A stretch of DNA of 64,000 nucleotides from Nocardioidaceae bacterium (GCA_030447865.1 JAUJOD010000001.1:124001-188000), one strand, 5' to 3'; positions 1 through 64,000 are shown, counted from the first letter of the stretch. The notes: generated by a model not told the origin, from the sequence alone. Program-made: numbers and translations.

Positions 1-260
1 ATGAACGTGTCGCTCACCATGTTGCGCAGCACCACACCGTTGGTGTGTGCCACCACCAGCGGGCGGATCAGGACCACCCAGGCGATCAGGCTCAGGATGA
101 CGCCGACGAGGATGGCGCCTTGGTTGGCAATGGGGTCAGACACCGACGCCAACGCCAGCAGGAGGCCGGCGCCGACAGCCAGGTAACCCAGGACGCGGCC
201 CGACAATGGAGTGAAGGTCTCGATGACCGGGCCGGCAGCAGCGACTGCTCGGTTGGCCAC
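1..260 (-). CDS. Membrane PH-domain-like protein, N-terminal part only
   Basis: Reading leftward from a GTG at 260 gives 86 open codons that run off the window, so the C-terminus is missing. Two hydrophobic segments (about residues 22-40 and 49-65) are followed by a stretch around residues 66-86 (RPLV..NGVVLRNM) that resembles the start of the PH domain in small actinobacterial membrane PH-domain proteins. A GAGG lies a few bases upstream of the start; an in-frame GTG at 269 is an alternative. It is transcribed divergently from deoC. The family assignment rests on a short stretch and is tentative. Confidence 0.5.
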   Translation of the reverse strand, partial: MANRAVAAAGPVIETFTPLSGRVLGYLAVGAGLLLALASVSDPIANQGAILVGVILSLIAWVVLIRPLVVAHTNGVVLRNMVSDTF

Positions 261-360
261 GAACCTCACTGTAGCCGTCGAGCGAACCCCGCCAGGCCGT
301 CGAGCGGGCACCGCGAGGCGAATGCTTTCGCGCCCTTCGGCCGGAGCCTAGACTTCGGGC

Positions 361-1335
361 GTGGCAGCACCTGTTCTCTCCGCTCCGGACGACGAGGAGC
401 TCGTCTCCACTCCTTCGGCGCTGCGCCGCTTCCTTCGCGGGCTCCCCGGTGTCGACCAGGTGGGTTGTGAGGCGCGCGCCGCCACCTTGGCGTCTCGCTC
501 CATCAAGACGACCGCCAAGGCGCAGGCGCTCGACCTGGCGGTTTCGATGATCGACCTGACGACGCTGGAGGGTCAAGACACCACGGGGAAGGTGCGCGCC
601 CTGTGCGCTAAGGCGCAACGCCCCGACCCCACTGACCCCTCCTGCCCCTCGGTAGCCGCGGTCTGCGTCTATCCCGACCTCGTCTCGGCCGCACGTACGG
701 CGCTCGGAAACTCCGGAGTCGCGGTCGCCTCGGTTGCGACGGCGTTCCCGTCCGGCCGGGCAGCGCTCGAAGTCAAGTTGCGCGACACCGCCGACGCGAT
801 AGCGGCGGGAGCCACCGAGATCGACATGGTCATCGACCGCGGAGCCTTCCTCAGCGGCGACTTCACCAAGGTGCATGAGGAGATCGCGGCTGTGCGGGCC
901 GCCTGCGCGACGAGCGACGGGCAGGCCGCTGCCCACCTGAAGGTCATCCTCGAGACCGGTGAGCTGATGACCTACGACAACGTGCGCCGGGCGTCGTGGC
1001 TGGCGATGCTCGCCGGCGCCGACTTCATCAAGACCAGCACCGGAAAGGTGCAGCCGGCCGCCACTCTGCCCGTGACCTTGGTGATGCTGGAGGCGGTCCG
1101 CGACTTCGCTGACGCAACCGGCCGACAGGTGGGAGTCAAGGCCGCCGGCGGCATCAGCACCGCCAAGGACGCGATCAGGTACCTGGTGATGGTCAACGAG
1201 ACAGTTGGCGACGACTGGCTGACACCCCACCTGTTTCGCTTCGGAGCCTCCCGGCTGTTGAACGACCTGCTCATGCAGCGCAGCAAGCTCGCCACCGGCC
1301 GGTACGCCGGTCACGACTACTTCACCCTCGACTAG
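361..1335 (+). CDS. deoC: Deoxyribose-phosphate aldolase
   Basis: Class I aldolase that cleaves 2-deoxyribose-5-phosphate to glyceraldehyde-3-phosphate and acetaldehyde in the cytoplasm. The 324-residue product carries the Schiff-base lysine in FIKTSTGK (K224), the proton-relay lysine in GVKAAGG (K260) and the acidic residue of EIDMV (D155). About 45 residues precede the region that aligns with short bacterial DeoC, a length seen in the longer DeoC group. The start is GTG. The next gene, an aldehyde dehydrogenase, begins 11 bp downstream behind an AGGAG ribosome site, so the two are very probably co-transcribed and the dehydrogenase could remove the acetaldehyde. The deoA/cdd salvage operon lies about 6 kb away on the other strand. 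Confidence 0.95.
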   Translation: MAAPVLSAPDDEELVSTPSALRRFLRGLPGVDQVGCEARAATLASRSIKTTAKAQALDLAVSMIDLTTLEGQDTTGKVRALCAKAQRPDPTDPSCPSVAAVCVYPDLVSAARTALGNSGVAVASVATAFPSGRAALEVKLRDTADAIAAGATEIDMVIDRGAFLSGDFTKVHEEIAAVRAACATSDGQAAAHLKVILETGELMTYDNVRRASWLAMLAGADFIKTSTGKVQPAATLPVTLVMLEAVRDFADATGRQVGVKAAGGISTAKDAIRYLVMVNETVGDDWLTPHLFRFGASRLLNDLLMQRSKLATGRYAGHDYFTLD

Positions 1336-1346
1336 GAGACGCGATC

Positions 1347-2801
1347 ATGGCCTTCGACTACGCCCCGGCGCCGGAGTCCCGCGCGGTGGTCGACCTCGCG
1401 TCGTCGTACGGATTGTTCATCGGCGGTGAGTTCGTCGACGGCAGCGGCTCGAGCTTCAAGTCGATCAGCCCGGCGACCGAAGAGGTGCTCGCGGAGGTCG
1501 CCGAGGCCACCGAGGCCGACGCCGACAAAGCCGTCGCGGCGGCCCGCCGGGCCTACGCGCGCACCTGGTCGACGATGCCGGGCTCTGAGCGGGCGAAGTA
1601 CCTTTACCGCATCGCCCGGATCATCCAGGAGCGGTCTCGCGAGCTCGCCGTGCTCGAGTCGCTCGACAACGGCAAGCCGATCCGAGAGGCGCGCGACGTC
1701 GACGTACCCCTCGTCGCCGCGTACTTCTTCTACTACGCCGGCTGGGCCGACAAGCTCGAGTACGCCGCCCCCTCCTGGCAACCCGATGGGAGCCGCGGCA
1801 GCGCGCCCGCGCCGCTCGGAGTCGCCGCCCAGGTCATCCCGTGGAACTTCCCGCTGCTGATGCTGGCGTGGAAGGTGGCCCCGGCGCTGGCCTGTGGCAA
1901 CACCGTGGTGCTGAAGCCGGCGGAGACGACAGCGCTGACAGCGCTGTTCTTCGGCGAGATCTGCCAGCAGGCCGATCTGCCGCCTGGGGTCGTCAACATC
2001 ATCACCGGTGCCGGCGAGACTGGTCGGGCGCTGGTCGCTCATCCCGACGTCGACAAGGTGGCCTTCACCGGCTCCACCGAGGTCGGCAAGGAGATCGCCC
2101 GAGCGGTCGCCGGCACGAAGAAGTCCCTGACCCTGGAGCTCGGCGGTAAGGCGGCCAACATCGTCTTCGACGACGCACCGATCGACCAGGCGGTCGAGGG
2201 CGTCGTCAACGGCATCTTCTTCAACCAGGGCCATGTCTGCTGCGCGGGCTCGCGGCTGCTCGTCCAGGAGAGCGTGTTCGACGACGTGATGACGAGGTTG
2301 AAGCGTCGGATGAAGACGCTACGAGTCGGTGACCCGCTCGACAAGAACACCGACGTGGGAGCGATCAACTCCCCCCAACAGCTGGCCAAGATCCAGGAGC
2401 TGACGGCTGTCGGCGAGGCTGAGGGGGCGCAGCGCTGGTCGGCTCCGTGCGATCTGCCCGACCGGGGCTACTGGTTCGCGCCGACGGTGTTCACCGAGGT
2501 CTCCCAGGCGCATCGGATCGCGCGCGAGGAGATCTTCGGTCCGGTGCTGTCGGTGCTGACGTTCCGCACCCCCGCAGAGGCGGTCGAGAAGGCCAACAAC
2601 ACCCCGTTCGGACTGTCGGCCGGAGTTTGGACCGACAAGGGCTCGCTGATCTTGTGGATGGCCAACCAGCTGCGTGCGGGTGTCGTGTGGGCCAACACGT
2701 TCAACCAGTTCGACCCGACCAGCCCGTTCGGTGGCTACAAGGAGTCGGGTTACGGCCGCGAGGGTGGCCGGCACGGGCTGGAGGCCTACCTTGCCCACTA
2801 A
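1347..2801 (+). CDS. NAD(P)-dependent aldehyde dehydrogenase
   Basis: A full-length 484-residue ALDH-superfamily enzyme. Visible motifs are IPWNFPL (oxyanion asparagine N167), LKPAE (K190), the nucleotide-binding FTGSTEVG (240-247), LELGGK (general base E264) and NQGHVCCAGSR, where alignment to ALDH2 makes C298 the catalytic cysteine. It lies between deoC and a shorter paralogue. The paralogue's likely TTG start (2791) lies inside the last codons, an 11-bp overlap that suggests translational coupling. Because deoC releases acetaldehyde, oxidation of acetaldehyde to acetate is the favoured role. That is inferred from context, since substrate cannot be read from these motifs. Confidence 0.92.
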   Translation: MAFDYAPAPESRAVVDLASSYGLFIGGEFVDGSGSSFKSISPATEEVLAEVAEATEADADKAVAAARRAYARTWSTMPGSERAKYLYRIARIIQERSRELAVLESLDNGKPIREARDVDVPLVAAYFFYYAGWADKLEYAAPSWQPDGSRGSAPAPLGVAAQVIPWNFPLLMLAWKVAPALACGNTVVLKPAETTALTALFFGEICQQADLPPGVVNIITGAGETGRALVAHPDVDKVAFTGSTEVGKEIARAVAGTKKSLTLELGGKAANIVFDDAPIDQAVEGVVNGIFFNQGHVCCAGSRLLVQESVFDDVMTRLKRRMKTLRVGDPLDKNTDVGAINSPQQLAKIQELTAVGEAEGAQRWSAPCDLPDRGYWFAPTVFTEVSQAHRIAREEIFGPVLSVLTFRTPAEAVEKANNTPFGLSAGVWTDKGSLILWMANQLRAGVVWANTFNQFDPTSPFGGYKESGYGREGGRHGLEAYLAH

Positions 2802-3681
2802 GAGCTCCGCCAGCGGGCAGCGGTTGGACGTGCGAAAGACCTACAAGCTCTACATCGGCGGGGCGTTCCCGCGCAGCGAGTCCGGCCGCTCCTACGCCGT
2901 GCACGACGCCAAGGGTCAGTTCTGGGCCAACGCCGCACAAGCATCCCGAAAGGACGCCCGCGACGCGGTGGCGGCTGCCCGCAAGGCGTTCGGCAGCTGG
3001 TCGGGCCGGACGGCGTACAACCGCGGTCAGGTGGTCTACCGCGTCGCTGAGCTGCTCGAAGGGCGGCGGGACCAGTTCGTCGAGGAGGTGCAGCGCGGCG
3101 AGGGCGTCGGCAAGCGCCAGGCCCAGGCGGGCGTGAGCGCGTCGATCGACCGACTTGTGTGGTACGCCGGGTGGGCCGACAAGCTCGCCCAGGTGGTCGG
3201 CAGCAGCAACCCGGTCGCCGGACCATACTTCGACTTCTCGGTGCCTGAGCCGACCGGTGTCGTCGCGGTTGTCGCGCCGCAGCAGTCGTCGTTGCTGGGG
3301 CTGGTCAGCGTCGTCGCGCCGGTGATCGTCACCGGCAACACCTGCGTCGTCGTCGCATCGCAGACCCGGCCGACGCCGGCGGTGGCGCTCGCCGAGGTGC
3401 TTGCGACGTCCGACGTCCCCGGCGGAGTGGTCAACCTGTTGACCGGAAGCGCGGCGGAGGTGGCGCCATGGCTTGCCTCGCACATGGACGTCAACGCGAT
3501 CGACCTCACCGGCGTCAACGACTCGGGATTGCGGACTGAGCTGCAGGCAGCTGCTGCCGACAACCTCAAGCGGGTCTTCCTCGGGCCGGCGGCCGAGCCG
3601 GACTGGTCGGCTGGCCCTGGAACTGCCCGGATGCGAGCGTTCCTCGAGATCAAGACCGTCTGGCACCCGATCGGCATCTGA
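2791..3681 (+). CDS. Truncated aldehyde-dehydrogenase-like protein without catalytic cysteine
   Basis: A 296-residue ALDH-fold protein starting at TTG 2791 behind a GGAGG; an in-frame GTG lies near 2830. It aligns with the N-terminal nucleotide-binding half of ALDH: YIGGAFPRSESGR near the start, then WYAGWADKLAQ, PTGVVAVVAPQ, VTGNTCVVVAS and PGGVVNLLTG. The oxyanion motif PWNFP is replaced by PQQSS, and no ELGGK or catalytic-cysteine block exists. The protein stops where the catalytic domain would begin. Fewer than 100 bases separate it from fabG, so this is not simply a frameshifted full-length gene. It is either a partner or regulatory subunit of the upstream ALDH or a surviving remnant; clean codon use and coupling favour a functional pseudoenzyme. 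Confidence 0.8.
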   Translation: MPTKSSASGQRLDVRKTYKLYIGGAFPRSESGRSYAVHDAKGQFWANAAQASRKDARDAVAAARKAFGSWSGRTAYNRGQVVYRVAELLEGRRDQFVEEVQRGEGVGKRQAQAGVSASIDRLVWYAGWADKLAQVVGSSNPVAGPYFDFSVPEPTGVVAVVAPQQSSLLGLVSVVAPVIVTGNTCVVVASQTRPTPAVALAEVLATSDVPGGVVNLLTGSAAEVAPWLASHMDVNAIDLTGVNDSGLRTELQAAAADNLKRVFLGPAAEPDWSAGPGTARMRAFLEIKTVWHPIGI

Positions 3682-3775
3682 CGGCCGCTCGGACCGGCGG
3701 GGAACCTGCCTGTTGGCCTGCCGCCGTGGCGTTATCCTGCCGGGTGACCCCCGTCGGATCCACCGAAAGGTTCGT

Positions 3776-4537
3776 ATGAACTCGAACACCTCCCGCGTGG
3801 CAATCGTGACTGGCGCGGCCCGCGGGATCGGTGCCGCGGTCGCAGCCCGGCTAGCCGAAGACGGCTTCGCCATCGGCGTGCTCGACCTCGATGAGGGGAA
3901 CTGTGCCGCGACCGTCGAGGTCATCACGGGTAAGGGCGGTCAGGCCGTCGCCGTGGGCGTCGACGTGTCAGTTGCCGCCGCCGTGGACACCGCGGTTGCC
4001 CGGGTGGCCGACGAGCTGGGTCCGCCGACCGTTTTGGTCAACAACGCGGGCATCACCCGTGACAACCTGCTGTTCAAGATGACCGAAGACGACTGGGACT
4101 CGGTCCTGAGTGTGCACCTGCGGGGTGCCTTCTTGATGAGCAAAGCGGTGCAGGCGCACATGACAAAGGCGGGCTGGGGACGCATCGTCAATCTGTCGAG
4201 CACCTCCGCGCTCGGCAACCGCGGTCAGGCTAACTACGCGGCAGCCAAGGCCGGAATGCAGGGATTCACCAAGACGCTGGCCATTGAGCTCGGCAAGTTC
4301 GGCGTGACAGCGAACGCGATCGCGCCAGGCTTCATCGTGACCGAGATGACGGCGCGGACGGCTGAGCGCCTCGGCGTCGACTTCGAGGAGTTCCAGGCAG
4401 CTCGCGCCGCCGAAACGCCGGTGCCTCGCGTCGGAAGCCCCGACGACATCGCCCATGCGGTTTCGTTCTTCGTCAGCGAAGGCGCCTCGTTCGTCACCGG
4501 TCAGGTCCTGTACGTCGCCGGCGGCCCCCGTGGCTGA
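3776..4537 (+). CDS. fabG: 3-oxoacyl-ACP reductase, FabG-type SDR
   Basis: A short-chain dehydrogenase of 253 residues that reduces 3-oxoacyl thioesters with NADPH. It shows the cofactor motif TGAARGIG (12-19), D63 before the NNAG motif (89-92), and the catalytic S141, Y154 and K158. The asparagine of the classical SDR tetrad is a histidine here (VHLRGAF, H114), a variant I associate with actinobacterial FabG-like enzymes. The ATG at 3776 has GAAAGG upstream; longer starts would add non-homologous sequence. A MaoC-type hydratase follows, and the pair would give reduction plus dehydration of acyl thioesters. It may serve a specialised pathway rather than bulk fatty-acid synthesis. Confidence 0.88.
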   Translation: MNSNTSRVAIVTGAARGIGAAVAARLAEDGFAIGVLDLDEGNCAATVEVITGKGGQAVAVGVDVSVAAAVDTAVARVADELGPPTVLVNNAGITRDNLLFKMTEDDWDSVLSVHLRGAFLMSKAVQAHMTKAGWGRIVNLSSTSALGNRGQANYAAAKAGMQGFTKTLAIELGKFGVTANAIAPGFIVTEMTARTAERLGVDFEEFQAARAAETPVPRVGSPDDIAHAVSFFVSEGASFVTGQVLYVAGGPRG

Positions 4538-4621
4538 ACCCACCTGCTCCGGCTCTTCCCGCCGACACCTCAGCCACGGCCCACGTCGGTCGGTGTGTCG
4601 GTCCCTGATTGACGTCTCGAC

Positions 4622-5092
4622 ATGACGCGCACCTTCACGACGTACGACGAGCTTGCCGCCGCCGTCGGTGAACACCTCGGCTACAGCGACTGGGTCACCA
4701 TCGACCAGCAGCGCATCAACACGTTCGCCGACGCCACGGGTGACCATCAGTGGATCCACGTCGACCCCGCGCGGGCAGCTGACGGGCCGTTCGGCACCAC
4801 AGTCGCCCACGGCTACCTGACCATGTCGCTGGTGCCGGCGGTTGTCGCGTCGCTCATCGAGTACGCCGGCTGGTCGGTCAGGGTCAACTACGGGTCCAAC
4901 AAGGTGCGGTTTCCCCAGCCAGTCAAGGTCGGCAGTCGAGTGCGGGTCGGCGCGGAGATAGCCAACGTCGCAGCCGTGCCCGCTGGCACCCAGGTGGCCA
5001 TCAAAGTGATCGTCGAGATCGAGGACGCGGAGGGGAATCGAGAAGCCAAGCCAGGCCTGGTCGCGGAGGTCCTCACGCTACTGGTGCCTTAG
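4622..5092 (+). CDS. MaoC-like (R)-specific enoyl-CoA hydratase
   Basis: A single hot-dog domain of 156 residues with the hydratase-2 motif at residues 35-46: D41 and H46 of FADATGDHQWIH are the expected catalytic pair, followed by PFGTTVAHGYLT. It hydrates trans-2-enoyl-CoA, or works in reverse, with (R) stereochemistry. It lies 84 bp after fabG on the same strand, a common pairing. The ribosome site before the ATG is weak. The 3' end overlaps the convergent gene on the other strand by 20 bp. Confidence 0.9.
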   Translation: MTRTFTTYDELAAAVGEHLGYSDWVTIDQQRINTFADATGDHQWIHVDPARAADGPFGTTVAHGYLTMSLVPAVVASLIEYAGWSVRVNYGSNKVRFPQPVKVGSRVRVGAEIANVAAVPAGTQVAIKVIVEIEDAEGNREAKPGLVAEVLTLLVP

Positions 5093-5657
5093 CCAATCGG
5101 GTCGGGGACGGTGCTCGTTGTTTGCGGAACCACACGAGCCAGGCGACGCCGCCAACAAGGACGGCCAACGCGCCGCCCATCAGCAATCGACCATCGACCG
5201 GCGGATCGGCTCCCTGCGGCGCCGTTGCGACCGGTTCTCTGACGGTTGCGGGCTTGAGGTCACCGAAGTCTGCCGCGTTCCCCATCTCGGCCACCAAGCA
5301 GCTGTTGGTCACGAAGTCGCCGTATGTGCCCACGACATAACGACGCCCGACCGCCAAGTCCGCATCCGTGGAGCTGGCCCCGCCTTCGAACAAGCTGATC
5401 GGCCACGGGGGCTGCTTTTGACCGGTCTGGACCCAGAGCTTGGATGCGAGATCAGGGCCACGCCATACCTCATCGACCTGGAAGCGGGCGAAGCCGTCCC
5501 GGGTCTCCAGCACCGTCCCGATGAACAGCGAGTCAGCGTCTGCCGCAACGTCAGTGAACTCGCCGGCGCACGACGCAACAGCCTGCCCACTGGGCACTAT
5601 GGCGACCCCGATACTCAAGCAAACGCCAACGACCGCCAAGCTTGTTCTCCGCATCAT
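5073..5657 (-). CDS. Secreted/membrane-anchored protein with signal peptide and C-terminal TM helix
   Basis: A 194-residue product starting at tandem ATGs (5657) with GGAGGG 8 nt upstream. The N-terminus is a signal peptide (MMRRTS then a hydrophobic run ending ...VASC). The exported part holds SCAGEF, FIGTVLE and ARFQVDEVWRG, a pattern I associate with small NTR/TIMP-like beta-barrel domains in actinobacterial surface proteins. Near the C-terminus one hydrophobic helix (LLMGGALAVLVGGVAWLVWF) is followed by KQR, so the topology is type I with a basic cytoplasmic tail. Function unknown. The upstream membrane-protein frame runs into this gene's 5' end. Confidence 0.75.
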   Translation of the reverse strand: MMRRTSLAVVGVCLSIGVAIVPSGQAVASCAGEFTDVAADADSLFIGTVLETRDGFARFQVDEVWRGPDLASKLWVQTGQKQPPWPISLFEGGASSTDADLAVGRRYVVGTYGDFVTNSCLVAEMGNAADFGDLKPATVREPVATAPQGADPPVDGRLLMGGALAVLVGGVAWLVWFRKQRAPSPTRLAKAPVA

Positions 5658-6108
5658 GACCGGCCCTCCATCTGTGGCGTTGTCCATCAGACGCACGCGA
5701 CCGCCAAGTGGTTCCGTATCGCCCGGTTGGACAAGCACTCACCGCGCCGACTCCGGTCGCTGCCAGCAGATCGCGCCGCGTCTTCACCCAGTGGGCGCTG
5801 AGCCCGAGCACGGGGCCGGCGAGCACCCCGGCAGCCCCCCAGAAGACGATCGTCGCGCTGGATGACGGGTGACCTCGGATCTCGGCCCCTAGAACGTAGC
5901 CGCCAAGCAGCGCTAGGAGCGACGCAGAGCCGAAGACCGCAGCCAGCCTCGCGCTGGTCGCCGCCAATGACAGCGCGCAGGCCACGAGTGCCCAGGACCC
6001 GGTCGAGTTCGCGAGCGGAGCCAGCTGGTGCGGCAGCCAGCCCTGGGCGTACGCCGTCAGAACGCCTAGCGCCAGCGCCACGCTGACGACCACTGTGGAA
6101 CGCAGCAT
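5551..6108 (-). CDS. DUF6518-like integral membrane protein, C-terminal frame disrupted
   Basis: From ATG 6108 the frame encodes four or five hydrophobic helices with features such as AYAQGWLPHQLAPLAN, GSWALVACALS, IRGHPSSSATIVFW and GPVLGLSAHWVKTRRD. These recall the small actinobacterial membrane family DUF6518. After about residue 120 (near 5745) it turns into SACPTGRYGTTWRSRASDGQ and an arginine-rich tail with no membrane character, and overlaps the downstream gene by 107 bp. That is what a 3' frameshift would produce. Upstream GTGs at 6150 and 6219 are alternative starts; none has a convincing ribosome site. Probably a decaying gene. Confidence 0.45.
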   Translation of the reverse strand: MLRSTVVVSVALALGVLTAYAQGWLPHQLAPLANSTGSWALVACALSLAATSARLAAVFGSASLLALLGGYVLGAEIRGHPSSSATIVFWGAAGVLAGPVLGLSAHWVKTRRDLLAATGVGAVSACPTGRYGTTWRSRASDGQRHRWRAGHDAENKLGGRWRLLEYRGRHSAQWAGCCVVRRRVH

Positions 6109-6270
6109 CAAGAGCGCTGCGGAGTCGCGGTCTAGGGAGGAGACGGACACCGGGCGAGGATATGTGCCCTTGTGCAGCAACTCGCTGCCGGAACTGTCGG
6201 TGGTCTGGTCGACGATCACGATGATGTCGTCGTGGCACGAGGCCTAGCGACGATAGGCAGGAGGCAGCCA

Positions 6271-6663
6271 ATGGAGTGCAAGATCGAGCTCATCTTCGTC
6301 CCGGTGACCGACGTCGATAGAGCGATCGAGTTCTACGTCGAGAAGGTCGGGTTCACCCTAGACATGCAAGCCCGCGTTGATGAGAACATCAGATTCGTGC
6401 AGGTCACACCACCTACGTCCGCATGCTCCATCGCATTCGGAGAGGGCATCACGGACATGACCCCCGGCACGCAGAACAGCATCCAGGCCGTCGTCCCCGA
6501 CGCGGAGGCTGCACGGCAACACCTGCTCGAGCGTGGCGTCGACGCACCTGAAGTCGAGACACTCGCGTGGGGCTCTTTCACCTCGTTCACCGATCCCGAC
6601 GGCAACACCTGGACCTTGCAGCAACTCCCTCCTCCAGGGTCATATGACGTGCCAGCAACCTGA
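6271..6663 (+). CDS. VOC/glyoxalase superfamily protein
   Basis: A 130-residue vicinal-oxygen-chelate domain protein built from two beta-alpha-beta-beta-beta halves. It begins IELIFVPVTDVDRAIEFYVE, typical of the first module, and ends with TDPDGNTWTLQQ, where the expected metal-ligand or substrate-end glutamate position is occupied by Q. The ATG at 6271 has AGGAGG 7 nt upstream. Members include glyoxalase I, extradiol dioxygenases and antibiotic-binding proteins; the sequence does not show which. It is divergent from the disrupted membrane gene and stands alone. Confidence 0.8.
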   Translation: MECKIELIFVPVTDVDRAIEFYVEKVGFTLDMQARVDENIRFVQVTPPTSACSIAFGEGITDMTPGTQNSIQAVVPDAEAARQHLLERGVDAPEVETLAWGSFTSFTDPDGNTWTLQQLPPPGSYDVPAT

Positions 6664-6742
6664 CCCAGCGAGGCACGATCGGTCCACATCCGGAGCGCCG
6701 GCGGGCCGGAGACTGTCGGTGGGTGGTGGCATAGTCGTCTGA

Positions 6743-7357
6743 CCCGAAGCGGCCCGTAAGCCGACCTCGGTGCAGGTGGTCATCTCCCTCAGCAGCCTGC
6801 TCGGGCTGGACTCCCGCAACGGGCTCCTGGACGGGTACGGCACCATCACCCCCAGTGTGGCCCGCCGCATCATCGCCGCCGGTGACGACGTCACACTGAC
6901 CCGGCTGCTGTGTGACCCGATCACCGGGGCCGTCGTGGTGGCCGACCCGACCAAGTACCGCCCCGACGCCGCCACCAAACACGCCGTGGTGTGCCGGGAC
7001 CGGCGCTGCCGGCTCCCGGTGTGTGAAGCCCGGATCCGGGACCTGGACCACAAACACCCCTACGCCGACGGCGGCCTGACCAGACCGGACACCCTGCAAG
7101 GGCTGTGTGAACGGTCGCATTTGGCCAGGTCCCACCCCGGCTGGGCTGTGACCGGTGACGCCGACACCGTGTTGACCTGGCATACCCCGACCGGGCACCA
7201 GTACTACTCGTTGCCGCCACCGGCCACCGGGTACGGCACCGGCCCACCCGGTGAACTCGACAACCCACTGAACCTGCCCGGTTGGCTCAGCCACCACCAA
7301 CACCTCCACGCCCAACTCGACCACCACCGCAGCCGACGCGACACCGACGCCGCCTAG
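6743..7357 (+). pseudogene. C-terminal fragment of a DUF222/13E12 HNH endonuclease
   Basis: The frame opens just after a stop at 6740 and reads KPTSVQVVISLSSLLGLD, then through the HNH module (CRDRRCRLPVCEARIRDLDHKHPYADGG ending in CERSHLARSHP) to a Pro/His-rich tail. Intact family members, such as the one at 30231, carry about 250 more residues of DUF222 in front. Only a GTG at 6770 could start translation and there is no ribosome site, so this is best read as a 5'-deleted remnant. It is not a recent copy of the 30231 gene: the tails differ (WHTPTGHQYYSLPPP versus [15 protein letters not shown]). The stop lies in a 15-bp tandem repeat. Confidence 0.75.
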
Positions 7358-7390
7358 TCCGAGGCTGCCTAGTCCGACGCCGCCTAGTAC
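7346..7390 (+). repeat. 15-bp tandem repeat, three copies
   Basis: Copies 7346-7360, 7361-7375 and 7376-7390 share the core GCC(G/T)CCTAGTCC with a few substitutions (the last ends AGTAC). The period is a multiple of three and each copy contains TAG in the same frame, so the HNH fragment meets three consecutive in-frame stops. The rest of the gap to 7610 shows no supported gene; it contains one 6-bp-stem hairpin (7509-7538). Confidence 0.8.
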
Positions 7391-7610
7391 GTTGCGCCGC
7401 CGGGGCACCGGCCGCGTGCCCGGGTGCGGCCGCCTGCTGTCGGGACCTCCCGGCTAGTTGAGTTATGCGGACGTGAAGGTTGGAAGGGAGGGGCTGGTGG
7501 GGACTCGACGGGCCGTCAAAGAGCGCAGCGAAGGCCCGAGAGCCACACCAGCACCGACCGGACACGACCGTGTACCAACGAGGATGCGGCTCATGCTCGC
7601 GACGTGCCGG

Positions 7611-8903
7611 TTAAGTGATTCGATCTAGCACTAGCGGCTGTGTGGAGGCATCCGCCTGCGGGCTGAAGTCGTACGCGCCCTCGAGCGCCTCCTCGGCTCG
7701 CGCGAACCGGGTGGAGTCGTCACTCAGCAGCGTCATCAGCGGCTGACCCGCTCGCACCTGATCGCCCGGTTTGGCATGCAGTACGACGCCCGCCCCCGCC
7801 TGCACTGGATCCTCCTTGCGGGCCCGCCCGGCGCCTAGCCGCCACGCCGCCACGCCGACGCTCAACGCGTCCAGCCGGGTCAGCGTTCCGGACCCGGGTG
7901 CCACGACGACATGTTGCTCCCGAGCCTCGGGGAGCGGCGCGTCGACGTCGCCGCCTTGCGCGGAGATCATCGCCCGCCATACGTCCATGGCCGACCCGTC
8001 AGCCAGCCGGTCGGCCGGGTCGACGTCGGGCCGCCCCACTGCCGCCAGCATCTCGCGGGCGAGCGCCAGCGTCAGCTCGACGACGTCAGCCGGCCCGCCA
8101 CCGGCCAGCACCTCCACCGACTCCTGCACCTCGACGGCGTTGCCCACGGCCTGGCCGAGCGGAGTACCCATGTCGGTGACCAGGGCGACAGTCGACACAC
8201 CGGCGTCGGTGCCAAGCTCGACCATCGTGCGCGCCAGCTCCTGCGCTGACGCCAGGTCCTTCATGAACGCGCCAGATCCCACCTTGACGTCGAGCACGAG
8301 CGCACCGGTGCCCTCGGCGATCTTCTTGCTCATGACCGAGCTGGCGATGAGCGGGATCGACTCGACCGTGCCGGTGACGTCGCGGAGCGCGTAGAGCAGC
8401 TTGTCAGCAGGCGCCAGGCTCGCTCCGGCCGCGCAGATCACGGCGCCTACGCTCTCCAGCTGCCCCAGCATCTCGTCGTACGACAGGTCGGCCCGCCAGC
8501 CGGGAATCGACTCGAGCTTGTCGAGGGTGCCGCCAGTGTGCCCGAGGCCGCGACCGGACAGCTGCGGGACGGCGACCCCGCAGGCGGCGACCAGCGGTGC
8601 GAGCGGCAGGGTGATCTTGTCACCGACACCGCCGGTGGAGTGCTTGTCGGCCGTCGGTCGTGAGAGCCCGGAGAAGTCCATCCGGTCCCCGCTGGCGATC
8701 ATGGCCGCGGTCCAGCGGCTGGTTTCCCGACGGGTCATCCCGTTGAGCAGGATCGCCATCGCCAGCGCCGCCATCTGCTCGTGCGCCACCACCCCACGGG
8801 TGTAGGCGTCGACGACCCAGTCGATCTGAGCATCCGACAACTCGGCCTTGTCGCGCTTGCTGATGATCACGTCGACCGCGTCGAACGGGTCAGCGTCAGT
8901 CAC
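7611..8903 (-). CDS. deoA: Thymidine (pyrimidine-nucleoside) phosphorylase
   Basis: Phosphorolyses thymidine/deoxyuridine to base plus deoxyribose-1-phosphate in the cytoplasm. The 430-residue protein carries the family signature SGRGLGHTGGTLDKLESIPG (116-135), the phosphate-binding KHSTGGVGDK (87-96), and R174, S189 and K193, which correspond to the catalytic and base-binding residues of E. coli DeoA. The C-terminal domain (from about 345) is the usual lipoyl-like lobe. Its ATG overlaps the cdd stop by 4 bp, and it is the last gene of the nucleoside transporter operon. Its product, after mutase action, feeds deoC; no deoB was seen in the window. Confidence 0.96.
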   Translation of the reverse strand: MTDADPFDAVDVIISKRDKAELSDAQIDWVVDAYTRGVVAHEQMAALAMAILLNGMTRRETSRWTAAMIASGDRMDFSGLSRPTADKHSTGGVGDKITLPLAPLVAACGVAVPQLSGRGLGHTGGTLDKLESIPGWRADLSYDEMLGQLESVGAVICAAGASLAPADKLLYALRDVTGTVESIPLIASSVMSKKIAEGTGALVLDVKVGSGAFMKDLASAQELARTMVELGTDAGVSTVALVTDMGTPLGQAVGNAVEVQESVEVLAGGGPADVVELTLALAREMLAAVGRPDVDPADRLADGSAMDVWRAMISAQGGDVDAPLPEAREQHVVVAPGSGTLTRLDALSVGVAAWRLGAGRARKEDPVQAGAGVVLHAKPGDQVRAGQPLMTLLSDDSTRFARAEEALEGAYDFSPQADASTQPLVLDRIT

Positions 8904-9307
8904 CGCTCAAGGTCCTCTCGGCTGAACGCCGCCGGCAGCAGCTCCGCCATCGGCCGCGCACCGGCGGCAGTCAGCACCAGCAGGTCCGCGCCGCCGTGCT
9001 CCCACAACAGCTGCCGGCACCGGCCGCAAGGCAGCAGCGACTGCCCGGCACCGTCGACGCACGCGACAGCGACCAGCCGTCCACCGCCCGTCGCGTGCAG
9101 TGCCGACACCATCCCGCACTCCGCGCATAGGCCGAGGCCGTAGGAGGCGTTCTCCACGTTGCAGCCGACGACGACCCGGCCGTCGTCGGCCAGCCCGGCC
9201 ACACCGACGGGGAAGTCCGAGTACGGCGCGTACGCCCGCCGCATGACCTCCTGCGCGGCGTCGGTCAGTGCCGCCCAGTCGATGGCGGCCGCAGCAGGCC
9301 CGGTCAC
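8900..9307 (-). CDS. cdd: Cytidine deaminase
   Basis: A 135-residue, tetrameric-type zinc deaminase converting (deoxy)cytidine to (deoxy)uridine. The motifs are NVENASYGLGLCAE (zinc ligand C61, proton shuttle E63) and PCGRC (zinc ligands C94 and C97). It starts 3 bp after the upstream permease stop and overlaps deoA by 4 bp, so it is translationally tied to both. It supplies the uridine substrate to deoA and completes a pyrimidine salvage set with the four transporter genes upstream. Confidence 0.96.
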   Translation of the reverse strand: MTGPAAAAIDWAALTDAAQEVMRRAYAPYSDFPVGVAGLADDGRVVVGCNVENASYGLGLCAECGMVSALHATGGGRLVAVACVDGAGQSLLPCGRCRQLLWEHGGADLLVLTAAGARPMAELLPAAFSREDLER

Positions 9308-9310
9308 CGG

Positions 9311-10606
9311 TCAGCTCGGCACATACGGCTCGCCGTCGGCGGCTGGCGGCCGAACGCGTCCGACGAACCCGGCGACAGCCACGACCGTCGCGATGTACGG
9401 CGTCATCGTGAGTAGCTCGCTTGGGATCTTGCTCACCAGCTTCAGCTGGTCCTGGAGGCTGGACACGAAGCCGAAGAACAGCGCCGCCAACGTGGCCCAG
9501 ATCGGGTGCCAGCGGCCCATGATCACCGCGGCGAGCGCGATGAACCCGTTGCCGGAGGAGGCGCCCTTGTCGAAAGAGCCGGTCGAGCCGATCGTGAAGT
9601 ACGCCCCGCCGAGGCCGGCGAACACTCCACCGAACAAGACGGCTTGCCACCGCGTCCGCTTGACGTTGATGCCCACCGTGTCAGCCGCCTTCGGGTGCTC
9701 ACCGACCGCTCGGACGCGCAACCCCCACCGGGTCTCGAACATGATGAACGTGACAACGGCCACAGAGGCATACATCAGGTAGACGAGGATCGTCTGGTTG
9801 AACATCGCCTCACCGATCACCGGTATGTCCGACAGCACGGGGATGGCGATGTCGTTGAGCGTCGGCGGGTCGTTGAGGTACTGCTTGACGGCCGGGTCGT
9901 CGGGGACTTGGTCGAGCAGGAACGCCGTCAACCCGCTGGCGAACACCACCAGCACGACACCGAGCACCACCTGGTTGACCAGGTACCTGATCGCAAACAG
10001 CGCCAGCATGGCCGCGATCCCAACGCCGGCCGCGATACCGCCAAGCAGTCCGGCGCCGGCGCTGTAGGTCAGACTCGCGACGACCGATGCAAAGAAGGCT
10101 CCAGCGAGGAACTGGCCCTCGATCGCGACGTTGATGACCCCTGCCCGCTCACACAGGCAACCGGCCAGCGCCCCGAGGATGAGCGGTGTGGCGATGGCGA
10201 AGGTGCCAGGCAGCGGGTTGGTGATGACCGCCTGGAAGGCGGCCTCCTGGTCGGAGTACGCCCAGACGATGAAGCCCAAGATGAACGCAAAGCCAGCGAC
10301 GATCATCGCGAGGACGTTGCCGACGCCTCGCCGCAGGACCCCGGAGGCCACAGCGAGGGCGATAACCAGGACAACCACGGCACAGCCGAGGGTCACGGGC
10401 CTGGCTGGCAGCGTGCCAGGCTCTGCACCGGCGGTGCGATCACCGAGCAGATACGAGACTTCCGCGTTGTCGATTGAGGTCCAGAAGTAGAAGAGCAGCC
10501 CGCTGACCAGCAGCAGGAGAAGACCGACCTTCGTACGCCGCTTGGCGTCTTCGGGGTCGCGGACGACTGGTTCGGCGACCGTTGTTGCGGTGCTCACGAG
10601 TTCCAT
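9311..10606 (-). CDS. Nucleoside ABC transporter permease 2 (NupQ/RbsC type)
   Basis: A polytopic 431-residue permease of the BPD_transp_2 (RbsC/LivH) family. Hydrophobic segments fill the length, and the conserved centre reads CLCERAGVINVAIEGQFLAGAF, the hallmark 'ERAGVxNIxxEG' loop. A second conserved piece is WGLRVRAVGEHPKAADTVGINV, the coupling region that contacts the ATPase. It overlaps the upstream permease by 13 bp. With that permease it forms the membrane channel of a BMP-dependent nucleoside importer; context (BMP lipoprotein, cdd, deoA) supports nucleosides over sugars. Confidence 0.92.
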   Translation of the reverse strand: MELVSTATTVAEPVVRDPEDAKRRTKVGLLLLLVSGLLFYFWTSIDNAEVSYLLGDRTAGAEPGTLPARPVTLGCAVVVLVIALAVASGVLRRGVGNVLAMIVAGFAFILGFIVWAYSDQEAAFQAVITNPLPGTFAIATPLILGALAGCLCERAGVINVAIEGQFLAGAFFASVVASLTYSAGAGLLGGIAAGVGIAAMLALFAIRYLVNQVVLGVVLVVFASGLTAFLLDQVPDDPAVKQYLNDPPTLNDIAIPVLSDIPVIGEAMFNQTILVYLMYASVAVVTFIMFETRWGLRVRAVGEHPKAADTVGINVKRTRWQAVLFGGVFAGLGGAYFTIGSTGSFDKGASSGNGFIALAAVIMGRWHPIWATLAALFFGFVSSLQDQLKLVSKIPSELLTMTPYIATVVAVAGFVGRVRPPAADGEPYVPS

Positions 10607-11832
10607 CCCGACGCCAGCACCGTCCCGCCGTCTCGGGCTGACCGCATCCGAAAGACGCCCCTGACCAGCGCGGGTGCTGCCACGAACAGCACGATGAGCG
10701 CCTGCAACACTTGGGTCAGCGCGAGGGGGGTGGCGGCCGACGCCTGCATCGCCGTACCGCCGACCGACAACGCGCCGAACAGCAGGCCCGCCAGCACCGT
10801 CCCCAGGGGCGTCGCCCGACCCAGCAACGCGACGGTGATCGCGTCGAAGCCGATAGTCCCCCCGAAGTTGGCGGTCAACGAGTCCTCATGCCCCAGCACT
10901 TGCTGCGTTCCGGCCAAACCGGCCAGTAGCCCGGCCACCACCATCGCGATGGTGTAGACGTTGGCGACGCTCATGCCGGCGGTGCGGCTCGCATCGGGGT
11001 TGGCGCCGACCGCACGCATCTCGAAACCCACCGTGCTGCGCTCAAGCAGCCACCAGACGCCGAGGGCCGCCGCCACGGCGAGCACGATGCCGCTGTGGAC
11101 CCCGAAGAGTTCCGGAAACGTCGCGGTGTCGGCGACCTTCTCGCTGCGCGGGTTGTTCGAGCCGGGTTGTTGGAAGGCCTCCTTGGTGAGCAACCACGTC
11201 AGGATCGAGAGCGCGATGTAGTTGAGCATGATCGTGGTGATGACCTCATGGGCGCCGGTGCGAGCCTTCAGCAGGCCAACGATCCCGCCCCAGACCGCTC
11301 CTCCGGCAAGCCCGGCCAGCAGGGCCGCGATGACGTGGACCACGGGCGGCAGGTCGTAGTGGAACCCGACGTACGCCGCGCAGATCGCGCCGATCACCAG
11401 TTGCCCTTGTGCCCCGATGTTGAAGAGCCCGCACCGGAACGCCAACGCCACCGCCAGACCGCCACAGATGAGCGGGGCGGCGCGCTCCAGCGTGGCGGTG
11501 ATCGCGCTCCATGACCCGACTGAACCGGTCACGAGCGCGGTGTAGGACTCGGCAATGGCAGCGCCGGAGTTTCTGAGGGCATCCCAGGGGTAGCTGAAGA
11601 AGTAACCGAAACTCTCGACGACGCGCCGGTCACTCACCACGATCAGCAGCGCACCGATCACCAGCGCCAGCAGAATCGATGCAGCCGTCACCTTGATCGA
11701 CGGAAGGTACGCCGCGAACCGGCCGGCGCCTTGTGCTTCCGCTGGAACCCCGGACGGCGCACTCGGCGGCGGGGTTGGCTCTGCAGCGCTGTCGCGGTCG
11801 GCTTTGCCCGGCGGAGCCGGTCCGTCAGGCAT
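10594..11832 (-). CDS. Nucleoside ABC transporter permease 1 (NupP type)
   Basis: A 412-residue polytopic permease of the BPD_transp_2 family. A roughly 40-residue Pro/Ala-rich cytoplasmic leader precedes the first helix (about residue 48). The conserved channel loop reads FRCGLFNIGAQGQLVIGA, and the ATPase-coupling region reads VGFEMRAVGANPDASRTAGM. It overlaps the ATPase gene upstream by 8 bp and the second permease by 13 bp. The two permeases are distinct paralogues, as in Bacillus NupP/NupQ, and presumably form a heterodimer. Confidence 0.92.
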   Translation of the reverse strand: MPDGPAPPGKADRDSAAEPTPPPSAPSGVPAEAQGAGRFAAYLPSIKVTAASILLALVIGALLIVVSDRRVVESFGYFFSYPWDALRNSGAAIAESYTALVTGSVGSWSAITATLERAAPLICGGLAVALAFRCGLFNIGAQGQLVIGAICAAYVGFHYDLPPVVHVIAALLAGLAGGAVWGGIVGLLKARTGAHEVITTIMLNYIALSILTWLLTKEAFQQPGSNNPRSEKVADTATFPELFGVHSGIVLAVAAALGVWWLLERSTVGFEMRAVGANPDASRTAGMSVANVYTIAMVVAGLLAGLAGTQQVLGHEDSLTANFGGTIGFDAITVALLGRATPLGTVLAGLLFGALSVGGTAMQASAATPLALTQVLQALIVLFVAAPALVRGVFRMRSARDGGTVLASGWNS

Positions 11833-13354
11833 TGGTGGTCTCCTGCCGCTGCGTCTCGGGGTCGACCCCTGCCATCAGGCAGCCGATGTCATTGCGGTGG
11901 ATTGTCGGCGACACGATGTCGACGATGCGGCCGGCATACATCACCGCGATCCGGTCGGCGAGCCCGAAGACCTCGTCGAGCTCGGTCGACACGATCACCA
12001 CCGCTGTTCCCCTGTCGCGTTCGGCAACGATGCGCTGGTGGATGAACTCGATCGACCCGACGTCAACGCCACGAGTAGGTTGCGAGGCGATCAGCACCTT
12101 GAGGGGCCGGGACAGCTCGCGCGCGACGACCACCTTCTGCTGGTTTCCCCCCGACAACGCGGAAACCGGCGAGTCGATGCTTTGGGTTCGGATGTCGAAC
12201 TCAGCAACCAACTCCTTGGCGTGGGCACTGATCGCGCCCAGCTTCAAGCCGATGCCGTGGGAGAACTCCTCGTCCTGGTAGCGGTCGAGGACCAGGTTCT
12301 CACGCACGGAGAAGGGACCGACGTACCCGTCGTGTGAGCGGTCCTCGGGTATGTAGCCGATGCCGGCGTCGAGGCTCTCGCGCGTGGCGTACCGCGAAAT
12401 GCTGCGGCCGTCGAGGAGGATGTCGCCGGCGGCCGGTCGGATCAGCCCCAGCAGCGACTTGATCAGCTCGGTCTGGCCGTTGCCCTGAACGCCGGCGATG
12501 GCCACGATCTCACCTGCGTGGACGTCGAACGACACGTCCTTGACGACGGTGGCCCCCCGGTGGTCGATCACCGTCAGGTGCTGTACGTCGAGCACGACAG
12601 GTCCCTGCTCGACGGCACCCTTGTCGACGGTCAGCTTGACCGAGCGGCCTACCATCAGCTCGGCCAGCTCTGCCTCCGAGGCGGTCGGCTCGGTGGTCGC
12701 GACCACCTTGCCGCGGCGTACGACGCTGATCTTGTCGCCGATCGCCTTGACCTCCCGCAGCTTGTGGGTGATGAAAACGATCGAGGTGCCGCTGTCCCGC
12801 AGCGACGACATGATCGCCATCAGCTCGTCGATCTCTTGCGGGGTGAGCACAGCGGTCGGCTCGTCGAGGATGAGGATCCTGGCGTCGTTCGCGAGCGCCT
12901 TGATGATCTCGACCCGCTGCTGTACGCCGACCGGCAGGTCTTCGACGACCGCGTCGGGGTCCACTGCGAGCTTGTACTTCTCGGACAGCTCCTTGACCAG
13001 GCTGGCGGCTTGGGCGCGGTCCAAGACCCCGAGCCCGCGCGTCTGCTCGCGGCCCAGCATGACGTTCTCGGCCACCGTGAAGACGGGGACCAGCATGAAG
13101 TGCTGGTGCACCATGCCGATACCGGCCGCGATCGCGTCGCCCGGCGAGTGGAACGTGACAGGTTCGCCGTCGAGCAGCACCTCACCCTCGTCGGGCCGCA
13201 GCAAGCCGTACAGCATGTTCATCAGCGTGGACTTGCCTGCCCCGTTCTCGCCGAGCAGGCAGTGGATCTCACCCGTCGCCACGGTCAGGTCGATCCGGTC
13301 GTTGGCGGTGAACGAGCCGAACCGCTTCGTCAGCCCGTTGATCTCCAACTGCAT
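11825..13354 (-). CDS. Nucleoside ABC transporter ATP-binding protein (tandem ATPase)
   Basis: Two fused ABC ATPase domains in 509 residues, as in RbsA/NupO. The first half has Walker A GENGAGKST and Walker B ILILDEPTAVL, but its signature region is VGVQQRVEI. The second half has a degenerate P-loop (GVQGNGQTELI) and the signature LSGGNQQKVVVARE, with VLIASQPTRGVD where Walker B would be. This asymmetry is normal for the sugar/nucleoside CUT2-like group. It energises the two permeases encoded immediately downstream and is fed by the BMP lipoprotein gene that ends 24 bp upstream. Confidence 0.94.
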   Translation of the reverse strand: MQLEINGLTKRFGSFTANDRIDLTVATGEIHCLLGENGAGKSTLMNMLYGLLRPDEGEVLLDGEPVTFHSPGDAIAAGIGMVHQHFMLVPVFTVAENVMLGREQTRGLGVLDRAQAASLVKELSEKYKLAVDPDAVVEDLPVGVQQRVEIIKALANDARILILDEPTAVLTPQEIDELMAIMSSLRDSGTSIVFITHKLREVKAIGDKISVVRRGKVVATTEPTASEAELAELMVGRSVKLTVDKGAVEQGPVVLDVQHLTVIDHRGATVVKDVSFDVHAGEIVAIAGVQGNGQTELIKSLLGLIRPAAGDILLDGRSISRYATRESLDAGIGYIPEDRSHDGYVGPFSVRENLVLDRYQDEEFSHGIGLKLGAISAHAKELVAEFDIRTQSIDSPVSALSGGNQQKVVVARELSRPLKVLIASQPTRGVDVGSIEFIHQRIVAERDRGTAVVIVSTELDEVFGLADRIAVMYAGRIVDIVSPTIHRNDIGCLMAGVDPETQRQETTNA

Positions 13355-13378
13355 GGTGGCTGTCCTAAGCCCGCATGC

Positions 13379-14512
13379 TCACTGCGGAGCAGAAGGCGAC
13401 GTGATCTCGATCTTGCCGTCGATGAGGTCTTGCTTGAGCTGCTCGATCTCGTCCTTGAGCTCCTGCGGCACCTCGTCCTCGAACTCGTGGTACGGCGCAA
13501 GCTGGACGCCACCGTTGTCGAGCGTGCCGACATAGGGCTCGTTGGTGAACTCGTCATTGACCGAGTCGGTTATCGACTTCTCGACCGCGACGTCCATGCC
13601 TTTCATCACCGAGCTGAGCAACACGTCGCAGTACTCGGCGGCACTCACGCAGCCGTCGGTGTCCACCCAGATCGCGGAGGCACCCTCGGAGTCTTGCACG
13701 GCCGCCAGCGCGCCAAGCCCGGCCGGGCCGGCGACCGGGAAGATGATGTCGGCGCCCTGGCCAATCATGTTCTCGGTGGTCGTCTGGCCCTTGATTTTGT
13801 CCTCGAAGTCGTCGGTGAAGGAGCCTTGCTGGGTCTTCTCGTCCCAGCCCACCACCTGCACGTCGGTGCCATGCTGCTTGTTGTAGTACTGCACACCTTC
13901 CCAGTAACCGTCCATGAAGATCGTCACGGTGGGGATCTTGGCGCCGCCGAAGGTACCGACGACCCCCGACTCGGTCATGCCGGCGGCCAGGTAACCCGCC
14001 AGGAACGACGGCTCGGCGGTGTTGAACGCCAGCCCGCGCAGGTTTGGTGGTGGCTTCGCATAGCCGTAGTCGACGATCGCGAAATCGACGTTCTTGTTCT
14101 TCTTGGCGGCTGCCTCGGTCGCCTCGCCGAGCAAGAAGCCCACCGTCACGATGATGTTGCACTTCTCGCGGACGAGTGCAGCGATGTTGTCGTCGTACTC
14201 GCTGTCGGACTGTGACTCGACCTGGCTGGTCTGGATCCCCAGGTTGTCGGCGGCGCTCACCAGCCCGTCGTGTGACGTCTGGTTGAACGACTTGTCGTCA
14301 AAGCCACCCGAGTCGGAGACCATGCAGGCCTTGAAGTCCTCGGCGCCCTCAACCGGTGGACTGCTTGCCTCCGTCTCCTCCGACTCTGTCGCGGCAGAAG
14401 TGGGCGTTGTCGTCTCACCCCCAGCGGTGTTCTCCTCCGGCCGGTTGCCGCAGGCCGAAAGACTCAGTGCAACGACGCTGGTCAGCGCCACCAATCGTGC
14501 CGTCTTCTTCAC
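13379..14512 (-). CDS. BMP-family nucleoside-binding lipoprotein
   Basis: The extracellular substrate-binding component of the nucleoside importer. The 377-residue precursor starts at GTG 14512 behind a strong AAGGAGG and has a lipobox (LSLSACG, lipidated cysteine near 21). An acidic Ser/Thr/Glu linker follows, then the BMP/PnrA-like fold, with segments such as DDKSFNQTSHDGL, ...GFLLGEATEAAAKKNKNVDFAIVD and GAKIPTVTIFMDGYW. It is first in the operon and about 136 bp from the M20 gene, so the operon promoter should lie within 14513-14648. Confidence 0.93.
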   Translation of the reverse strand: MKKTARLVALTSVVALSLSACGNRPEENTAGGETTTPTSAATESEETEASSPPVEGAEDFKACMVSDSGGFDDKSFNQTSHDGLVSAADNLGIQTSQVESQSDSEYDDNIAALVREKCNIIVTVGFLLGEATEAAAKKNKNVDFAIVDYGYAKPPPNLRGLAFNTAEPSFLAGYLAAGMTESGVVGTFGGAKIPTVTIFMDGYWEGVQYYNKQHGTDVQVVGWDEKTQQGSFTDDFEDKIKGQTTTENMIGQGADIIFPVAGPAGLGALAAVQDSEGASAIWVDTDGCVSAAEYCDVLLSSVMKGMDVAVEKSITDSVNDEFTNEPYVGTLDNGGVQLAPYHEFEDEVPQELKDEIEQLKQDLIDGKIEITSPSAPQ

Positions 14513-14648
14513 GGCGCCTCCTTGTAAGCATGCTCAAGCACCCAGAGGACGAAGTTGCCCTCCCCATGTCGGGCAGACTCTAGCGGCTGCTCCCCGCGAC
14601 TGGTGGTCACGGGCTAGCGTCTGCGGCCCGGTGATACCGCTTTGTGAC

Positions 14649-15848
14649 CTAAGCCTGGTCGCTGTCGGCGGCCAGGGCGGAGAACAGTCGTACGCCGACC
14701 GCGATGGCCGCCTCGTCGATGTCGAACGTGCCCTGGTGCAGGTCACCAGAGTCGACTACGTCGGGGCTGCGCACTCCGAGCCGAACCAACGCCCCCGGCG
14801 TACGACCGAGGATCCACGCGAAGTCCTCTCCGCCGAGGCTCTGCTCGGTGTCGGTTACCGCCTCGGGGCCGAGCACCTCGGTCGCCACGGCGCGGAACCA
14901 GTTCGTGGCCGCCTCGTCGTTGACGCACGGCGGCACGCTCGTATGCATGTCGACGTCGACGTCAACGCCGAAGGGAACGGCCAGCGACCGGACCAGCTCG
15001 GGCACGGCCCGATGCACGGCCTCCCACACCGCCTGATCGAGGCAGCGGATGGTCCCCTCGACGAAACCCGAGCCCGGTATGGCGTTGGCGGCGGCACCGG
15101 CGTGGACCTGGCCCCACACCACGCTCAACCCCGACCGCGGGTCGGCCAACCGGGTCAGCAGCCCCGGGAGGCCGGTGATGACGGCACCAAGCGCGAAGAC
15201 CAGATCGGCGGTGAGGTGCGGTCGTGCCGTGTGGCCCCCTGGCCCCGTCATCGTCACCCGGATTCGGTCGGCGCCGGCAGTGATCGGGCCGGCGCGAAAG
15301 CCGGCCATCCCGACTTGCAGCCGTGGGTCGCAGTGCAAGGCGAAGACCCGCTCCAACCCGTCGGTCTCACCGTCGCTGAGTACGTCGAGAGCTCCGCCCG
15401 GCGTCAACTCCTCTGCTGGCTGGAAGATGAGCCGGGTGGCGCTGGGCAGCTGGTCGCGATCGTGCAGCTCCTTGAGCACCAACGCGGTGCCGAGGACGAT
15501 GGCGGTGTGAGCGTCGTGGCCACAGGCATGGCAGACGCCGTCGACCCGCGACCGGTAGGGGACGTTCTTCATGTCGGGCAGCGCGAGTGCGTCGATATCA
15601 CCGCGCAGGCCGAGCGTCGGAGGAGCACCGGACGGCCCCGGTACGTCGCACACAGCGCCGGTTCCTGACGAGAGCACCCGAGGCTGCAGCCCGGCGGCCT
15701 TGAGCCGCTCCACCACCAGCCGGGTGGTGCGATGCTCGTGGCGGCCGAGCTCAGGGAGCTGGTGCAGGGCCCGGCGGAACTCGACGAGCTCCGGCTCGAG
15801 ATTCTTCGTGAGACGTTCGATCTCGTCGGATAAGCCCGGCTCAAGCAC
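14649..15848 (-). CDS. M20-family amidohydrolase/aminoacylase
   Basis: A 399-residue metal-dependent amidohydrolase of the M20D (hippurate hydrolase/IAA-amino-acid hydrolase) type. Features seen: RRALHQLPELGRHEH at the N-terminus, LRGDIDALALPD, the metal-binding CHACGHDAH, EELTPGG with the catalytic glutamate, the dimerisation-domain GPGGHTARP, and the late SLGGEDFAW. It probably hydrolyses an N-acyl amino acid or peptide side product in the cytoplasm. It lies upstream of the nucleoside operon on the same strand but is spaced away from it. The substrate cannot be predicted. Nothing supported lies in 15849-16035. Confidence 0.88.
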   Translation of the reverse strand: MLEPGLSDEIERLTKNLEPELVEFRRALHQLPELGRHEHRTTRLVVERLKAAGLQPRVLSSGTGAVCDVPGPSGAPPTLGLRGDIDALALPDMKNVPYRSRVDGVCHACGHDAHTAIVLGTALVLKELHDRDQLPSATRLIFQPAEELTPGGALDVLSDGETDGLERVFALHCDPRLQVGMAGFRAGPITAGADRIRVTMTGPGGHTARPHLTADLVFALGAVITGLPGLLTRLADPRSGLSVVWGQVHAGAAANAIPGSGFVEGTIRCLDQAVWEAVHRAVPELVRSLAVPFGVDVDVDMHTSVPPCVNDEAATNWFRAVATEVLGPEAVTDTEQSLGGEDFAWILGRTPGALVRLGVRSPDVVDSGDLHQGTFDIDEAAIAVGVRLFSALAADSDQA

Positions 15849-16035
15849 TCGCCCAGTCTCCCACCTCCGCCACCGTCGATTCGTCCGACCTACCCGCGGC
15901 GGCCAAGGGTGGCTTGGACGCGTCTGCTTCTCACGTTCACAGCGATGCCGAACTCCTGACCAAAGTCGGCGGATCAGCCAGTTCCCCGCCCTGCAAGCGG
16001 ACTTCGGTCAGCACTTCGGCGGGACAGGGGCGGGG

Positions 16036-17631
16036 TCAGAAGGCGTCGGGCGGCTGGTAGACCCCCCAGACCTCGCGAAGCGCGTCGCAGACCTCGCCGA
16101 CAGTCGCCTTCTCGGCCAGCGCCGCCTTCATCGACGGCAGGACGTTGTCGGTGCCGTCGGCCGCCTTGCGCAGGTCGTCGAGGCGGCGGTCCACCTCGTC
16201 TTGGCGCCGCTCCGCGCGCAACCGGGCCAACCGCTCGGCCTGCTGCGCCTCGATAGCCGGGTCGACCCGCAACGGCTCGTAGGGCTCGTCGGCGTCGATG
16301 GTGAACCGGTTGAGCCCCACCACCGTGCGCTCACGCGAGTCGATCTCCTGCGCGATCCGGTACGCCGCCTTCTCGATCTCGTTCTTCTGGAAGCCGGTCT
16401 CGATCGCCGCCACCGCCCCGCCCCGCTCCTCGACCGACTCCATAAGCGAGCAGGCGGCCGCCTCCAGGTCATCGGTCAGCGACTCCACGGCGTACGAGCC
16501 GGCGAACGGGTCGACTGTCTTCGTTACGTCGGTCTCGTAGGCGATGACCTGCTGGGTCCGCAGCGCCAGCCGGGCGGCCTTCTCGGTCGGCAACGCGATC
16601 GCCTCGTCGAAGGAGTTGGTGTGCAGCGACTGTGTGCCACCCAGCACCGCAGCCAGGCCCTGCACCGCCACCCGCACGAGGTTCACCTCGGGCTGCTGCG
16701 CCGTCAGCTGCACGCCGGCGGTCTGGGTGTGGAAGCGCAGCATCATCGACTTCGGGTTCTTCGCGCCGAACTCCTCGCGCATGACGTGCGCCCAGATGCG
16801 CCGAGCCGCGCGGAACTTGGCGACCTCCTCCAGGAGCGTCGTACGAGACACGAAGAAGAAGGCGAGCCGGGGCGCGAACGTGTCGACGTCTTGGCCCGAC
16901 GCGATTGCGGCTCGCACGTACTCAATCCCGTTCGCCAGGGTGAACGCCACCTCCTGCGCGGGCGTAGCACCCGCCTCAGCCATGTGGTAGCCGGAGATCG
17001 AGATCGTGTTCCAGCGCGGCATGTGCTCCTGGCAGTACCTGAAGATGTCGGTGGTCAGCCGCAACGACTGCTGCGGCGGGTAGATGTAGGTACCCCGGGC
17101 GATGTACTCCTTGAGTACGTCGTTCTGGACAGTCCCGGTCAACTGCTGGCCAGAAGCGCCCTGCTCCTCGCCGACCAGCTGGTAGAGCAGCATGAGCAGC
17201 GCCGCGGGTGCGTTGATCGTCATCGACGTCGACACCTGGTCGAGCGGGATGCCGTCGAAGAGCAGCCGCATGTCCTCGATCGAGTCGATCGCGACACCAA
17301 CCTTGCCGACCTCGCCGGAGGCGATGTCGGCGTCGGAGTCGTAGCCCATCTGGGTGGGCAGGTCGAACGCGACCGACAAGCCCGCCGTACCGGCCGCGAT
17401 CAACTGGTGGTAACGCTGGTTGGACTCCGCGGCCGTGCCGAACCCGGCGTACTGGCGCATCGTCCACGGCCGCCCGGTGTACATCGACTCGTAGACGCCG
17501 CGGGTGTAGGGGAACTGCCCCGGGCGACCAAGCTGTGACTCCGGGTCCCAGCCCGCCAGCGCCTCCGGCCCGTACACCGGCTCGAACGGCAGGCCGGACT
17601 CGGTTCCTTCCGGGATTCCGGGACCGCTCAT
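16036..17631 (-). CDS. Acyl-CoA mutase large subunit, methylmalonyl-CoA mutase type
   Basis: The substrate-binding TIM-barrel domain of a B12-dependent mutase, 531 residues from ATG 17631 with no cobalamin domain, so it needs a separate B12-binding subunit (candidate at 38471-38872). Motifs include [44 protein letters not shown] and HTNSFDEA. Counting from the upstream in-frame GTG at 17640, Y64 (RQYAGF) and R182 (ARGTYIYPP) are 118 residues apart, matching Y89/R207 of methylmalonyl-CoA mutase rather than F80/Q198 of isobutyryl-CoA mutase. That supports (R)-methylmalonyl-CoA/succinyl-CoA interconversion, linking propionate-type carbon to the TCA cycle, where sucCD also acts. Confidence 0.88.
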
Positions 17632-17726
17632 GCGCCACACAGTACGTCGCGGACGGACGGCCCGGCGACGAGAGCTGGCTCACGCCGCTGGCGGAGCCGC
17701 GCGGCGACCCGGCGGTTGAGGTCGGG

Positions 17727-18236
17727 TCAGCCGGTCAGGAGGTAGGTGCGGCGTTGTCGCCACACGCCGTCGTCCTCATGCACGAACAGCTGAAACTTCT
17801 TCACCTCGAACGCGCAGTCGAAGTCGGCCAGCGTCTGGTATGCGCGGTCGAGTGCGTCCTCGTCGAGGTCATGGGCGATCGTCACGTGCGGGTGGTAGGG
17901 AAACGTGAGCTCCTGCTCGAGCGGACCGCAGCGGGCATCGCCGGCAAGCTGCTCACACATCGAGATGCCTTCGCTGAGCGCGATGAACACCACCGGCGAC
18001 ACCGGGCGGAACGTCGCCGTTCCCCGCAGCCGGACCCCGAACGGCGGGTGCTTCCCGGCCACTGTGGCGAGGTGCTCCTCGACCGCCGGCACCCGGTCAC
18101 CGACGTCGGTGGGCGGCACCAACGTGATGTGCGCCGGGATGGCGTGCGCTTGCCGGTCACCGAAGGCGATGCGGTGCGTTTGGAGGGCTGCAGCCCACGG
18201 CTCGGGGATCGCGATGGCGACACCGATCCTGCACAT
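17727..18236 (-). CDS. 2'-5' RNA ligase/2H phosphoesterase-like protein
   Basis: A 169-residue 2H-superfamily protein with both signature tetrapeptides: HITL at 36-39 (in IPAHITLVPP) and HVTI at 117-120 (in YHPHVTIAH). The two histidines form the catalytic pair of bacterial LigT/ThpR-type enzymes, which act on 2'-5' linkages or cyclic phosphates in RNA. I chose ATG 18236, 10 bp after the trpS stop with AAGGG upstream; an upstream in-frame start at 18296 would overlap trpS by about 50 bp. It is probably translated on the trpS transcript. Confidence 0.85.
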   Translation of the reverse strand: MCRIGVAIAIPEPWAAALQTHRIAFGDRQAHAIPAHITLVPPTDVGDRVPAVEEHLATVAGKHPPFGVRLRGTATFRPVSPVVFIALSEGISMCEQLAGDARCGPLEQELTFPYHPHVTIAHDLDEDALDRAYQTLADFDCAFEVKKFQLFVHEDDGVWRQRRTYLLTG

Positions 18237-18246
18237 CGCAGCGCCC

Positions 18247-20821
<2,575 letters not shown>

Positions 20822-20989
20822 CGCGCTCCTGCACGTCGGGCAGGTCGCAGCGAGCGGCACTGGCTATAGCAGGGGTCGTCGGTCAGCCGATGGGAGGACC
20901 CGTCCATGGCGTACCAGCGTAATCGGTCGACGGTTCCGCGCCGGCAAATCGAGTTGATCGCCTGAGGCGCAGCGCGAGAAGGTGTCCCG

Positions 20990-22120
20990 ATGCGGTTCCC
21001 GGACGACGTACCCACGCTCTCAACTGGCGTGGTGAGGTTGCGGGCGCACACCACGGACGACATCGAGGGTGTGTACGAGCAGTGCGTCGACCCAGTAAGC
21101 CAGCGCTGGACGACGTTGCCGGTGCCGTACACCCGAGAGGACGCCGCCGACTTCGTCGCTCGCCGGGCCGCGGCGTGGGAGGAGGACCGGGACTGGGGCT
21201 TTGCGATCGAGGCTGACGGCGGTGCGGGAGCCAGCCGCTTCGGCGGCACGATCAGCATCGGGCCGAAGGGCTCCGGGATCGGTGAGCTGGCCTTTGGCGC
21301 GCATCCCGGCGTCCGAGGCAAAGGTGTCATGAGCGCGGCGGTGAAGCTCATCCTCGACTGGGGGTTCGGCCGCATGGGCCTGCATACCGTGACGTGGGCC
21401 GCCAACGCCGGCAACTACCCCTCCTGGCGAGTGGCGTGGCGGAACGGCTTCACCTACGAGGGCTCCAGTCGCGCGACGCTGCCCCAGCGAGGTGAGGCGC
21501 TCGACGCCTGGCACGGCACGCTGCTGGCGAGCGACTCCCGGGAGCCGAAGACCCGGTGGCTGCGCCCCCCGCGGCTGACGGCAGGGCGCGTCGTGCTGCG
21601 CGATGTCGCCGTGACCGACGAACGACGGTACGTCGAGGCGACCACTGATTCTGAGGCCTTGAGGTGGCTCGGCGCGATACCGATGCCCCGCACTCCCGCG
21701 GAGTTCCGCCTGATGTATCGAGACCGGCTGCTTTCTGCGTCGCTCGGATCGGCGCTGCGGTGGTCGATCGCCGACGCCGAGGACGACACCTACCTGGGAA
21801 CGCTCAACCTCTTCGGACTGGGCGGGCTGGACTACAACTCAGGGGAGGTGGGCTATCACGTCCATCCCGACGCGCGGGGGCGCGGCGTCATGACGACCGC
21901 TCTGCGGCTGCTGATTGGGCACGCATTCGCGGCTGAGTCCGACGGCAGCCTTGGGCTGCAGCGGGTGAGTCTCGGCGCGGCCGCCACCAACCCGGCATCG
22001 CAGCAGGTGGCCAGGGCGTGCGGCTTCACGGAGACGGGCCGAGACCGGCGCTGCTACAACCTGCCCGACGGCAGCGTTGTCGACCTGCTCCGCTTCGACC
22101 TGCTGAACGACGCTGCCTGA
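20990..22120 (+). CDS. Tandem GNAT acetyltransferase (two RimJ/RimL-like domains)
   Basis: A 376-residue protein with two GNAT N-acyltransferase domains. The acetyl-CoA-binding loops are GVRGKGVMSAAVKL (about 107-120) and DARGRGVMTTALRL (about 298-311), and both halves keep the RimJ/L-type opening (TGVVRLRAHTTDD; AGRVVLRDVAVTD). Such doubled proteins often have one degenerate half, but here both CoA loops look usable. It acetylates an amine, possibly on a protein N-terminus or small molecule; the substrate is unknown. It is divergent from the CNNM gene across a 168-bp gap. Confidence 0.85.
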   Translation: MRFPDDVPTLSTGVVRLRAHTTDDIEGVYEQCVDPVSQRWTTLPVPYTREDAADFVARRAAAWEEDRDWGFAIEADGGAGASRFGGTISIGPKGSGIGELAFGAHPGVRGKGVMSAAVKLILDWGFGRMGLHTVTWAANAGNYPSWRVAWRNGFTYEGSSRATLPQRGEALDAWHGTLLASDSREPKTRWLRPPRLTAGRVVLRDVAVTDERRYVEATTDSEALRWLGAIPMPRTPAEFRLMYRDRLLSASLGSALRWSIADAEDDTYLGTLNLFGLGGLDYNSGEVGYHVHPDARGRGVMTTALRLLIGHAFAAESDGSLGLQRVSLGAAATNPASQQVARACGFTETGRDRRCYNLPDGSVVDLLRFDLLNDAA

Positions 22121-22146
22121 GGGCCCGGCGGGCCCGCTACCGCTCT

Positions 22147-22656
22147 TCAGGCGGCGACGTCCGGCGAGGCGGCTCGCGCCTGCGAGCCAGGGGTCAGCGC
22201 TCCTAGGGCTCCCGCTGCGGCAACGGCGTACGCGACGTGCGGCACGATGTCGGCGACCCAGTCCTTTGCTCCCCACGTCCGAGGGTCGGTGACACCCAAG
22301 ACGGTCATCGGGCCGTTGCCGGCGAGCATGGCCAGACCCCACGCGACCGTTACCGTGGTCGCTCGACTCCTCGGCCAGCCCGTTGCTTGCAGAGCGGCCA
22401 GCCCTACACCGGCAGCCGTACCTGCGGTGGCTCCGAGCAACGACCCCAGGGCCGAGGCTCGCGCTTTGCTCTGCTCTTCGTCGCCGGGGACACCCTTACC
22501 GACGAGTTCCAGCCCCCGCTCAACGGTCTGCTCCGGTGTTGAGCTCGCCGGACGCCCGCGGATCGCCATGTCGAGAAAAGTGGCCGCGTTGAGCGCCGTC
22601 GTGCCGGCCGCGCCAGCGATGGCGCCTCGGGTGAAGATGGCTCGAACGGATGTCAT
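22147..22656 (-). CDS. Conserved actinobacterial membrane-associated protein, function unknown
   Basis: A 169-residue Ala/Gly-rich protein. It opens MTSVRAIFTRGAIAGAAGTTALNAATFLDMAIRGRPASSTPEQTVE, a pattern I recognise from small uncharacterised actinobacterial proteins, then has three or four hydrophobic stretches (about 68-85, 98-115 and 135-155). No catalytic motif is visible. It lies between the convergent acetyltransferase and icd, 23 bp after the icd stop, so it may be the tail of the icd transcript. Confidence 0.65.
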   Translation of the reverse strand: MTSVRAIFTRGAIAGAAGTTALNAATFLDMAIRGRPASSTPEQTVERGLELVGKGVPGDEEQSKARASALGSLLGATAGTAAGVGLAALQATGWPRSRATTVTVAWGLAMLAGNGPMTVLGVTDPRTWGAKDWVADIVPHVAYAVAAAGALGALTPGSQARAASPDVAA

Positions 22657-22679
22657 GGGGCCTCCTTGAGTCGACTGGG

Positions 22680-23897
22680 CTAGGCCATCCTCTGCTGCAG
22701 GTTGTCATCGAGAGCAGCAAGGAACTCCTCGGTGGTGAGCCAGGCCTGGTCGGCCCCGACAAGCAGCGCGAGGTCCTTGGTCATCTTGCCCTGCTCGACC
22801 GTCTCGACGCAGACCCGCTCGAGGGCCTCGGCGAACGAGGTAACGTCCGGGGTCCCGTCGAGCTTTCCGCGATGCTTCAGTCCGCCCGTCCAGGCGAAGA
22901 TCGAGGCGATCGGGTTGGTGGAGGTCGGCTTTCCCTGCTGGTGTTGGCGGAAGTGCCTCGTCACGGTGCCGTGGGCCGCCTCCGCCTCCACGGTCTTCCC
23001 GTCGGGGGTCATGAGCACCGAGGTCATCAGCCCGAGCGACCCAAACCCTTGGGCCACGGTGTCGGACTGCACGTCGCCGTCGTAGTTCTTGCACGCCCAG
23101 ACGTACCCGCCCTCCCACTTCAACGCCGCCGCGACCATGTCGTCGATCAGCCGGTGCTCGTAGGTAAGGCCCGCCGCCTCGAAGTCGGCCTTGAACTCCC
23201 GCTCGAACACGCCTTGGAAGATGTCCTTGAACGCGCCGTCGTACGCCTTGAGGATCGTGTTCTTCGTGGACATGTAAACCGGGTAGCCGCGTTGCAGCCC
23301 GTAGGAGAACGAGGCGCGGGCGAAGTCCTCGATCGACTTGTTGAAGTTGTACATGCCCATCACGACGCCGCCGTCTTCTGGCATCTCTACAACCGTGTGT
23401 TCGATCGGCTCGGCGCCGTCGGAAGGAGTGAACGAGATCGTGACGGTGCCCGGTCCGGACACCTTGAAGTTCGTTGCGCGGTACTGGTCGCCGTGGGCGT
23501 GCCGGCCGATGATGATCGGCTTTGTCCAACCCGGTACGAGCCGGGGGATGTTGCTGATGATGATCGGCTCGCGGAACACGACGCCACCGAGGATGTTGCG
23601 AATCGTGCCGTTGGGCGACACCCACATCTTCTTGAGCCCGAACTCCTCGACCCGCACCTCGTCCGGCGTGATCGTGGCGCACTTGACGCCGACGCCGTGC
23701 TCCTTGATGGCGTTCGCTGCGTCAAGGGTGATCTGGTCGTCGGTAGCGTCGCGGCTCTCGATGCCCAGGTCGTAGTACTCGAGGTCGATGTCGAGGTACG
23801 GGTGAATGAGTCGGTCCTTGATGAACTGCCAGATGATGCGGGTCATCTCGTCGCCGTCGAGCTCGACGATGGGGTTCTGCACCTTGATCTTGGACAT
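22680..23897 (-). CDS. icd: NADP-dependent isocitrate dehydrogenase
   Basis: Oxidative decarboxylation of isocitrate to 2-oxoglutarate in the TCA cycle. The 405-residue homodimeric (eukaryote-like, subfamily II) form starts at ATG 23897, giving [20 protein letters not shown]. Substrate-site motifs include [12 protein letters not shown] and [18 protein letters not shown]. The cofactor region contains [26 protein letters not shown], and the His/Arg pattern after HGTV is the one associated with NADP preference. A longer upstream reading frame would add a basic non-homologous leader. mdh is about 1.8 kb away on the opposite strand. Confidence 0.95.
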
Positions 23898-23956
23898 GTG
23901 GCTCGGCTCCCGGCGGGTCGACGTAGGGAAGGATTGCTTGACATCAAGATATCTGC

Positions 23957-24943
23957 TCAACCGGCTAGCCCGCGAGTGGCTGCGGCAGCGCATTCCAGGG
24001 CTTGCATCGATGGCACACCAGCAGCCAGCGCCGTCACCTTGTCGGTGGCGAAGGCGCGCTGCCCAGGGTCGGTGGCCTTGTCGAGCGCGACGAGGGCCTG
24101 CCCGTGGAGGAAGTTGAGCCAGACTGCCAACCCGGTGGCGAAGAGCGCGGGTGTCTGCGGCCAGTCGATGCCACCCGCCTCCCGATACGCCGCAGCGATG
24201 CCCGCCACCGCGGCATCATCGGCCACGTGTTGCAGCAGCAGATTGCCGAACTCCCGCCACGGTTCCTGCGGACCGCAGTTGTCCCAGTCGAGCAGCCAGC
24301 GGCGCCCGTCGTCATCGAGCAGCGTGTTGTTCGCTTGTACATCACGATGGCAGTACACCGGCTCGCCGATGTCGACCGAGTTGACGAGCGCCGTGAGCGC
24401 CTCGAACTCCGTGGCGCGCTCGGCGAGACCCGCAGCCCACGGGACGCCGGCCTGGTTCGCGTGGTCAGCCAGCCCCTGCCAGTCGTGTCGGACCTCGGTG
24501 TACCACTCATCGATGGTGTCGGCGCCACACGGCAGCGCCAGCCGATGAATGCTCGCCATCTGCTGCGCCAGCCACACCGCAGTTGGTACGTCGTTGTGGT
24601 CCGGCACCCGACCCGGAACCCATTGCTGCACCTGCCACACCAGCCCGTTCTCCGGATGGACCGCCAAGGCACCGCCGGCGACACTTCGCTCGGTCGTCGG
24701 GCTTGGCACGCCGGCTGCGCGGCAGGTAGCGGTGAAGGTGATGACCGACTCGGCCCGAGTCTCATCCGGCGCCTCCCAGAAGAAGACCTTCGCGGCGTAG
24801 TCGCCGCGTGTTGTGCTCAACCGGTAGATCTCCCCCATTGCTCCCCTGGCAGCGGGACTCCAGCCACGCAGCGCGCCGAGGCGGTACTCATCGGCGATCC
24901 ACTCCCCGTCCGCGCGGCCGGGATCATCGGTGTCGGAGGGCAC
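23957..24943 (-). CDS. Aminoglycoside-phosphotransferase-fold kinase
   Basis: A 328-residue APH/choline-kinase-like protein. The catalytic loop is CHRDVQANN (H199, D201, N206 from GTG 24943) and the metal-binding DWD is at 219-221; an N-terminal lysine lies in DYAAKVFFW. Members phosphorylate small molecules such as antibiotics, choline or homoserine; nothing here identifies the substrate. The start was placed at 24943, 20 bp past the stop of the upstream methyltransferase, since longer frames lie antisense-like inside that gene. The pair may be co-transcribed. Confidence 0.8.
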
Positions 24944-24962
24944 GATTCGAGAGAGTAATGGT

Positions 24963-25571
24963 TTACGCCTCAGCACTTCGACGGAGCACGCTGACGGCGA
25001 AGTCTGCGTCGAGATGCCAGGGCCGCAGGTCCCACGTCGCGAACCGGTGCTCGAGCCGGAAGCCAGCCGCAACCAGGTCGGCGTCGAAGTCTTCCAACGC
25101 GTAGCCACGCCCAGTCCCAAACCCGACGACGGCCGCCCCGTCGTCATCCAGGTGTGCCGCGATACGGGAAAGCACCGTGCGTTCGGTGCCTGGCGCGACG
25201 TACGGCATGACGTTCCCCGCCATCACCGCTGCGTCGAACGGGTCGGGGTAGCCGGCGGAGCTCAGGTGGAGTTCGGCCAGGTCGCCGACCAGCCACGCGG
25301 GACCGGGATGATCCTCTCGTGCGGCAGCGATCAGCTCCGGGTCGATGTCGACGCCGACCACGACGTGACCCCGCGCCGCCAGCTCGGCCCCAACGCGGCC
25401 TGGTCCGCAACCCGCGTCCAGGACGCGGGAATGCCGCGGCAGCATCGCATCCAGCAACCGGGCCTCTCCCGCGAGGTCGGCGCCCTCCTTGGCCATCCGG
25501 CGGAACCTGTCGACGTACCACTGTGAGTGCTCGGGGCCGTGATCGGTGATCCAGCGCGGCGGCGTACCCAT
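24963..25571 (-). CDS. SAM-dependent class I methyltransferase
   Basis: A 202-residue Rossmann-type methyltransferase. Motif I VLDAGCGPGRVG (50-61) binds S-adenosylmethionine, and VVGVDIDPELIAAARED supplies the acidic residue that contacts the ribose. VGDLAELHL and FDAAVMAGNVMPYVAPG are motifs II and III. The target is unknown. It is divergent from mdh with about 110 bp between, and a kinase-fold gene follows 19 bp downstream. Confidence 0.88.
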   Translation of the reverse strand: MGTPPRWITDHGPEHSQWYVDRFRRMAKEGADLAGEARLLDAMLPRHSRVLDAGCGPGRVGAELAARGHVVVGVDIDPELIAAAREDHPGPAWLVGDLAELHLSSAGYPDPFDAAVMAGNVMPYVAPGTERTVLSRIAAHLDDDGAAVVGFGTGRGYALEDFDADLVAAGFRLEHRFATWDLRPWHLDADFAVSVLRRSAEA

Positions 25572-25683
25572 GACCTCTGAGGTTAGCCCCGGGCCCGGGA
25601 CCCCTTCACCCGTTCGGATTGCGCGACGTCGCGGTTGCTAGCGTCAGGCGTACGTCGCCGTACCCCTCAGAGGAGCACCGCCC

Positions 25684-26676
25684 GTGAGCGCAACTCCCGT
25701 CAAGATCGCCGTCACTGGCGCAGCCGGCCAGATCGGTTACAGCCTGCTCTTCCGGATCGCAAGCGGGTCACTGTTGGGGCCAGACACCCCGATAGAGCTG
25801 CGATTGCTGGAGATCACCCCCGCGCTGACCGCGCTTGAGGGCGTGGTCATGGAGCTGGACGACTGCGCGTTCCCGCTGTTGTCCGGAGTCGAAATCGGCG
25901 ACGACCCCACCGCGATCTTTGCCGGCGCGAACGTCGCGCTGCTGGTCGGTGCCCGCCCTCGCACCAAGGGGATGGAGCGCGGTGACCTGCTCGAGGCCAA
26001 CGGCGCAATCTTCACCGGCCAAGGCAAGGCGCTGAACGAGGTAGCCGCTGACGACATTCGAGTGACGGTCACTGGAAACCCGGCCAACACCAACGCCCTG
26101 ATCGCGATGAGCAACGCGCCAGACATCGCACCCGAGCGGTTCTCGGCCCTGACCCGGCTCGACCACAACCGGGCGCTGGCCCAGCTGGCGAGGAAGACCG
26201 GCTCGCGTGTCAGCCAGATTGCGCGGATGACGATCTGGGGCAACCACTCCGCGACGCAGTACCCCGACATCTTCCACGCCGAGGTGGGCGGCGCGAATGC
26301 AGCCGAGGCCGTCGCCGACCAGGACTGGATCGAGAACGACTTCATCCCCACGGTGCAGAAGCGGGGCGCTGCGATCATTGAGGCCCGCGGGGCCTCGAGT
26401 GCGGCCAGTGCAGCAAGCGCCACCGTCGACCACGCGCGCGACTGGCTGCAGGGAACCCCCGAGGGCGACTGGGTCTCGATGGCTGTCATTTCTGACGGCT
26501 CATACGGCGTCCCCGAGGGCCTGGTCTCGTCCTTCCCGGTCACCACCCAGGGCGGGGACTGGCAGATCGTCCGTGGCCTCGACATCGACGACTTCTCCCG
26601 GGGTCGTATCGACGTCAGCACCGCCGAACTCGGCGAGGAGCGCGACGCGGTCCGCGACCTCGGCCTGATCAGCTGA
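25684..26676 (+). CDS. mdh: Malate dehydrogenase
   Basis: NAD-dependent malate/oxaloacetate interconversion. At 330 residues it belongs to the MDH-A (cytosolic-type) group rather than the lactate-dehydrogenase-like one: [15 protein letters not shown] (11-25) is the nucleotide loop, [15 protein letters not shown] the mobile substrate loop, NPANTNA and LDHNRA follow, and [14 protein letters not shown] holds the catalytic histidine. The start is GTG behind GAGGAGC. It stands alone; icd is nearby on the other strand and sucCD 9 kb downstream, an unusual density of TCA genes. Confidence 0.95.
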
Positions 26677-26698
26677 GTCCGGGTCAGCCCGAGTGTTG

Positions 26699-27307
26699 CT
26701 AGTGCTCCGTGCCTGCACTTCGAGCGGCGACCGCGAAACCGGTTGCCGCCCCCAGCACGCCGACACCGAAGGCAGCCGCAATGGCTACCGTCGTCGGGCT
26801 GTCGAGTAATACGTAGACAGCATTCGCCGCGGTCAAAGTCGCAACCGCCAGCACAGAACTCACCAGCGCCCAACGCCACTGATTCGGCCGTGGACGAAAA
26901 CGTTCCGGATGCCGCTTCGCACTGCTGGCCAAGAACCACGTGGCTAGCCCCCCAAGGACAGCGATCACCAACATCGGAGCCATGGCCAATGGTGAAGCCC
27001 CCGCGACCATGGCGCCGATCGACACGGCAAGTGCAAGTAGCGACAGTGTCCCCAGCACACCCAGCCTGATCTTCACGCCACGTGGAAGGGAAGCCGATCG
27101 CACTGGTTGGAGCGCACTCTCACCAGAGTGATCCGCCTTCACGGCCCAAACGGTCGCAGTCACCAGGGCAAGCATGAGAAGCAGGACGAGCAAGGCCCTC
27201 CGGGGCGAAAACTCGCTGTTCCTTTCCACGACTACTGCGGTGTAGAAGGTAGCCGTACAGATGATGGCGAGCGCCTTTCGAGGCGTCGACAATGTGGTGA
27301 GGCTCAT
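26699..27307 (-). CDS. Hypothetical membrane protein
   Basis: A 202-residue protein with about five hydrophobic segments: one near 12-25, one at 38-55, a strong pair around 82-125, and two more between 145 and 193. Short basic loops ([32 protein letters not shown]) favour a polytopic inner-membrane location. I recognise no family. It is convergent with mdh, separated by 22 bp. Confidence 0.55.
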
Positions 27308-27367
27308 CTTCTCAGCGTGCCATCAGAGTGGGCGCAAACGACCTCGCCAACCGGGTAGGAGCGCGGG

Positions 27368-27961
27368 TCAGAGCTGCTGCCCTGTTTGGAGCATCCGGGT
27401 GAACTCGGCGAACCGCTTGGCTCGCGTCTCCGGCCGCTTGGCGGTCTGCAGCCGGAAGAGGAACGGGTAGCGGCTGGTCTTCGTCAACGACGCCCAGAAC
27501 GCGGCGGCTTCCGGGTGCGTGTCCAAGAACTCCTGTAGATCAGCGGGTACTTCGATGTTCTGAGAACTGCTGTACGCCGCCTCCCACCGGCCGTCGGCCT
27601 TGGCCTTCTCGACCTCCGCCAGCCCGGCTGGGCGCATCCGACCCGCCTCGATGAGGGCTTGCACCTTTTTGGTGTTGCTCTTGGACCAGATGGAGCGAGG
27701 ACGGCGTGGTGAGAACCGTTGCAGGAACCAGTCGCGGTCGTAGCTGCCCTTCTGGCCGTCGATCCACCCGAAGCACAGCGCAACGTCGACCGCCTCGTCA
27801 TAGGTGATGGAGGCGATGCCGCTCACCTTCTTGGCGATCTTCAGCCAGAGTCCGGTCGTGTCGTGCTGGTGATCGTCCAGCCAGCGCTCGAACGCGGCGG
27901 CGTCGGGGAACGCGATCAGCGGCCATCCATCCTTGGGGTGAAGTTCGACGGCAGCCTTCAT
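27368..27961 (-). CDS. YdeI/OmpD-associated (DUF1801-neighbour) family protein
   Basis: A 197-residue cytoplasmic protein of the YdeI/OmdA type: FERWLDDHQHDTTGLWLKIAKK, then ITYDEAVDVALCFGWIDGQK, RFSPRRPRSIWSKSN and a C-terminal helical part ending RAKRFAEF. Homologues are linked to stress or antimicrobial-peptide resistance, but the biochemical role is not established. ATG 27961 was chosen; a TTG 9 nt earlier is possible. It is divergent from purU, with only 20 bp between starts. Confidence 0.75.
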   Translation of the reverse strand: MKAAVELHPKDGWPLIAFPDAAAFERWLDDHQHDTTGLWLKIAKKVSGIASITYDEAVDVALCFGWIDGQKGSYDRDWFLQRFSPRRPRSIWSKSNTKKVQALIEAGRMRPAGLAEVEKAKADGRWEAAYSSSQNIEVPADLQEFLDTHPEAAAFWASLTKTSRYPFLFRLQTAKRPETRAKRFAEFTRMLQTGQQL

Positions 27962-27981
27962 GGCGATCAATACTCACACCC

Positions 27982-28848
27982 ATGACTGAGACGGCGGCGA
28001 CCGACTTCGTGCTCACGGTGCAGTGTCCCGATAGGCCGGGCATCGTGCACGCGGTGTCAGGGTTCCTCGTCGAGCAGGCGGCGAACATCGTCCAGAGTCA
28101 GCAGTACGGCGACCCGGAGACCGGCCGGTTCTTCCTGCGTATGCAGTTCCACGTCTCGGCGGGGCGCGGCGATGTTGCCGACCTGCGCCGACGGTTTCGC
28201 GACGTGGCGCAACGCTTCTCGATGGAGTGGGCGCTGTGGGAGTCCCGCACGCCGTACCGAACGCTGATTCTGGTGTCGCGCTTCGGCCACTGCCTCAACG
28301 ACCTGCTGTTTCGGTGGAGCACCGGCTCATTGCAGATCGAGATCCCCGCGATCGTCTCCAACCACCGCGACTTCGAGAAGCTCGCCGCGTCCTACGGGAT
28401 CCCCTTTCACCACATCCCGGTGACCGCGGAGACGAAGCAGGCGGCCGAGCGGGAGTTGCTGCGGCTGATCGACGAGCTCGGCATCCACCTTGTGGTGCTC
28501 GCCCGCTACATGCAGGTGCTGTCTGAGGACGTCTGTCGGGTCCTCAGCGGGCGAGCGATCAATATCCACCACTCCTTCCTGCCGAGCTTCAAAGGCGCCA
28601 GGCCGTACCACCAGGCGCATGAGCGTGGCGTCAAGCTGATCGGTGCGACTGCCCACTACGTGACCACGGCGCTCGACGAGGGACCGATCATCGAACAAGA
28701 TGTCGCCCGCGTTGATCACGGATTCACCCCCGAGGATCTGGCGTCGGCTGGACGGGACGTCGAGAGCCTTGTCCTTTCCCGGGCGGTCCGGTGGCACACC
28801 GAGACGCGCGTCATGCTCAACGGCCGCAAAACTGTCGTGTTCCGCTGA
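27982..28848 (+). CDS. purU: Formyltetrahydrofolate deformylase
   Basis: Hydrolyses 10-formyl-THF to formate and THF, balancing one-carbon units. The 288-residue protein has an N-terminal ACT regulatory domain (CPDRPGIVHAVSGFL, about 15-29) and a formyltransferase-fold C-terminal domain with INIHHSFLPSFKGARPYHQA (N194, H196) and the catalytic D232. It is followed on the opposite strand by DUF3017 and folD, which makes the 10-formyl-THF precursor, so one-carbon metabolism genes are clustered here with purH and purN a few kb away. Confidence 0.94.
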   Translation: MTETAATDFVLTVQCPDRPGIVHAVSGFLVEQAANIVQSQQYGDPETGRFFLRMQFHVSAGRGDVADLRRRFRDVAQRFSMEWALWESRTPYRTLILVSRFGHCLNDLLFRWSTGSLQIEIPAIVSNHRDFEKLAASYGIPFHHIPVTAETKQAAERELLRLIDELGIHLVVLARYMQVLSEDVCRVLSGRAINIHHSFLPSFKGARPYHQAHERGVKLIGATAHYVTTALDEGPIIEQDVARVDHGFTPEDLASAGRDVESLVLSRAVRWHTETRVMLNGRKTVVFR

Positions 28849-28873
28849 TGCGGTTGACCGCGCTCTGATCCCC

Positions 28874-29155
28874 TCAGCGCCTGTTTGGGATCACTGAGGC
28901 GAGGAACACCATCCCAACACCGCAGATTGCCATCGTGGCAAGGTCAACGAAGCGGCGACGAATCCGCAGCATCCCGGCGCGGTCATCGGGCAGAACGAGG
29001 CGCGCCATGAAGGCAAGGCCGAAGCTCCCACCCATCACGGTCACCCCCGACCGCCAGGCCCCGGAAGCGGCCATGACCAACCCGGCCAGCAAGACAGCGA
29101 CCACGATCAAAAAGATGATCCCGCCCGTTGTCGACGGCTTCTTGAGCCAACTCAC
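28874..29155 (-). CDS. DUF3017 membrane protein
   Basis: A 93-residue protein with three hydrophobic helices. It starts at GTG 29155, whose GTGA overlaps the folD stop. [12 protein letters not shown], then a long hydrophobic segment, then [22 protein letters not shown] match the actinobacterial DUF3017 family, which is nearly always encoded next to folD or mdh. Its function is unknown; the tight coupling to folD is the only hint. Confidence 0.85.
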
Positions 29156-30009
29156 CCCATGCCGGCCGCGCGCTCGGCCGCCTCCACGACGTTGGTCAAC
29201 AGCATCGCCCGGGTCATCGGTCCGACCCCGCCGGGCATCGGAGCGATCCAACCGGCTACCTCGTACACCTCTGGCGCGACATCGCCGACAAGGCCGGCGT
29301 CAGTGCGCGACGTACCGACGTCCAAGACGACGGCGCCTGGTTTCACCATGTCGGCGGTGATCATCGCCGCGACGCCAGCCGCGGCCACCACGATGTCGGC
29401 GCGGCGCACCTGTGCGGCTACGTCGCGTGTGCCGGTGTGGCACAGGGTCACCGTGGCATTCTCGCTCCTCCTGGTCAGCACCAGTCCGAGGGGGCGCCCG
29501 ACGGTCACCCCGCGGCCGACGATGCAGACGTCTGCCCCCGCCAGTGGGACGTCGTACGTGCGCAGCAGCTCCACGATGCCGCGCGGCGTGCACGGAAGCG
29601 GCGCGTCGTCCATGTGCACGAGCCGCCCCAGGTTGGTGGGGTGCAGTCCGTCAGCGTCCTTGCGCGGGTCGACGAGTTCGATCGCCGGATGCGCGTCGAG
29701 GTGCTTGGGCAGCGGAAGCTGCACGATGAAGCCCGTGCAGGCCGGGTCGGCGTTCAGTTCGGCGATACGGTCCTCGAGGAACTCCTGGCTGATGTCGGCC
29801 GGGTGGTGTGAGCGGATGGAGGCGATGCCCACCTGTGCGCAGTCGCGGTGCTTGCCGGCGACGTACGACATGCTGCCGGGGTCCTCGCCCACCAGCACCG
29901 TGCCGAGACCGGGCCGCACTCCTCGCTCGGCAAGTCGCGCCACCCGGTGCGCCAGATCGGCCCTGATCGCCGCCGCCGTCGCCTTGCCGTCGAGGATCCG
30001 AGCCGTCAC
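29152..30009 (-). CDS. folD: Methylene-THF dehydrogenase / methenyl-THF cyclohydrolase
   Basis: A bifunctional enzyme that makes 10-formyl-THF from 5,10-methylene-THF. The 285-residue protein has the catalytic YVAGK (Y49, K53), FIVQLPLP, the NADP loop [12 protein letters not shown] and the C-terminal [16 protein letters not shown] 30009 ([12 protein letters not shown]) matches family length; a longer frame to 30144 would add a non-homologous leader. The DUF3017 gene overlaps its stop by 4 bp. Confidence 0.95.
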
Positions 30010-30211
30010 GGCGCTGATTGTGTCACGCGTGGCCCGCAGCCCGGCCGACGCCGATGGGGGGCCCGGTGCCAGCGCGGTGATGATGCGTAACTGACCAAGC
30101 CACGGGGTGCCACTGCTGGACCCTTGCCAGGCCCGTACCCACATAGGCTCCGCAGCGGAAAGTTGTCCACATTCTTCGTGACCGGCTCATATGGGCTAAG
30201 ACTGTCGGTGC

Positions 30212-30227
30212 TCGAAGATATGTTCGG
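30212..30227 (+). promoter_or_regulatory. LexA/SOS-box-like palindrome ahead of the HNH gene
   Basis: The 16 bases TCGAAG-ATAT-GTTCGG match the actinobacterial SOS box TCGAAC-N4-GTTCGA at all but two positions, and it ends 3 bp before the ATG at 30231. LexA boxes upstream of 13E12/DUF222 genes are established in mycobacteria, which supports DNA-damage control here. The position next to the start codon means bound LexA would sit on or past the transcription start. Confidence 0.6.
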
Positions 30228-30230
30228 TCC

Positions 30231-31694
30231 ATGAGTAGTGAAGGACCGGACAAGCGCAGTGACCGGTGGGCTGTCCGCGAGGACGCTGTGTTGGCCACAC
30301 TGGACAGCATCGGTGATCTGCAGCGGCAGATCTGTGCGCTGCAGGCCGAGCAGGTCCGGCAGGTAGCTGCCTTTGTTGACCAGCGCAACTCCCTCGACGC
30401 TGACCTTGGGGTGCCGGATTCGCCGGGGCGGTACCGGTCGCTGATCGCGGAGGTGTCGTTGGTCTGCAACCTGTCGACCTTGACCGCGCAGTCGTTCGTG
30501 GCTGACTGTTACAACCTGGCCACCAAGCACCCGCACACGCTGGCGGCGTTGCGGCACGGCAGACTGAACGTCACGACCGCACGCGCGGTCGCCCGCGAGA
30601 CCCAGCTGCTGGCCGACCCGGCCCAGCAGTCGTTGGCTGACCAGGTGATCGCCGAAGAAGCCGCCGATGTGCCGGCGGGCAAGATCCGTGGCCTGGTGGA
30701 GCGGCGGGTGATCGAGATCGACCCCGACGCAGCCGCCCGCAAAGCCACCCGAGAACGCGCCGACAGACACGTCACGGTCAACCCCGCCACCCCTGGTACG
30801 GCGTATCTGGCGGCCTACCTGCCCGCCGAGCAAGCCGCCGCGTGCTGGCACGCCCTCGACGACCACGCCCGTAGCCTGCGCGCTGCCGGCGATGACAGGT
30901 CGATCAGCCACCTGATGTGCGACACCCTGGTCGAACGGGTCACCGGCGCCACCAAGCCCGACGACGTCAAGGTGCACCTCAACCTGGTCATGACCGACAC
31001 CACCCTGTTCGGTGCCGATGACAACCCCGCCGACCTGACCGGCTGCGGACCCATCCCCGCCCCGGTTGCCCGGCTGATCGCGACCACCGGCAACACCTGG
31101 GTCAAACGCCTCTACACCGACCCCCTCGACGCCACCCTCACCGCCGCCGACACCCGCCGGCGCCGCTTCGACGGCGCCCTACGCGACTTCATCACCATCC
31201 GCGACCAACACTGCCGCGGCATCAACTGCGCCTCCCCCATCCGCGACATCGACCACATCATCGAATACGCCGCCGGCGGCCCAACAACCGCCACCAACGC
31301 CCAAGGGGTGTCCAAGAACTGCCACACAATCCGCGACCACCCCCTCATGAAGGTGGCCCCAGACCCCGACACCGGGGCGATCATCTGGACCACCCCAACC
31401 AACCGCACCTACCACTCCCTGCCGCCCCCAGTACTCGGCGCGGCGCCACCACCCCCGACCAACGCCGCCACCGCAACCGCATCCTCCACCCACCCCGCTC
31501 ACACCTCGAACAACAGTTCACCCGGTGCCTCATCAAGCACAAACGGTCGCGGTGATCGGGGCGACCTGCGAGTGCCTGGCGAACTCGCTGTCGGGACCGG
31601 CGGCTGGGTGAAGGGCCGAAGCTTCACGCAGCCTTTACGGCCGCAGCTGTTGATATCCCGGTTGCTCAGTGCGCAAAGTGGCGTGCGCCGGTGA
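30231..31694 (+). CDS. DUF222 / 13E12-family HNH endonuclease
   Basis: A 487-residue protein with the DUF222 helical domain over roughly the first 280 residues ([22 protein letters not shown]...DTLVERVTG) and an HNH nuclease module: [45 protein letters not shown], with the DIDH histidine and the metal-binding cysteines. The last 80 residues are Pro/Ser/Thr-rich. The family is strongly expanded in actinobacteria and is thought to act on DNA as a mobile or damage-linked nuclease, but its role is not settled. The 3' end overlaps convergent purH by 29 bp. Confidence 0.85.
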
Positions 31695-33225
31695 AGTACA
31701 TCGCCACCCCGGCGGCCTGCGCGGCGGCGATCACCTCGTCGTCGCGCTTCGACCCACCGGGTTGTACGACGGCTCGCACGCCGGCTTCCACCAGCACCTG
31801 GAGCCCGTCGGCGAACGGGAAGAACGCGTCAGAGGCGGCGACCGAGCCGGCCGCTCGCTCGCCCGCGCGCGCCACCGCCAGCCGGGCCGAGTCGACCCGG
31901 TTCACCTGACCCATGCCGACACCGACCGTGGCGCGGTCTGCGGCCAGCAGCACCGCGTTGGACTTCACCGAACGGCACGCCCGCCAGGCGAACGCCAGGT
32001 CGCGCAGCGCCTCTCCGTCGAGCGCGTCACCGCAGACCAGCTGCCAGTTCTTAGGGGCGTCACCGTCGGCCTGGAAGCGGTCCACGACCTGCGCGAGCAC
32101 TCCCCCCGTGATCGGGCGCCACTCGACGAGAGATCGCGGCGGCGCAGGGGACCGCAGCAACCGCAGGTTCTTCTTCGCCGTCAAGGTGACGAACGCCGCC
32201 TCGTCGAAGTCGGGCGCCACGATGACCTCGGTGAACACGTCCGCGAGCTGGTCCGCCATCGCGGCGGTGACTGGCTGGTTGGCGGCGACGACGCCGCCGT
32301 ACGCCGAGACCGGATCGCAGCCGTGCGCCTTGGCGTGCGCGTCCGCCACATCAGTGCCGGTGGCGATCCCGCACGGGTTGGCGTGCTTGATGATCGCGAC
32401 CGCGGGTTCGTCGAAGTCGTAGGCTGCCCGGTGGGCGGCCTGGGCGTCGATGTAGTTGTTGAACGACATCTCCTTGCCATGCAGCTGTTCGGCCTGCGCC
32501 AGCCCCGGTTCGGCGTTGGGCTCGGTGTACAGCGCGGCGGGCTGGTGGGCGTTCTCGCCGTACCGCAGCACCGTGCGGCGCTGCAGCGTGATGCCGGCGA
32601 AATCCGGCCACCACACGTCGGGGTCACCTGCGACCTCTTGGGCGAACCACTCGGCGACCGCCACGTCGTACGTCGCGGTATGCGCGAACGCCGCGGCGGC
32701 CAGCCGTTGTCGTTGCCGCAGCGTGAAGCCGCCGTCGCGCACGGCGGCAAGCAGCTCGTCGTACTGATGCGGAGAGGTGATGACCGCGACGCTCGCGCAG
32801 TTCTTGGCGGCCGCTCGCACCATCGAGGGACCGCCGATGTCGATCTGCTCGATGCACTCCTCGGGAGCAGCGCCCGACGCAGCGGTCACGGTGAAGGGGT
32901 ACAGGTTCGACACGACGAGGTCGAACGGCTCGATGCTCAGCTCGTCTAGCTGCTGGCGATGGGACTCCAGGCGCTGGTCGGCGAGCAGGCCGGCGTGGAT
33001 GCGGGGATGCAGGGTCTTGACGCGCCCGTCGAGGCACTCGGGGAATCCGGTGACGTCCTCGACGCGCGTCACCTCAACGCCTGCCTCGGCGAGCCGCGTG
33101 GCAGTGGAGCCGGTCGAGACGATCGTCACGCCGGCTGCTGCCAGCACGGGTCCGAGCTCGTCGAGCCGTTCCTTGTCGGAGACCGAGACCAGCGCGCGCC
33201 GCACTGGCCGCTTGTCGTCATTCAC
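31666..33225 (-). CDS. purH: AICAR transformylase / IMP cyclohydrolase
   Basis: A bifunctional 519-residue enzyme for the last two steps of IMP synthesis. The N-terminal MGS-like domain has [15 protein letters not shown] and [27 protein letters not shown]; the C-terminal transformylase domain has [24 protein letters not shown] and [12 protein letters not shown], ending [12 protein letters not shown]...[13 protein letters not shown]. It uses 10-formyl-THF made by folD. Its ATG overlaps the purN stop by 4 bp, the standard actinobacterial purN-purH pair. Confidence 0.97.
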
Positions 33226-33827
33226 GGAATCGTGACCTTCCTGCCGTCGAGGGTGAACCCGCTGCGAGCGATCCTGCCGACGTACTCGACAAGCATCTCG
33301 CGCTCGGCTACCTTGATACGTTCGTGCAGGGTCGCCTTGTCGTCGTCATCGGCGACGGGTACGGCGACTTGCGCGACGATCGGGCCGGTGTCGACGCCGG
33401 CGTCGACGACGAACAGCGTGGCGCCGGTGACCTTGACCCCGTACGCGAGGGCGTCGCGCGGAGCGTGCATGCCGGGGAAGGAGGGCAGCAGTGCGGGATG
33501 AGTGTTGACGAAGCGGCCGCCGAACCTCGCCAGGAACGTCTCCCCCGCTAGCTTCAGGAACCCCGCCGAGACGACCAGGTCCGGAGCGTGCGCCGCGACC
33601 CGTTCGGTCAACGCGGCATCCCAATCGGCCCGGCTGCTTGCCGCCTCCAGAGGAAGCTCGAACGCTGGCACGCCCGCACTCCGCGCCCGTTCGACCCCAC
33701 CGGCACCGACCCGGTCCGCACCCACCGCCACGACCGCCGCGCCGTACGCCGGATCGGTGCAGGCGTCGAGCAGGGCCTGCAGGTTGGAACCAGCCCCGGA
33801 GACGAGCACCACGAGTCGAGCGGACAC
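33222..33827 (-). CDS. purN: Phosphoribosylglycinamide formyltransferase
   Basis: Transfers the formyl group of 10-formyl-THF to GAR in purine synthesis. The 201-residue protein has [13 protein letters not shown] (nucleotide-phosphate loop, 10-22), [14 protein letters not shown] with catalytic N108 and H110, and D146 in DAGVDTGPI. It precedes purH with a 4-bp overlap and follows the DUF6350 gene by 69 bp on the same strand. Confidence 0.96.
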
Positions 33828-33896
33828 GGACGCGGGCGCTCCTGGGGATGGTGTGGGCGGACGGCGCGCTCACCATACCGAGCCGGCCGGCAGCCC

Positions 33897-35174
33897 CTAC
33901 CGGGTGTGGTCAGGAACTGCCGGCTCGTCGGACTCGACGGGCTCTGGCTGCTGAGGTGCCGCGGCTCGAGAGCTGCCACGGGTCGGCAGCGGCCGGTTCA
34001 TGGCCAGCCAATGCCTGGCTGCGGCCGCGATGACACCGCCGAGCAGGCACGCGGCGGCGCAGGCCACAACGGTGGGGAGCAGGTAAGGCCCCACGTCTTG
34101 CATCCGACCGGGGCCAACGGCGCCGGCGCTGAGTCCGGTCAGCAGGCCGAAGCCGACGCCGGCGGCCAGCCCGGCTAAGCCGCCGCGCAGCGCCGCTGGC
34201 TGGAAAGCGGCGACGGGATAGCGGCGTACCGCCAGCAGCCCCGCGACTGCCCCGGCGGCAAGCGGCACGGTGAGAACGGCTACCTCCCACCATGCTGAGC
34301 CGTCCGTGCGCGGCACGGCTGCGAGCAACGGGAAGGCCGGCAGCGGCCCGGTCGACACCTCACCAGGAGCCACGACGGTGCCCGAGCCGACGGCGAAGCC
34401 TGGCCCGGCAAGAAACGCTCCGGCGCAGAGTACGGCGTTGGGCAGCAGCGCGAGCCCGACAAGTGCGATCACCGCTCCCCCGACCAGACCGGAGTGCAGG
34501 CTCTCCGCGAGGGTGACGGCGGTGGCGAAGGAGGTCACCAACGCGACGGTGGTCAACGCTGCGCTGGCGGCCATGAGGACGGCGGCGCCTCCCAGGCCGC
34601 CGTGCAGCGCCGCGCGGGCGTCCTCGGGCAGCCGGCCGAGGAGTTCATTGCTGCGGCCAGACCCTCGGATCACCCCGAGGCCCCCGAAGACAAGGCCAAG
34701 GAGGAGCGTCGAGCACGCGGTGCGGACCAAATCGGCGTGAGCGTCCGACGACCAGGTGAGGCCCAGCACGCCAAGGGCGACCGCACAGTAACCGAGTCCG
34801 GTGGCGACGGTGCCCCCAGCGAGATCTCTCCAGGAGCGGTTCGTCGCGTGGCCTCCGATCCACCGCCCGCCTCGATAGAGCAGCCAGCCGATCACGCCGA
34901 CACTGCCAAGGGGGACCAGGGTGATCGCGACGCCGTCCAGATGCGCTCCCCCTCCGTTTCCGACCAGCCACGAGAGCGCACCGACGCGGATGGCGTCGGC
35001 GAACGTGCCGGAATCGGCCGCGAACCACGCAATCACAGCCACGGTCACGAAAGACGTGATCCCGATGACCGCTGTCCACGCGGCAACGACCAGGCCGTAC
35101 ACCGCGAGTGGTGGCCCGCTCCTCGCTGGCTTGGTGACAGCAGGTGACGCAGGACGAGAGAGCAGGTCAGTCAT
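33897..35174 (-). CDS. DUF6350 multi-pass membrane protein
   Basis: A 425-residue Ala/Gly/Leu-rich polytopic protein with about ten hydrophobic segments and a charged Pro/Glu-rich cytoplasmic tail. Recognisable pieces (SWLVGNGGGAHLDGVAITLVPLG; GGRWIGGHATNRSW; YPVAAFQPAALRGGLAG) match the family found between sucD and purN in actinobacteria. It may be a transporter or envelope protein but has no assigned function. It is codirectional with purN-purH. Confidence 0.8.
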   Translation of the reverse strand: MTDLLSRPASPAVTKPARSGPPLAVYGLVVAAWTAVIGITSFVTVAVIAWFAADSGTFADAIRVGALSWLVGNGGGAHLDGVAITLVPLGSVGVIGWLLYRGGRWIGGHATNRSWRDLAGGTVATGLGYCAVALGVLGLTWSSDAHADLVRTACSTLLLGLVFGGLGVIRGSGRSNELLGRLPEDARAALHGGLGGAAVLMAASAALTTVALVTSFATAVTLAESLHSGLVGGAVIALVGLALLPNAVLCAGAFLAGPGFAVGSGTVVAPGEVSTGPLPAFPLLAAVPRTDGSAWWEVAVLTVPLAAGAVAGLLAVRRYPVAAFQPAALRGGLAGLAAGVGFGLLTGLSAGAVGPGRMQDVGPYLLPTVVACAAACLLGGVIAAAARHWLAMNRPLPTRGSSRAAAPQQPEPVESDEPAVPDHTR

Positions 35175-35260
35175 TGCCGTTCATGGTCGCCGAGACACCG
35201 CCCGGCCTGATGTTGGACACGCCGCCAGCACCGCTGCCCGTAGCGTGACCTGCCCAAAAG

Positions 35261-35364
35261 ATCCGACGTCTAGCACGCGCTGACGTGCCCAGCGTCGGAT
35301 TTTTCCGCAGCGGCGTGCCGCAGCATCCGACGTTATGACCGCTATGGCCTGCTGAGCGTCGGAT
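35261..35364. repeat. Alternating 8-bp inverted repeats with fixed 24-bp spacing
   Basis: ATCCGACG occurs at 35261-35268 and 35325-35332, and its reverse complement CGTCGGAT at 35293-35300 and 35357-35364. Each neighbour is separated by exactly 24 bases, giving a 32-bp period. The middle spacer contains a perfect GCGGC-GT-GCCGC hairpin. The first pair is followed by TTTTT on the plus strand and, read the other way, by CTTTT, so it could also serve as the sucCD terminator. The remaining gap between DUF6350 and sucD holds no gene. Confidence 0.85.
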
Positions 35365-35385
35365 CCTTGAACAGGGGAGGTGGAC

Positions 35386-36273
35386 TCAGCGGGAGGAGCT
35401 GAGCAGGTCGCGCAGAACGTGGGCTGTCTCCGAGGGTGTCTTGCCGACCTTGACCCCAACGGCCTCCAGAGCTTCCTTCTTGCCCTGTGCTGTGCCCGCG
35501 GAGCCCGAGACGATCGCGCCGGCATGGCCCATCGTCTTGCCCTCCGGTGCCGTGAAGCCGGCGACGTAGGCAACGACCGGTTTGGTGATGTGCTCCTGGA
35601 TGTAGGCGGCGGCCCGCTCTTCAGCGTCGCCACCGATTTCACCGATCATCACCACCGCGTCGGTGTCTGGGTCGTCCTCGAAGGCCTGCAGCGCGTCGAC
35701 ATGAGTGGTGCCGATGATCGGGTCGCCGCCAATACCGATGGCGGAGGAGAACCCGAGGTCGCGCAGCTCGTACATCATCTGGTACGTCAGCGTGCCCGAT
35801 TTCGACACCAGCCCCAGCCGGCCGGGCTCGGTGATGTTCGCCGGGATGATGCCCGCGTTGGACTTTCCGGGGCTGATGAGACCCGGACAGTTGGGCCCGA
35901 CGATGCGAGACGTGGCGATATTCTTCGCGTAGGCGAAGAACTCTGCCGTGTCCTTGACCGGCACGCCCTCGGTGATCACCACGATCAGTGGTATCCCAGC
36001 ATCAACGGACTCGATCACCGCCGACTTGGTGAATTTCGGTGGGACGAAGACGACGGAGACGTCGGCGCCGGCAGTCTCCACCGCCTCAGCCACAGACCCG
36101 AAGACAGGCACGCTCTCGCCGTCGAAGTCGACGCTTTGGCCGCCCTTGCCTGGCGTCACCCCGCCGACGATCGTGGTGCCGGAGTCCAGCATCCGCTGCG
36201 TGTGTTTGGAGCCTTCGGAGCCCGTCATCCCCTGCACGATGACCCGGCTCTGGTCGGTCAGAAAGATCGCCAT
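35386..36273 (-). CDS. sucD: Succinyl-CoA synthetase alpha subunit
   Basis: The CoA-binding and phosphohistidine subunit of the TCA enzyme that converts succinyl-CoA to succinate with nucleotide triphosphate synthesis. The 295-residue protein has [27 protein letters not shown] and [11 protein letters not shown] with phosphorylated H250. ATG 36273 follows the sucC stop by 4 bp, so the pair is coupled. Succinyl-CoA is also the product of the mutase subunits encoded at 16 and 38.5 kb. Confidence 0.96.
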
Positions 36274-36277
36274 GCCG

Positions 36278-37462
36278 TCACGCCCTCTGCTCTTGGGGTG
36301 CCGGTGCCGCGGCAAGCTGTGCGGCCCGGTCCGCCGCGCCGTCCATCGTGTCGACACAGGTCACCAGGGGGTGGTCGGCCTCGGCGAGGATGCGCCGACC
36401 CTCCTCGACGTTGTTTCCGTCGAGCCGGACCACCAGCGGTTTGGTAGCGGCGTCGCCGAGGATCTGCAGGGCGGAGACGATGCCGTTGGCCACTGCGTCG
36501 CAGGCGGTGATACCTCCGAAGACGTTGACGAACACACTCTTCACCTGGTCGTCGCCCAAGACGATGTCGAGGCCATCGGCCATCACCTCAGCTGACGCGC
36601 CGCCTCCGATGTCGAGAAAGTTGGCCGGCTTGACGCCGTACGCCGCACCGGCGTAAGCGACCACGTCCAGCGTCGACATCACCAACCCTGCACCGTTGCC
36701 GATGACGCCCACCTCGCCGTCGAGCTTGACGTAGTTGAGGCCCCGTGCCTTTGCGGCCGCCTCCAGCGGGTCGGCCGCGGCCTTGTCCTCGAACGCAGCA
36801 TGCTCGGGGTGGCGGAAGTCGGCATTCCCGTCAAGGGTCATCTTGCCGTCGAGCGCCTCCAGGTGCCCGTCGCCCAGCAGCCCCAACGGGTTCACCTCGA
36901 CCAGGGTCGCGTCCTCCTCGACGAACACCTGCCACAGCTTGCGGACGATGTCGACAGCTTCTTCGGTGACCTGGGTCGGGAAGCCGGTCGTCTCGACGAT
37001 CTCGCGCGCCTTCGCCTCGTCGACGCCGACGAGCGGGTCGATGGCGACCTTCGCGACCGCCTCGGGGGTGGTGTGCGCCACCACCTCGATCTCGATCCCG
37101 CCTGCGGTGCTCGCGATGCACAGGTACTGGCGCGCGGCCCGGTCGACGAGGAACGAGAAGTAGTACTCCTCGGCGATGTCGGCGATCGGTGTGACCAGCA
37201 CGCGACGTACGGTGTGACCCTTGATATCCATGCCGAGGATCTGCTCGGCGTGCGCCAACGCCTCCTGCGGGTCCTGGGCCAGTTTGACACCGCCGGCCTT
37301 GCCCCGGCCGCCGGTCAGCACCTGGGCCTTCACGACGACGCGGCCTCCGAGCTTCTCCGCAGCCGCACAAGCGTCCTCAGCAGTCTCGACAACCGCTCCC
37401 AACGTCACTGGCACGTCGTGCTTGGCGAACAGCTGCTTGGCCTGGTACTCCATCAGATCCAC
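36278..37462 (-). CDS. sucC: Succinyl-CoA synthetase beta subunit
   Basis: An ATP-grasp nucleotide-binding subunit, 394 residues, starting at GTG 37462 ([15 protein letters not shown], the typical N-terminus). [21 protein letters not shown] is the ATP-grasp loop, VEVNPLGLL the Mg-binding region, and NIFGGIxxCD appears as [17 protein letters not shown]. It is first in a two-gene operon with sucD and divergent from the epoxide-hydrolase-like gene across 115 bp. Confidence 0.96.
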
Positions 37463-37577
37463 GAGTGGTTGCCGTCCTAAGCTGTCGAATCAGCTGCTGC
37501 GAAGATGTCCTCGGAGCCTAGCCACGATGAGTCGGCTCAGCAGCCTTGGGGTGACTCAACAGCTGGAAGGACACCCG

Positions 37578-38474
37578 ATGACCGACTCGTCAGAGTCGCC
37601 ACTCAGCAGGCACACGATCAGCTCGGAAGGGTTGCAGCTGGCGGTGTGGGAAGGCCCCGACACTGGCCATCCCGTTGTCTTCGTGCACGGCTTTCCTGAC
37701 ACCCACGTCGTGTGGGAACCCGTCATCGAACGGCTGATTGACCGGTTCCACTGCATCGCGTACGACGTTCGCGGCGCCGGTGGCTCCGATCAGCCAGCGA
37801 CCGGGGCTGACTACTTCTCACCTCACCTCGTCACCGATCTGATCTCCGTGATGGATGAGTTCTCTCCCGGGCGGAGGGTGCACCTGGTCGGGCACGACTG
37901 GGGTTCGGTGCAGGCGTGGGACGCGGTGATCAGCGAGCCGTTCGACTCGCGGCTGACCGGACGGATCGCGTCGTTCACGTCGATCAGCGGCCCCTGCCTC
38001 GACCACGTGCGCAGCTTTGTCACATCGGCATTGCGCGGCGGCTGGGAGCTGCGTCAGCAGGCGCTGCAGCAGGCCGCTCGGTCGTGGTACGTCTATGCCT
38101 TCCACGTGCCGGTGCTGCCTGAGCTGGTGCTGCGCCGGCTGGCGGAGCGGATGCTCGCCAACCCGCCAGAGGGCAGCCGCCACTTCGCTGCAACCCTGCC
38201 GCAGGACGCTGCCCATGGCGTCAACCTTTACCGGGCCAACCTGCGGCACCGGCCCCGGTTCGCGGGCGGGCCGCGAACCGCACTGCCGGTCCAGCTCATC
38301 GTCCCCCTGCGGGACAAGTACGTAACGCCAGCGCTGGTCGGCTCTGTCGAGGAGTTCGCCGACTTGACCCGGGTCGAGATGGACGCCGGCCATTGGGTGC
38401 CCCAGACTCACCCCGACGAGCTCGCTCGCCTGGTGGCTGCCTTCGTCACCGAGGTCGAGTCGCGCCTGGGCTAG
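37578..38474 (+). CDS. EphD-type alpha/beta hydrolase (epoxide hydrolase fold)
   Basis: A 298-residue alpha/beta hydrolase with an aspartate nucleophile, the epoxide hydrolase/dehalogenase pattern: HGFPD oxyanion motif (37-41), nucleophile elbow GHDWGS (D107), acid D246 in DKYV and H272 in AGHW. Stretches such as [13 protein letters not shown] and [16 protein letters not shown] match the N-terminal domain of mycobacterial EphD. There that domain is fused to an SDR and acts on mycolic-acid epoxides; here it stands alone with no SDR in frame. ATG 37578 has GGAAGGA upstream. The real substrate is unknown. Confidence 0.88.
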
Positions 38475-38872
38475 CCGGCGTCGGCTCCGAGGGTGGAGTT
38501 AACCCAGGCAACGACGTCGGTGGTCTTCGCTCCGGGGGTGAAGATCTTGGCCACTCCCAGTTCTGCAAGCAGCGGGATGTCGTCTTCGGGGATTATCCCG
38601 CCGCCGAAGACCACGATGTCGCTCGCGTCGCGCTCCTGCAGCAGCTCCATGACTTTGCGGAACAGCGTCATGTGCGCCCCCGAGAGCACCGACAAGCCGA
38701 TCAGGTCGGCGTCTTCTTGGATCGCTGTCTCGACGATCTGCTCCGGCGTCTGGTGCAAGCCGGTGTAGACGACCTCCATACCGGCGTCGCGAAGCGCGCG
38801 GGCGATGACCTTGGCGCCTCGGTCGTGCCCGTCCAGCCCGGGCTTGGCGACCACGACGCGAATCGGGACCAT
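38471..38872 (-). CDS. B12-binding subunit of an acyl-CoA mutase
   Basis: A 133-residue stand-alone cobalamin-binding domain. It has the base-off/His-on motif DGHDRG (D14, H16, G19), then GLSVLSGAH and the GGG(I/V)IP nucleotide-tail loop, ending with the usual KIFTPG. Subunits like this pair with a large subunit lacking the domain, such as the 531-residue protein encoded at 16036, to form a methylmalonyl-CoA-type mutase. A GTG 6 nt upstream of ATG 38872 is a possible start. The 3' end overlaps the hydrolase gene by 4 bp. Confidence 0.92.
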
Positions 38873-39084
38873 GAGCACGAACCGCCTTCCCAACCGCGCC
38901 GAGTCACCGACACCTGACGCGTGCACACTAGCCAACGGACACGCCAACCGACGCGTTCGGGTGACGAGCAGCCTGCCAGCTGGTGACCTCGGGGCTCGTC
39001 TCCTGCGGGTCTCAGATCGCCGCCCTGACGGCTCGACGGTGCTTAGACTCTGGGAGACATCGGCGAGACGAAGGGTGTGGGGCC

Positions 39085-40296
39085 ATGTTGCGGTTGCCTG
39101 AGGGCAAGACTGGCGTCCTGCCGAACCAACACCTGGAAGCGGCGATCGCAGCTCAAGTGATCGACGCCGGCAAGTACACCATCCCACACGAGAATATTCA
39201 GCCAGCCAGCTTGGATCTCCGTTTGGGTGACGTCGCGTACCGGATCAGATGCAGCTTTCTTCCAGGAAGCCAGTCCGTGGACCGTCGAGTGAAGGACTAC
39301 ATTATTGACGAGCTGGACCTGCGCCGCGAAGGCGCGGTCCTTGAGACGAACTTGCCGTACCTGGTTCCGCTCAAGGAGCGCCTGACGCTCCCACAAGGTA
39401 TGCGCGGTAAAGCGAATCCGAAAAGTTCAACCGGGCGGGTGGACGTCTTTACCCGAGTCATCACAGATTACAGTGCACGATTCGACGAGATCGAAGCCGG
39501 GTATAAGGGGCAACTCTACCTCGAGGTCGTTCCACTATCCTTTCCCGTGCGGGTGCGTGAAGACTCTTCTCTCAATCAGCTACGTCTTTCTACCAGTCAT
39601 AGCCAGCTCGCTGATGAAGAAATCCGTGCAGAGCATCGGAAGCGACCGATGCTCTTTGCCGATGGTAGAGCTGTACCGGACGGCGACTTGGCGCTGTCAG
39701 CGGGACTGTTTCTGAGTCTGAATTTGCGTGGTGATGTGCAGGGGCAGGTTGGATATCGCGCTCGCGGCAGTGCTCCCCTTCTCGACATGACAAAGACGGG
39801 ATTCGCGGACCGGGAGCCCTTCTGGGAAGCCGTTCATCGTGAGGATGGGCACCGCGTCGTTCTCAGCCCGAAGAACTTTTATCTGCTCATGTCCCGTGAG
39901 GCTGTCACTATCCCGCCCTCGCTGGCAGCTGAGATGACCGCCTACGATCCGACGAGTGGCGAGCTTCGTACTCACTACGCCGGCTTTTTTGACCCGGGGT
40001 TCGGTTACGACCCAGCTGGTGAATATATGGGCGCTACGGCCGCCCTAGAAGTCCGCGCGCACGATGTGCCTTTTATGGTTGAGCATGGCCAACGGATCTG
40101 CAAACTCACATTCGAGCGGATGCTGGAAGAGCCGACACTACTATATGGTCAGGGGATCGGGTCGAGCTATCAACGGCAGAGCGAGGCGCTCGGTAAGCAC
40201 TTCCGCTCGGCTCACGTGACCACTCGACACGGTGAACGGCTCCCTGTCGAGCCGCCGGCGGCAGAGCAACTCGAGTTGCTCTCTGAGGGCGAGTAG
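39085..40296 (+). CDS. Two-domain dCTP deaminase (DCD family)
   Basis: Deaminates dCTP to dUTP. At 403 residues this is the long, internally duplicated form (Pfam DCD type, familiar from alphaproteobacteria), not the short trimeric Dcd of about 190. Domain 1 has KSSTGRVD (113-120) and [13 protein letters not shown] (E147); domain 2 has [15 protein letters not shown] (301-309), the candidate catalytic E322 in [10 protein letters not shown] and EHGQRICKL (333-341). Base composition is visibly lower in G+C than the flanks, with codons (TAT, ATT, TTT, CAT) rare in neighbours, which suggests acquisition. It is divergent from the mutase subunit and has no partner gene. Confidence 0.85.
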
Positions 40297-40469
40297 GACT
40301 GCAAAGTAATCGCCACCGACCCCCGGCCCAGCGAGGAGGTTCGCCTCGCCAAGACGCCACGGGATGCACAGGTCATCGTCTTCGGTTTCGCCAACCTCGT
40401 CCCTAGCCGATAGTCTCCTCAGGCGGTCGAACTGCCGCTCGTCACCATCTCCGGAAGGTTTGCTCACGC

Positions 40470-41249
40470 GTGTCGTTGCATCGTGCTGGCAAGGCCCGAC
40501 GTCGGCGGCTTGCTCCCTCGATGATCGTAGGGGCAGCCCTGCTCGTTGCCGCCGTCGGAACGGCGACCGTCGGCCAGGCGATCGCCGGCGACGACGACAC
40601 CAGACCAGCCGCTGACCGCACCCCCACCGTCGATGGGGGTTACGTCGTCAACACAGCGACGTTGGCGCTTGCCTCCCGTGACGCGACAAAGATCAGCCGG
40701 TCGGCGACCCGCCCCGCGACAGTTCCGGTGAACAAGAAGGACGCCACAACAAAGGCGGAGAGGCGAGTACTCGTCCGCTACAACCTGCTGCGCGAAGCGG
40801 CCGACAACGCCGAGAAGTTCGCGAAGCGGCTCTCGAGCAACCAGTGGGTGCTGCCCACGACTGGCTTTCGTTTCACGGCGATGTTCGGCGTAGCCGGTCC
40901 GTACTGGGCCTCGGGTTATCACACCGGTATCGACTTCGCTACCGCCTACGGCACTCCCGTCGTCGCCGTCGGCAACGGCACCGTCGTACAGACCGGCTGG
41001 GATGGGCCGTACGGCAACCAGATCCGCGTGCAGCTGCCGAACGGTGACCAGGTCTGGTACAACCACCTCAGCGCCATCGAGGTAACCCCCGGCACGCCGG
41101 TCCTGAAAGGCCAACCGCTCGGCCGCGTCGGCGACACCGGTAACTCCTACGGCTACCACCTGCACCTCGAGTACCGGCTCGCTTCGGACCTGTCATCAGC
41201 CGTCGACCCGGTGCCGTACTTCCGCGACCACGGCCTCTCCATCGGCTGA
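40470..41249 (+). CDS. Secreted M23-family peptidoglycan endopeptidase
   Basis: A LytM/peptidase M23 protein of 259 residues that cuts peptidoglycan cross-bridges outside the membrane. A basic N-terminus and hydrophobic signal/anchor segment (about 16-39) precede a charged helical linker. The catalytic domain shows YHTGIDFATAYGTPVVAV (first zinc ligands H and D), a WYNHLSAIEV strand and the second ligand motif YHLHLEYRL. The start is GTG 40470. It is followed by pcrA after 66 bp, as in many actinobacteria. Confidence 0.9.
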   Translation: MSLHRAGKARRRRLAPSMIVGAALLVAAVGTATVGQAIAGDDDTRPAADRTPTVDGGYVVNTATLALASRDATKISRSATRPATVPVNKKDATTKAERRVLVRYNLLREAADNAEKFAKRLSSNQWVLPTTGFRFTAMFGVAGPYWASGYHTGIDFATAYGTPVVAVGNGTVVQTGWDGPYGNQIRVQLPNGDQVWYNHLSAIEVTPGTPVLKGQPLGRVGDTGNSYGYHLHLEYRLASDLSSAVDPVPYFRDHGLSIG

Positions 41250-41315
41250 ACATCGGCTGAGTCGCCGCTGGCTGCCGCTCCTCAACACCCCGGTACGTCG
41301 GTCCTCGCCCGTAGC

Positions 41316-43774
41316 ATGAGAAGCGACATGTCTGCGCTTCTTCCGCTGCCGCCGCTGGCCGACACCGCCACTCCGGGCGACTCGTCACCGCCCCGCGGTC
41401 GGCGGCGTCAGCCCACCCCTGATGAGCTGTTGGAGGGCTTGAACCCCTCCCAACGAGCGGCGGTGACCTCCGAAGCCGCGGCCTTGCTCGTCGTCGCTGG
41501 AGCAGGGTCGGGCAAGACCCGGGTGCTGACTCGACGTATCGCCTGGTTGTTGGCGCAGCGCAAGGTCCACCCTGGCTCGATCCTCGCGATCACCTTCACC
41601 AACAAGGCGGCTGCCGAGATGCGGCAGCGGGTCGAGGACCTCGTCGGTGGCCGCGCCAAGCTCATGTGGGTGTCGACGTTCCACTCTGCCTGCGTCCGGA
41701 TCCTGCGCAAGGAGGTCACCCGGTTCGGCTACGGCTCAAACTTCTCCATCTACGACGACGCCGACTCACGCCGGCTGATGGCGCTCGTCTGCCGAGACCT
41801 CGACCTCGACCCGAAGCGCTACAACCCGCGCGCGGTGCTCAACTGGGTGAGCAACAGTAAGAACGAGCTGCTCGACCCCGAGGCCGCGGCCGGCACGGCG
41901 CAGAACGCACTCGAGCGGGTCTTCGCCGAGTGCTACACCACCTACCAGGCGCGGCTGCGCGACGCCAACGCGCTGGACTTCGACGACCTGCTCATGACGA
42001 CGGTGCACCTCTTCCAGGCGTTCCCCGAGGTGAGGGAGACCTACCGGCGCCGCTTTCGCCACGTCCTCGTCGACGAGTACCAAGACACCAACCATGCGCA
42101 GTATGCGCTGGTGCGGGAGTTGTGCGGGGCGGGTGCCACTCGACGTACGACCGATGGTGACCTCGTCGGAGCATCGCCAGCCGCCGGCGACGGGTCTGGG
42201 GCGCCGTCAACCGACGGCGACGCACCGGCTGCCGAGCCCGCCGAGCTGCTTGTCGTCGGCGACGCCGACCAGTCGATCTACGCCTTTCGCGGCGCCAACA
42301 TCCGCAACATCTTGCAGTTCGAGCAGGACTTCCCTAAGGCGACCACGATCCTGCTCGAGCAGAACTACCGCTCGACCCAGACCATCCTCAACGCCGCCAA
42401 CGCCGTCATCTCTCGCAACCTCGGCCGCAAGGCCAAGAACCTGTGGTCCGACGCCGGCGACGGCGAGCTCCTTACCGGCTACGTCGCCGACAACGAGCAC
42501 GACGAGGCCCAGTTCGTCGCCGAGGAGATCGACCGGCTCACCGACGAGGGGCTCGCCAAGCCCGGCGATGTGGCTGTCTTCTACCGCACCAACGCCCAGA
42601 GCCGGGTCTTCGAGGAGGTTTTCATTCGGGTGGGCCTGCCCTACAAGGTCGTCGGTGGGCTGCGCTTCTACGAGCGGCGTGAGGTGCGCGACGCGTTGGC
42701 CTACCTGCGGCTGCTCGCGAACCCCAACGACACCGTGTCGCTTCGCCGCATCCTCAACGTGCCCAAGCGGGGCATCGGCGATCGCGCCGAGGCCTGCGTC
42801 GAGGTGCTCGCCGCTCGCTCCGGGGTGTCGTTCTGGGAGGCGCTGCGCAAGGCAGCCGACGCTCCAGGCATCGCTACCCGTTCCCTGAAGTGCATCGAGT
42901 CGTTCGTCGCGATGGTCGACGACCTGCAGCAGCTGGTCACTGACGCAGCTCGCCCCGACGAGGTCGTCGAGGCTGTGCTGACGAGGTCCGGCTATCTCGC
43001 TGAGCTCGAGGCGTCGACCGACCCGCAGGACGAGACCCGCGTCGAGAACCTTGGCGAGCTGATGGCGGTCGCTCGAGAGTTCGCCGACGAGCGCGACGAC
43101 GCCACGCTGGGCGAGTTCTTGGAGCGCGTCGCGCTGGTCGCCGACTCTGACCAGATCCCTGACGACGACGAGGCAGGCGGCGTGGTGACGCTGATGACGC
43201 TGCACACGGCCAAAGGGCTGGAGTTCCCTGTCGTGTTCTTGACCGGGCTCGAAGACGGCGTGTTCCCTCATGCCCGGTCGCTCGGCGACCAGCCCGAGCT
43301 CGAGGAGGAGCGCCGGTTGGCCTATGTCGGACTGACCCGGGCGCGGTCCCGGCTGTACGTGTCGCGGGCGCTGGTTCGGTCGGCGTGGGGAGCGCCGCAG
43401 CACAACCCTGCCTCGCGCTTCCTCGACGAGGTCCCCGCGACGCTGGTCGACTGGCGCCGCACCGAGGACGCTTCCACCCGATGGGGTGGCTCCTCCGCGT
43501 CGAGTCGGTACCTCAACGGCGGCGGTTACCTACCGCCGGCGGCAACCGCCACCGCCGTCCGCCGCCGCCCGACCTCCCTGCCAGCCGCCAAGCCGACTGC
43601 AGGCACCCGCCCGGTCCCGGTGCTGGAGCCGGGCGACCGGGTGGTGCATGACACATTCGGCATGGGCACCGTGATCGCTGTGGAAGGACTGGCCGACAAG
43701 GCGGTCGCCTCGGTCGACTTCGGATCGACAGGCGTCAAGCGCCTGCTGCTGCGTTACTCCCCGGTGGAGAAGAT

Positions 43775-43778
<4 letters not shown>
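41316..43778 (+). CDS. pcrA: ATP-dependent DNA helicase PcrA/UvrD
   Basis: An SF1A 3'-5' helicase of 820 residues for nucleotide-excision repair and replication-conflict resolution. Walker A AGAGSGKT (61-68), Walker B LVDEYQDTN (251-259), motif III GDADQSIYAFRGA and later LEQNYRST, VNLMTLHTAKGLEF (as VVTLMTLHTAKGLEFP) and VGLTRAR motifs are all present. Residues 271-309 are an Ala/Gly/Asp-rich insertion between motifs II and III. The C-terminus (about 770-820) is the Tudor-like domain beginning LEPGDRVVHDTFGMG. ATG 41328 is an alternative start. The stop overlaps the convergent lyase gene by 4 bp. Confidence 0.95.
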
Positions 43779-44947
<1,169 letters not shown>

Positions 44948-45011
44948 CTCGCACCCCTCCATTGTCAGATGGCGCCTCTGAGACTGCACGTCCGAGCGCG
45001 GTTGGGCAACA

Positions 45012-45063
45012 GAACGGTGTATCGTTCCTCCGAACCCGGTTCTGATGGACATTGTTCGAACAA
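45012..45063. promoter_or_regulatory. GAAC/GTTC half-site cluster in the lyase-Lrp divergent promoter
   Basis: Half-sites: GAAC 45012-45015, GTTC 45024-45027, GAAC 45032-45035, GTTC 45039-45042, GTTC 45054-45057, GAAC 45058-45061. They form a loose dyad, a perfect 11-bp GAACCCGGTTC palindrome and a perfect 12-bp TTGTTCGAACAA palindrome (45052-45063), with centres about 18-20 bp apart. This fits binding of an oligomeric Lrp-type regulator that controls both genes. The palindromes are direct observation; the regulator is inferred. Confidence 0.6.
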
Positions 45064-45079
45064 GACATAGGCTGAGGCC

Positions 45080-45682
45080 ATGCCAGAGCAACAAGGTTCG
45101 AGCGCGGTGCAGCTCTCACCCGGTCCACCAGCCCGGCAGAAACCCGCGCTCGATGTCGTCGACCGGGCGATCCTGCGCGAGTTGAGCCGCGACGCCCGCA
45201 TGCCCAACAACGCCTTGGCACTCGCCGTCGGGGTTGCCCCCTCGACCTGCCTGGGTCGGGTCAGGTCGCTGCGCCAACGAGGCGTGCTGCGAGGCTTCCA
45301 CGCCGACATCGACCTGGAGGCGCTGGGTCTGCCCATCCAGGCTCTTGTCGCCGTCCGCCTGAGCACCCACTCGCGCGATTCCATCGAACAGTTCCAAGCC
45401 CACGCGCAGTCGCTACCTCAGGTGCTCGGCACCTTCCACGTCAGCGGGACGAACGACTACCTGCTGCACGTTGGGGCCGCGTCGCCCACTGCGCTACGGG
45501 ACTTCGTCGTCGACGCCATCACCACGCAGTCTGCCGTGCTGCACGCCGAGACGAGCTTGATCTTTGAGTACCTGCGCGGGGCAGGACCGGTGATCGACCC
45601 AGCGGCCCGCGGGTCGGGCCGGCTAGGTCACCAGAAGACGGCTACGGCGGCGTTGGACAGGGTCAGCGCCAGCAGCGCATAG
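45080..45682 (+). CDS. Lrp/AsnC-family transcriptional regulator
   Basis: A 200-residue regulator with an N-terminal winged helix (LDVVDRAILRELSRDARMPNNALALAVGVAPSTCLGRVRSL) and a C-terminal RAM/AsnC ligand-binding domain (IQALVAVRLSTHSRDSIEQF; VLGTFHVSGTNDYLLHV). It opens with a short polar leader before the DNA-binding domain. Divergent transcription from the sulfur-amino-acid lyase and the intervening palindromes suggest it controls that gene in response to an amino acid. The last 18 codons overlap a convergent gene. Confidence 0.93.
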   Translation: MPEQQGSSAVQLSPGPPARQKPALDVVDRAILRELSRDARMPNNALALAVGVAPSTCLGRVRSLRQRGVLRGFHADIDLEALGLPIQALVAVRLSTHSRDSIEQFQAHAQSLPQVLGTFHVSGTNDYLLHVGAASPTALRDFVVDAITTQSAVLHAETSLIFEYLRGAGPVIDPAARGSGRLGHQKTATAALDRVSASSA

Positions 45683-45969
45683 AACAACCCGCCCGGGACC
45701 GACTCCTTGCGCCGGTTGACCCAGCAGAGTACGGCGATGACCAGCGCCACCAGGAGCTTGACCCCGATCTTTGCCTGGTTGACCTCGCCCTCATCCGCCT
45801 CGATGACCCCGACGAGTAGCACACCGCTGAGCACCTGGATGAGGGCGCCGTGCAGCATGGCCGAGTTCACCACCTTGACCTCGTCGCGCACCTGCACGAA
45901 CGCGCCACCGAAGAGGGCGGCGAACCCGACGAGGTGCAGCAACAGCAGCGCGTCGCGGGCGATCTCCAC
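45628..45969 (-). CDS. Small multi-pass membrane protein, function unknown
   Basis: A 113-residue protein with three or four hydrophobic helices: an N-terminal one with LLLLHLVGFAALFGGAFVQ, one around 45-55, and two at 66-83 and 90-110. It starts at GTG 45969 directly after the stop of the acetyltransferase gene (TAG-GTG), so translation is coupled. The 3' end overlaps the Lrp gene by 55 bp on the other strand. Similar small proteins occur in actinobacteria without known role. Confidence 0.65.
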   Translation of the reverse strand: MEIARDALLLLHLVGFAALFGGAFVQVRDEVKVVNSAMLHGALIQVLSGVLLVGVIEADEGEVNQAKIGVKLLVALVIAVLCWVNRRKESVPGGLFYALLALTLSNAAVAVFW

Positions 45970-46251
45970 CTAGCGCCCCTCGACCAGGTCTTGGTACTCC
46001 GGGTGCTTGTCGATGTAGTCCCGCACGAATGAGCAGGCCGGCCGCACCGACAGTCCCCTGCTCCGCGCTTCGTCGAGCGCACCCTTGACCAGTACGCCGC
46101 CCAGCCCTTGGCCGCCGTACGCCGGGTCGATCACGGTGTGCACCATCGTGATGGTGTCCCCAGTCACGTAGTAGTCGAGGACTCCTACCCGGTCGCCGTC
46201 GACGTAGATCTCGAACCGGGACTCGTCAGGCACGTCCTTGACCTCTGGCAT
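45970..46251 (-). CDS. GCN5-related N-acetyltransferase, YjdJ type
   Basis: A short (93-residue) GNAT domain: FEIYVDGDRVGVLDYYVTGDTITMVHTVIDPAYGGQGLGGVLVKGALDEARSRGLSVRPACSFV, ending IDKHPEYQDLV. QGLGGVLV is the acetyl-CoA pyrophosphate loop, and the C-terminal CSFVRDYIDKHPEY motif defines the YjdJ/NATD1-like subgroup. Start ATG 46251; longer frames lack homology. The gene is tied to the following membrane protein by a TAG-GTG junction. The substrate is unknown. Confidence 0.85.
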   Translation of the reverse strand: MPEVKDVPDESRFEIYVDGDRVGVLDYYVTGDTITMVHTVIDPAYGGQGLGGVLVKGALDEARSRGLSVRPACSFVRDYIDKHPEYQDLVEGR

Positions 46252-46412
46252 ACCCCCATTGTGTCGGCTAGCTGGATTAGTAGGAAGGCATCGGCTGGAA
46301 TTTGATGCAACAACCGGCGTCGCAAGCCATAATAAGCGGCTGCTCAAACATAAGGTCGGAAGACCTGCACACGGACGTAAAGGCGCTATTTTGGTGGGGG
46401 CACGGTTCGATC

Positions 46413-46790
46413 CTACCCGCCGGGCCTGGGTCTGCCGCTCATGATGACAATGCGCACTTCGGCGCCTGGTTCCACAACGGTGCCTCCGTCTGGATCCTGT
46501 CGCCCCACGTATCGCGCCGTCTGTCCACGGATGTCATCGATCACGACTGGATCGAGGCCCTCCTTCAGTAGGACCATCTGAGCTTTCACCATACCTAAGC
46601 CTTCAACCTGCGGAACCCGCACCTTCTGCGGCGCCTCGGAAGCGGTTTTGGGTGTTCCGGGGACGGCTACCACGGACGTTGTGGGCGAAGATGAAGCTGC
46701 GCTGGGTGCGCTGCTGCCCGCTGTCTGATTTGAAGTGCAGCCAGCCAAAAGCGTTATCAACGCCAATACCAAGCTCTGTCTGTGATCCAC
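46413..46790 (-). CDS. Lipoprotein with a single PASTA domain
   Basis: A 125-residue precursor with a lipobox (LLAGC) after an N-terminal hydrophobic segment, a Ser/Thr-rich linker and one PASTA domain from about residue 57: VRVPQVEGLGMVKAQMVLLKEGL, VVEPGAEVRIVIMS. PASTA domains bind peptidoglycan stem peptides or beta-lactams, so it probably sits at the cell surface sensing or tethering to wall material. The GTG start overlaps by one base the TAG that ends a decayed gene upstream. Local G+C is lower than in flanking genes. Nothing supported lies in 46252-46412. Confidence 0.8.
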   Translation of the reverse strand: MDHRQSLVLALITLLAGCTSNQTAGSSAPSAASSSPTTSVVAVPGTPKTASEAPQKVRVPQVEGLGMVKAQMVLLKEGLDPVVIDDIRGQTARYVGRQDPDGGTVVEPGAEVRIVIMSGRPRPGG

Positions 46791-47121
46791 TAGATCGCGT
46801 CCCCTAGCAGGAAGGCACCGGTCTGCGCATCGATGAAAACGACCAGTGTGGCAGTGTAGTAAAGCGGTTCAGCAGAGCCCAAAGCGGGAAGATCAGGTTC
46901 CGGCTCCAGCGGAGCTACAACAGGGATATTCACCCCGTCAACTCCAAAACCCAGGTCCGCACGTCAACATTGGGATAGTCACACCATCAGCCGCCGCCTG
47001 CAAGGGCTTGACGGGTCACGGTGCCGTAACAGTTCGGCTGGTCCCGGATCTTGTCTAGCTGGATCCGCAGACGCAGTCCAGTGTTAGCCGCACCCGCCGG
47101 GCTCGCAGAGCAACTGGGCAC
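46790..47121 (-). pseudogene. Frame-disrupted small gene, unrecognised
   Basis: On the minus strand a GTG at 47121 opens 44 codons (..AANTGLRLRIQLDKIRDQPNCYG..) closed by TGA at 46987. The same frame continues after that stop as CDYPNVDVRTWVLELTG, then shifts by one base in a GGGG run near 46935 to VNIPVVAPLEPEPDLPALGS and TLVVFIDAQTGAFLLGDAI, ending TAG at 46790. The pieces are protein-like across a stop and a shift, so this looks like one decayed gene. The end recalls the last strands of small exported proteins ('...VDAxTGxFL...'), but I do not recognise a family. Confidence 0.55.
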
Positions 47122-47215
47122 TCACTAGCGCCAGCAGCTATGAGCACTTGATGCTCGAGCATGAGGGTGTCGTCCCGTCCGGCGGCATTGCCCGCGCATA
47201 CAGTGCTGGTGCCGG

Positions 47216-48361
47216 CTACTTCTTGAGCACGGCGTGCATTGCGACATCGAGTCTGGCGTTCCTGGAAATCCGCGTGACCGTGTGAAGCGTCCCCTGGTCA
47301 GGCCGCCACGCAAGAATCCGTTGACCGACGTACAGCAACAACGTGTCGGCGTTGGCCCAGCCAAGCACGTTGACCGAGAGGTATTTTCTCCTTCCCAGCG
47401 GCAATACGGCCGTGGGGTTCGCGTCTCGATCCGTCACAGTTACCCGATGGTTCGCCATTACGGCGCGATGGCGCGTGATGCTCAAGAAGGCGATCCGCTG
47501 GGCCGAGAAGTCCACAGACACCCGGCCCGGCAGCTGGAACGGAATCCGCATCGGATGCGTGAAGGTCCCATTCGTGAACTCGGCCAATCGCTTTCTGTCC
47601 GATTTGACTCCACCGAGCACCCTCACCAGTCTCCCGTCCACGGTGTAGGGCATGGACCGGTCACCGGGCGGCCGATCAGACCAGGCTCTGGTGCGGCCGG
47701 ACCTCGGGTCGATGAGAACCCAGCCAACCTTGAGGCTGCGGGCTACCACCATCCCGCCTGGTCCCCACTCCGGGCGAACCCGCCACGGACCGATCGGGTC
47801 GGTGAGTGTCAACTCCCCTGTCTTGAGGTCCAGGATGGCGACTCGGGTAAGGGTCCGGAAGGTCCAGTATCGACCGGTGGGTGACAGATCGGCCACTCCG
47901 GTGTCCGAGCCCGCGAAATCACTCTCGCTTATCCCGAGCTCAGCCATGTTCAACGACCGCCACCGGCCGTCGACACCGTAGAAGTAGCGCACAATGTCGC
48001 TGAACTGGCGGTGCACATAGTACTGATCGATCGCGGCTTCGGATTCGAAGGCGGTCAGCACCGCCCTCCCCGGCAGATCGGCAAGCAACGGAGTGGACTT
48101 CTTCGACGGGAACGAGGCCAACCGCGGTGCCCTCGACGGCAAGAACTTGGGTTCGTCGGCAGCACTCGCAGGTAGTAAGTCCTGCACCAACGCACTATCG
48201 ATTCGCTCCGGCCCGGAGGCCTTGGGGGCAGGCGCTTTGGAAGATACAGACGGATTCGGTGCGGCCGAGTTCTGAGACTGAGTGGCCGGGTCGCTCGTGC
48301 AGGCGGCTAGCAGCAAAGTTGCGCAGACCACCGCGGTCGTCGGTAGACGCCTGCTACTCAC
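47216..48361 (-). CDS. Large secreted lipoprotein, beta-propeller-like, function unknown
   Basis: A 381-residue lipoprotein (lipobox LLAAC, cysteine about 21) with a Ser/Pro/Ala-rich linker to about residue 55. The rest contains repeated short strand patterns (VADLSPTGRYWTFRTLTRVAILDLKTGELTLTDP; MVVARSLKVGWVLIDPRSGRTRAWSD; YLSVNVLGWANADTLLLYVGQRILAW) typical of beta-propeller or WD40-like proteins. The anti-sigma-like protein at 55687 shows the same style but is not obviously homologous. It is divergent from nothing close; the decayed gene lies just downstream. Confidence 0.6.
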   Translation of the reverse strand: MSSRRLPTTAVVCATLLLAACTSDPATQSQNSAAPNPSVSSKAPAPKASGPERIDSALVQDLLPASAADEPKFLPSRAPRLASFPSKKSTPLLADLPGRAVLTAFESEAAIDQYYVHRQFSDIVRYFYGVDGRWRSLNMAELGISESDFAGSDTGVADLSPTGRYWTFRTLTRVAILDLKTGELTLTDPIGPWRVRPEWGPGGMVVARSLKVGWVLIDPRSGRTRAWSDRPPGDRSMPYTVDGRLVRVLGGVKSDRKRLAEFTNGTFTHPMRIPFQLPGRVSVDFSAQRIAFLSITRHRAVMANHRVTVTDRDANPTAVLPLGRRKYLSVNVLGWANADTLLLYVGQRILAWRPDQGTLHTVTRISRNARLDVAMHAVLKK

Positions 48362-48391
48362 AACCGTCAGCCTAGGCTCGCGGCGAGCGGC

Positions 48392-49441
48392 TCAGCGGGC
48401 GACCTGCACCTCAGTGCGGGCAAGCCAGGCGGCGCGTGCAGCCAGAGCGGTGTCGGGGAAGTCGCTGACGACACCGTCGACCCCTGCGTCCAGCAGCCGC
48501 CTGACCTCTGCAGCCGCCTCGCCGTGTGCCTCAGGTGGTGCACCGCGCCGGTGGTCGGCCGACAGGAACCGGTTCTCGTTGCGCAGCGTCCAGGCGTACA
48601 CCGCCAACTGCGCGGCGTGTGCCTCAGCGGCCAGGGTCGTCGGCGCGAGCAGGTAACCATCTGGGCTGCGCGGGATCACCAGGTTCTTGTGAACCCCCAC
48701 GCCGAAGGCGTACGTCGAGATCTCGCGCAGGCCACTGGCGGAGATGAGGTCGGCGTACGCCCGGCCGTCGCCCGAGACCATCAGGTCGTACGGCGACCCG
48801 GTGGCGTCAACGAGCTGAACCAACCGCACGTGCGTGCTTCGGGTGAGCCGGCGCAGCACGCCCACTCCGAAGGACTGCACCAGGATCTCGGCGTTCGGTC
48901 GGTCGAGGTGGTGGCGGCGGAGATCCGCGAGCAGCGGCTCATCCAAGGGCAGCCCGATCGCGTCAAAGTGCGCGGGGTGCTTGAGCTCGGGGCACACCCC
49001 GATGACTTCCCCTCGCCGGCGGCTCTCGATCTCGACAAGGCGCAGCAGCTCGTCGAAAGTCGGCACGTGGTGCTTGCCGTCGAAGCGGCAGTTGGCGGGC
49101 CGCAGCTCGGGAAACCGCTCCATTGCCCTGAGGTCTTGCAACTCTGCCAGCGTGAAGTCCTCGGTGAACCATCCCGTCACGGTGCATCCGTCGACGAGCT
49201 TCGTCGTCAACCGGTCGGCAAACTCTGGGTGGGTCGCGACGTCCGTCGTACGCGAGAGCTCGTTCTCGTGCCGGCACACCAGCACCCCGTCCTTGGTGCA
49301 GACCAGGTCGGGCTCGACGTAGTCGGCACCCAGAGCGATGGCGAGCTGGTACGACCCCAGCGTGTGCTCGGGCCGGTAGCCGCAGGCACCGCGGTGACCG
49401 ATCACCAGCGGCGTCCTGTCCAGTCCGGCGGCAATTGTCAC
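48392..49441 (-). CDS. Glycerophosphodiester phosphodiesterase
   Basis: A 349-residue GDPD-family TIM-barrel enzyme releasing glycerol-3-phosphate from glycerophosphodiesters. HRGACGYRPEHT (16-27) supplies two metal/catalytic residues, DYVEPDLVCTKDGVLVCRHE the conserved acidic and histidine residues, and CPELKHP the later metal ligand. No signal peptide is visible, so it is likely cytoplasmic. It is divergent from the ABC exporter pair over 176 bp that contain no gene. Confidence 0.9.
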   Translation of the reverse strand: MTIAAGLDRTPLVIGHRGACGYRPEHTLGSYQLAIALGADYVEPDLVCTKDGVLVCRHENELSRTTDVATHPEFADRLTTKLVDGCTVTGWFTEDFTLAELQDLRAMERFPELRPANCRFDGKHHVPTFDELLRLVEIESRRRGEVIGVCPELKHPAHFDAIGLPLDEPLLADLRRHHLDRPNAEILVQSFGVGVLRRLTRSTHVRLVQLVDATGSPYDLMVSGDGRAYADLISASGLREISTYAFGVGVHKNLVIPRSPDGYLLAPTTLAAEAHAAQLAVYAWTLRNENRFLSADHRRGAPPEAHGEAAAEVRRLLDAGVDGVVSDFPDTALAARAAWLARTEVQVAR

Positions 49442-49617
49442 ATCACCAGCCTCACGTGAGCTGGTGGCTGCGCGCCGACGGCCAGTGAAACGTCGGGTGA
49501 CGGGTTACCGAATAGCAACAGGGCGGGCTTCGCCCACCGACACGGCCGGACAGGCGACTTGCGCCGGCGGAATTCGTTCGCCGTAACAGCCAGCCACTCC
49601 GTACGGTTGAAGGCGCC

Positions 49618-51318
49618 ATGCGCTCCCTCCCCCTGTCCGATCCGGGCATCCCTGACGTCCGCTCGCCTGCCCGCTACCTGTGGTGGGTGACGCGGGGGCA
49701 GTGGCCTACCGTGCTCGGCGGGGTCGCGTTCGGCATCGTGTGGATGGTCGCTCAGTCGGTGATGCCGGCTGTCATCGGCCGGGCCATCGACGAGGGCGTC
49801 GCCGCCGAGGACCTCGGCCGGCTGTGGTTCTGGTCGGCCGCGCTGCTCGGTGTTGGCGGCCTGCAGGCGGTGGCCGGCATCGCACGGCACCGGTTCGCCG
49901 TAGCGAACTGGCTCATCGCGGCCTACCGCACCGTGCAGGTGGTGGCTCGGCATGCGGTACGGCTCGGCGCCACGTTGCCTCGCCGGGTGTCGACAGGTGA
50001 GGTGGTGTCGATCGGCGCCACCGACCTCAGCCACGTCGGCAACGCGATCGAGGTGCTGGGGCGAGGCGCCGGCGCGCTGGTCTCGTTCCTCGTCGTCGCC
50101 GCGATCCTGCTGAGCTCGTCGACGACGCTCGGCCTGGTCGTGCTCATCGGTGTTCCGGCACTGCTGCTGTTGCTCGGACCGCTGCTGAAGCCGCTGCAGA
50201 AGCGCAACCTCGCTCAGCGCGAGATGATGGGCGAGCTCAACTCGCTCGCGTCCGACATCGTCGGCGGGCTGCGCGTCCTGCGCGGCATCGGCGGCGAAGA
50301 GGTGTTCCACCGTAGGTACGTGACCGAGTCGCAGCGCGTCCGGAACTCCGGAGTCGAGGTTGCGAAGATGCAGTCGCTGCTTGACGCCCTGCAGGTGTTC
50401 CTGCCCGGTGTGTTCGTTGTGGTCGTGGTCTGGCTCGGCGCCCGCTTCGCAGTCCAAGGCACGATCACGCCCGGTGAGCTTGTCGCGTTCTACGGCTACT
50501 CGGCGTTCCTGATGATCCCGCTGCGCACCGGCACCGAGGTGGCCAACAAGGTGATCCGCGGGCTGGTGGCCGGGCGACGCATCTGCCGGGTGCTGTCGGT
50601 CGAGCCCGAGGTGCAGGACGTCGGCGCGCGGCAGCAGGCGTCGACGCGAGGAGAGCTCGTCGACGTCCAGTCCGGGCTGCGAGTGCAACCGGGCCGACTG
50701 ACCGCCGTCGTGAGCGACGTACCCGATGAGACGGCCGCGCTAGCCGACCGGCTCGGTCGGTTCGCGGACGGCCCGGCCCTGCTCGACGGAGTGTCGCTGT
50801 CGGACCTCGAGCGTGACTTCGTACGGCGGGCGATTCTGGTCAGCGACTCAGGTGCCACGCTGTTCAGCGGCCGGCTCCGAGACGAGCTCGACGTGCGCGG
50901 CACCGCGACCGACGCCGACCTGTTGGCGGCGATCGCCACGGCGTCGGCCGACGACGTACTGGAGACCCTTGACGACGGCCTCGACGCCCGGGTGGAGGAG
51001 CGCGGGAGGTCGTTCTCCGGAGGGCAGCGGCAGCGGCTGGTGCTGGCTCGCGCCCTGGCCGCCGACCCAGACATCTTGGTGCTGGTCGAGCCAACGTCGG
51101 CGGTTGACGCCCACACCGAGGCACGGATAGCGGCCCGCCTGCACGAGCACCGTCGCGGTCGCACCACGGTGGTGACGACGGCGAGCCCGCTGCTGCTCGA
51201 CCACGCCGACGAGGTGGCCCTGGTCGAGCACGGCTCGGTCGTGCTCAGCGGGACGCACCGAGAGCTCCTCGACGACCCGCGCTACCGCCGGGTCGTGGTG
51301 CGAGGAGAGGACGAATGA
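49618..51318 (+). CDS. ABC exporter subunit A with degenerate ATPase
   Basis: A 566-residue half-transporter: a six-helix exporter membrane domain (about 30-310) and a nucleotide-binding domain (about 345-566). In the NBD the P-loop is replaced by SDVPDETAA (366-374), so Walker A is lost. Walker B has V where the Asp should be (ILVLVEP, V490, though E491 remains), and the H-loop His is absent. The signature FSGGQ (466-470) is intact. It overlaps subunit B by ATGA. With B it should form a heterodimer with one working composite site. The cargo is unknown. Confidence 0.9.
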   Translation: MRSLPLSDPGIPDVRSPARYLWWVTRGQWPTVLGGVAFGIVWMVAQSVMPAVIGRAIDEGVAAEDLGRLWFWSAALLGVGGLQAVAGIARHRFAVANWLIAAYRTVQVVARHAVRLGATLPRRVSTGEVVSIGATDLSHVGNAIEVLGRGAGALVSFLVVAAILLSSSTTLGLVVLIGVPALLLLLGPLLKPLQKRNLAQREMMGELNSLASDIVGGLRVLRGIGGEEVFHRRYVTESQRVRNSGVEVAKMQSLLDALQVFLPGVFVVVVVWLGARFAVQGTITPGELVAFYGYSAFLMIPLRTGTEVANKVIRGLVAGRRICRVLSVEPEVQDVGARQQASTRGELVDVQSGLRVQPGRLTAVVSDVPDETAALADRLGRFADGPALLDGVSLSDLERDFVRRAILVSDSGATLFSGRLRDELDVRGTATDADLLAAIATASADDVLETLDDGLDARVEERGRSFSGGQRQRLVLARALAADPDILVLVEPTSAVDAHTEARIAARLHEHRRGRTTVVTTASPLLLDHADEVALVEHGSVVLSGTHRELLDDPRYRRVVVRGEDE

Positions 51319-53075
51319 AAGAGCTGTTGCCGGTAGCGGACTTCCCGATGGTCCGCCGCTACGCCCGCCGGCTCGCGCGCAACCACCCCCGCGAGCTCGC
51401 CGTCACCGTCACGCTGCACGTGCTCGCAGCGATCGCGGGCCTCGCTGCACCGCGGCTCATCGGCGACCTGGTGCAGGCGGTGTCGCGGGGAACCACCGTG
51501 TCGACCGTCGACAAGACGATCATCGCCATCGCTGCCTTCCTGCTCGCCCAGACGGTGCTGACTCGGTACGCCCGCTACCTCTCCTCCGCGCTCGGTGAGA
51601 AGGTGCTGGCGGAGCTGCGGGAGGACTTCGTCGACCAGGCACTTGACCTGCCGATCAGCACGGTGGAGCGAGCCGGCACGGGTGACCTGTTGACGCGCAC
51701 GTCGCGCGACGTTGAGCAGCTCGGCTGGTCCGTCCGGTACGCCGTACCCGAGACGATCATTGCGCTGGTCACGACCGTCTTCACGATCGGCGCGTGCATC
51801 CTGGTTGGCGCGTGGGTGCTGGTGCCGCTGATCCTCGGTGTGCCGGTGCTGTACGTCGCAACCCGGTGGTACCTGAGGCGGGCCAAGGACGGCTACCTGC
51901 GGGAGTCGGCGTCGTACGCCGCCATCAACGCCAGTCTCGCCGAGACGGCCGAGGGCGCGCGCACCGTCGAGGCGCTCGGTCTCGACAAGCGCCGGCTCGA
52001 CGTGATCGACGCCGACATCGCGGAGTCCTACGCCGCCGAGCGCTACACCCTCTACCTGCGCACTGTCTGGTTCCCCGCCGTCGAGATCGGCTACCTGCTG
52101 CCGACGGTGGTGACGCTGCTGTTCGGTGGATGGCTCTACACCGAGGGGTACGCCGACCTCGGTGACGTCATTGCCGCCACGCTCTATGTACAGGCGCTGA
52201 TCGACCCCGTCGACCGGCTGATCTCGTGGCTCGACGAGCTGCAGATGGGTGCGGCCTCGCTGGCCCGGCTGCTCGGAGTAGCGATTGTTCCCGACGACCG
52301 CACCGCAACCGGCCGGGAGCCCGACGACGAGCGGATCGATGCTGCTCGGGTGCGGTTCGCCTACCACGACGACCGCGACGTGCTGCACGGCGTCGACTTG
52401 CATGTCGACCCCGGTGAGCGGGTCGCGATGGTCGGCCCTTCTGGCGCGGGCAAGTCGACGCTCGGGCGGCTGCTCGCGGGCATCCACCCACCGCGGGCAG
52501 GCACGGTCACGGTTGGCGGCGTCGGGATGACCGAGTTGCCGCTCGACGACCTGCGCGGCCATGTGGCACTGGTGACCCAGGAGCACCACGTGTTCGTCGG
52601 GACGGTCCGGGAGAACCTCGCGCTCGCGATCGACGACATCGCCTCCGACGACCGGCTGTGCAACGCGCTGGCCGCCGTCGACGCGCTGGGCTGGGTGCTT
52701 GCCCTGCCCCAGGGACTGGACACCCGGATCGGCTCCGGCGGTCTGCCGTTGACGCCGGCGCAGGCGCAGCAGATCGCGCTGGCCCGGTTGGTGCTTGCCG
52801 ACCCGCACACGCTCGTGCTCGACGAGGCGACGTCGCTGATCGACCCGCGGTCGGCTCGTCACCTGGAGCGCTCGCTGGCCGCCGTACTGTCCGGACGCAC
52901 CGTCATCGCCATCGCGCACCGGCTCTTCACCGCCCATGACGCCGACCGGGTGGCCGTCGTCGAGGACGGTCGGATCGCAGAGATAGGTGCGCACGACGAC
53001 CTGATCGCCGCCGACGGTTCCTACGCTGCGCTGTGGCAGTCCTGGCACGGTGATAACGAAGGAGCACCGGTGTGA
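51315..53075 (+). CDS. ABC exporter subunit B with complete Walker motifs
   Basis: A 586-residue half-transporter: membrane domain (about 20-310) with the exporter coupling region, then an NBD with Walker A GPSGAGKST (374-382), Walker B VLDEATS (D503, E504) and the H-loop H535 in IAHRL. Its own signature is lost: LTPAQ at 479-483 stands where LSGGQ belongs. Paired with subunit A this gives one complete ATP site (Walker A from B, signature from A) and one site with both elements dead. A possible 23-codon microORF overlaps its stop. Confidence 0.92.
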   Translation: MKELLPVADFPMVRRYARRLARNHPRELAVTVTLHVLAAIAGLAAPRLIGDLVQAVSRGTTVSTVDKTIIAIAAFLLAQTVLTRYARYLSSALGEKVLAELREDFVDQALDLPISTVERAGTGDLLTRTSRDVEQLGWSVRYAVPETIIALVTTVFTIGACILVGAWVLVPLILGVPVLYVATRWYLRRAKDGYLRESASYAAINASLAETAEGARTVEALGLDKRRLDVIDADIAESYAAERYTLYLRTVWFPAVEIGYLLPTVVTLLFGGWLYTEGYADLGDVIAATLYVQALIDPVDRLISWLDELQMGAASLARLLGVAIVPDDRTATGREPDDERIDAARVRFAYHDDRDVLHGVDLHVDPGERVAMVGPSGAGKSTLGRLLAGIHPPRAGTVTVGGVGMTELPLDDLRGHVALVTQEHHVFVGTVRENLALAIDDIASDDRLCNALAAVDALGWVLALPQGLDTRIGSGGLPLTPAQAQQIALARLVLADPHTLVLDEATSLIDPRSARHLERSLAAVLSGRTVIAIAHRLFTAHDADRVAVVEDGRIAEIGAHDDLIAADGSYAALWQSWHGDNEGAPV

Positions 53076-53143
53076 CTGGGCGCAAGCGGCCCGACTGGGC
53101 CGGCAGCGAGCGCACCCAGCTCGAGCAGGTCACCGGCGAGTAA
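53072..53143 (+). CDS. Possible coupled microprotein
   Basis: A GTG overlapping the exporter stop (GTGTGA) opens 23 codons ending TAA at 53141 (MTGRKRPDWAGSERTQLEQVTGE). A GGAG lies in the exporter's last codons at a suitable distance. The sequence is hydrophilic and basic at the front with no membrane helix. It could be real because of the coupling geometry, or chance; there is no homology support. Confidence 0.25.
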   Translation: MTGRKRPDWAGSERTQLEQVTGE

Positions 53144-53259
53144 CCGCACCGCCTACCTCGAGGCGGGTCGTCACTGTCTGGTTACACTCGGCGTTCCGCG
53201 ACTGCCAAGGGCGTGCCAGCACGCCAGCAGCCGCCTGAGCGCATCGACTGAGGGAGACA

Positions 53260-53712
53260 ATGGCAAGCGACGAACCCATGGACACCGAGAAGGTCCTCGA
53301 GACCCTGCAGGAGGCGCTACAACTGCAGGCGGAGTCGATACTGACCATGACAACGATGGCAGGGACGTTGCGAGGTGTCGGTGGGGCGGCGGTCAAGACA
53401 AGTCTCCGGTCCTTCGTGCTCGCAGAACTCGAGGACACCTACCTGCTGGTCGAGAAGATGTCGGCGCTGGGCGGCAAGCCTGCAATGAGTACGGCCGCCG
53501 TCGACGTACCCGATGACTCCGACGCCGCGCTCGGCGCGTTGCTCGAGCACGAGGTGAAGGCGGTCGCCGCTCTCCACGAAGTGATTCCGCACTCCGGTCA
53601 GGAGCCGCGGAGTGAGGCGCTGGAGCACCTGCTTGAGCACATCATCATGCGCAAGCAGCAGCAGATCGACTTCCTGTGGCACGCCTCTAACCAGGACGAG
53701 CCACTCGCCTGA
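53260..53712 (+). CDS. Ferritin-like four-helix protein
   Basis: A 150-residue, mostly helical protein. Helical heptads with conserved acidic/His positions appear as EALQLQAESILTMTT, LAELEDTYLLVEKMSALGG, LLEHEVKAVAALHEVIPHSG and LLEHIIMRKQQQIDFLWH. E/xxH pairs in helices 1, 2, 3 and 4 match the diiron ligand pattern of the ferritin/rubrerythrin/DPS superfamily, though I cannot confirm that iron binds. GAGGGAGA precedes ATG 53260. It is followed immediately by an FAD reductase (stop and start share one base), hinting at a redox pair. Confidence 0.65.
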   Translation: MASDEPMDTEKVLETLQEALQLQAESILTMTTMAGTLRGVGGAAVKTSLRSFVLAELEDTYLLVEKMSALGGKPAMSTAAVDVPDDSDAALGALLEHEVKAVAALHEVIPHSGQEPRSEALEHLLEHIIMRKQQQIDFLWHASNQDEPLA

Positions 53713-54878
53713 TGCATGGCAAGGGGCCTGCGGCAGCCGCCGTACAGTCGCTTGCTGTGTGGGACGTCGCGATCGTCGGAGCCGGACCTGCGGGGGCTGC
53801 GGCGGCACTGGCGGTCAAGGCGATGCGGCCGCACTCGAGCGTACTGTTGCTTGACCGGTCGGACTTCCCGCGCGACAAGGCGTGCGGCGATGGCGTCGCC
53901 CCACATGTCCTGGACGTGTTGGCCGGCCTCGGCGTGACCGGTCTGCTCGATGACCGAGTGCCGGTGCACCGGCTGCGCATCGAGCATGAGCGGCACTCGG
54001 TTGAGCGGTCGATGGCCAGACCGGCGTACGTCGTCCCGCGCACCGTTTTCGACAGCCGGCTTGTCGAGGCCGCGGTGGCCACCGGTGTGGTTCTTCGCCG
54101 TCACCGCGTCAGGTCAGTGCGCCGTGCCGGCGGCCGTGTTGTCATCGACGACGACATCGAGGCCGAGGTGGTCATCGGATGTGACGGCGCCCAATCGGCA
54201 GTGCGAAGCTCCCTCGGTCTCGCTGCTGGGCCGCGGGCGCTGGCGATCCGCGGCTACGCGCCGACGCCGCCGCCGCGTAGGGGGCAGCAGGTGATCGTGT
54301 TCGGGCGAGGGAGGCAGCCGGCGTACGCCTGGTCGTTCGATCGCGGCGACGGGTTGGCGAACGTGGGGTACGGCGAGCTGCTGACCGGGCGGCGGCGTGC
54401 GCCGACCCGCGGCCACCTGCTCGCGGAGCTGGAGCGGCTGCTTCCTGGCGCGACGGCGGGCAGTGGCGACTGGCTCGGCCACCATCTCCCTCTCTCGTCG
54501 TGGCGGTGGCGGCACCCGGCCGGCAGGGTGCTGCTCGCCGGCGACGCCGCCGGCCTGGTCAACCCGATGACCGGTGAGGGCATCTACTACGCCGTCGCTA
54601 CCGGGGCGCTGGCCGGGAGGGCTGCGGCCGAGGCGATGGCCGCTGGCGAGCCGACGAGGGCTGGAGCCGCGTATAGGGGATCGGTGCGGGCGCTCTTCGG
54701 TCACCATTACCGGCACACCGCAGCAGCGGCGTGGCTGATATCAGTGGGTGGTGTCGCTGCCGCGGCGGTCCGTGCAGCCGCCCGCGACCAGCGAGTCTTC
54801 GACGACCTCGTGGAGGTCGGCCTCGGCAACGGTCTGCTGACTCACCGGGTCGTTCGTGGCGTGGCCGCCTCCCGCTGA
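53712..54878 (+). CDS. FAD-dependent geranylgeranyl reductase-family oxidoreductase
   Basis: A 388-residue flavoprotein of the geranylgeranyl reductase/PHBH type. It shows the dinucleotide motif VGAGPAGAAAAL (22-33), the DG-like FPRDKACGDGVAPHVLD region, VIGCDGAQSAVR, and the second FAD motif GRVLLAGDAAGLVNPMTGEGIYYA. Relatives reduce isoprenoid chains of lipids or quinones or act in cofactor maturation; the exact substrate is not shown. It starts on the last base of the ferritin-like gene's stop (TGATG-like junction), so the two are coupled. Confidence 0.88.
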   Translation: MHGKGPAAAAVQSLAVWDVAIVGAGPAGAAAALAVKAMRPHSSVLLLDRSDFPRDKACGDGVAPHVLDVLAGLGVTGLLDDRVPVHRLRIEHERHSVERSMARPAYVVPRTVFDSRLVEAAVATGVVLRRHRVRSVRRAGGRVVIDDDIEAEVVIGCDGAQSAVRSSLGLAAGPRALAIRGYAPTPPPRRGQQVIVFGRGRQPAYAWSFDRGDGLANVGYGELLTGRRRAPTRGHLLAELERLLPGATAGSGDWLGHHLPLSSWRWRHPAGRVLLAGDAAGLVNPMTGEGIYYAVATGALAGRAAAEAMAAGEPTRAGAAYRGSVRALFGHHYRHTAAAAWLISVGGVAAAAVRAAARDQRVFDDLVEVGLGNGLLTHRVVRGVAASR

Positions 54879-54896
54879 GCTTGACCCCTCCAACGC

Positions 54897-55034
54897 TTAT
54901 GCCTGCCCCACCACGAAGGCCGTCGCGGCCCGTGCATGGATCTCGCCTGAACCGTTGCTTTCGACGATGACGTCTGGACCATTCGTGCCGTGCTCGACGT
55001 TCTGGATTCTGAGTTCTGTGGCGCGGTACTCAAC
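54897..55034 (-). pseudogene. Remnant of a small protein, 45 codons, no start
   Basis: A minus-strand frame between a TAG (55035-55037) and a TAA (54897-54899) reads VEYRATELRIQNVEHGTNGPDVIVESNGSGEIHARAATAFVVGQA-like sequence (given in part), with alternating hydrophobic strands. It resembles the last strands of a hot-dog thioesterase, but this is weak. No usable start or ribosome site is present, so it is either a 5'-deleted remnant or chance. The rest of the gap to 55123 holds nothing supported. Confidence 0.3.
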
Positions 55035-55123
55035 CTAGAGGGCGCCTCGCAGCGTTAGATGAGTGAGATCCTGCGGACAGCGCCTGGCCAAGGTGGGCTG
55101 CAGCTGCGTCGAGGAGGCGAAGC

Positions 55124-55690
55124 ATGGTGGCGCAACCGGCATCAACCCGCTGGGTGAGGCGCAGCCGCACCGAGCTGTCTGGCGAAGACTCAGACTTCGA
55201 CGAGTTCATGAGTGCTCATTGGGCGTCTCTGTTCAGGACCGCGTACCTGCTCACTGGCGACTCCCACCTCGCCGAAGACCTGCTGCAAACGGCGTTCGCG
55301 AAGGTGTACCTGTCCTGGTCGAAGATCTCGACGATGGGACAACCAGTGGCCTACACCCGCAAGATCGTGACCAACCAAGCCATGTCATGGTGGCGCCGTA
55401 GTTCCTCCTCTGAGGTGCCCAGCCTCGACATCTCCGGCGACCACCACGCCGGGCATGAGGACCAGGTGACCCAGGCCAGCGTCGTGTGGGCCGCCCTCGC
55501 GACGCTGCCGACCAAGCAGCGCGCCGTCATGGTGCTGCGCTACTACGAAGACCTCAGCGAAGCCGAGATCGCCGACACGCTGGGCATCAGCACCGGCTCG
55601 GTCAAGTCTCATGCCTCGGCTGCCAGAACGACGCTCGCGCAACGTCTCGGCGCCCTCGAGCACGACCCGACCAACGGAGACCCCGCATGA
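55124..55690 (+). CDS. ECF sigma factor, SigE family
   Basis: A 188-residue extracytoplasmic-function sigma factor. Region 2 runs DFDEFMSAHWASLFRTAYLLTGDSHLAEDLLQTAFAKVYLSWSKIS (about 24-68), and region 4 is LPTKQRAVMVLRYYEDLSEAEIADTLGISTGSVKSHASAA (about 127-166) with the helix-turn-helix that reads the -35 element. It overlaps a membrane protein gene by ATGA, the usual sigma/anti-sigma arrangement; an in-frame GTG 60 nt upstream is possible. The signal it answers is unknown. Confidence 0.92.
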   Translation: MVAQPASTRWVRRSRTELSGEDSDFDEFMSAHWASLFRTAYLLTGDSHLAEDLLQTAFAKVYLSWSKISTMGQPVAYTRKIVTNQAMSWWRRSSSSEVPSLDISGDHHAGHEDQVTQASVVWAALATLPTKQRAVMVLRYYEDLSEAEIADTLGISTGSVKSHASAARTTLAQRLGALEHDPTNGDPA

Positions 55691-56850
55691 ACATCGACGA
55701 GATCCTGCGTACGTCGGTCGACGAGCTCGCCCACGGCGTCACCCCCCCGCCCCCTAACCCGGACGGTGTCCGAGCCCGAGCCCGCACCACCCGACGCCGG
55801 CAATGGGTCGCCGCAGCAGCCGGCACGGCAGCAGTCGTGGTCGGCGGCGCAGCGATCACCACCGGTCTCGCCGACCAAGGAGCCACCCCCCCAGCCAACA
55901 ACCCGACACCAGTTGACCCGACGCGTGACCCTTCCGCCGTTGTCCGGACGAACGAGTCGGCCATCTGGGGTGAAGCGAAGGCCCTTCATTTCGGGTCGAG
56001 CCAGGTGCCTGTGCCCGACCAGGTCTTCGGGTTTGGGCTGGTCGAGGACGGAGTGGTTTATACGTCGAAAGACCGCGGCTCGAAAGTCGTGTATCAGCCA
56101 AGCGATGGCAGCGACCCCACTCAGATCGGCGATAACGCCCAGCTGGCCCCCGCAGGCGATCCCACGTCCGGGCTGGTGTCATGGGTCGAGGCACAAGGCA
56201 AAGACGGCTCCCTTGTGGTGTTCGACACCGCCACCGGTCAAGAGGCAGCGCGAACCAGTGTGCCCCCCGCTCTGCGCCCGCAAGACAACATCATCTTCCC
56301 AGGGATCAGCCCGGTGATTTCGGTGTCCTCCACCGCGGTCTATTACTACGGGCGCGATGAGGAAATTTGGGTGTACCGCTGGCCTGAAGGTGGCGAACCA
56401 AAGTCGACCGGTCAGACCAAGGATGAGCTTGTCGACGTCGCAGGCGGTGTGATCGCGCAGGCAGGAACCGAAGAAGGAACCGTGGAGTTTGTCACCGCCA
56501 AGGGCACGGTGCTGGCTACTGACCTCCCGCCCGGTGGCTACCTGAGCCCTGATGGCAGCCTGTTTGCGAGCGTCGAGGGAGAGTTACCCGGCAATGCTCG
56601 GCCCGGGGTTGTGGTGTCCGATACCAGCACCGGTGAGACCACCAAGCTCGATCTCAACAGTGCGGGAGTGAAGCGTGTCTATCCGTTCGCAGTTGGGTGG
56701 TCCAGCAACGACACCCTGATGGTCAAGAACAACAGCGGACTGCGAGTTGGTCAGGTGATCGCCTGTACCGTGTCGGCGGGCAAGTGCGATGTGGTTGCCT
56801 CCGTGGACTCCGACAGACTGAGCTTCTTCTTGACCGTCCCGTTGAGTTGA
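55687..56850 (+). CDS. Membrane protein partner of the sigma factor (putative anti-sigma / beta-propeller)
   Basis: A 387-residue protein. A short N-terminal cytoplasmic part (MNIDEILRTSVDELAHGV, Pro-rich and Arg-rich to about 38) precedes one membrane helix (about 39-60). The large extracellular portion is made of repeated beta strands (VVYTSKDRGSKVVYQPSDGSDP; VFDTATGQEAARTSVPP; TVEFVTAKGTVLATDLPPGGYLSPDGSLFASVEG), like a WD40/TolB-type propeller. The topology (cytoplasmic helix, one TM, extracellular sensor) and coupling to an ECF sigma suggest an anti-sigma factor, but I see no ZAS zinc motif, so this is inference. Confidence 0.7.
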   Translation: MNIDEILRTSVDELAHGVTPPPPNPDGVRARARTTRRRQWVAAAAGTAAVVVGGAAITTGLADQGATPPANNPTPVDPTRDPSAVVRTNESAIWGEAKALHFGSSQVPVPDQVFGFGLVEDGVVYTSKDRGSKVVYQPSDGSDPTQIGDNAQLAPAGDPTSGLVSWVEAQGKDGSLVVFDTATGQEAARTSVPPALRPQDNIIFPGISPVISVSSTAVYYYGRDEEIWVYRWPEGGEPKSTGQTKDELVDVAGGVIAQAGTEEGTVEFVTAKGTVLATDLPPGGYLSPDGSLFASVEGELPGNARPGVVVSDTSTGETTKLDLNSAGVKRVYPFAVGWSSNDTLMVKNNSGLRVGQVIACTVSAGKCDVVASVDSDRLSFFLTVPLS

Positions 56851-56972
56851 CCTCGTTGGCTGGCAACGGGCCAGCCTGGACGACGATTAGCGACGGCGGG
56901 GGAGGCCCGGGATTGGGCACTCAGGTCTGCAAATGGAAGCCGTCAACTAGACCCCGCAGGTCGCGTTTGCCT

Positions 56973-58625
56973 TCAGGTCCGGCCCTTGACCCAGTAGGCG
57001 ACGGCCGCGGCTACGTCGTCGTTGTCAAGGGCCTGCAGCTCACCGGCGCAAAGCTGCTCCTCCGAATCCCAGTAAACCCGGGCATCGTTGGAACCCACGT
57101 GGTTGAAGGCGACCTGAATGCCGTCGACCGGGCTGCTTCGTCCCGCCGGCGGATTCTCGACCGGCTGCGTTCCGTTAACCGCGGCGCTGAGGTAGAGCTC
57201 TCGGTCGGCGAAGAGATCACCCAGTTCAGACTTGCACCAGAATGTCCCCGTGTACGGCTGCGTGCTGCTGATGCACTTCACCCGCTCGATGTCCGGCTCG
57301 ATCTCGGAGAAAGGGAACTCCCCGGGCGAGGGCACGGAGCAGTCGCGCGGGTCGAAGAGGTAGCGCGCGAAGTTGTAGAGGGCGCGCTTCTGAAACGGTG
57401 CGGGCACGGCCGCCGGGTCAGAGCGAGGGTCATCAGGGGCGTCGGTCGTCGGATCCTTGGCGAGGTCTGCGGGGTCAGAACCCGCAGGTCCAGTGGAGTC
57501 GCTCGATAAGTCGGTCGCCTCCCCGTTTGGATCGCCAAGGCCGGGCAGCCAGGTGGCCGCGACGACCGCGAGGACCGCCACCAGCATGGTGAGACCTGCG
57601 AGGACCGGCTTCCGGCCGGGTCTGCGACGTGGTTGCAGCAGTGGGCGGGATGGTTCGCTGGCGCCCGCTGGCGACTGGACAGTCTCCGCTGGTCGTGCAT
57701 CAGCTGGTTGCCGGGTGTTGGTGATCCACGTCGCTGTGGCAGAGCTTTCAGTCGCGGCAACCGCAGGCACCGAGATGGGAACGGTGCCGGCGGGCCTTTG
57801 TCGACTCGCTTGGGACAGCAGCTCTCTGGTTTCGTCTACCGTGGGCCGCTGCGTCGGATCCTTGCTGAGCAGCCGTAGCAGGATCGGCGTCAGGACACCG
57901 GCCCGCTTAGGTTCCGGCACCGGCTCGTTGACTACGGCGTGCAGGGCGGCAAGCAGGTCATCCCGTTCGAAGGGGCCGTTCCCCTCCACAGCGGTGTACA
58001 ACGTGGCACCTAGCCCCCACAGATCTGCCGGCGGACCGGCCGCTTCTCCGCGGGCGCGTTCGGGGGCCAAGTAGGAGGGCGAACCTAACACCAACCCGGT
58101 GAGGGTCATCGCCGGATCCCTATTGCGGCGCGCGATACCGAAATCTGTGAGCACCGCGCCTCGCCTGGTGAGCAACACGTTTGCGGGCTTCACGTCGCGG
58201 TGCAGCACGCCAGCTTCATGTGCCGCCTGCAAGGCGTCGAGCAGCGATTCGCCAATGGCAATGGTTTCGGCGACGCCCAGCGGCCCGGAGTCGCGGATGA
58301 CGTCAGCCAGCGTGGGAACTTCCAACAGTTCCATCACAATCCACGAGCGCTCGTCCTCGGCGAACACGTCGTACACACTTACAGCGGCGACGCTGGCGAC
58401 ACCCCCAGCGGCGCGGGCCTCCCGCACAACCCGCTGCTGCGCCTGTCGGCGCTCCCTCTCGTCGAGGTGAGGCGGCGATACCACCTCCTTGATGGCCACT
58501 GTCCTGTCGAGTGTCTCGTCACGCGCAGCCCACACCACGCCCATCCCGCCCTGCCCGATCACACGCAGCAAGACGTACCGCCCACCGACGACCCCGCCCG
58601 GATACGAGTGGATCACCGAGCTCAC
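56973..58625 (-). CDS. Transmembrane Ser/Thr protein kinase
   Basis: A 550-residue PknB-type kinase. [11 protein letters not shown] is the glycine loop, K46 the ATP lysine, HRDVKPAN the catalytic loop (H142-D144), DFG 161-163 and APE 187-189. A Pro/Ala/Thr-rich juxtamembrane segment leads to one TM helix (about 339-360) and an extracellular domain with four cysteines (C(SVP), C(ISS), C(KSE), C(AGE)) that could form two disulfides and sense an envelope signal; it has no PASTA repeats. The GTG start lies in GTGA overlapping the guaA stop, so the kinase is translated from the guaA mRNA. An alternative GTG lies at 58631. Confidence 0.93.
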
Positions 58626-60220
58626 TCCCACTCGATTGTGCCGGGGGGCTTGCTGGTGACGTCCAGGGTGACCCGATTGATGGCCCGCACTTCGTTGGTG
58701 ATTCGGGTGGAGATCCGCTCGAGTACGTCGTACGGCAGCCGGGCCCAGTCGGCGGTCATCGCGTCCTCGGAGGTCACCGGCCGCAGTACGACCGGGTGGC
58801 CGTAGGTGCGGCCATCGCCCTGCACGCCAACCGAGCGCACGTCGGCGAGCAGTACCACCGGGAACTGCCAGATGTCACGGTCGAGTCCCGCCTTGGTCAG
58901 TTCCTCGCGGGCGATCGCGTCTGCCTCCCGGAGCGTCTCGAGCCGGTCCGCCGTCACCGCCCCGACGATGCGGATCGCGAGTCCCGGCCCCGGGAAGGGG
59001 TGCCGCCAGACGATCTCGGCAGGCAGGCCCAGCTCGACACCGACCTTGCGCACCTCGTCTTTGAAGAGGGTCCGCAGCGGCTCGACGAGCTTGAACTGCA
59101 GGTCTTCGGGCAGGCCGCCGACGTTGTGGTGCGACTTGATGTTGGCGGCACCGGCGCCGCCGCCGGACTCCACCACGTCGGGGTACAACGTGCCCTGCAC
59201 CAGGAACTCCACCCGCTCGCCCACCGCACCGGCTGCGGCGACGATCTCGCGCTCCGCCCCCTCGAACGCCCGGATGAACTCGCGGCCGATGATCTTCCGC
59301 TTCTCCTCCGGGTCGCTCACCCCGTGGAGAGCCGTCACGAACGTCGCTGAGGCCTCGACCACGCGCAGGGTGACCCCCGTGGCGGCGACGAAGTCGCGCT
59401 CCACCTGTTCGGCCTCGCCCTTGCGCAGCAGGCCGTGGTCGACGAAGACGCAGGTGAGCTGGTCGCCGATCGCTCGTTGCACAAGCGCCGCCGCCACCGC
59501 CGAGTCGACGCCGCCAGACAGGCCGCAGATCGCCCGCTTGTCGCCCACCTGGGCTCGGATCAAGTCGAGCTGCTCCTCGACGACGTTGAGCATCGTCCAG
59601 GTCTGGCGGCAGCCGGCGATGTCGACGAGGAAGTGCTCGAGAACCTGCTGGCCGTGCTCGGTGTGCAGCACCTCCGGGTGCCACTGGACTCCGGCCAGCC
59701 TCCGGTCGAGAGCTTCGAAGGCTGCAACCGGTGCCCCAACCGAAGCGGCCAGCGTCCTGAACCCCTGCGGCGCGAGGGTCACCGCGTCGCCGTGGCTCAT
59801 CCAGGCGCGATGACTGACCGGTACGCCGGCCAACAGGGTGCCGGGCTCGGTCACCTCGATGTCGGTGCGCCCGAACTCGGACGCCCCGGTACGGCGTACC
59901 TCGCCGCCCAGTGCCTGCGCCATCGCCTGGAAGCCGTAGCAGATACCGAACACCGGCACATCGGCGTCGAGGATGTCGCGGCTGAGCTGCGGCGCGTCCG
60001 CGGAGTACACCGACTGCGGGCCCCCGCTCAGGATGATCGCCGCGGGCTTGCGGTCGAGCATCTCGTCGACAGCCATCGAGTACGGGACGATCTCGGAGTA
60101 CACCCTCGCCTCGCGGACGCGGCGGGCGATCAGCTGCGCGTACTGGGCACCGAAATCGACAACCAGCACGAGGTCGTGATCGGGGATCAAACGCGGCCTC
60201 TTGTCATCAAGGAAGAACAC
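58622..60220 (-). CDS. guaA: GMP synthase (glutamine-hydrolysing)
   Basis: Converts XMP to GMP using glutamine. The 532-residue protein has a class I GATase domain with nucleophile C94 in GICYG and H181/E183 in QWHPEV, then an ATP-pyrophosphatase domain with SGGVDS (235-240) and the C-terminal dimerisation region ending [12 protein letters not shown] 60220 gives an N-terminus of ordinary length. The kinase gene overlaps its stop by GTGA. The upstream gap (60221-60584) carries repeats and a hairpin. Confidence 0.97.
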
Positions 60221-60390
60221 TGGCTCGGGACCTGCTGAGGCAGCCAGTCTAAGCCGCAGGATCTTTTTTTCGGTCCAGGCGTAACCGGCCGGAGTTGGCG
60301 TCGTTGTGCAGGTGAATCGAGAGTGGCCACGCCTAGATGCTGGCGGCTAGTTCCTCGCCGGTGTCGCAAGAGCATCGGCCACCCTCAAGG

Positions 60391-60442
60391 CAGAGTTCAG
60401 GGCCCGATCATCCCTCCCTCCCCGATCGGGCCCTGAGTTCTG
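60391..60442. repeat. Large imperfect hairpin with a purine-rich loop
   Basis: Arms 60391-60409 (CAGAGTTCAGGGCCCGATC) and 60424-60442 (its complement but for two adjacent positions) flank a 14-base loop of ATCCCTCCCTCCCC. On the minus strand the loop is GGGGAGGGAGGGAT followed by a GGG in the stem, enough G-runs for a possible quadruplex. The element lies between the guaA start and the MoxR/DUF58 operon end. It is a candidate terminator for that operon (but without a T-tract) or a leader structure; the function is not known. Confidence 0.75.
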
Positions 60443-60481
60443 TGTTGGGGTCGACCGCCTCAGCGCCATGCCCGCCGCCCC

Positions 60482-60577
60482 GCGTACGTCTTCCGACGCG
60501 TGACGGCACACGGTGCCGGCCGCCGGTCCTAGGCGTACGTCTTCCGACGCGTGACGGCACACGGGTCCGGCCACCGG
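60482..60577. repeat. Two direct 45-bp repeats
   Basis: Copies 60482-60526 and 60533-60577 match at 42 of 45 positions; the first 32 bases, GCGTACGTCTTCCGACGCG and onward, are identical, and the copies are separated by the 6 bases TCCTAG. They lie just 3' of the DUF58-operon's last gene and are not part of any supported coding frame. Such a pair can be a small dispersed repeat unit. The rest of the gap 60221-60584 (about 360 bases) holds no gene; a run of seven T lies near 60264. Confidence 0.85.
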
Positions 60578-60584
60578 GTGGTTG

Positions 60585-61139
60585 CTAGACATCCTTGACG
60601 GCGGCGCGTTGGCCAAGAACGACGGCAACGGCCACCAAGGCGACGAAGCCGAGCGCGGTCAGCAGCACATGACCGGGCTGGTCAAGGCCGCCCAGCGACA
60701 ACGCCAACGCCCAGACGACGACGGTCGCGACGCCGACCACACCCGCATGCATTGCCCAGCGGACGAGGAACGGCCCCGGCAGCGCTGACTGGGGCGGCGA
60801 GACCGACAATGCAGCAAGACCGGCGTGCACGAGGAGCACGCAAAGCGCAGGAACCACCGACCAGCCCAACGCGCTCGCGTCGGTGACAAAGAACCAGTTC
60901 AGCACGATGATCCCCACCACAATGACGCCGATCGGAGAGTCGGGCCGGGTCGACGCGTAGACAGCAAGAGCAGCCACGACCAGGCTGAGGACTGCGTCAG
61001 GCTCGGCGCCCGTCCAGCGCACACCGAGCATCCCGACGAGAGCCGCCCCGATGACCAAGGCGCGCAGCATGAGCCGAGACCACGGACCGCTGGTCAGGGA
61101 CTCCCCCAACGGCATGCGGTACGTCGTCGGGCCGGTCAC
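60585..61139 (-). CDS. Hypothetical membrane protein of the DUF58 operon
   Basis: A 184-residue protein with about five hydrophobic helices (around 24-41, 47-62, 70-88, 96-112 and 127-178) and no recognised motif; it ends QRAAVKDV. Its start overlaps the DUF58 gene stop by 4 bp, so it is the last gene of the MoxR operon. Its role is unknown. Confidence 0.65.
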   Translation of the reverse strand: MTGPTTYRMPLGESLTSGPWSRLMLRALVIGAALVGMLGVRWTGAEPDAVLSLVVAALAVYASTRPDSPIGVIVVGIIVLNWFFVTDASALGWSVVPALCVLLVHAGLAALSVSPPQSALPGPFLVRWAMHAGVVGVATVVVWALALSLGGLDQPGHVLLTALGFVALVAVAVVLGQRAAVKDV

Positions 61140-62452
61140 CGGTGCGCCAGCCGAGGAGCAGCAGCGCGACGACCGACGTCACGCAGGACTTGGTCGAGGC
61201 TGCCCGGACCCCGCCAGTCAACAACAGGGATGCCGGCGCTGGTGACTTGGCCGATCTCGACTCTGCGTTCCAGCATCCGGATGCGCCATGCAAGCGTGAC
61301 AGCGCCTGCCTCGTCGCTGTCATGTGTCACCGTCGTGGGCATGGTGTCGACGACCACCAGGCTGAGGCCGTGGCTGGCCAGAGCCAACGCCCGTCGCAGT
61401 GTCACACTCGACACGAGCGGCGACATCATGATGACGAGCGTGCCCGGGTCGATGCGATAGCGCGGGTTGAGCTCCTGCTTCTCATAGGTGCCGCCTGGCA
61501 CGGTGCGAGCCAGCGCCGCGAGCATGCGCCGAAGATGGGCAAGCCCAGTTGCGGCTGAGTGGACCGTGGGGTTACCAGCGCCAAAGATCCGCATCGCCAC
61601 TCGCTCACCCCGCCTGATGTAGTGCTCGCTCACCGCCGCTGCTGCGCGGATCGTCGTGTCGAGGGTGCTTTCTGCACCGTCGATGCCGTCGCTGCGGCCG
61701 ATGTCGTTGGTGGCGTCGACGATCACGAGCACCTGGCTGTCGTGATCGGCGTACGTCGCGGTGACGTTGAGACCGCCGGTGCGCAGCGACGACGGCCAGT
61801 GGATGCGGCGGAGCCGGTCGCCGACCTGGAAAGGCCTGATCGTGTTGAACTCGCTGCCCTCCCCCGGCCGCGCCGACCGGTTGAGCCCAACCAACCCTTG
61901 CGGATGGGGGCTGGGTGCACGGTTGTCGAACATCACCGGCGCCGGCAGGGTCAACAGGCGCTCCTCCTGCATCGGGATCGTGCCGTAGCGGAACGCTCCC
62001 CAGGAGCTGGTCATCGCAAGCGCGCCCGGCCCCACCCGGTGGTCACCCCAGCGAACGGCGCGGACTCCAACGGAGACGTCGACGGGGTGGTCACCCGCGG
62101 GGTCGACATGGACGGTCACCGCACGGCGTACGGGTTGGATCTGCAACCACGGTGAGTACCTGATCACCGCCGAGACGGCGTGTACCCCCGAGGTGTCGGT
62201 CACTCGGTAGTGCAGGTACGTCGACTCGCCCTCCCGTAATGACCGCAGCCCCAGCCGACTCGACGGGACCGGCTCCGACGAGGGGCGGGTGAGGGTGCCC
62301 CAGACCGCGACCACGACGAACGGGGTCGCCATCACCACGAGGTCGGGACGATGAGTGATCAGAGCCAACCCGAGCGTCGATATCCCGCCGACAACCGAAC
62401 GGACGTGAGCGTGCGTCGGCCGCCATCGCCGCAGCCTCGCCGACACCCTCAT
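61136..62452 (-). CDS. DUF58 family protein
   Basis: A 438-residue protein with two N-terminal hydrophobic segments (about 20-50) and the DUF58 core, including the conserved GDRLRRIHWPSSLRTGGLNV motif and a vWA-like segment around DSQVLVIVDATNDIGRS. DUF58 proteins work with MoxR ATPases, possibly assembling or activating vWA complexes. ATG 62452 overlaps the moxR stop by 4 bp; a longer frame upstream adds about 30 unrelated residues. Confidence 0.9.
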   Translation of the reverse strand: MRVSARLRRWRPTHAHVRSVVGGISTLGLALITHRPDLVVMATPFVVVAVWGTLTRPSSEPVPSSRLGLRSLREGESTYLHYRVTDTSGVHAVSAVIRYSPWLQIQPVRRAVTVHVDPAGDHPVDVSVGVRAVRWGDHRVGPGALAMTSSWGAFRYGTIPMQEERLLTLPAPVMFDNRAPSPHPQGLVGLNRSARPGEGSEFNTIRPFQVGDRLRRIHWPSSLRTGGLNVTATYADHDSQVLVIVDATNDIGRSDGIDGAESTLDTTIRAAAAVSEHYIRRGERVAMRIFGAGNPTVHSAATGLAHLRRMLAALARTVPGGTYEKQELNPRYRIDPGTLVIMMSPLVSSVTLRRALALASHGLSLVVVDTMPTTVTHDSDEAGAVTLAWRIRMLERRVEIGQVTSAGIPVVDWRGPGSLDQVLRDVGRRAAAPRLAHR

Positions 62453-63429
62453 CGACGTTCGAGCACCTCCCGGGCTGACGGCGTAGGAACCGTCGACAAC
62501 ACGTTGGTGACGACTGTCGCTTTGGAGACGCTGCTCATCCACAGTTCGGGCTTGAGCGTGAGCCGGTGATCGAGGACCGCGTGCGCGACGGCCTTGACGT
62601 CTTCGGGGGTAACGTAGTCGCGGCCCTGTACGACGGCGTACGCCCGGGAAGCCAGGGTTAGGCCGAGGGCCCCCCGCGGTGATGATCCGACGAGCACGTG
62701 CTGGTGCACCCGGGTAGCCGCCGCCAGCGCAACGCAGTAGCGGCTGATGTCAGGGTCAACGGTGGCGGTCTCGACGGCTGCCTGCATCTCGCCGAGGCCG
62801 GCCGCGTTGGTCACCGGGGATAGCATTTGCTCCTCGCGCTGTCGCGCGAGCCGCCGGTTCACGATCTCCCACTCCTCACCCGTGTCGGGGTACCCGAAGC
62901 TGACCCGCATCAAGAACCGGTCGAGTTGCGCCTCTGGCAGCGGATAGGTGCCTTCGTACTCGACCGGGTTAGCTGTCGCGATGACGTGGAAGGGAGTGGG
63001 CAGCAGGAACGTCTGCCCCTCGATGGTGACCTGGCGCTCCTGCATCGCCTCCAATAGCGCCGACTGGGTCTTGGGTGGCGTCCGGTTGATCTCATCGGCG
63101 AGCAGGAGGCCGGTGAAGAGCGGTCCGGGGCGAAACTCGAACTCGCCCTGCTTCTGGTCGTAGATGAACGACCCGGTGAGGTCGGCCGGCAGCAGGTCGG
63201 GGGTGAACTGGGCCCGCTTGAAGTCGAGCCCGAGCGTCTGGGCGAACGACCTCGCGGCCAGCGTCTTGCCCAGCCCCGGAAAGTCCTCGAGCAGCACGTG
63301 ACCGCCCGCCAAGATGCTGCTCAGCACTAGCGCCAGCGGCTCTCGCGTCCCGACAACCGCCTCGCCCACCCGGTCCAGAATTTCGCCGCAGCGGCTACTG
63401 ACTGTCGCGAGCTGATGGGAGCTAGTCAT
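62449..63429 (-). CDS. MoxR-family AAA+ ATPase
   Basis: A 326-residue AAA+ chaperone-like ATPase. It shows Walker A FPGLGKT, Walker B LLADEINRTPPKTQSALLEAM, sensor 1 ATANPVEYEGTYPLPEAQLDRFL, and the C-terminal lid with SPRGALGLTLASRAYAVVQGRDYVTPEDV. It is encoded with DUF58 downstream and a small membrane protein upstream, all overlapping by 4 bp. It is thought to remodel a cell-surface or vWA protein complex; the client is unknown here. Confidence 0.94.
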   Translation of the reverse strand: MTSSHQLATVSSRCGEILDRVGEAVVGTREPLALVLSSILAGGHVLLEDFPGLGKTLAARSFAQTLGLDFKRAQFTPDLLPADLTGSFIYDQKQGEFEFRPGPLFTGLLLADEINRTPPKTQSALLEAMQERQVTIEGQTFLLPTPFHVIATANPVEYEGTYPLPEAQLDRFLMRVSFGYPDTGEEWEIVNRRLARQREEQMLSPVTNAAGLGEMQAAVETATVDPDISRYCVALAAATRVHQHVLVGSSPRGALGLTLASRAYAVVQGRDYVTPEDVKAVAHAVLDHRLTLKPELWMSSVSKATVVTNVLSTVPTPSAREVLERR

Positions 63430-63917
63430 AGCGACTCGATTCGAGTGAGGAGGGGTGGCAGCCGGTCGAAGTAGCCCCGCCGGTAGCGCGGCGGACTCTC
63501 GAGATAGGCAACGACGTCATCGCCCAGGATCTGCCGCGCTGTCTCGGGGTCTTGCTGGCGGCTGATTCCGTGCCGACTGGCGAGCAGCACATCGACGACT
63601 CCGCTGAGACTCTCGTGCACCCGCTCTGCGACCAGCTGCGGATCCGTGCCGTCGTTGAAGCTGTGGGCCAACCGCGAGAACCGCGGGTCCAGCCCCCGCT
63701 GGTGGGCGTAGCTACGGTGCGGAGGCACCCAGTCGACCTCGTCAACAAGGGCGTGCGCGTCAACGACAACACCACCGACGGTGAACACAGCGAAGGTCGC
63801 CACGGCGAGCAACAACGGCTGCGGGTGGGTCCCGAGCCACGCGGTCAGCCCCCACAACGCGAGCCAGGTGAGCAACGCGTAGAGCGATCTTTCGCGCCAC
63901 CGCCGAAGGTCCATCAC
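63426..63917 (-). CDS. Small membrane protein of the MoxR operon
   Basis: A 163-residue protein with two hydrophobic helices (about 12-28 and 33-54) followed by a cytoplasmic segment (PPHRSYAHQRGLDPRFSRL ... ISRQQDPETARQILGDDVVAYLESPP) that recurs in the actinobacterial MoxR operon but has no name I know. GTG 63917 and ATG 63914 are both possible starts; the first overlaps the upstream stop by GTGA. It overlaps moxR by 4 bp. Confidence 0.7.
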   Translation of the reverse strand: MMDLRRWRERSLYALLTWLALWGLTAWLGTHPQPLLLAVATFAVFTVGGVVVDAHALVDEVDWVPPHRSYAHQRGLDPRFSRLAHSFNDGTDPQLVAERVHESLSGVVDVLLASRHGISRQQDPETARQILGDDVVAYLESPPRYRRGYFDRLPPLLTRIESL

Positions 63918-64000
63918 GGCGCTGGTTCCTCGTCGCGCGGTCGGCTCGACACGCGGTCGGCCAGCTCGGCGCTGAGCGTTTGCAGCGCGCCGGCAGCCGC
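63914..64000 (-). CDS. C-terminal end of an unidentified gene
   Basis: An 87-base minus-strand frame enters from the right edge and stops at TGA (63914-63916), giving AAAGALQTLSAELADRVSSRPRDEEPAP as the last 28 residues. The stop overlaps the next gene's GTG, so this is the preceding gene in the MoxR/DUF58 operon. Too little is present to identify it; its position would suit a DUF4350 or transglutaminase/DUF4129 type gene, but that is only by analogy. Confidence 0.55.
   Translation of the reverse strand, partial: AAAGALQTLSAELADRVSSRPRDEEPAP

Follow-up and report, generated by a model that had tools for sequence, protein, structure and literature searches.

In the window, the whole 64,000-nucleotide stretch of DNA analyzed here, two overlapping genes encode the two halves of a type IV ABC exporter, subunits A and B, which are likely to form an obligate heterodimer with a single working composite ATP site. 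The gene for subunit A (49618-51318, + strand) encodes a 566-residue half-transporter, a transmembrane domain (TMD) followed by a nucleotide-binding domain (NBD), in which the nucleotide-binding half-site is obliterated. The gene for subunit B (51315-53075, +) encodes a 586-residue half-transporter with an intact nucleotide-binding half-site and a dead signature. The stop codon of A and the start codon of B share the sequence ATGA (51315-51318, +), an overlap that likely couples their translation. Pfam places ABC_membrane and ABC_tran domains above cut-off in both proteins, TMD before NBD in a single chain as in the halves of type IV (ABCB-like) exporters, and the Pfam matches are present in all 34 A members checked. 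The ABC_tran profile aligns to A only from profile position 40 of 137 onward, because the P-loop part of A is unrecognizable. Both reading frames are open throughout.

Subunit A has lost nearly every motif with which an NBD binds its own nucleotide. The β1-β2/A-loop region is truncated to GELVDVQSG (50650-50676, +) and lacks the A-loop aromatic; the A-loop column is a gap in 113 of 114 family members and a Tyr in none, and the spacing from TMD to P-loop is about 11 residues shorter in A than in B. The P-loop equivalent, SDVPDETAA (50713-50739, +), contains no Walker A motif (GxxGxGK[ST]; Lys in 0/114) and is net acidic, with a mean net charge over the nine-residue segment of −1.8 in A and +1 in B. 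No Gln is found in the aligned Q-loop equivalent, VSDSG (50839-50853, +), where the exact register is ambiguous and a Gln lies two positions ahead of the column in 18 of 114 A proteins. In the Walker B segment, ILVLVE (51073-51090, +; stretch LVLVEP), the Asp is replaced by Val490 and Glu491 is kept; across the family the Asp column is V in 67, D in 24, H in 11 and I in 5, and the Glu column is Glu in 93/114 and Asp in 20/114. The H-loop position is occupied by Ala522-Ser523 (TTASPLLL; 51181-51186, +), with Ser523 in 114/114, and a His was not seen at either H-loop column in the 114 aligned pairs. The signature FSGGQ (51013-51027, +; SGG in 114/114), which would serve the ATP of B, and the D-loop SAVDAHTE (51097-51120, +; Asp in 114/114) are intact.

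Subunit B has the opposite inventory. It retains the A-loop Tyr350 (52362-52364, +), Walker A GPSGAGKST (52434-52460, +; Lys), Q-loop Gln422 in VTQEHH (52578-52580, +), Walker B TLVLDE (LVLDEA; 52809-52826, +; Asp-Glu) and H-loop His535 in AIAHRL (52917-52919, +), each in 114/114. Where LSGGQ is expected, B reads LTPAQ (52749-52763, +), the commonest form at this position (34/114) in a family in which SGG is found in 0/114. The D-loop of B, SLID (52833-52844, +; Asp in 97/114), faces the dead site.

The cis motifs of one NBD in a head-to-tail NBD dimer pair with the signature and D-loop of its partner, and all of the losses therefore fall on one composite site. The initial annotation had called the losses complementary and assigned them to a single composite site, and ABC anatomy applied to the sequence agrees, placing the cis losses of A opposite the signature loss of B. 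Its description of B, with Walker motifs and H-loop kept and LSGGQ lost, is likewise borne out. For A, the reported losses of Walker A, the Walker B Asp and the H-loop are present in the sequence; the LSGGQ that A was said to keep is really FSGGQ, with the canonical S-G-G-Q, and the losses of the A-loop aromatic and the Q-loop Gln had been overlooked. As in TM287/288 and MsRv1273c/72c, the two subunits are encoded by adjacent, different half-transporter genes, and one composite site is complete, built from the Walker motifs of B and the signature of A. We infer from these motifs that the working site would be "perfect" in catalysis. Neither an A-A nor a B-B homodimer would contain a complete site (Walker A Lys in 0/114 A proteins; SGG in 0/114 B proteins).

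Relatives were drawn from 58 related genomes, 297 genomes of the class, a named genome collection and 246 genomes of the phylum. Of the 297 class genomes, 133 contain a match to A with an E-value of 1e-60 or lower; a few of the weakest matches may be ordinary exporters. Among the named hosts are Terrabacter, Micromonospora, Phycicoccus, Cellulomonas, Streptomyces, Kribbella, Actinoplanes, Glycomyces and Actinomyces. B lies directly downstream of A at every locus where A was fetched. The source genome itself has a second A/B pair with the same losses (L072; G000:C3:1282621-1284435, with B downstream), which shares about 45% and 55% identity with the window pair. The motif census comprised 114 aligned A/B pairs; 35 first and 34 second subunits of ordinary heterodimers served as controls. 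Every one of the 114 A proteins lacks the Walker A Lys, the A-loop Tyr and the H-loop His and retains SGG and the D-loop Asp. The Walker B Asp, by contrast, is still present in 24/114, which suggests that it was lost later, or under looser constraint, than the P-loop, A-loop and H-loop. Among the controls, the Walker A Lys is present in 35/35 first subunits, the Walker B Glu is replaced by Asp in 32/35, and most second subunits (23/34) carry Ala in place of the first signature Gly.

Conservation without exception in 114 actinobacterial pumps indicates that the lopsided A/B design is a real and old variant. The initial annotation had proposed comparing the losses across relatives, and in these 114 pairs the homologues do not retain intact motifs. 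Chance, sequencing error and a pseudogene are ruled out by the 114/114 conservation together with the dN/dS values, which are about 0.03-0.19 for the A and B genes and about 0.08-0.17 for the NBD of A (pairwise against four relatives). The probability that the losses reflect sequencing or assembly errors, or gene decay, is negligible: the same motif states recur in 113 further pairs, one of them from a congener that is 98% identical, dN/dS is far below 1, the frames are open, and no point in favor of this explanation was found.

Conservation is distributed within the two proteins as a single-site model predicts. In A, the signature lies at the 89th and the D-loop at the 92nd conservation percentile, and the P-loop and Q-loop equivalents are below average (35th and 40th); in B, Walker A, the Q-loop, Walker B and the H-loop lie at the 84-87th. 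This pattern, high on the working half-sites and low on the P-loop and Q-loop equivalents of A, supports a single working site, as do the census with its controls, the invariable position of B after A, the ATGA overlap and the low dN/dS. So does the contrast between the D-loops, the Asp being lost on the dead side in 17/114 B proteins and kept in 114/114 A proteins. A rather different arrangement could be imagined in which A is regulatory or decaying and the true partner of B is another half-transporter that supplies LSGGQ, and other exporter halves are indeed present in the genome. We consider this very improbable, given that A always accompanies B, that both are under purifying selection and that the signature and D-loop are among the most conserved parts of A. 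Evolutionary distances of A and B are also correlated (mirror-tree r 0.96), a value inflated by shared phylogeny and not relied on here.

The non-Asp D-loops of B include those of a sister clade with AEAG at this position (L139-L145, L147, L149, L150, L154, L185, L186, L077 and L078). In these loci A mostly reads HDPTTAVDAVTE, and B reads DEATAEAGSAG, so that the D-loop Asp facing the dead site has gone as well. This is a later loss, again on the dead side.

The AlphaFold2 (AF2) monomer models (mean pLDDT 89.1 for A and 86.4 for B) bear on whether the dead site could hold nucleotide. In B, a strand (369-373) is followed by a six-residue P-loop and a helix (380-387). In A, a strand (361-366) is followed by two residues and then a helix (369-379), so that the P-loop position is helical, and a phosphate nest of the P-loop type would have no space in the predicted secondary structure; a collapsed P-loop in A is a prediction of the model. 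The A-loop hairpin is modeled as two 11-residue strands in B (341-351 and 354-364) and as two three-residue strands in A (347-349 and 354-356). The helical and acidic P-loop segment, together with the truncated A-loop hairpin, suggests that the dead site probably holds no ATP. With both the P-loop and the A-loop absent, ATP binding itself, beyond hydrolysis, has probably been lost there.

The main rival is that ATP is still bound at the dead site, in the style of Pdr5 or of MsRv1273c/72c. The Pdr5- or TAP-like form of this proposal, in which the degenerate site binds ATP non-hydrolytically through other residues of A and B and uses it as a molecular glue over many cycles, seems to us unlikely, although real evidence can be set beside it. 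Ordinary relatives such as MsRv1273c/72c bind ATP at both sites (PMC12038006), and Pdr5, with Lys to Cys, Glu to Asn and His to Tyr changes and the signature LNVEQ, still holds nucleotide (PMC8421411, PMC7756269). Loss of motifs is consequently no proof of an empty site, since the very altered site of Pdr5 still binds nucleotide (PMC8421411). The Walker B Glu kept in most A members favors bound ATP and, with the Walker B Asp found in 24/114, counts against an empty site. Walker B also has a structural role. Set against this rival, the precedents for an ATP glue largely keep the P-loop, whereas across the A family the glycines and Lys of the P-loop have disappeared along with the A-loop, and the P-loop segment of A is acidic and modeled as a helix.

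We somewhat favor, for this actinobacterial subfamily, a cycle that uses one ATP and in which the second site is permanently nucleotide-free, the P-loop-turned-helix of A acting as a fixed hinge against LTPAQ. The working site would take its A-loop, Walker A and B motifs, Q-loop and H-loop from B and receive FSGGQ and the D-loop in trans from A. The opposite site, stripped on both faces (no P-loop or A-loop from A, no signature from B), would most likely be empty of nucleotide and serve as a constant protein-protein hinge. B would bind ATP, which the FSGGQ and D-loop of A would clamp; in each cycle a single ATP would draw the dimer shut on the side of the B Walker motifs and A signature, switching the transporter from inward- to outward-facing. 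Hydrolysis via Glu504 and His535 of B would reset it while NBD contact persisted at the dead side. We infer the heterodimer geometry, the one ATP per cycle, the constant-contact hinge and the direction of export. The middling conservation of LTPAQ (69th percentile) suggests that the dead face may be more than a passive hinge.

The structural matches of A and B are full-length. The best match of A in the PDB is MsRv1273c/72c chain A (Z 27.9, rmsd 8.1 over 551 residues, 25% identity), a top Z score tied with TM287 and others, and that of B is TmrAB chain A (Z 30.8), with many ties. No solved structure of a family member is apparent by sequence, the best PDB scores being those of ordinary exporters. 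IrtAB and YbtPQ, importers with an exporter fold, are also among the matches of both subunits, and the fold is compatible with either direction. Inward transport in the manner of these systems is nevertheless improbable in our estimation, as most structural matches are exporters and no import genes were recognized among the window neighbors tested, an argument that is weak either way.

A glycerophosphodiester phosphodiesterase (GDPD) gene (48392-49441, − strand) is divergent from A and adjoins only 12 of 115 family loci. Downstream of B are genes for a small ferritin-like protein and then a geranylgeranyl-reductase-like FAD protein (53260-54878, +), which are not conserved beside the A/B family. 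Beyond them, as judged by eye, are an ECF sigma factor-like ORF and then a larger ORF with one hydrophobic stretch near its start (55124-56850, +), possibly a sigma/anti-sigma pair. None of the four window neighbors tested other than GDPD recurs widely beside family loci, and naming a substrate from the neighbors was ruled out on the basis of these counts.

In a joint tree, A (n = 114, support 1.0) and B (n = 114, support 0.998) are each monophyletic. Both remain so in TMD-only and NBD-only trees, so the altered NBD does not account for their monophyly. In the joint tree B clusters with second subunits from ordinary heterodimers (support 0.991), a grouping that disappears in the TMD-only tree, and the trees do not settle where A falls with respect to ordinary first subunits. 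The main losses seem, from the trees, to trace to one ancestral event with a single origin. The complementarity has thus been seen essentially once, and the argument from it draws its strength from conservation, not from repeated independent losses.

A sharp boundary separates the family from ordinary degenerate-site exporters. Walker A is absent wherever A-profile scores of at least 408 bits were inspected and normal in 11/11 inspected pairs scoring below 395 bits, and no half-way form with a partly lost P-loop was seen in the 246 phylum genomes or at 20 loci around the score boundary. Family members also occur in Actinomycetota outside the class (G356, G489, G524, G537, G436, G411 and G452, among others). 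With the Walker A Lys and A-loop Tyr in 0/114 A proteins, the family is, by its motifs, a derived subfamily of the heterodimeric exporters rather than a typical member. No paper naming this subfamily was found in the open-access literature, a result that does not prove absence.

Six actinobacterial exporters (L161, L163, L179, L181, L189 and L196) carry both halves in one ORF, with LDDATSAVD and an intact LSGGQ in the first half and no SGG in the second. Five of them were rejected as natural A-B fusions, being of the ordinary kind with Walker A in both halves; the exception, L161 (Klenkia), has no GK[ST][ST] match in its first half. Judged by these motifs, the five are, and L161 may be, single-chain versions of the ordinary degenerate kind.

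Compared with known systems, A/B is nearest in organization to the heterodimeric type IV exporters of bacteria in which one site is impaired, TM287/288, BmrCD and TmrAB, and to the mycobacterial MsRv1273c/72c (Rv1273c/Rv1272c), a heterodimer that also has degenerate cis motifs in the first subunit and consensus motifs in the second. In these ordinary systems few residues are changed and, where structures are solved, ATP is found at both sites. The degenerate NBD of the TM287/288 kind retains its P-loop, and the Walker A Lys is present in all 35 ordinary pairs sampled. In MsRv1273c/72c the highlighted changes are Walker B Glu to Asp and switch-loop His to Gln, and Walker A and the A-loop, both missing from A, are present, with ATP at both sites (PMC12038006). 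PMC7544095 gives replacement of the catalytic Walker B Glu in subunit 1 as the hallmark of bacterial degenerate exporters, from which A departs in having Glu491 where 32/35 controls have Asp. ABCG5/G8 resembles A/B in combining signature and Walker A changes in its degenerate site (PMC7756269), but the Walker A change is only Lys to Arg and the fold is that of ABCG. CydDC is also a heterodimer in which the CydD site is called degenerate and only the ATP of CydC is hydrolyzed, although Walker A and signature segments are listed for both subunits (PMC13337084).

Whether asymmetric ABC exporters require ATP at the degenerate site as a glue is under debate (PMC7756269, PMC12038006), and the question has been approached with mutants because the characterized cases described still bind nucleotide there. 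In the A/B family, selection seems to have preserved a natural experiment: the machine is retained although its second pocket has been removed outright, which offers a test of whether a single ATP can drive pumps of this kind. Should the dead site prove empty, a single ATP would suffice for the power stroke, and protein contacts could take over the role of glue.

Closest in logic is the yeast ABCG transporter Pdr5 (PDR), in which Walker A, Walker B, the H-loop and the partner signature (LNVEQ) are already altered together at one site and the D-loop is preserved (PMC7756269, PMC8421411). The initial annotation had described the A/B losses as more extreme than usual, which holds against TM287/288, BmrCD, TmrAB and MsRv1273c/72c but must be qualified in view of Pdr5. 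Pdr5 is, however, a full-length single chain of another subfamily with reversed topology, NBD before TMD, so that the TMD-first half-transporters A and B fall outside this group and resemble it in working only. The sole change described in its Walker A motif is replacement of the Lys, and the site continues to bind nucleotide (PMC7756269, PMC8421411); what is new in A relative to Pdr5 is that the P-loop and the A-loop are absent altogether.
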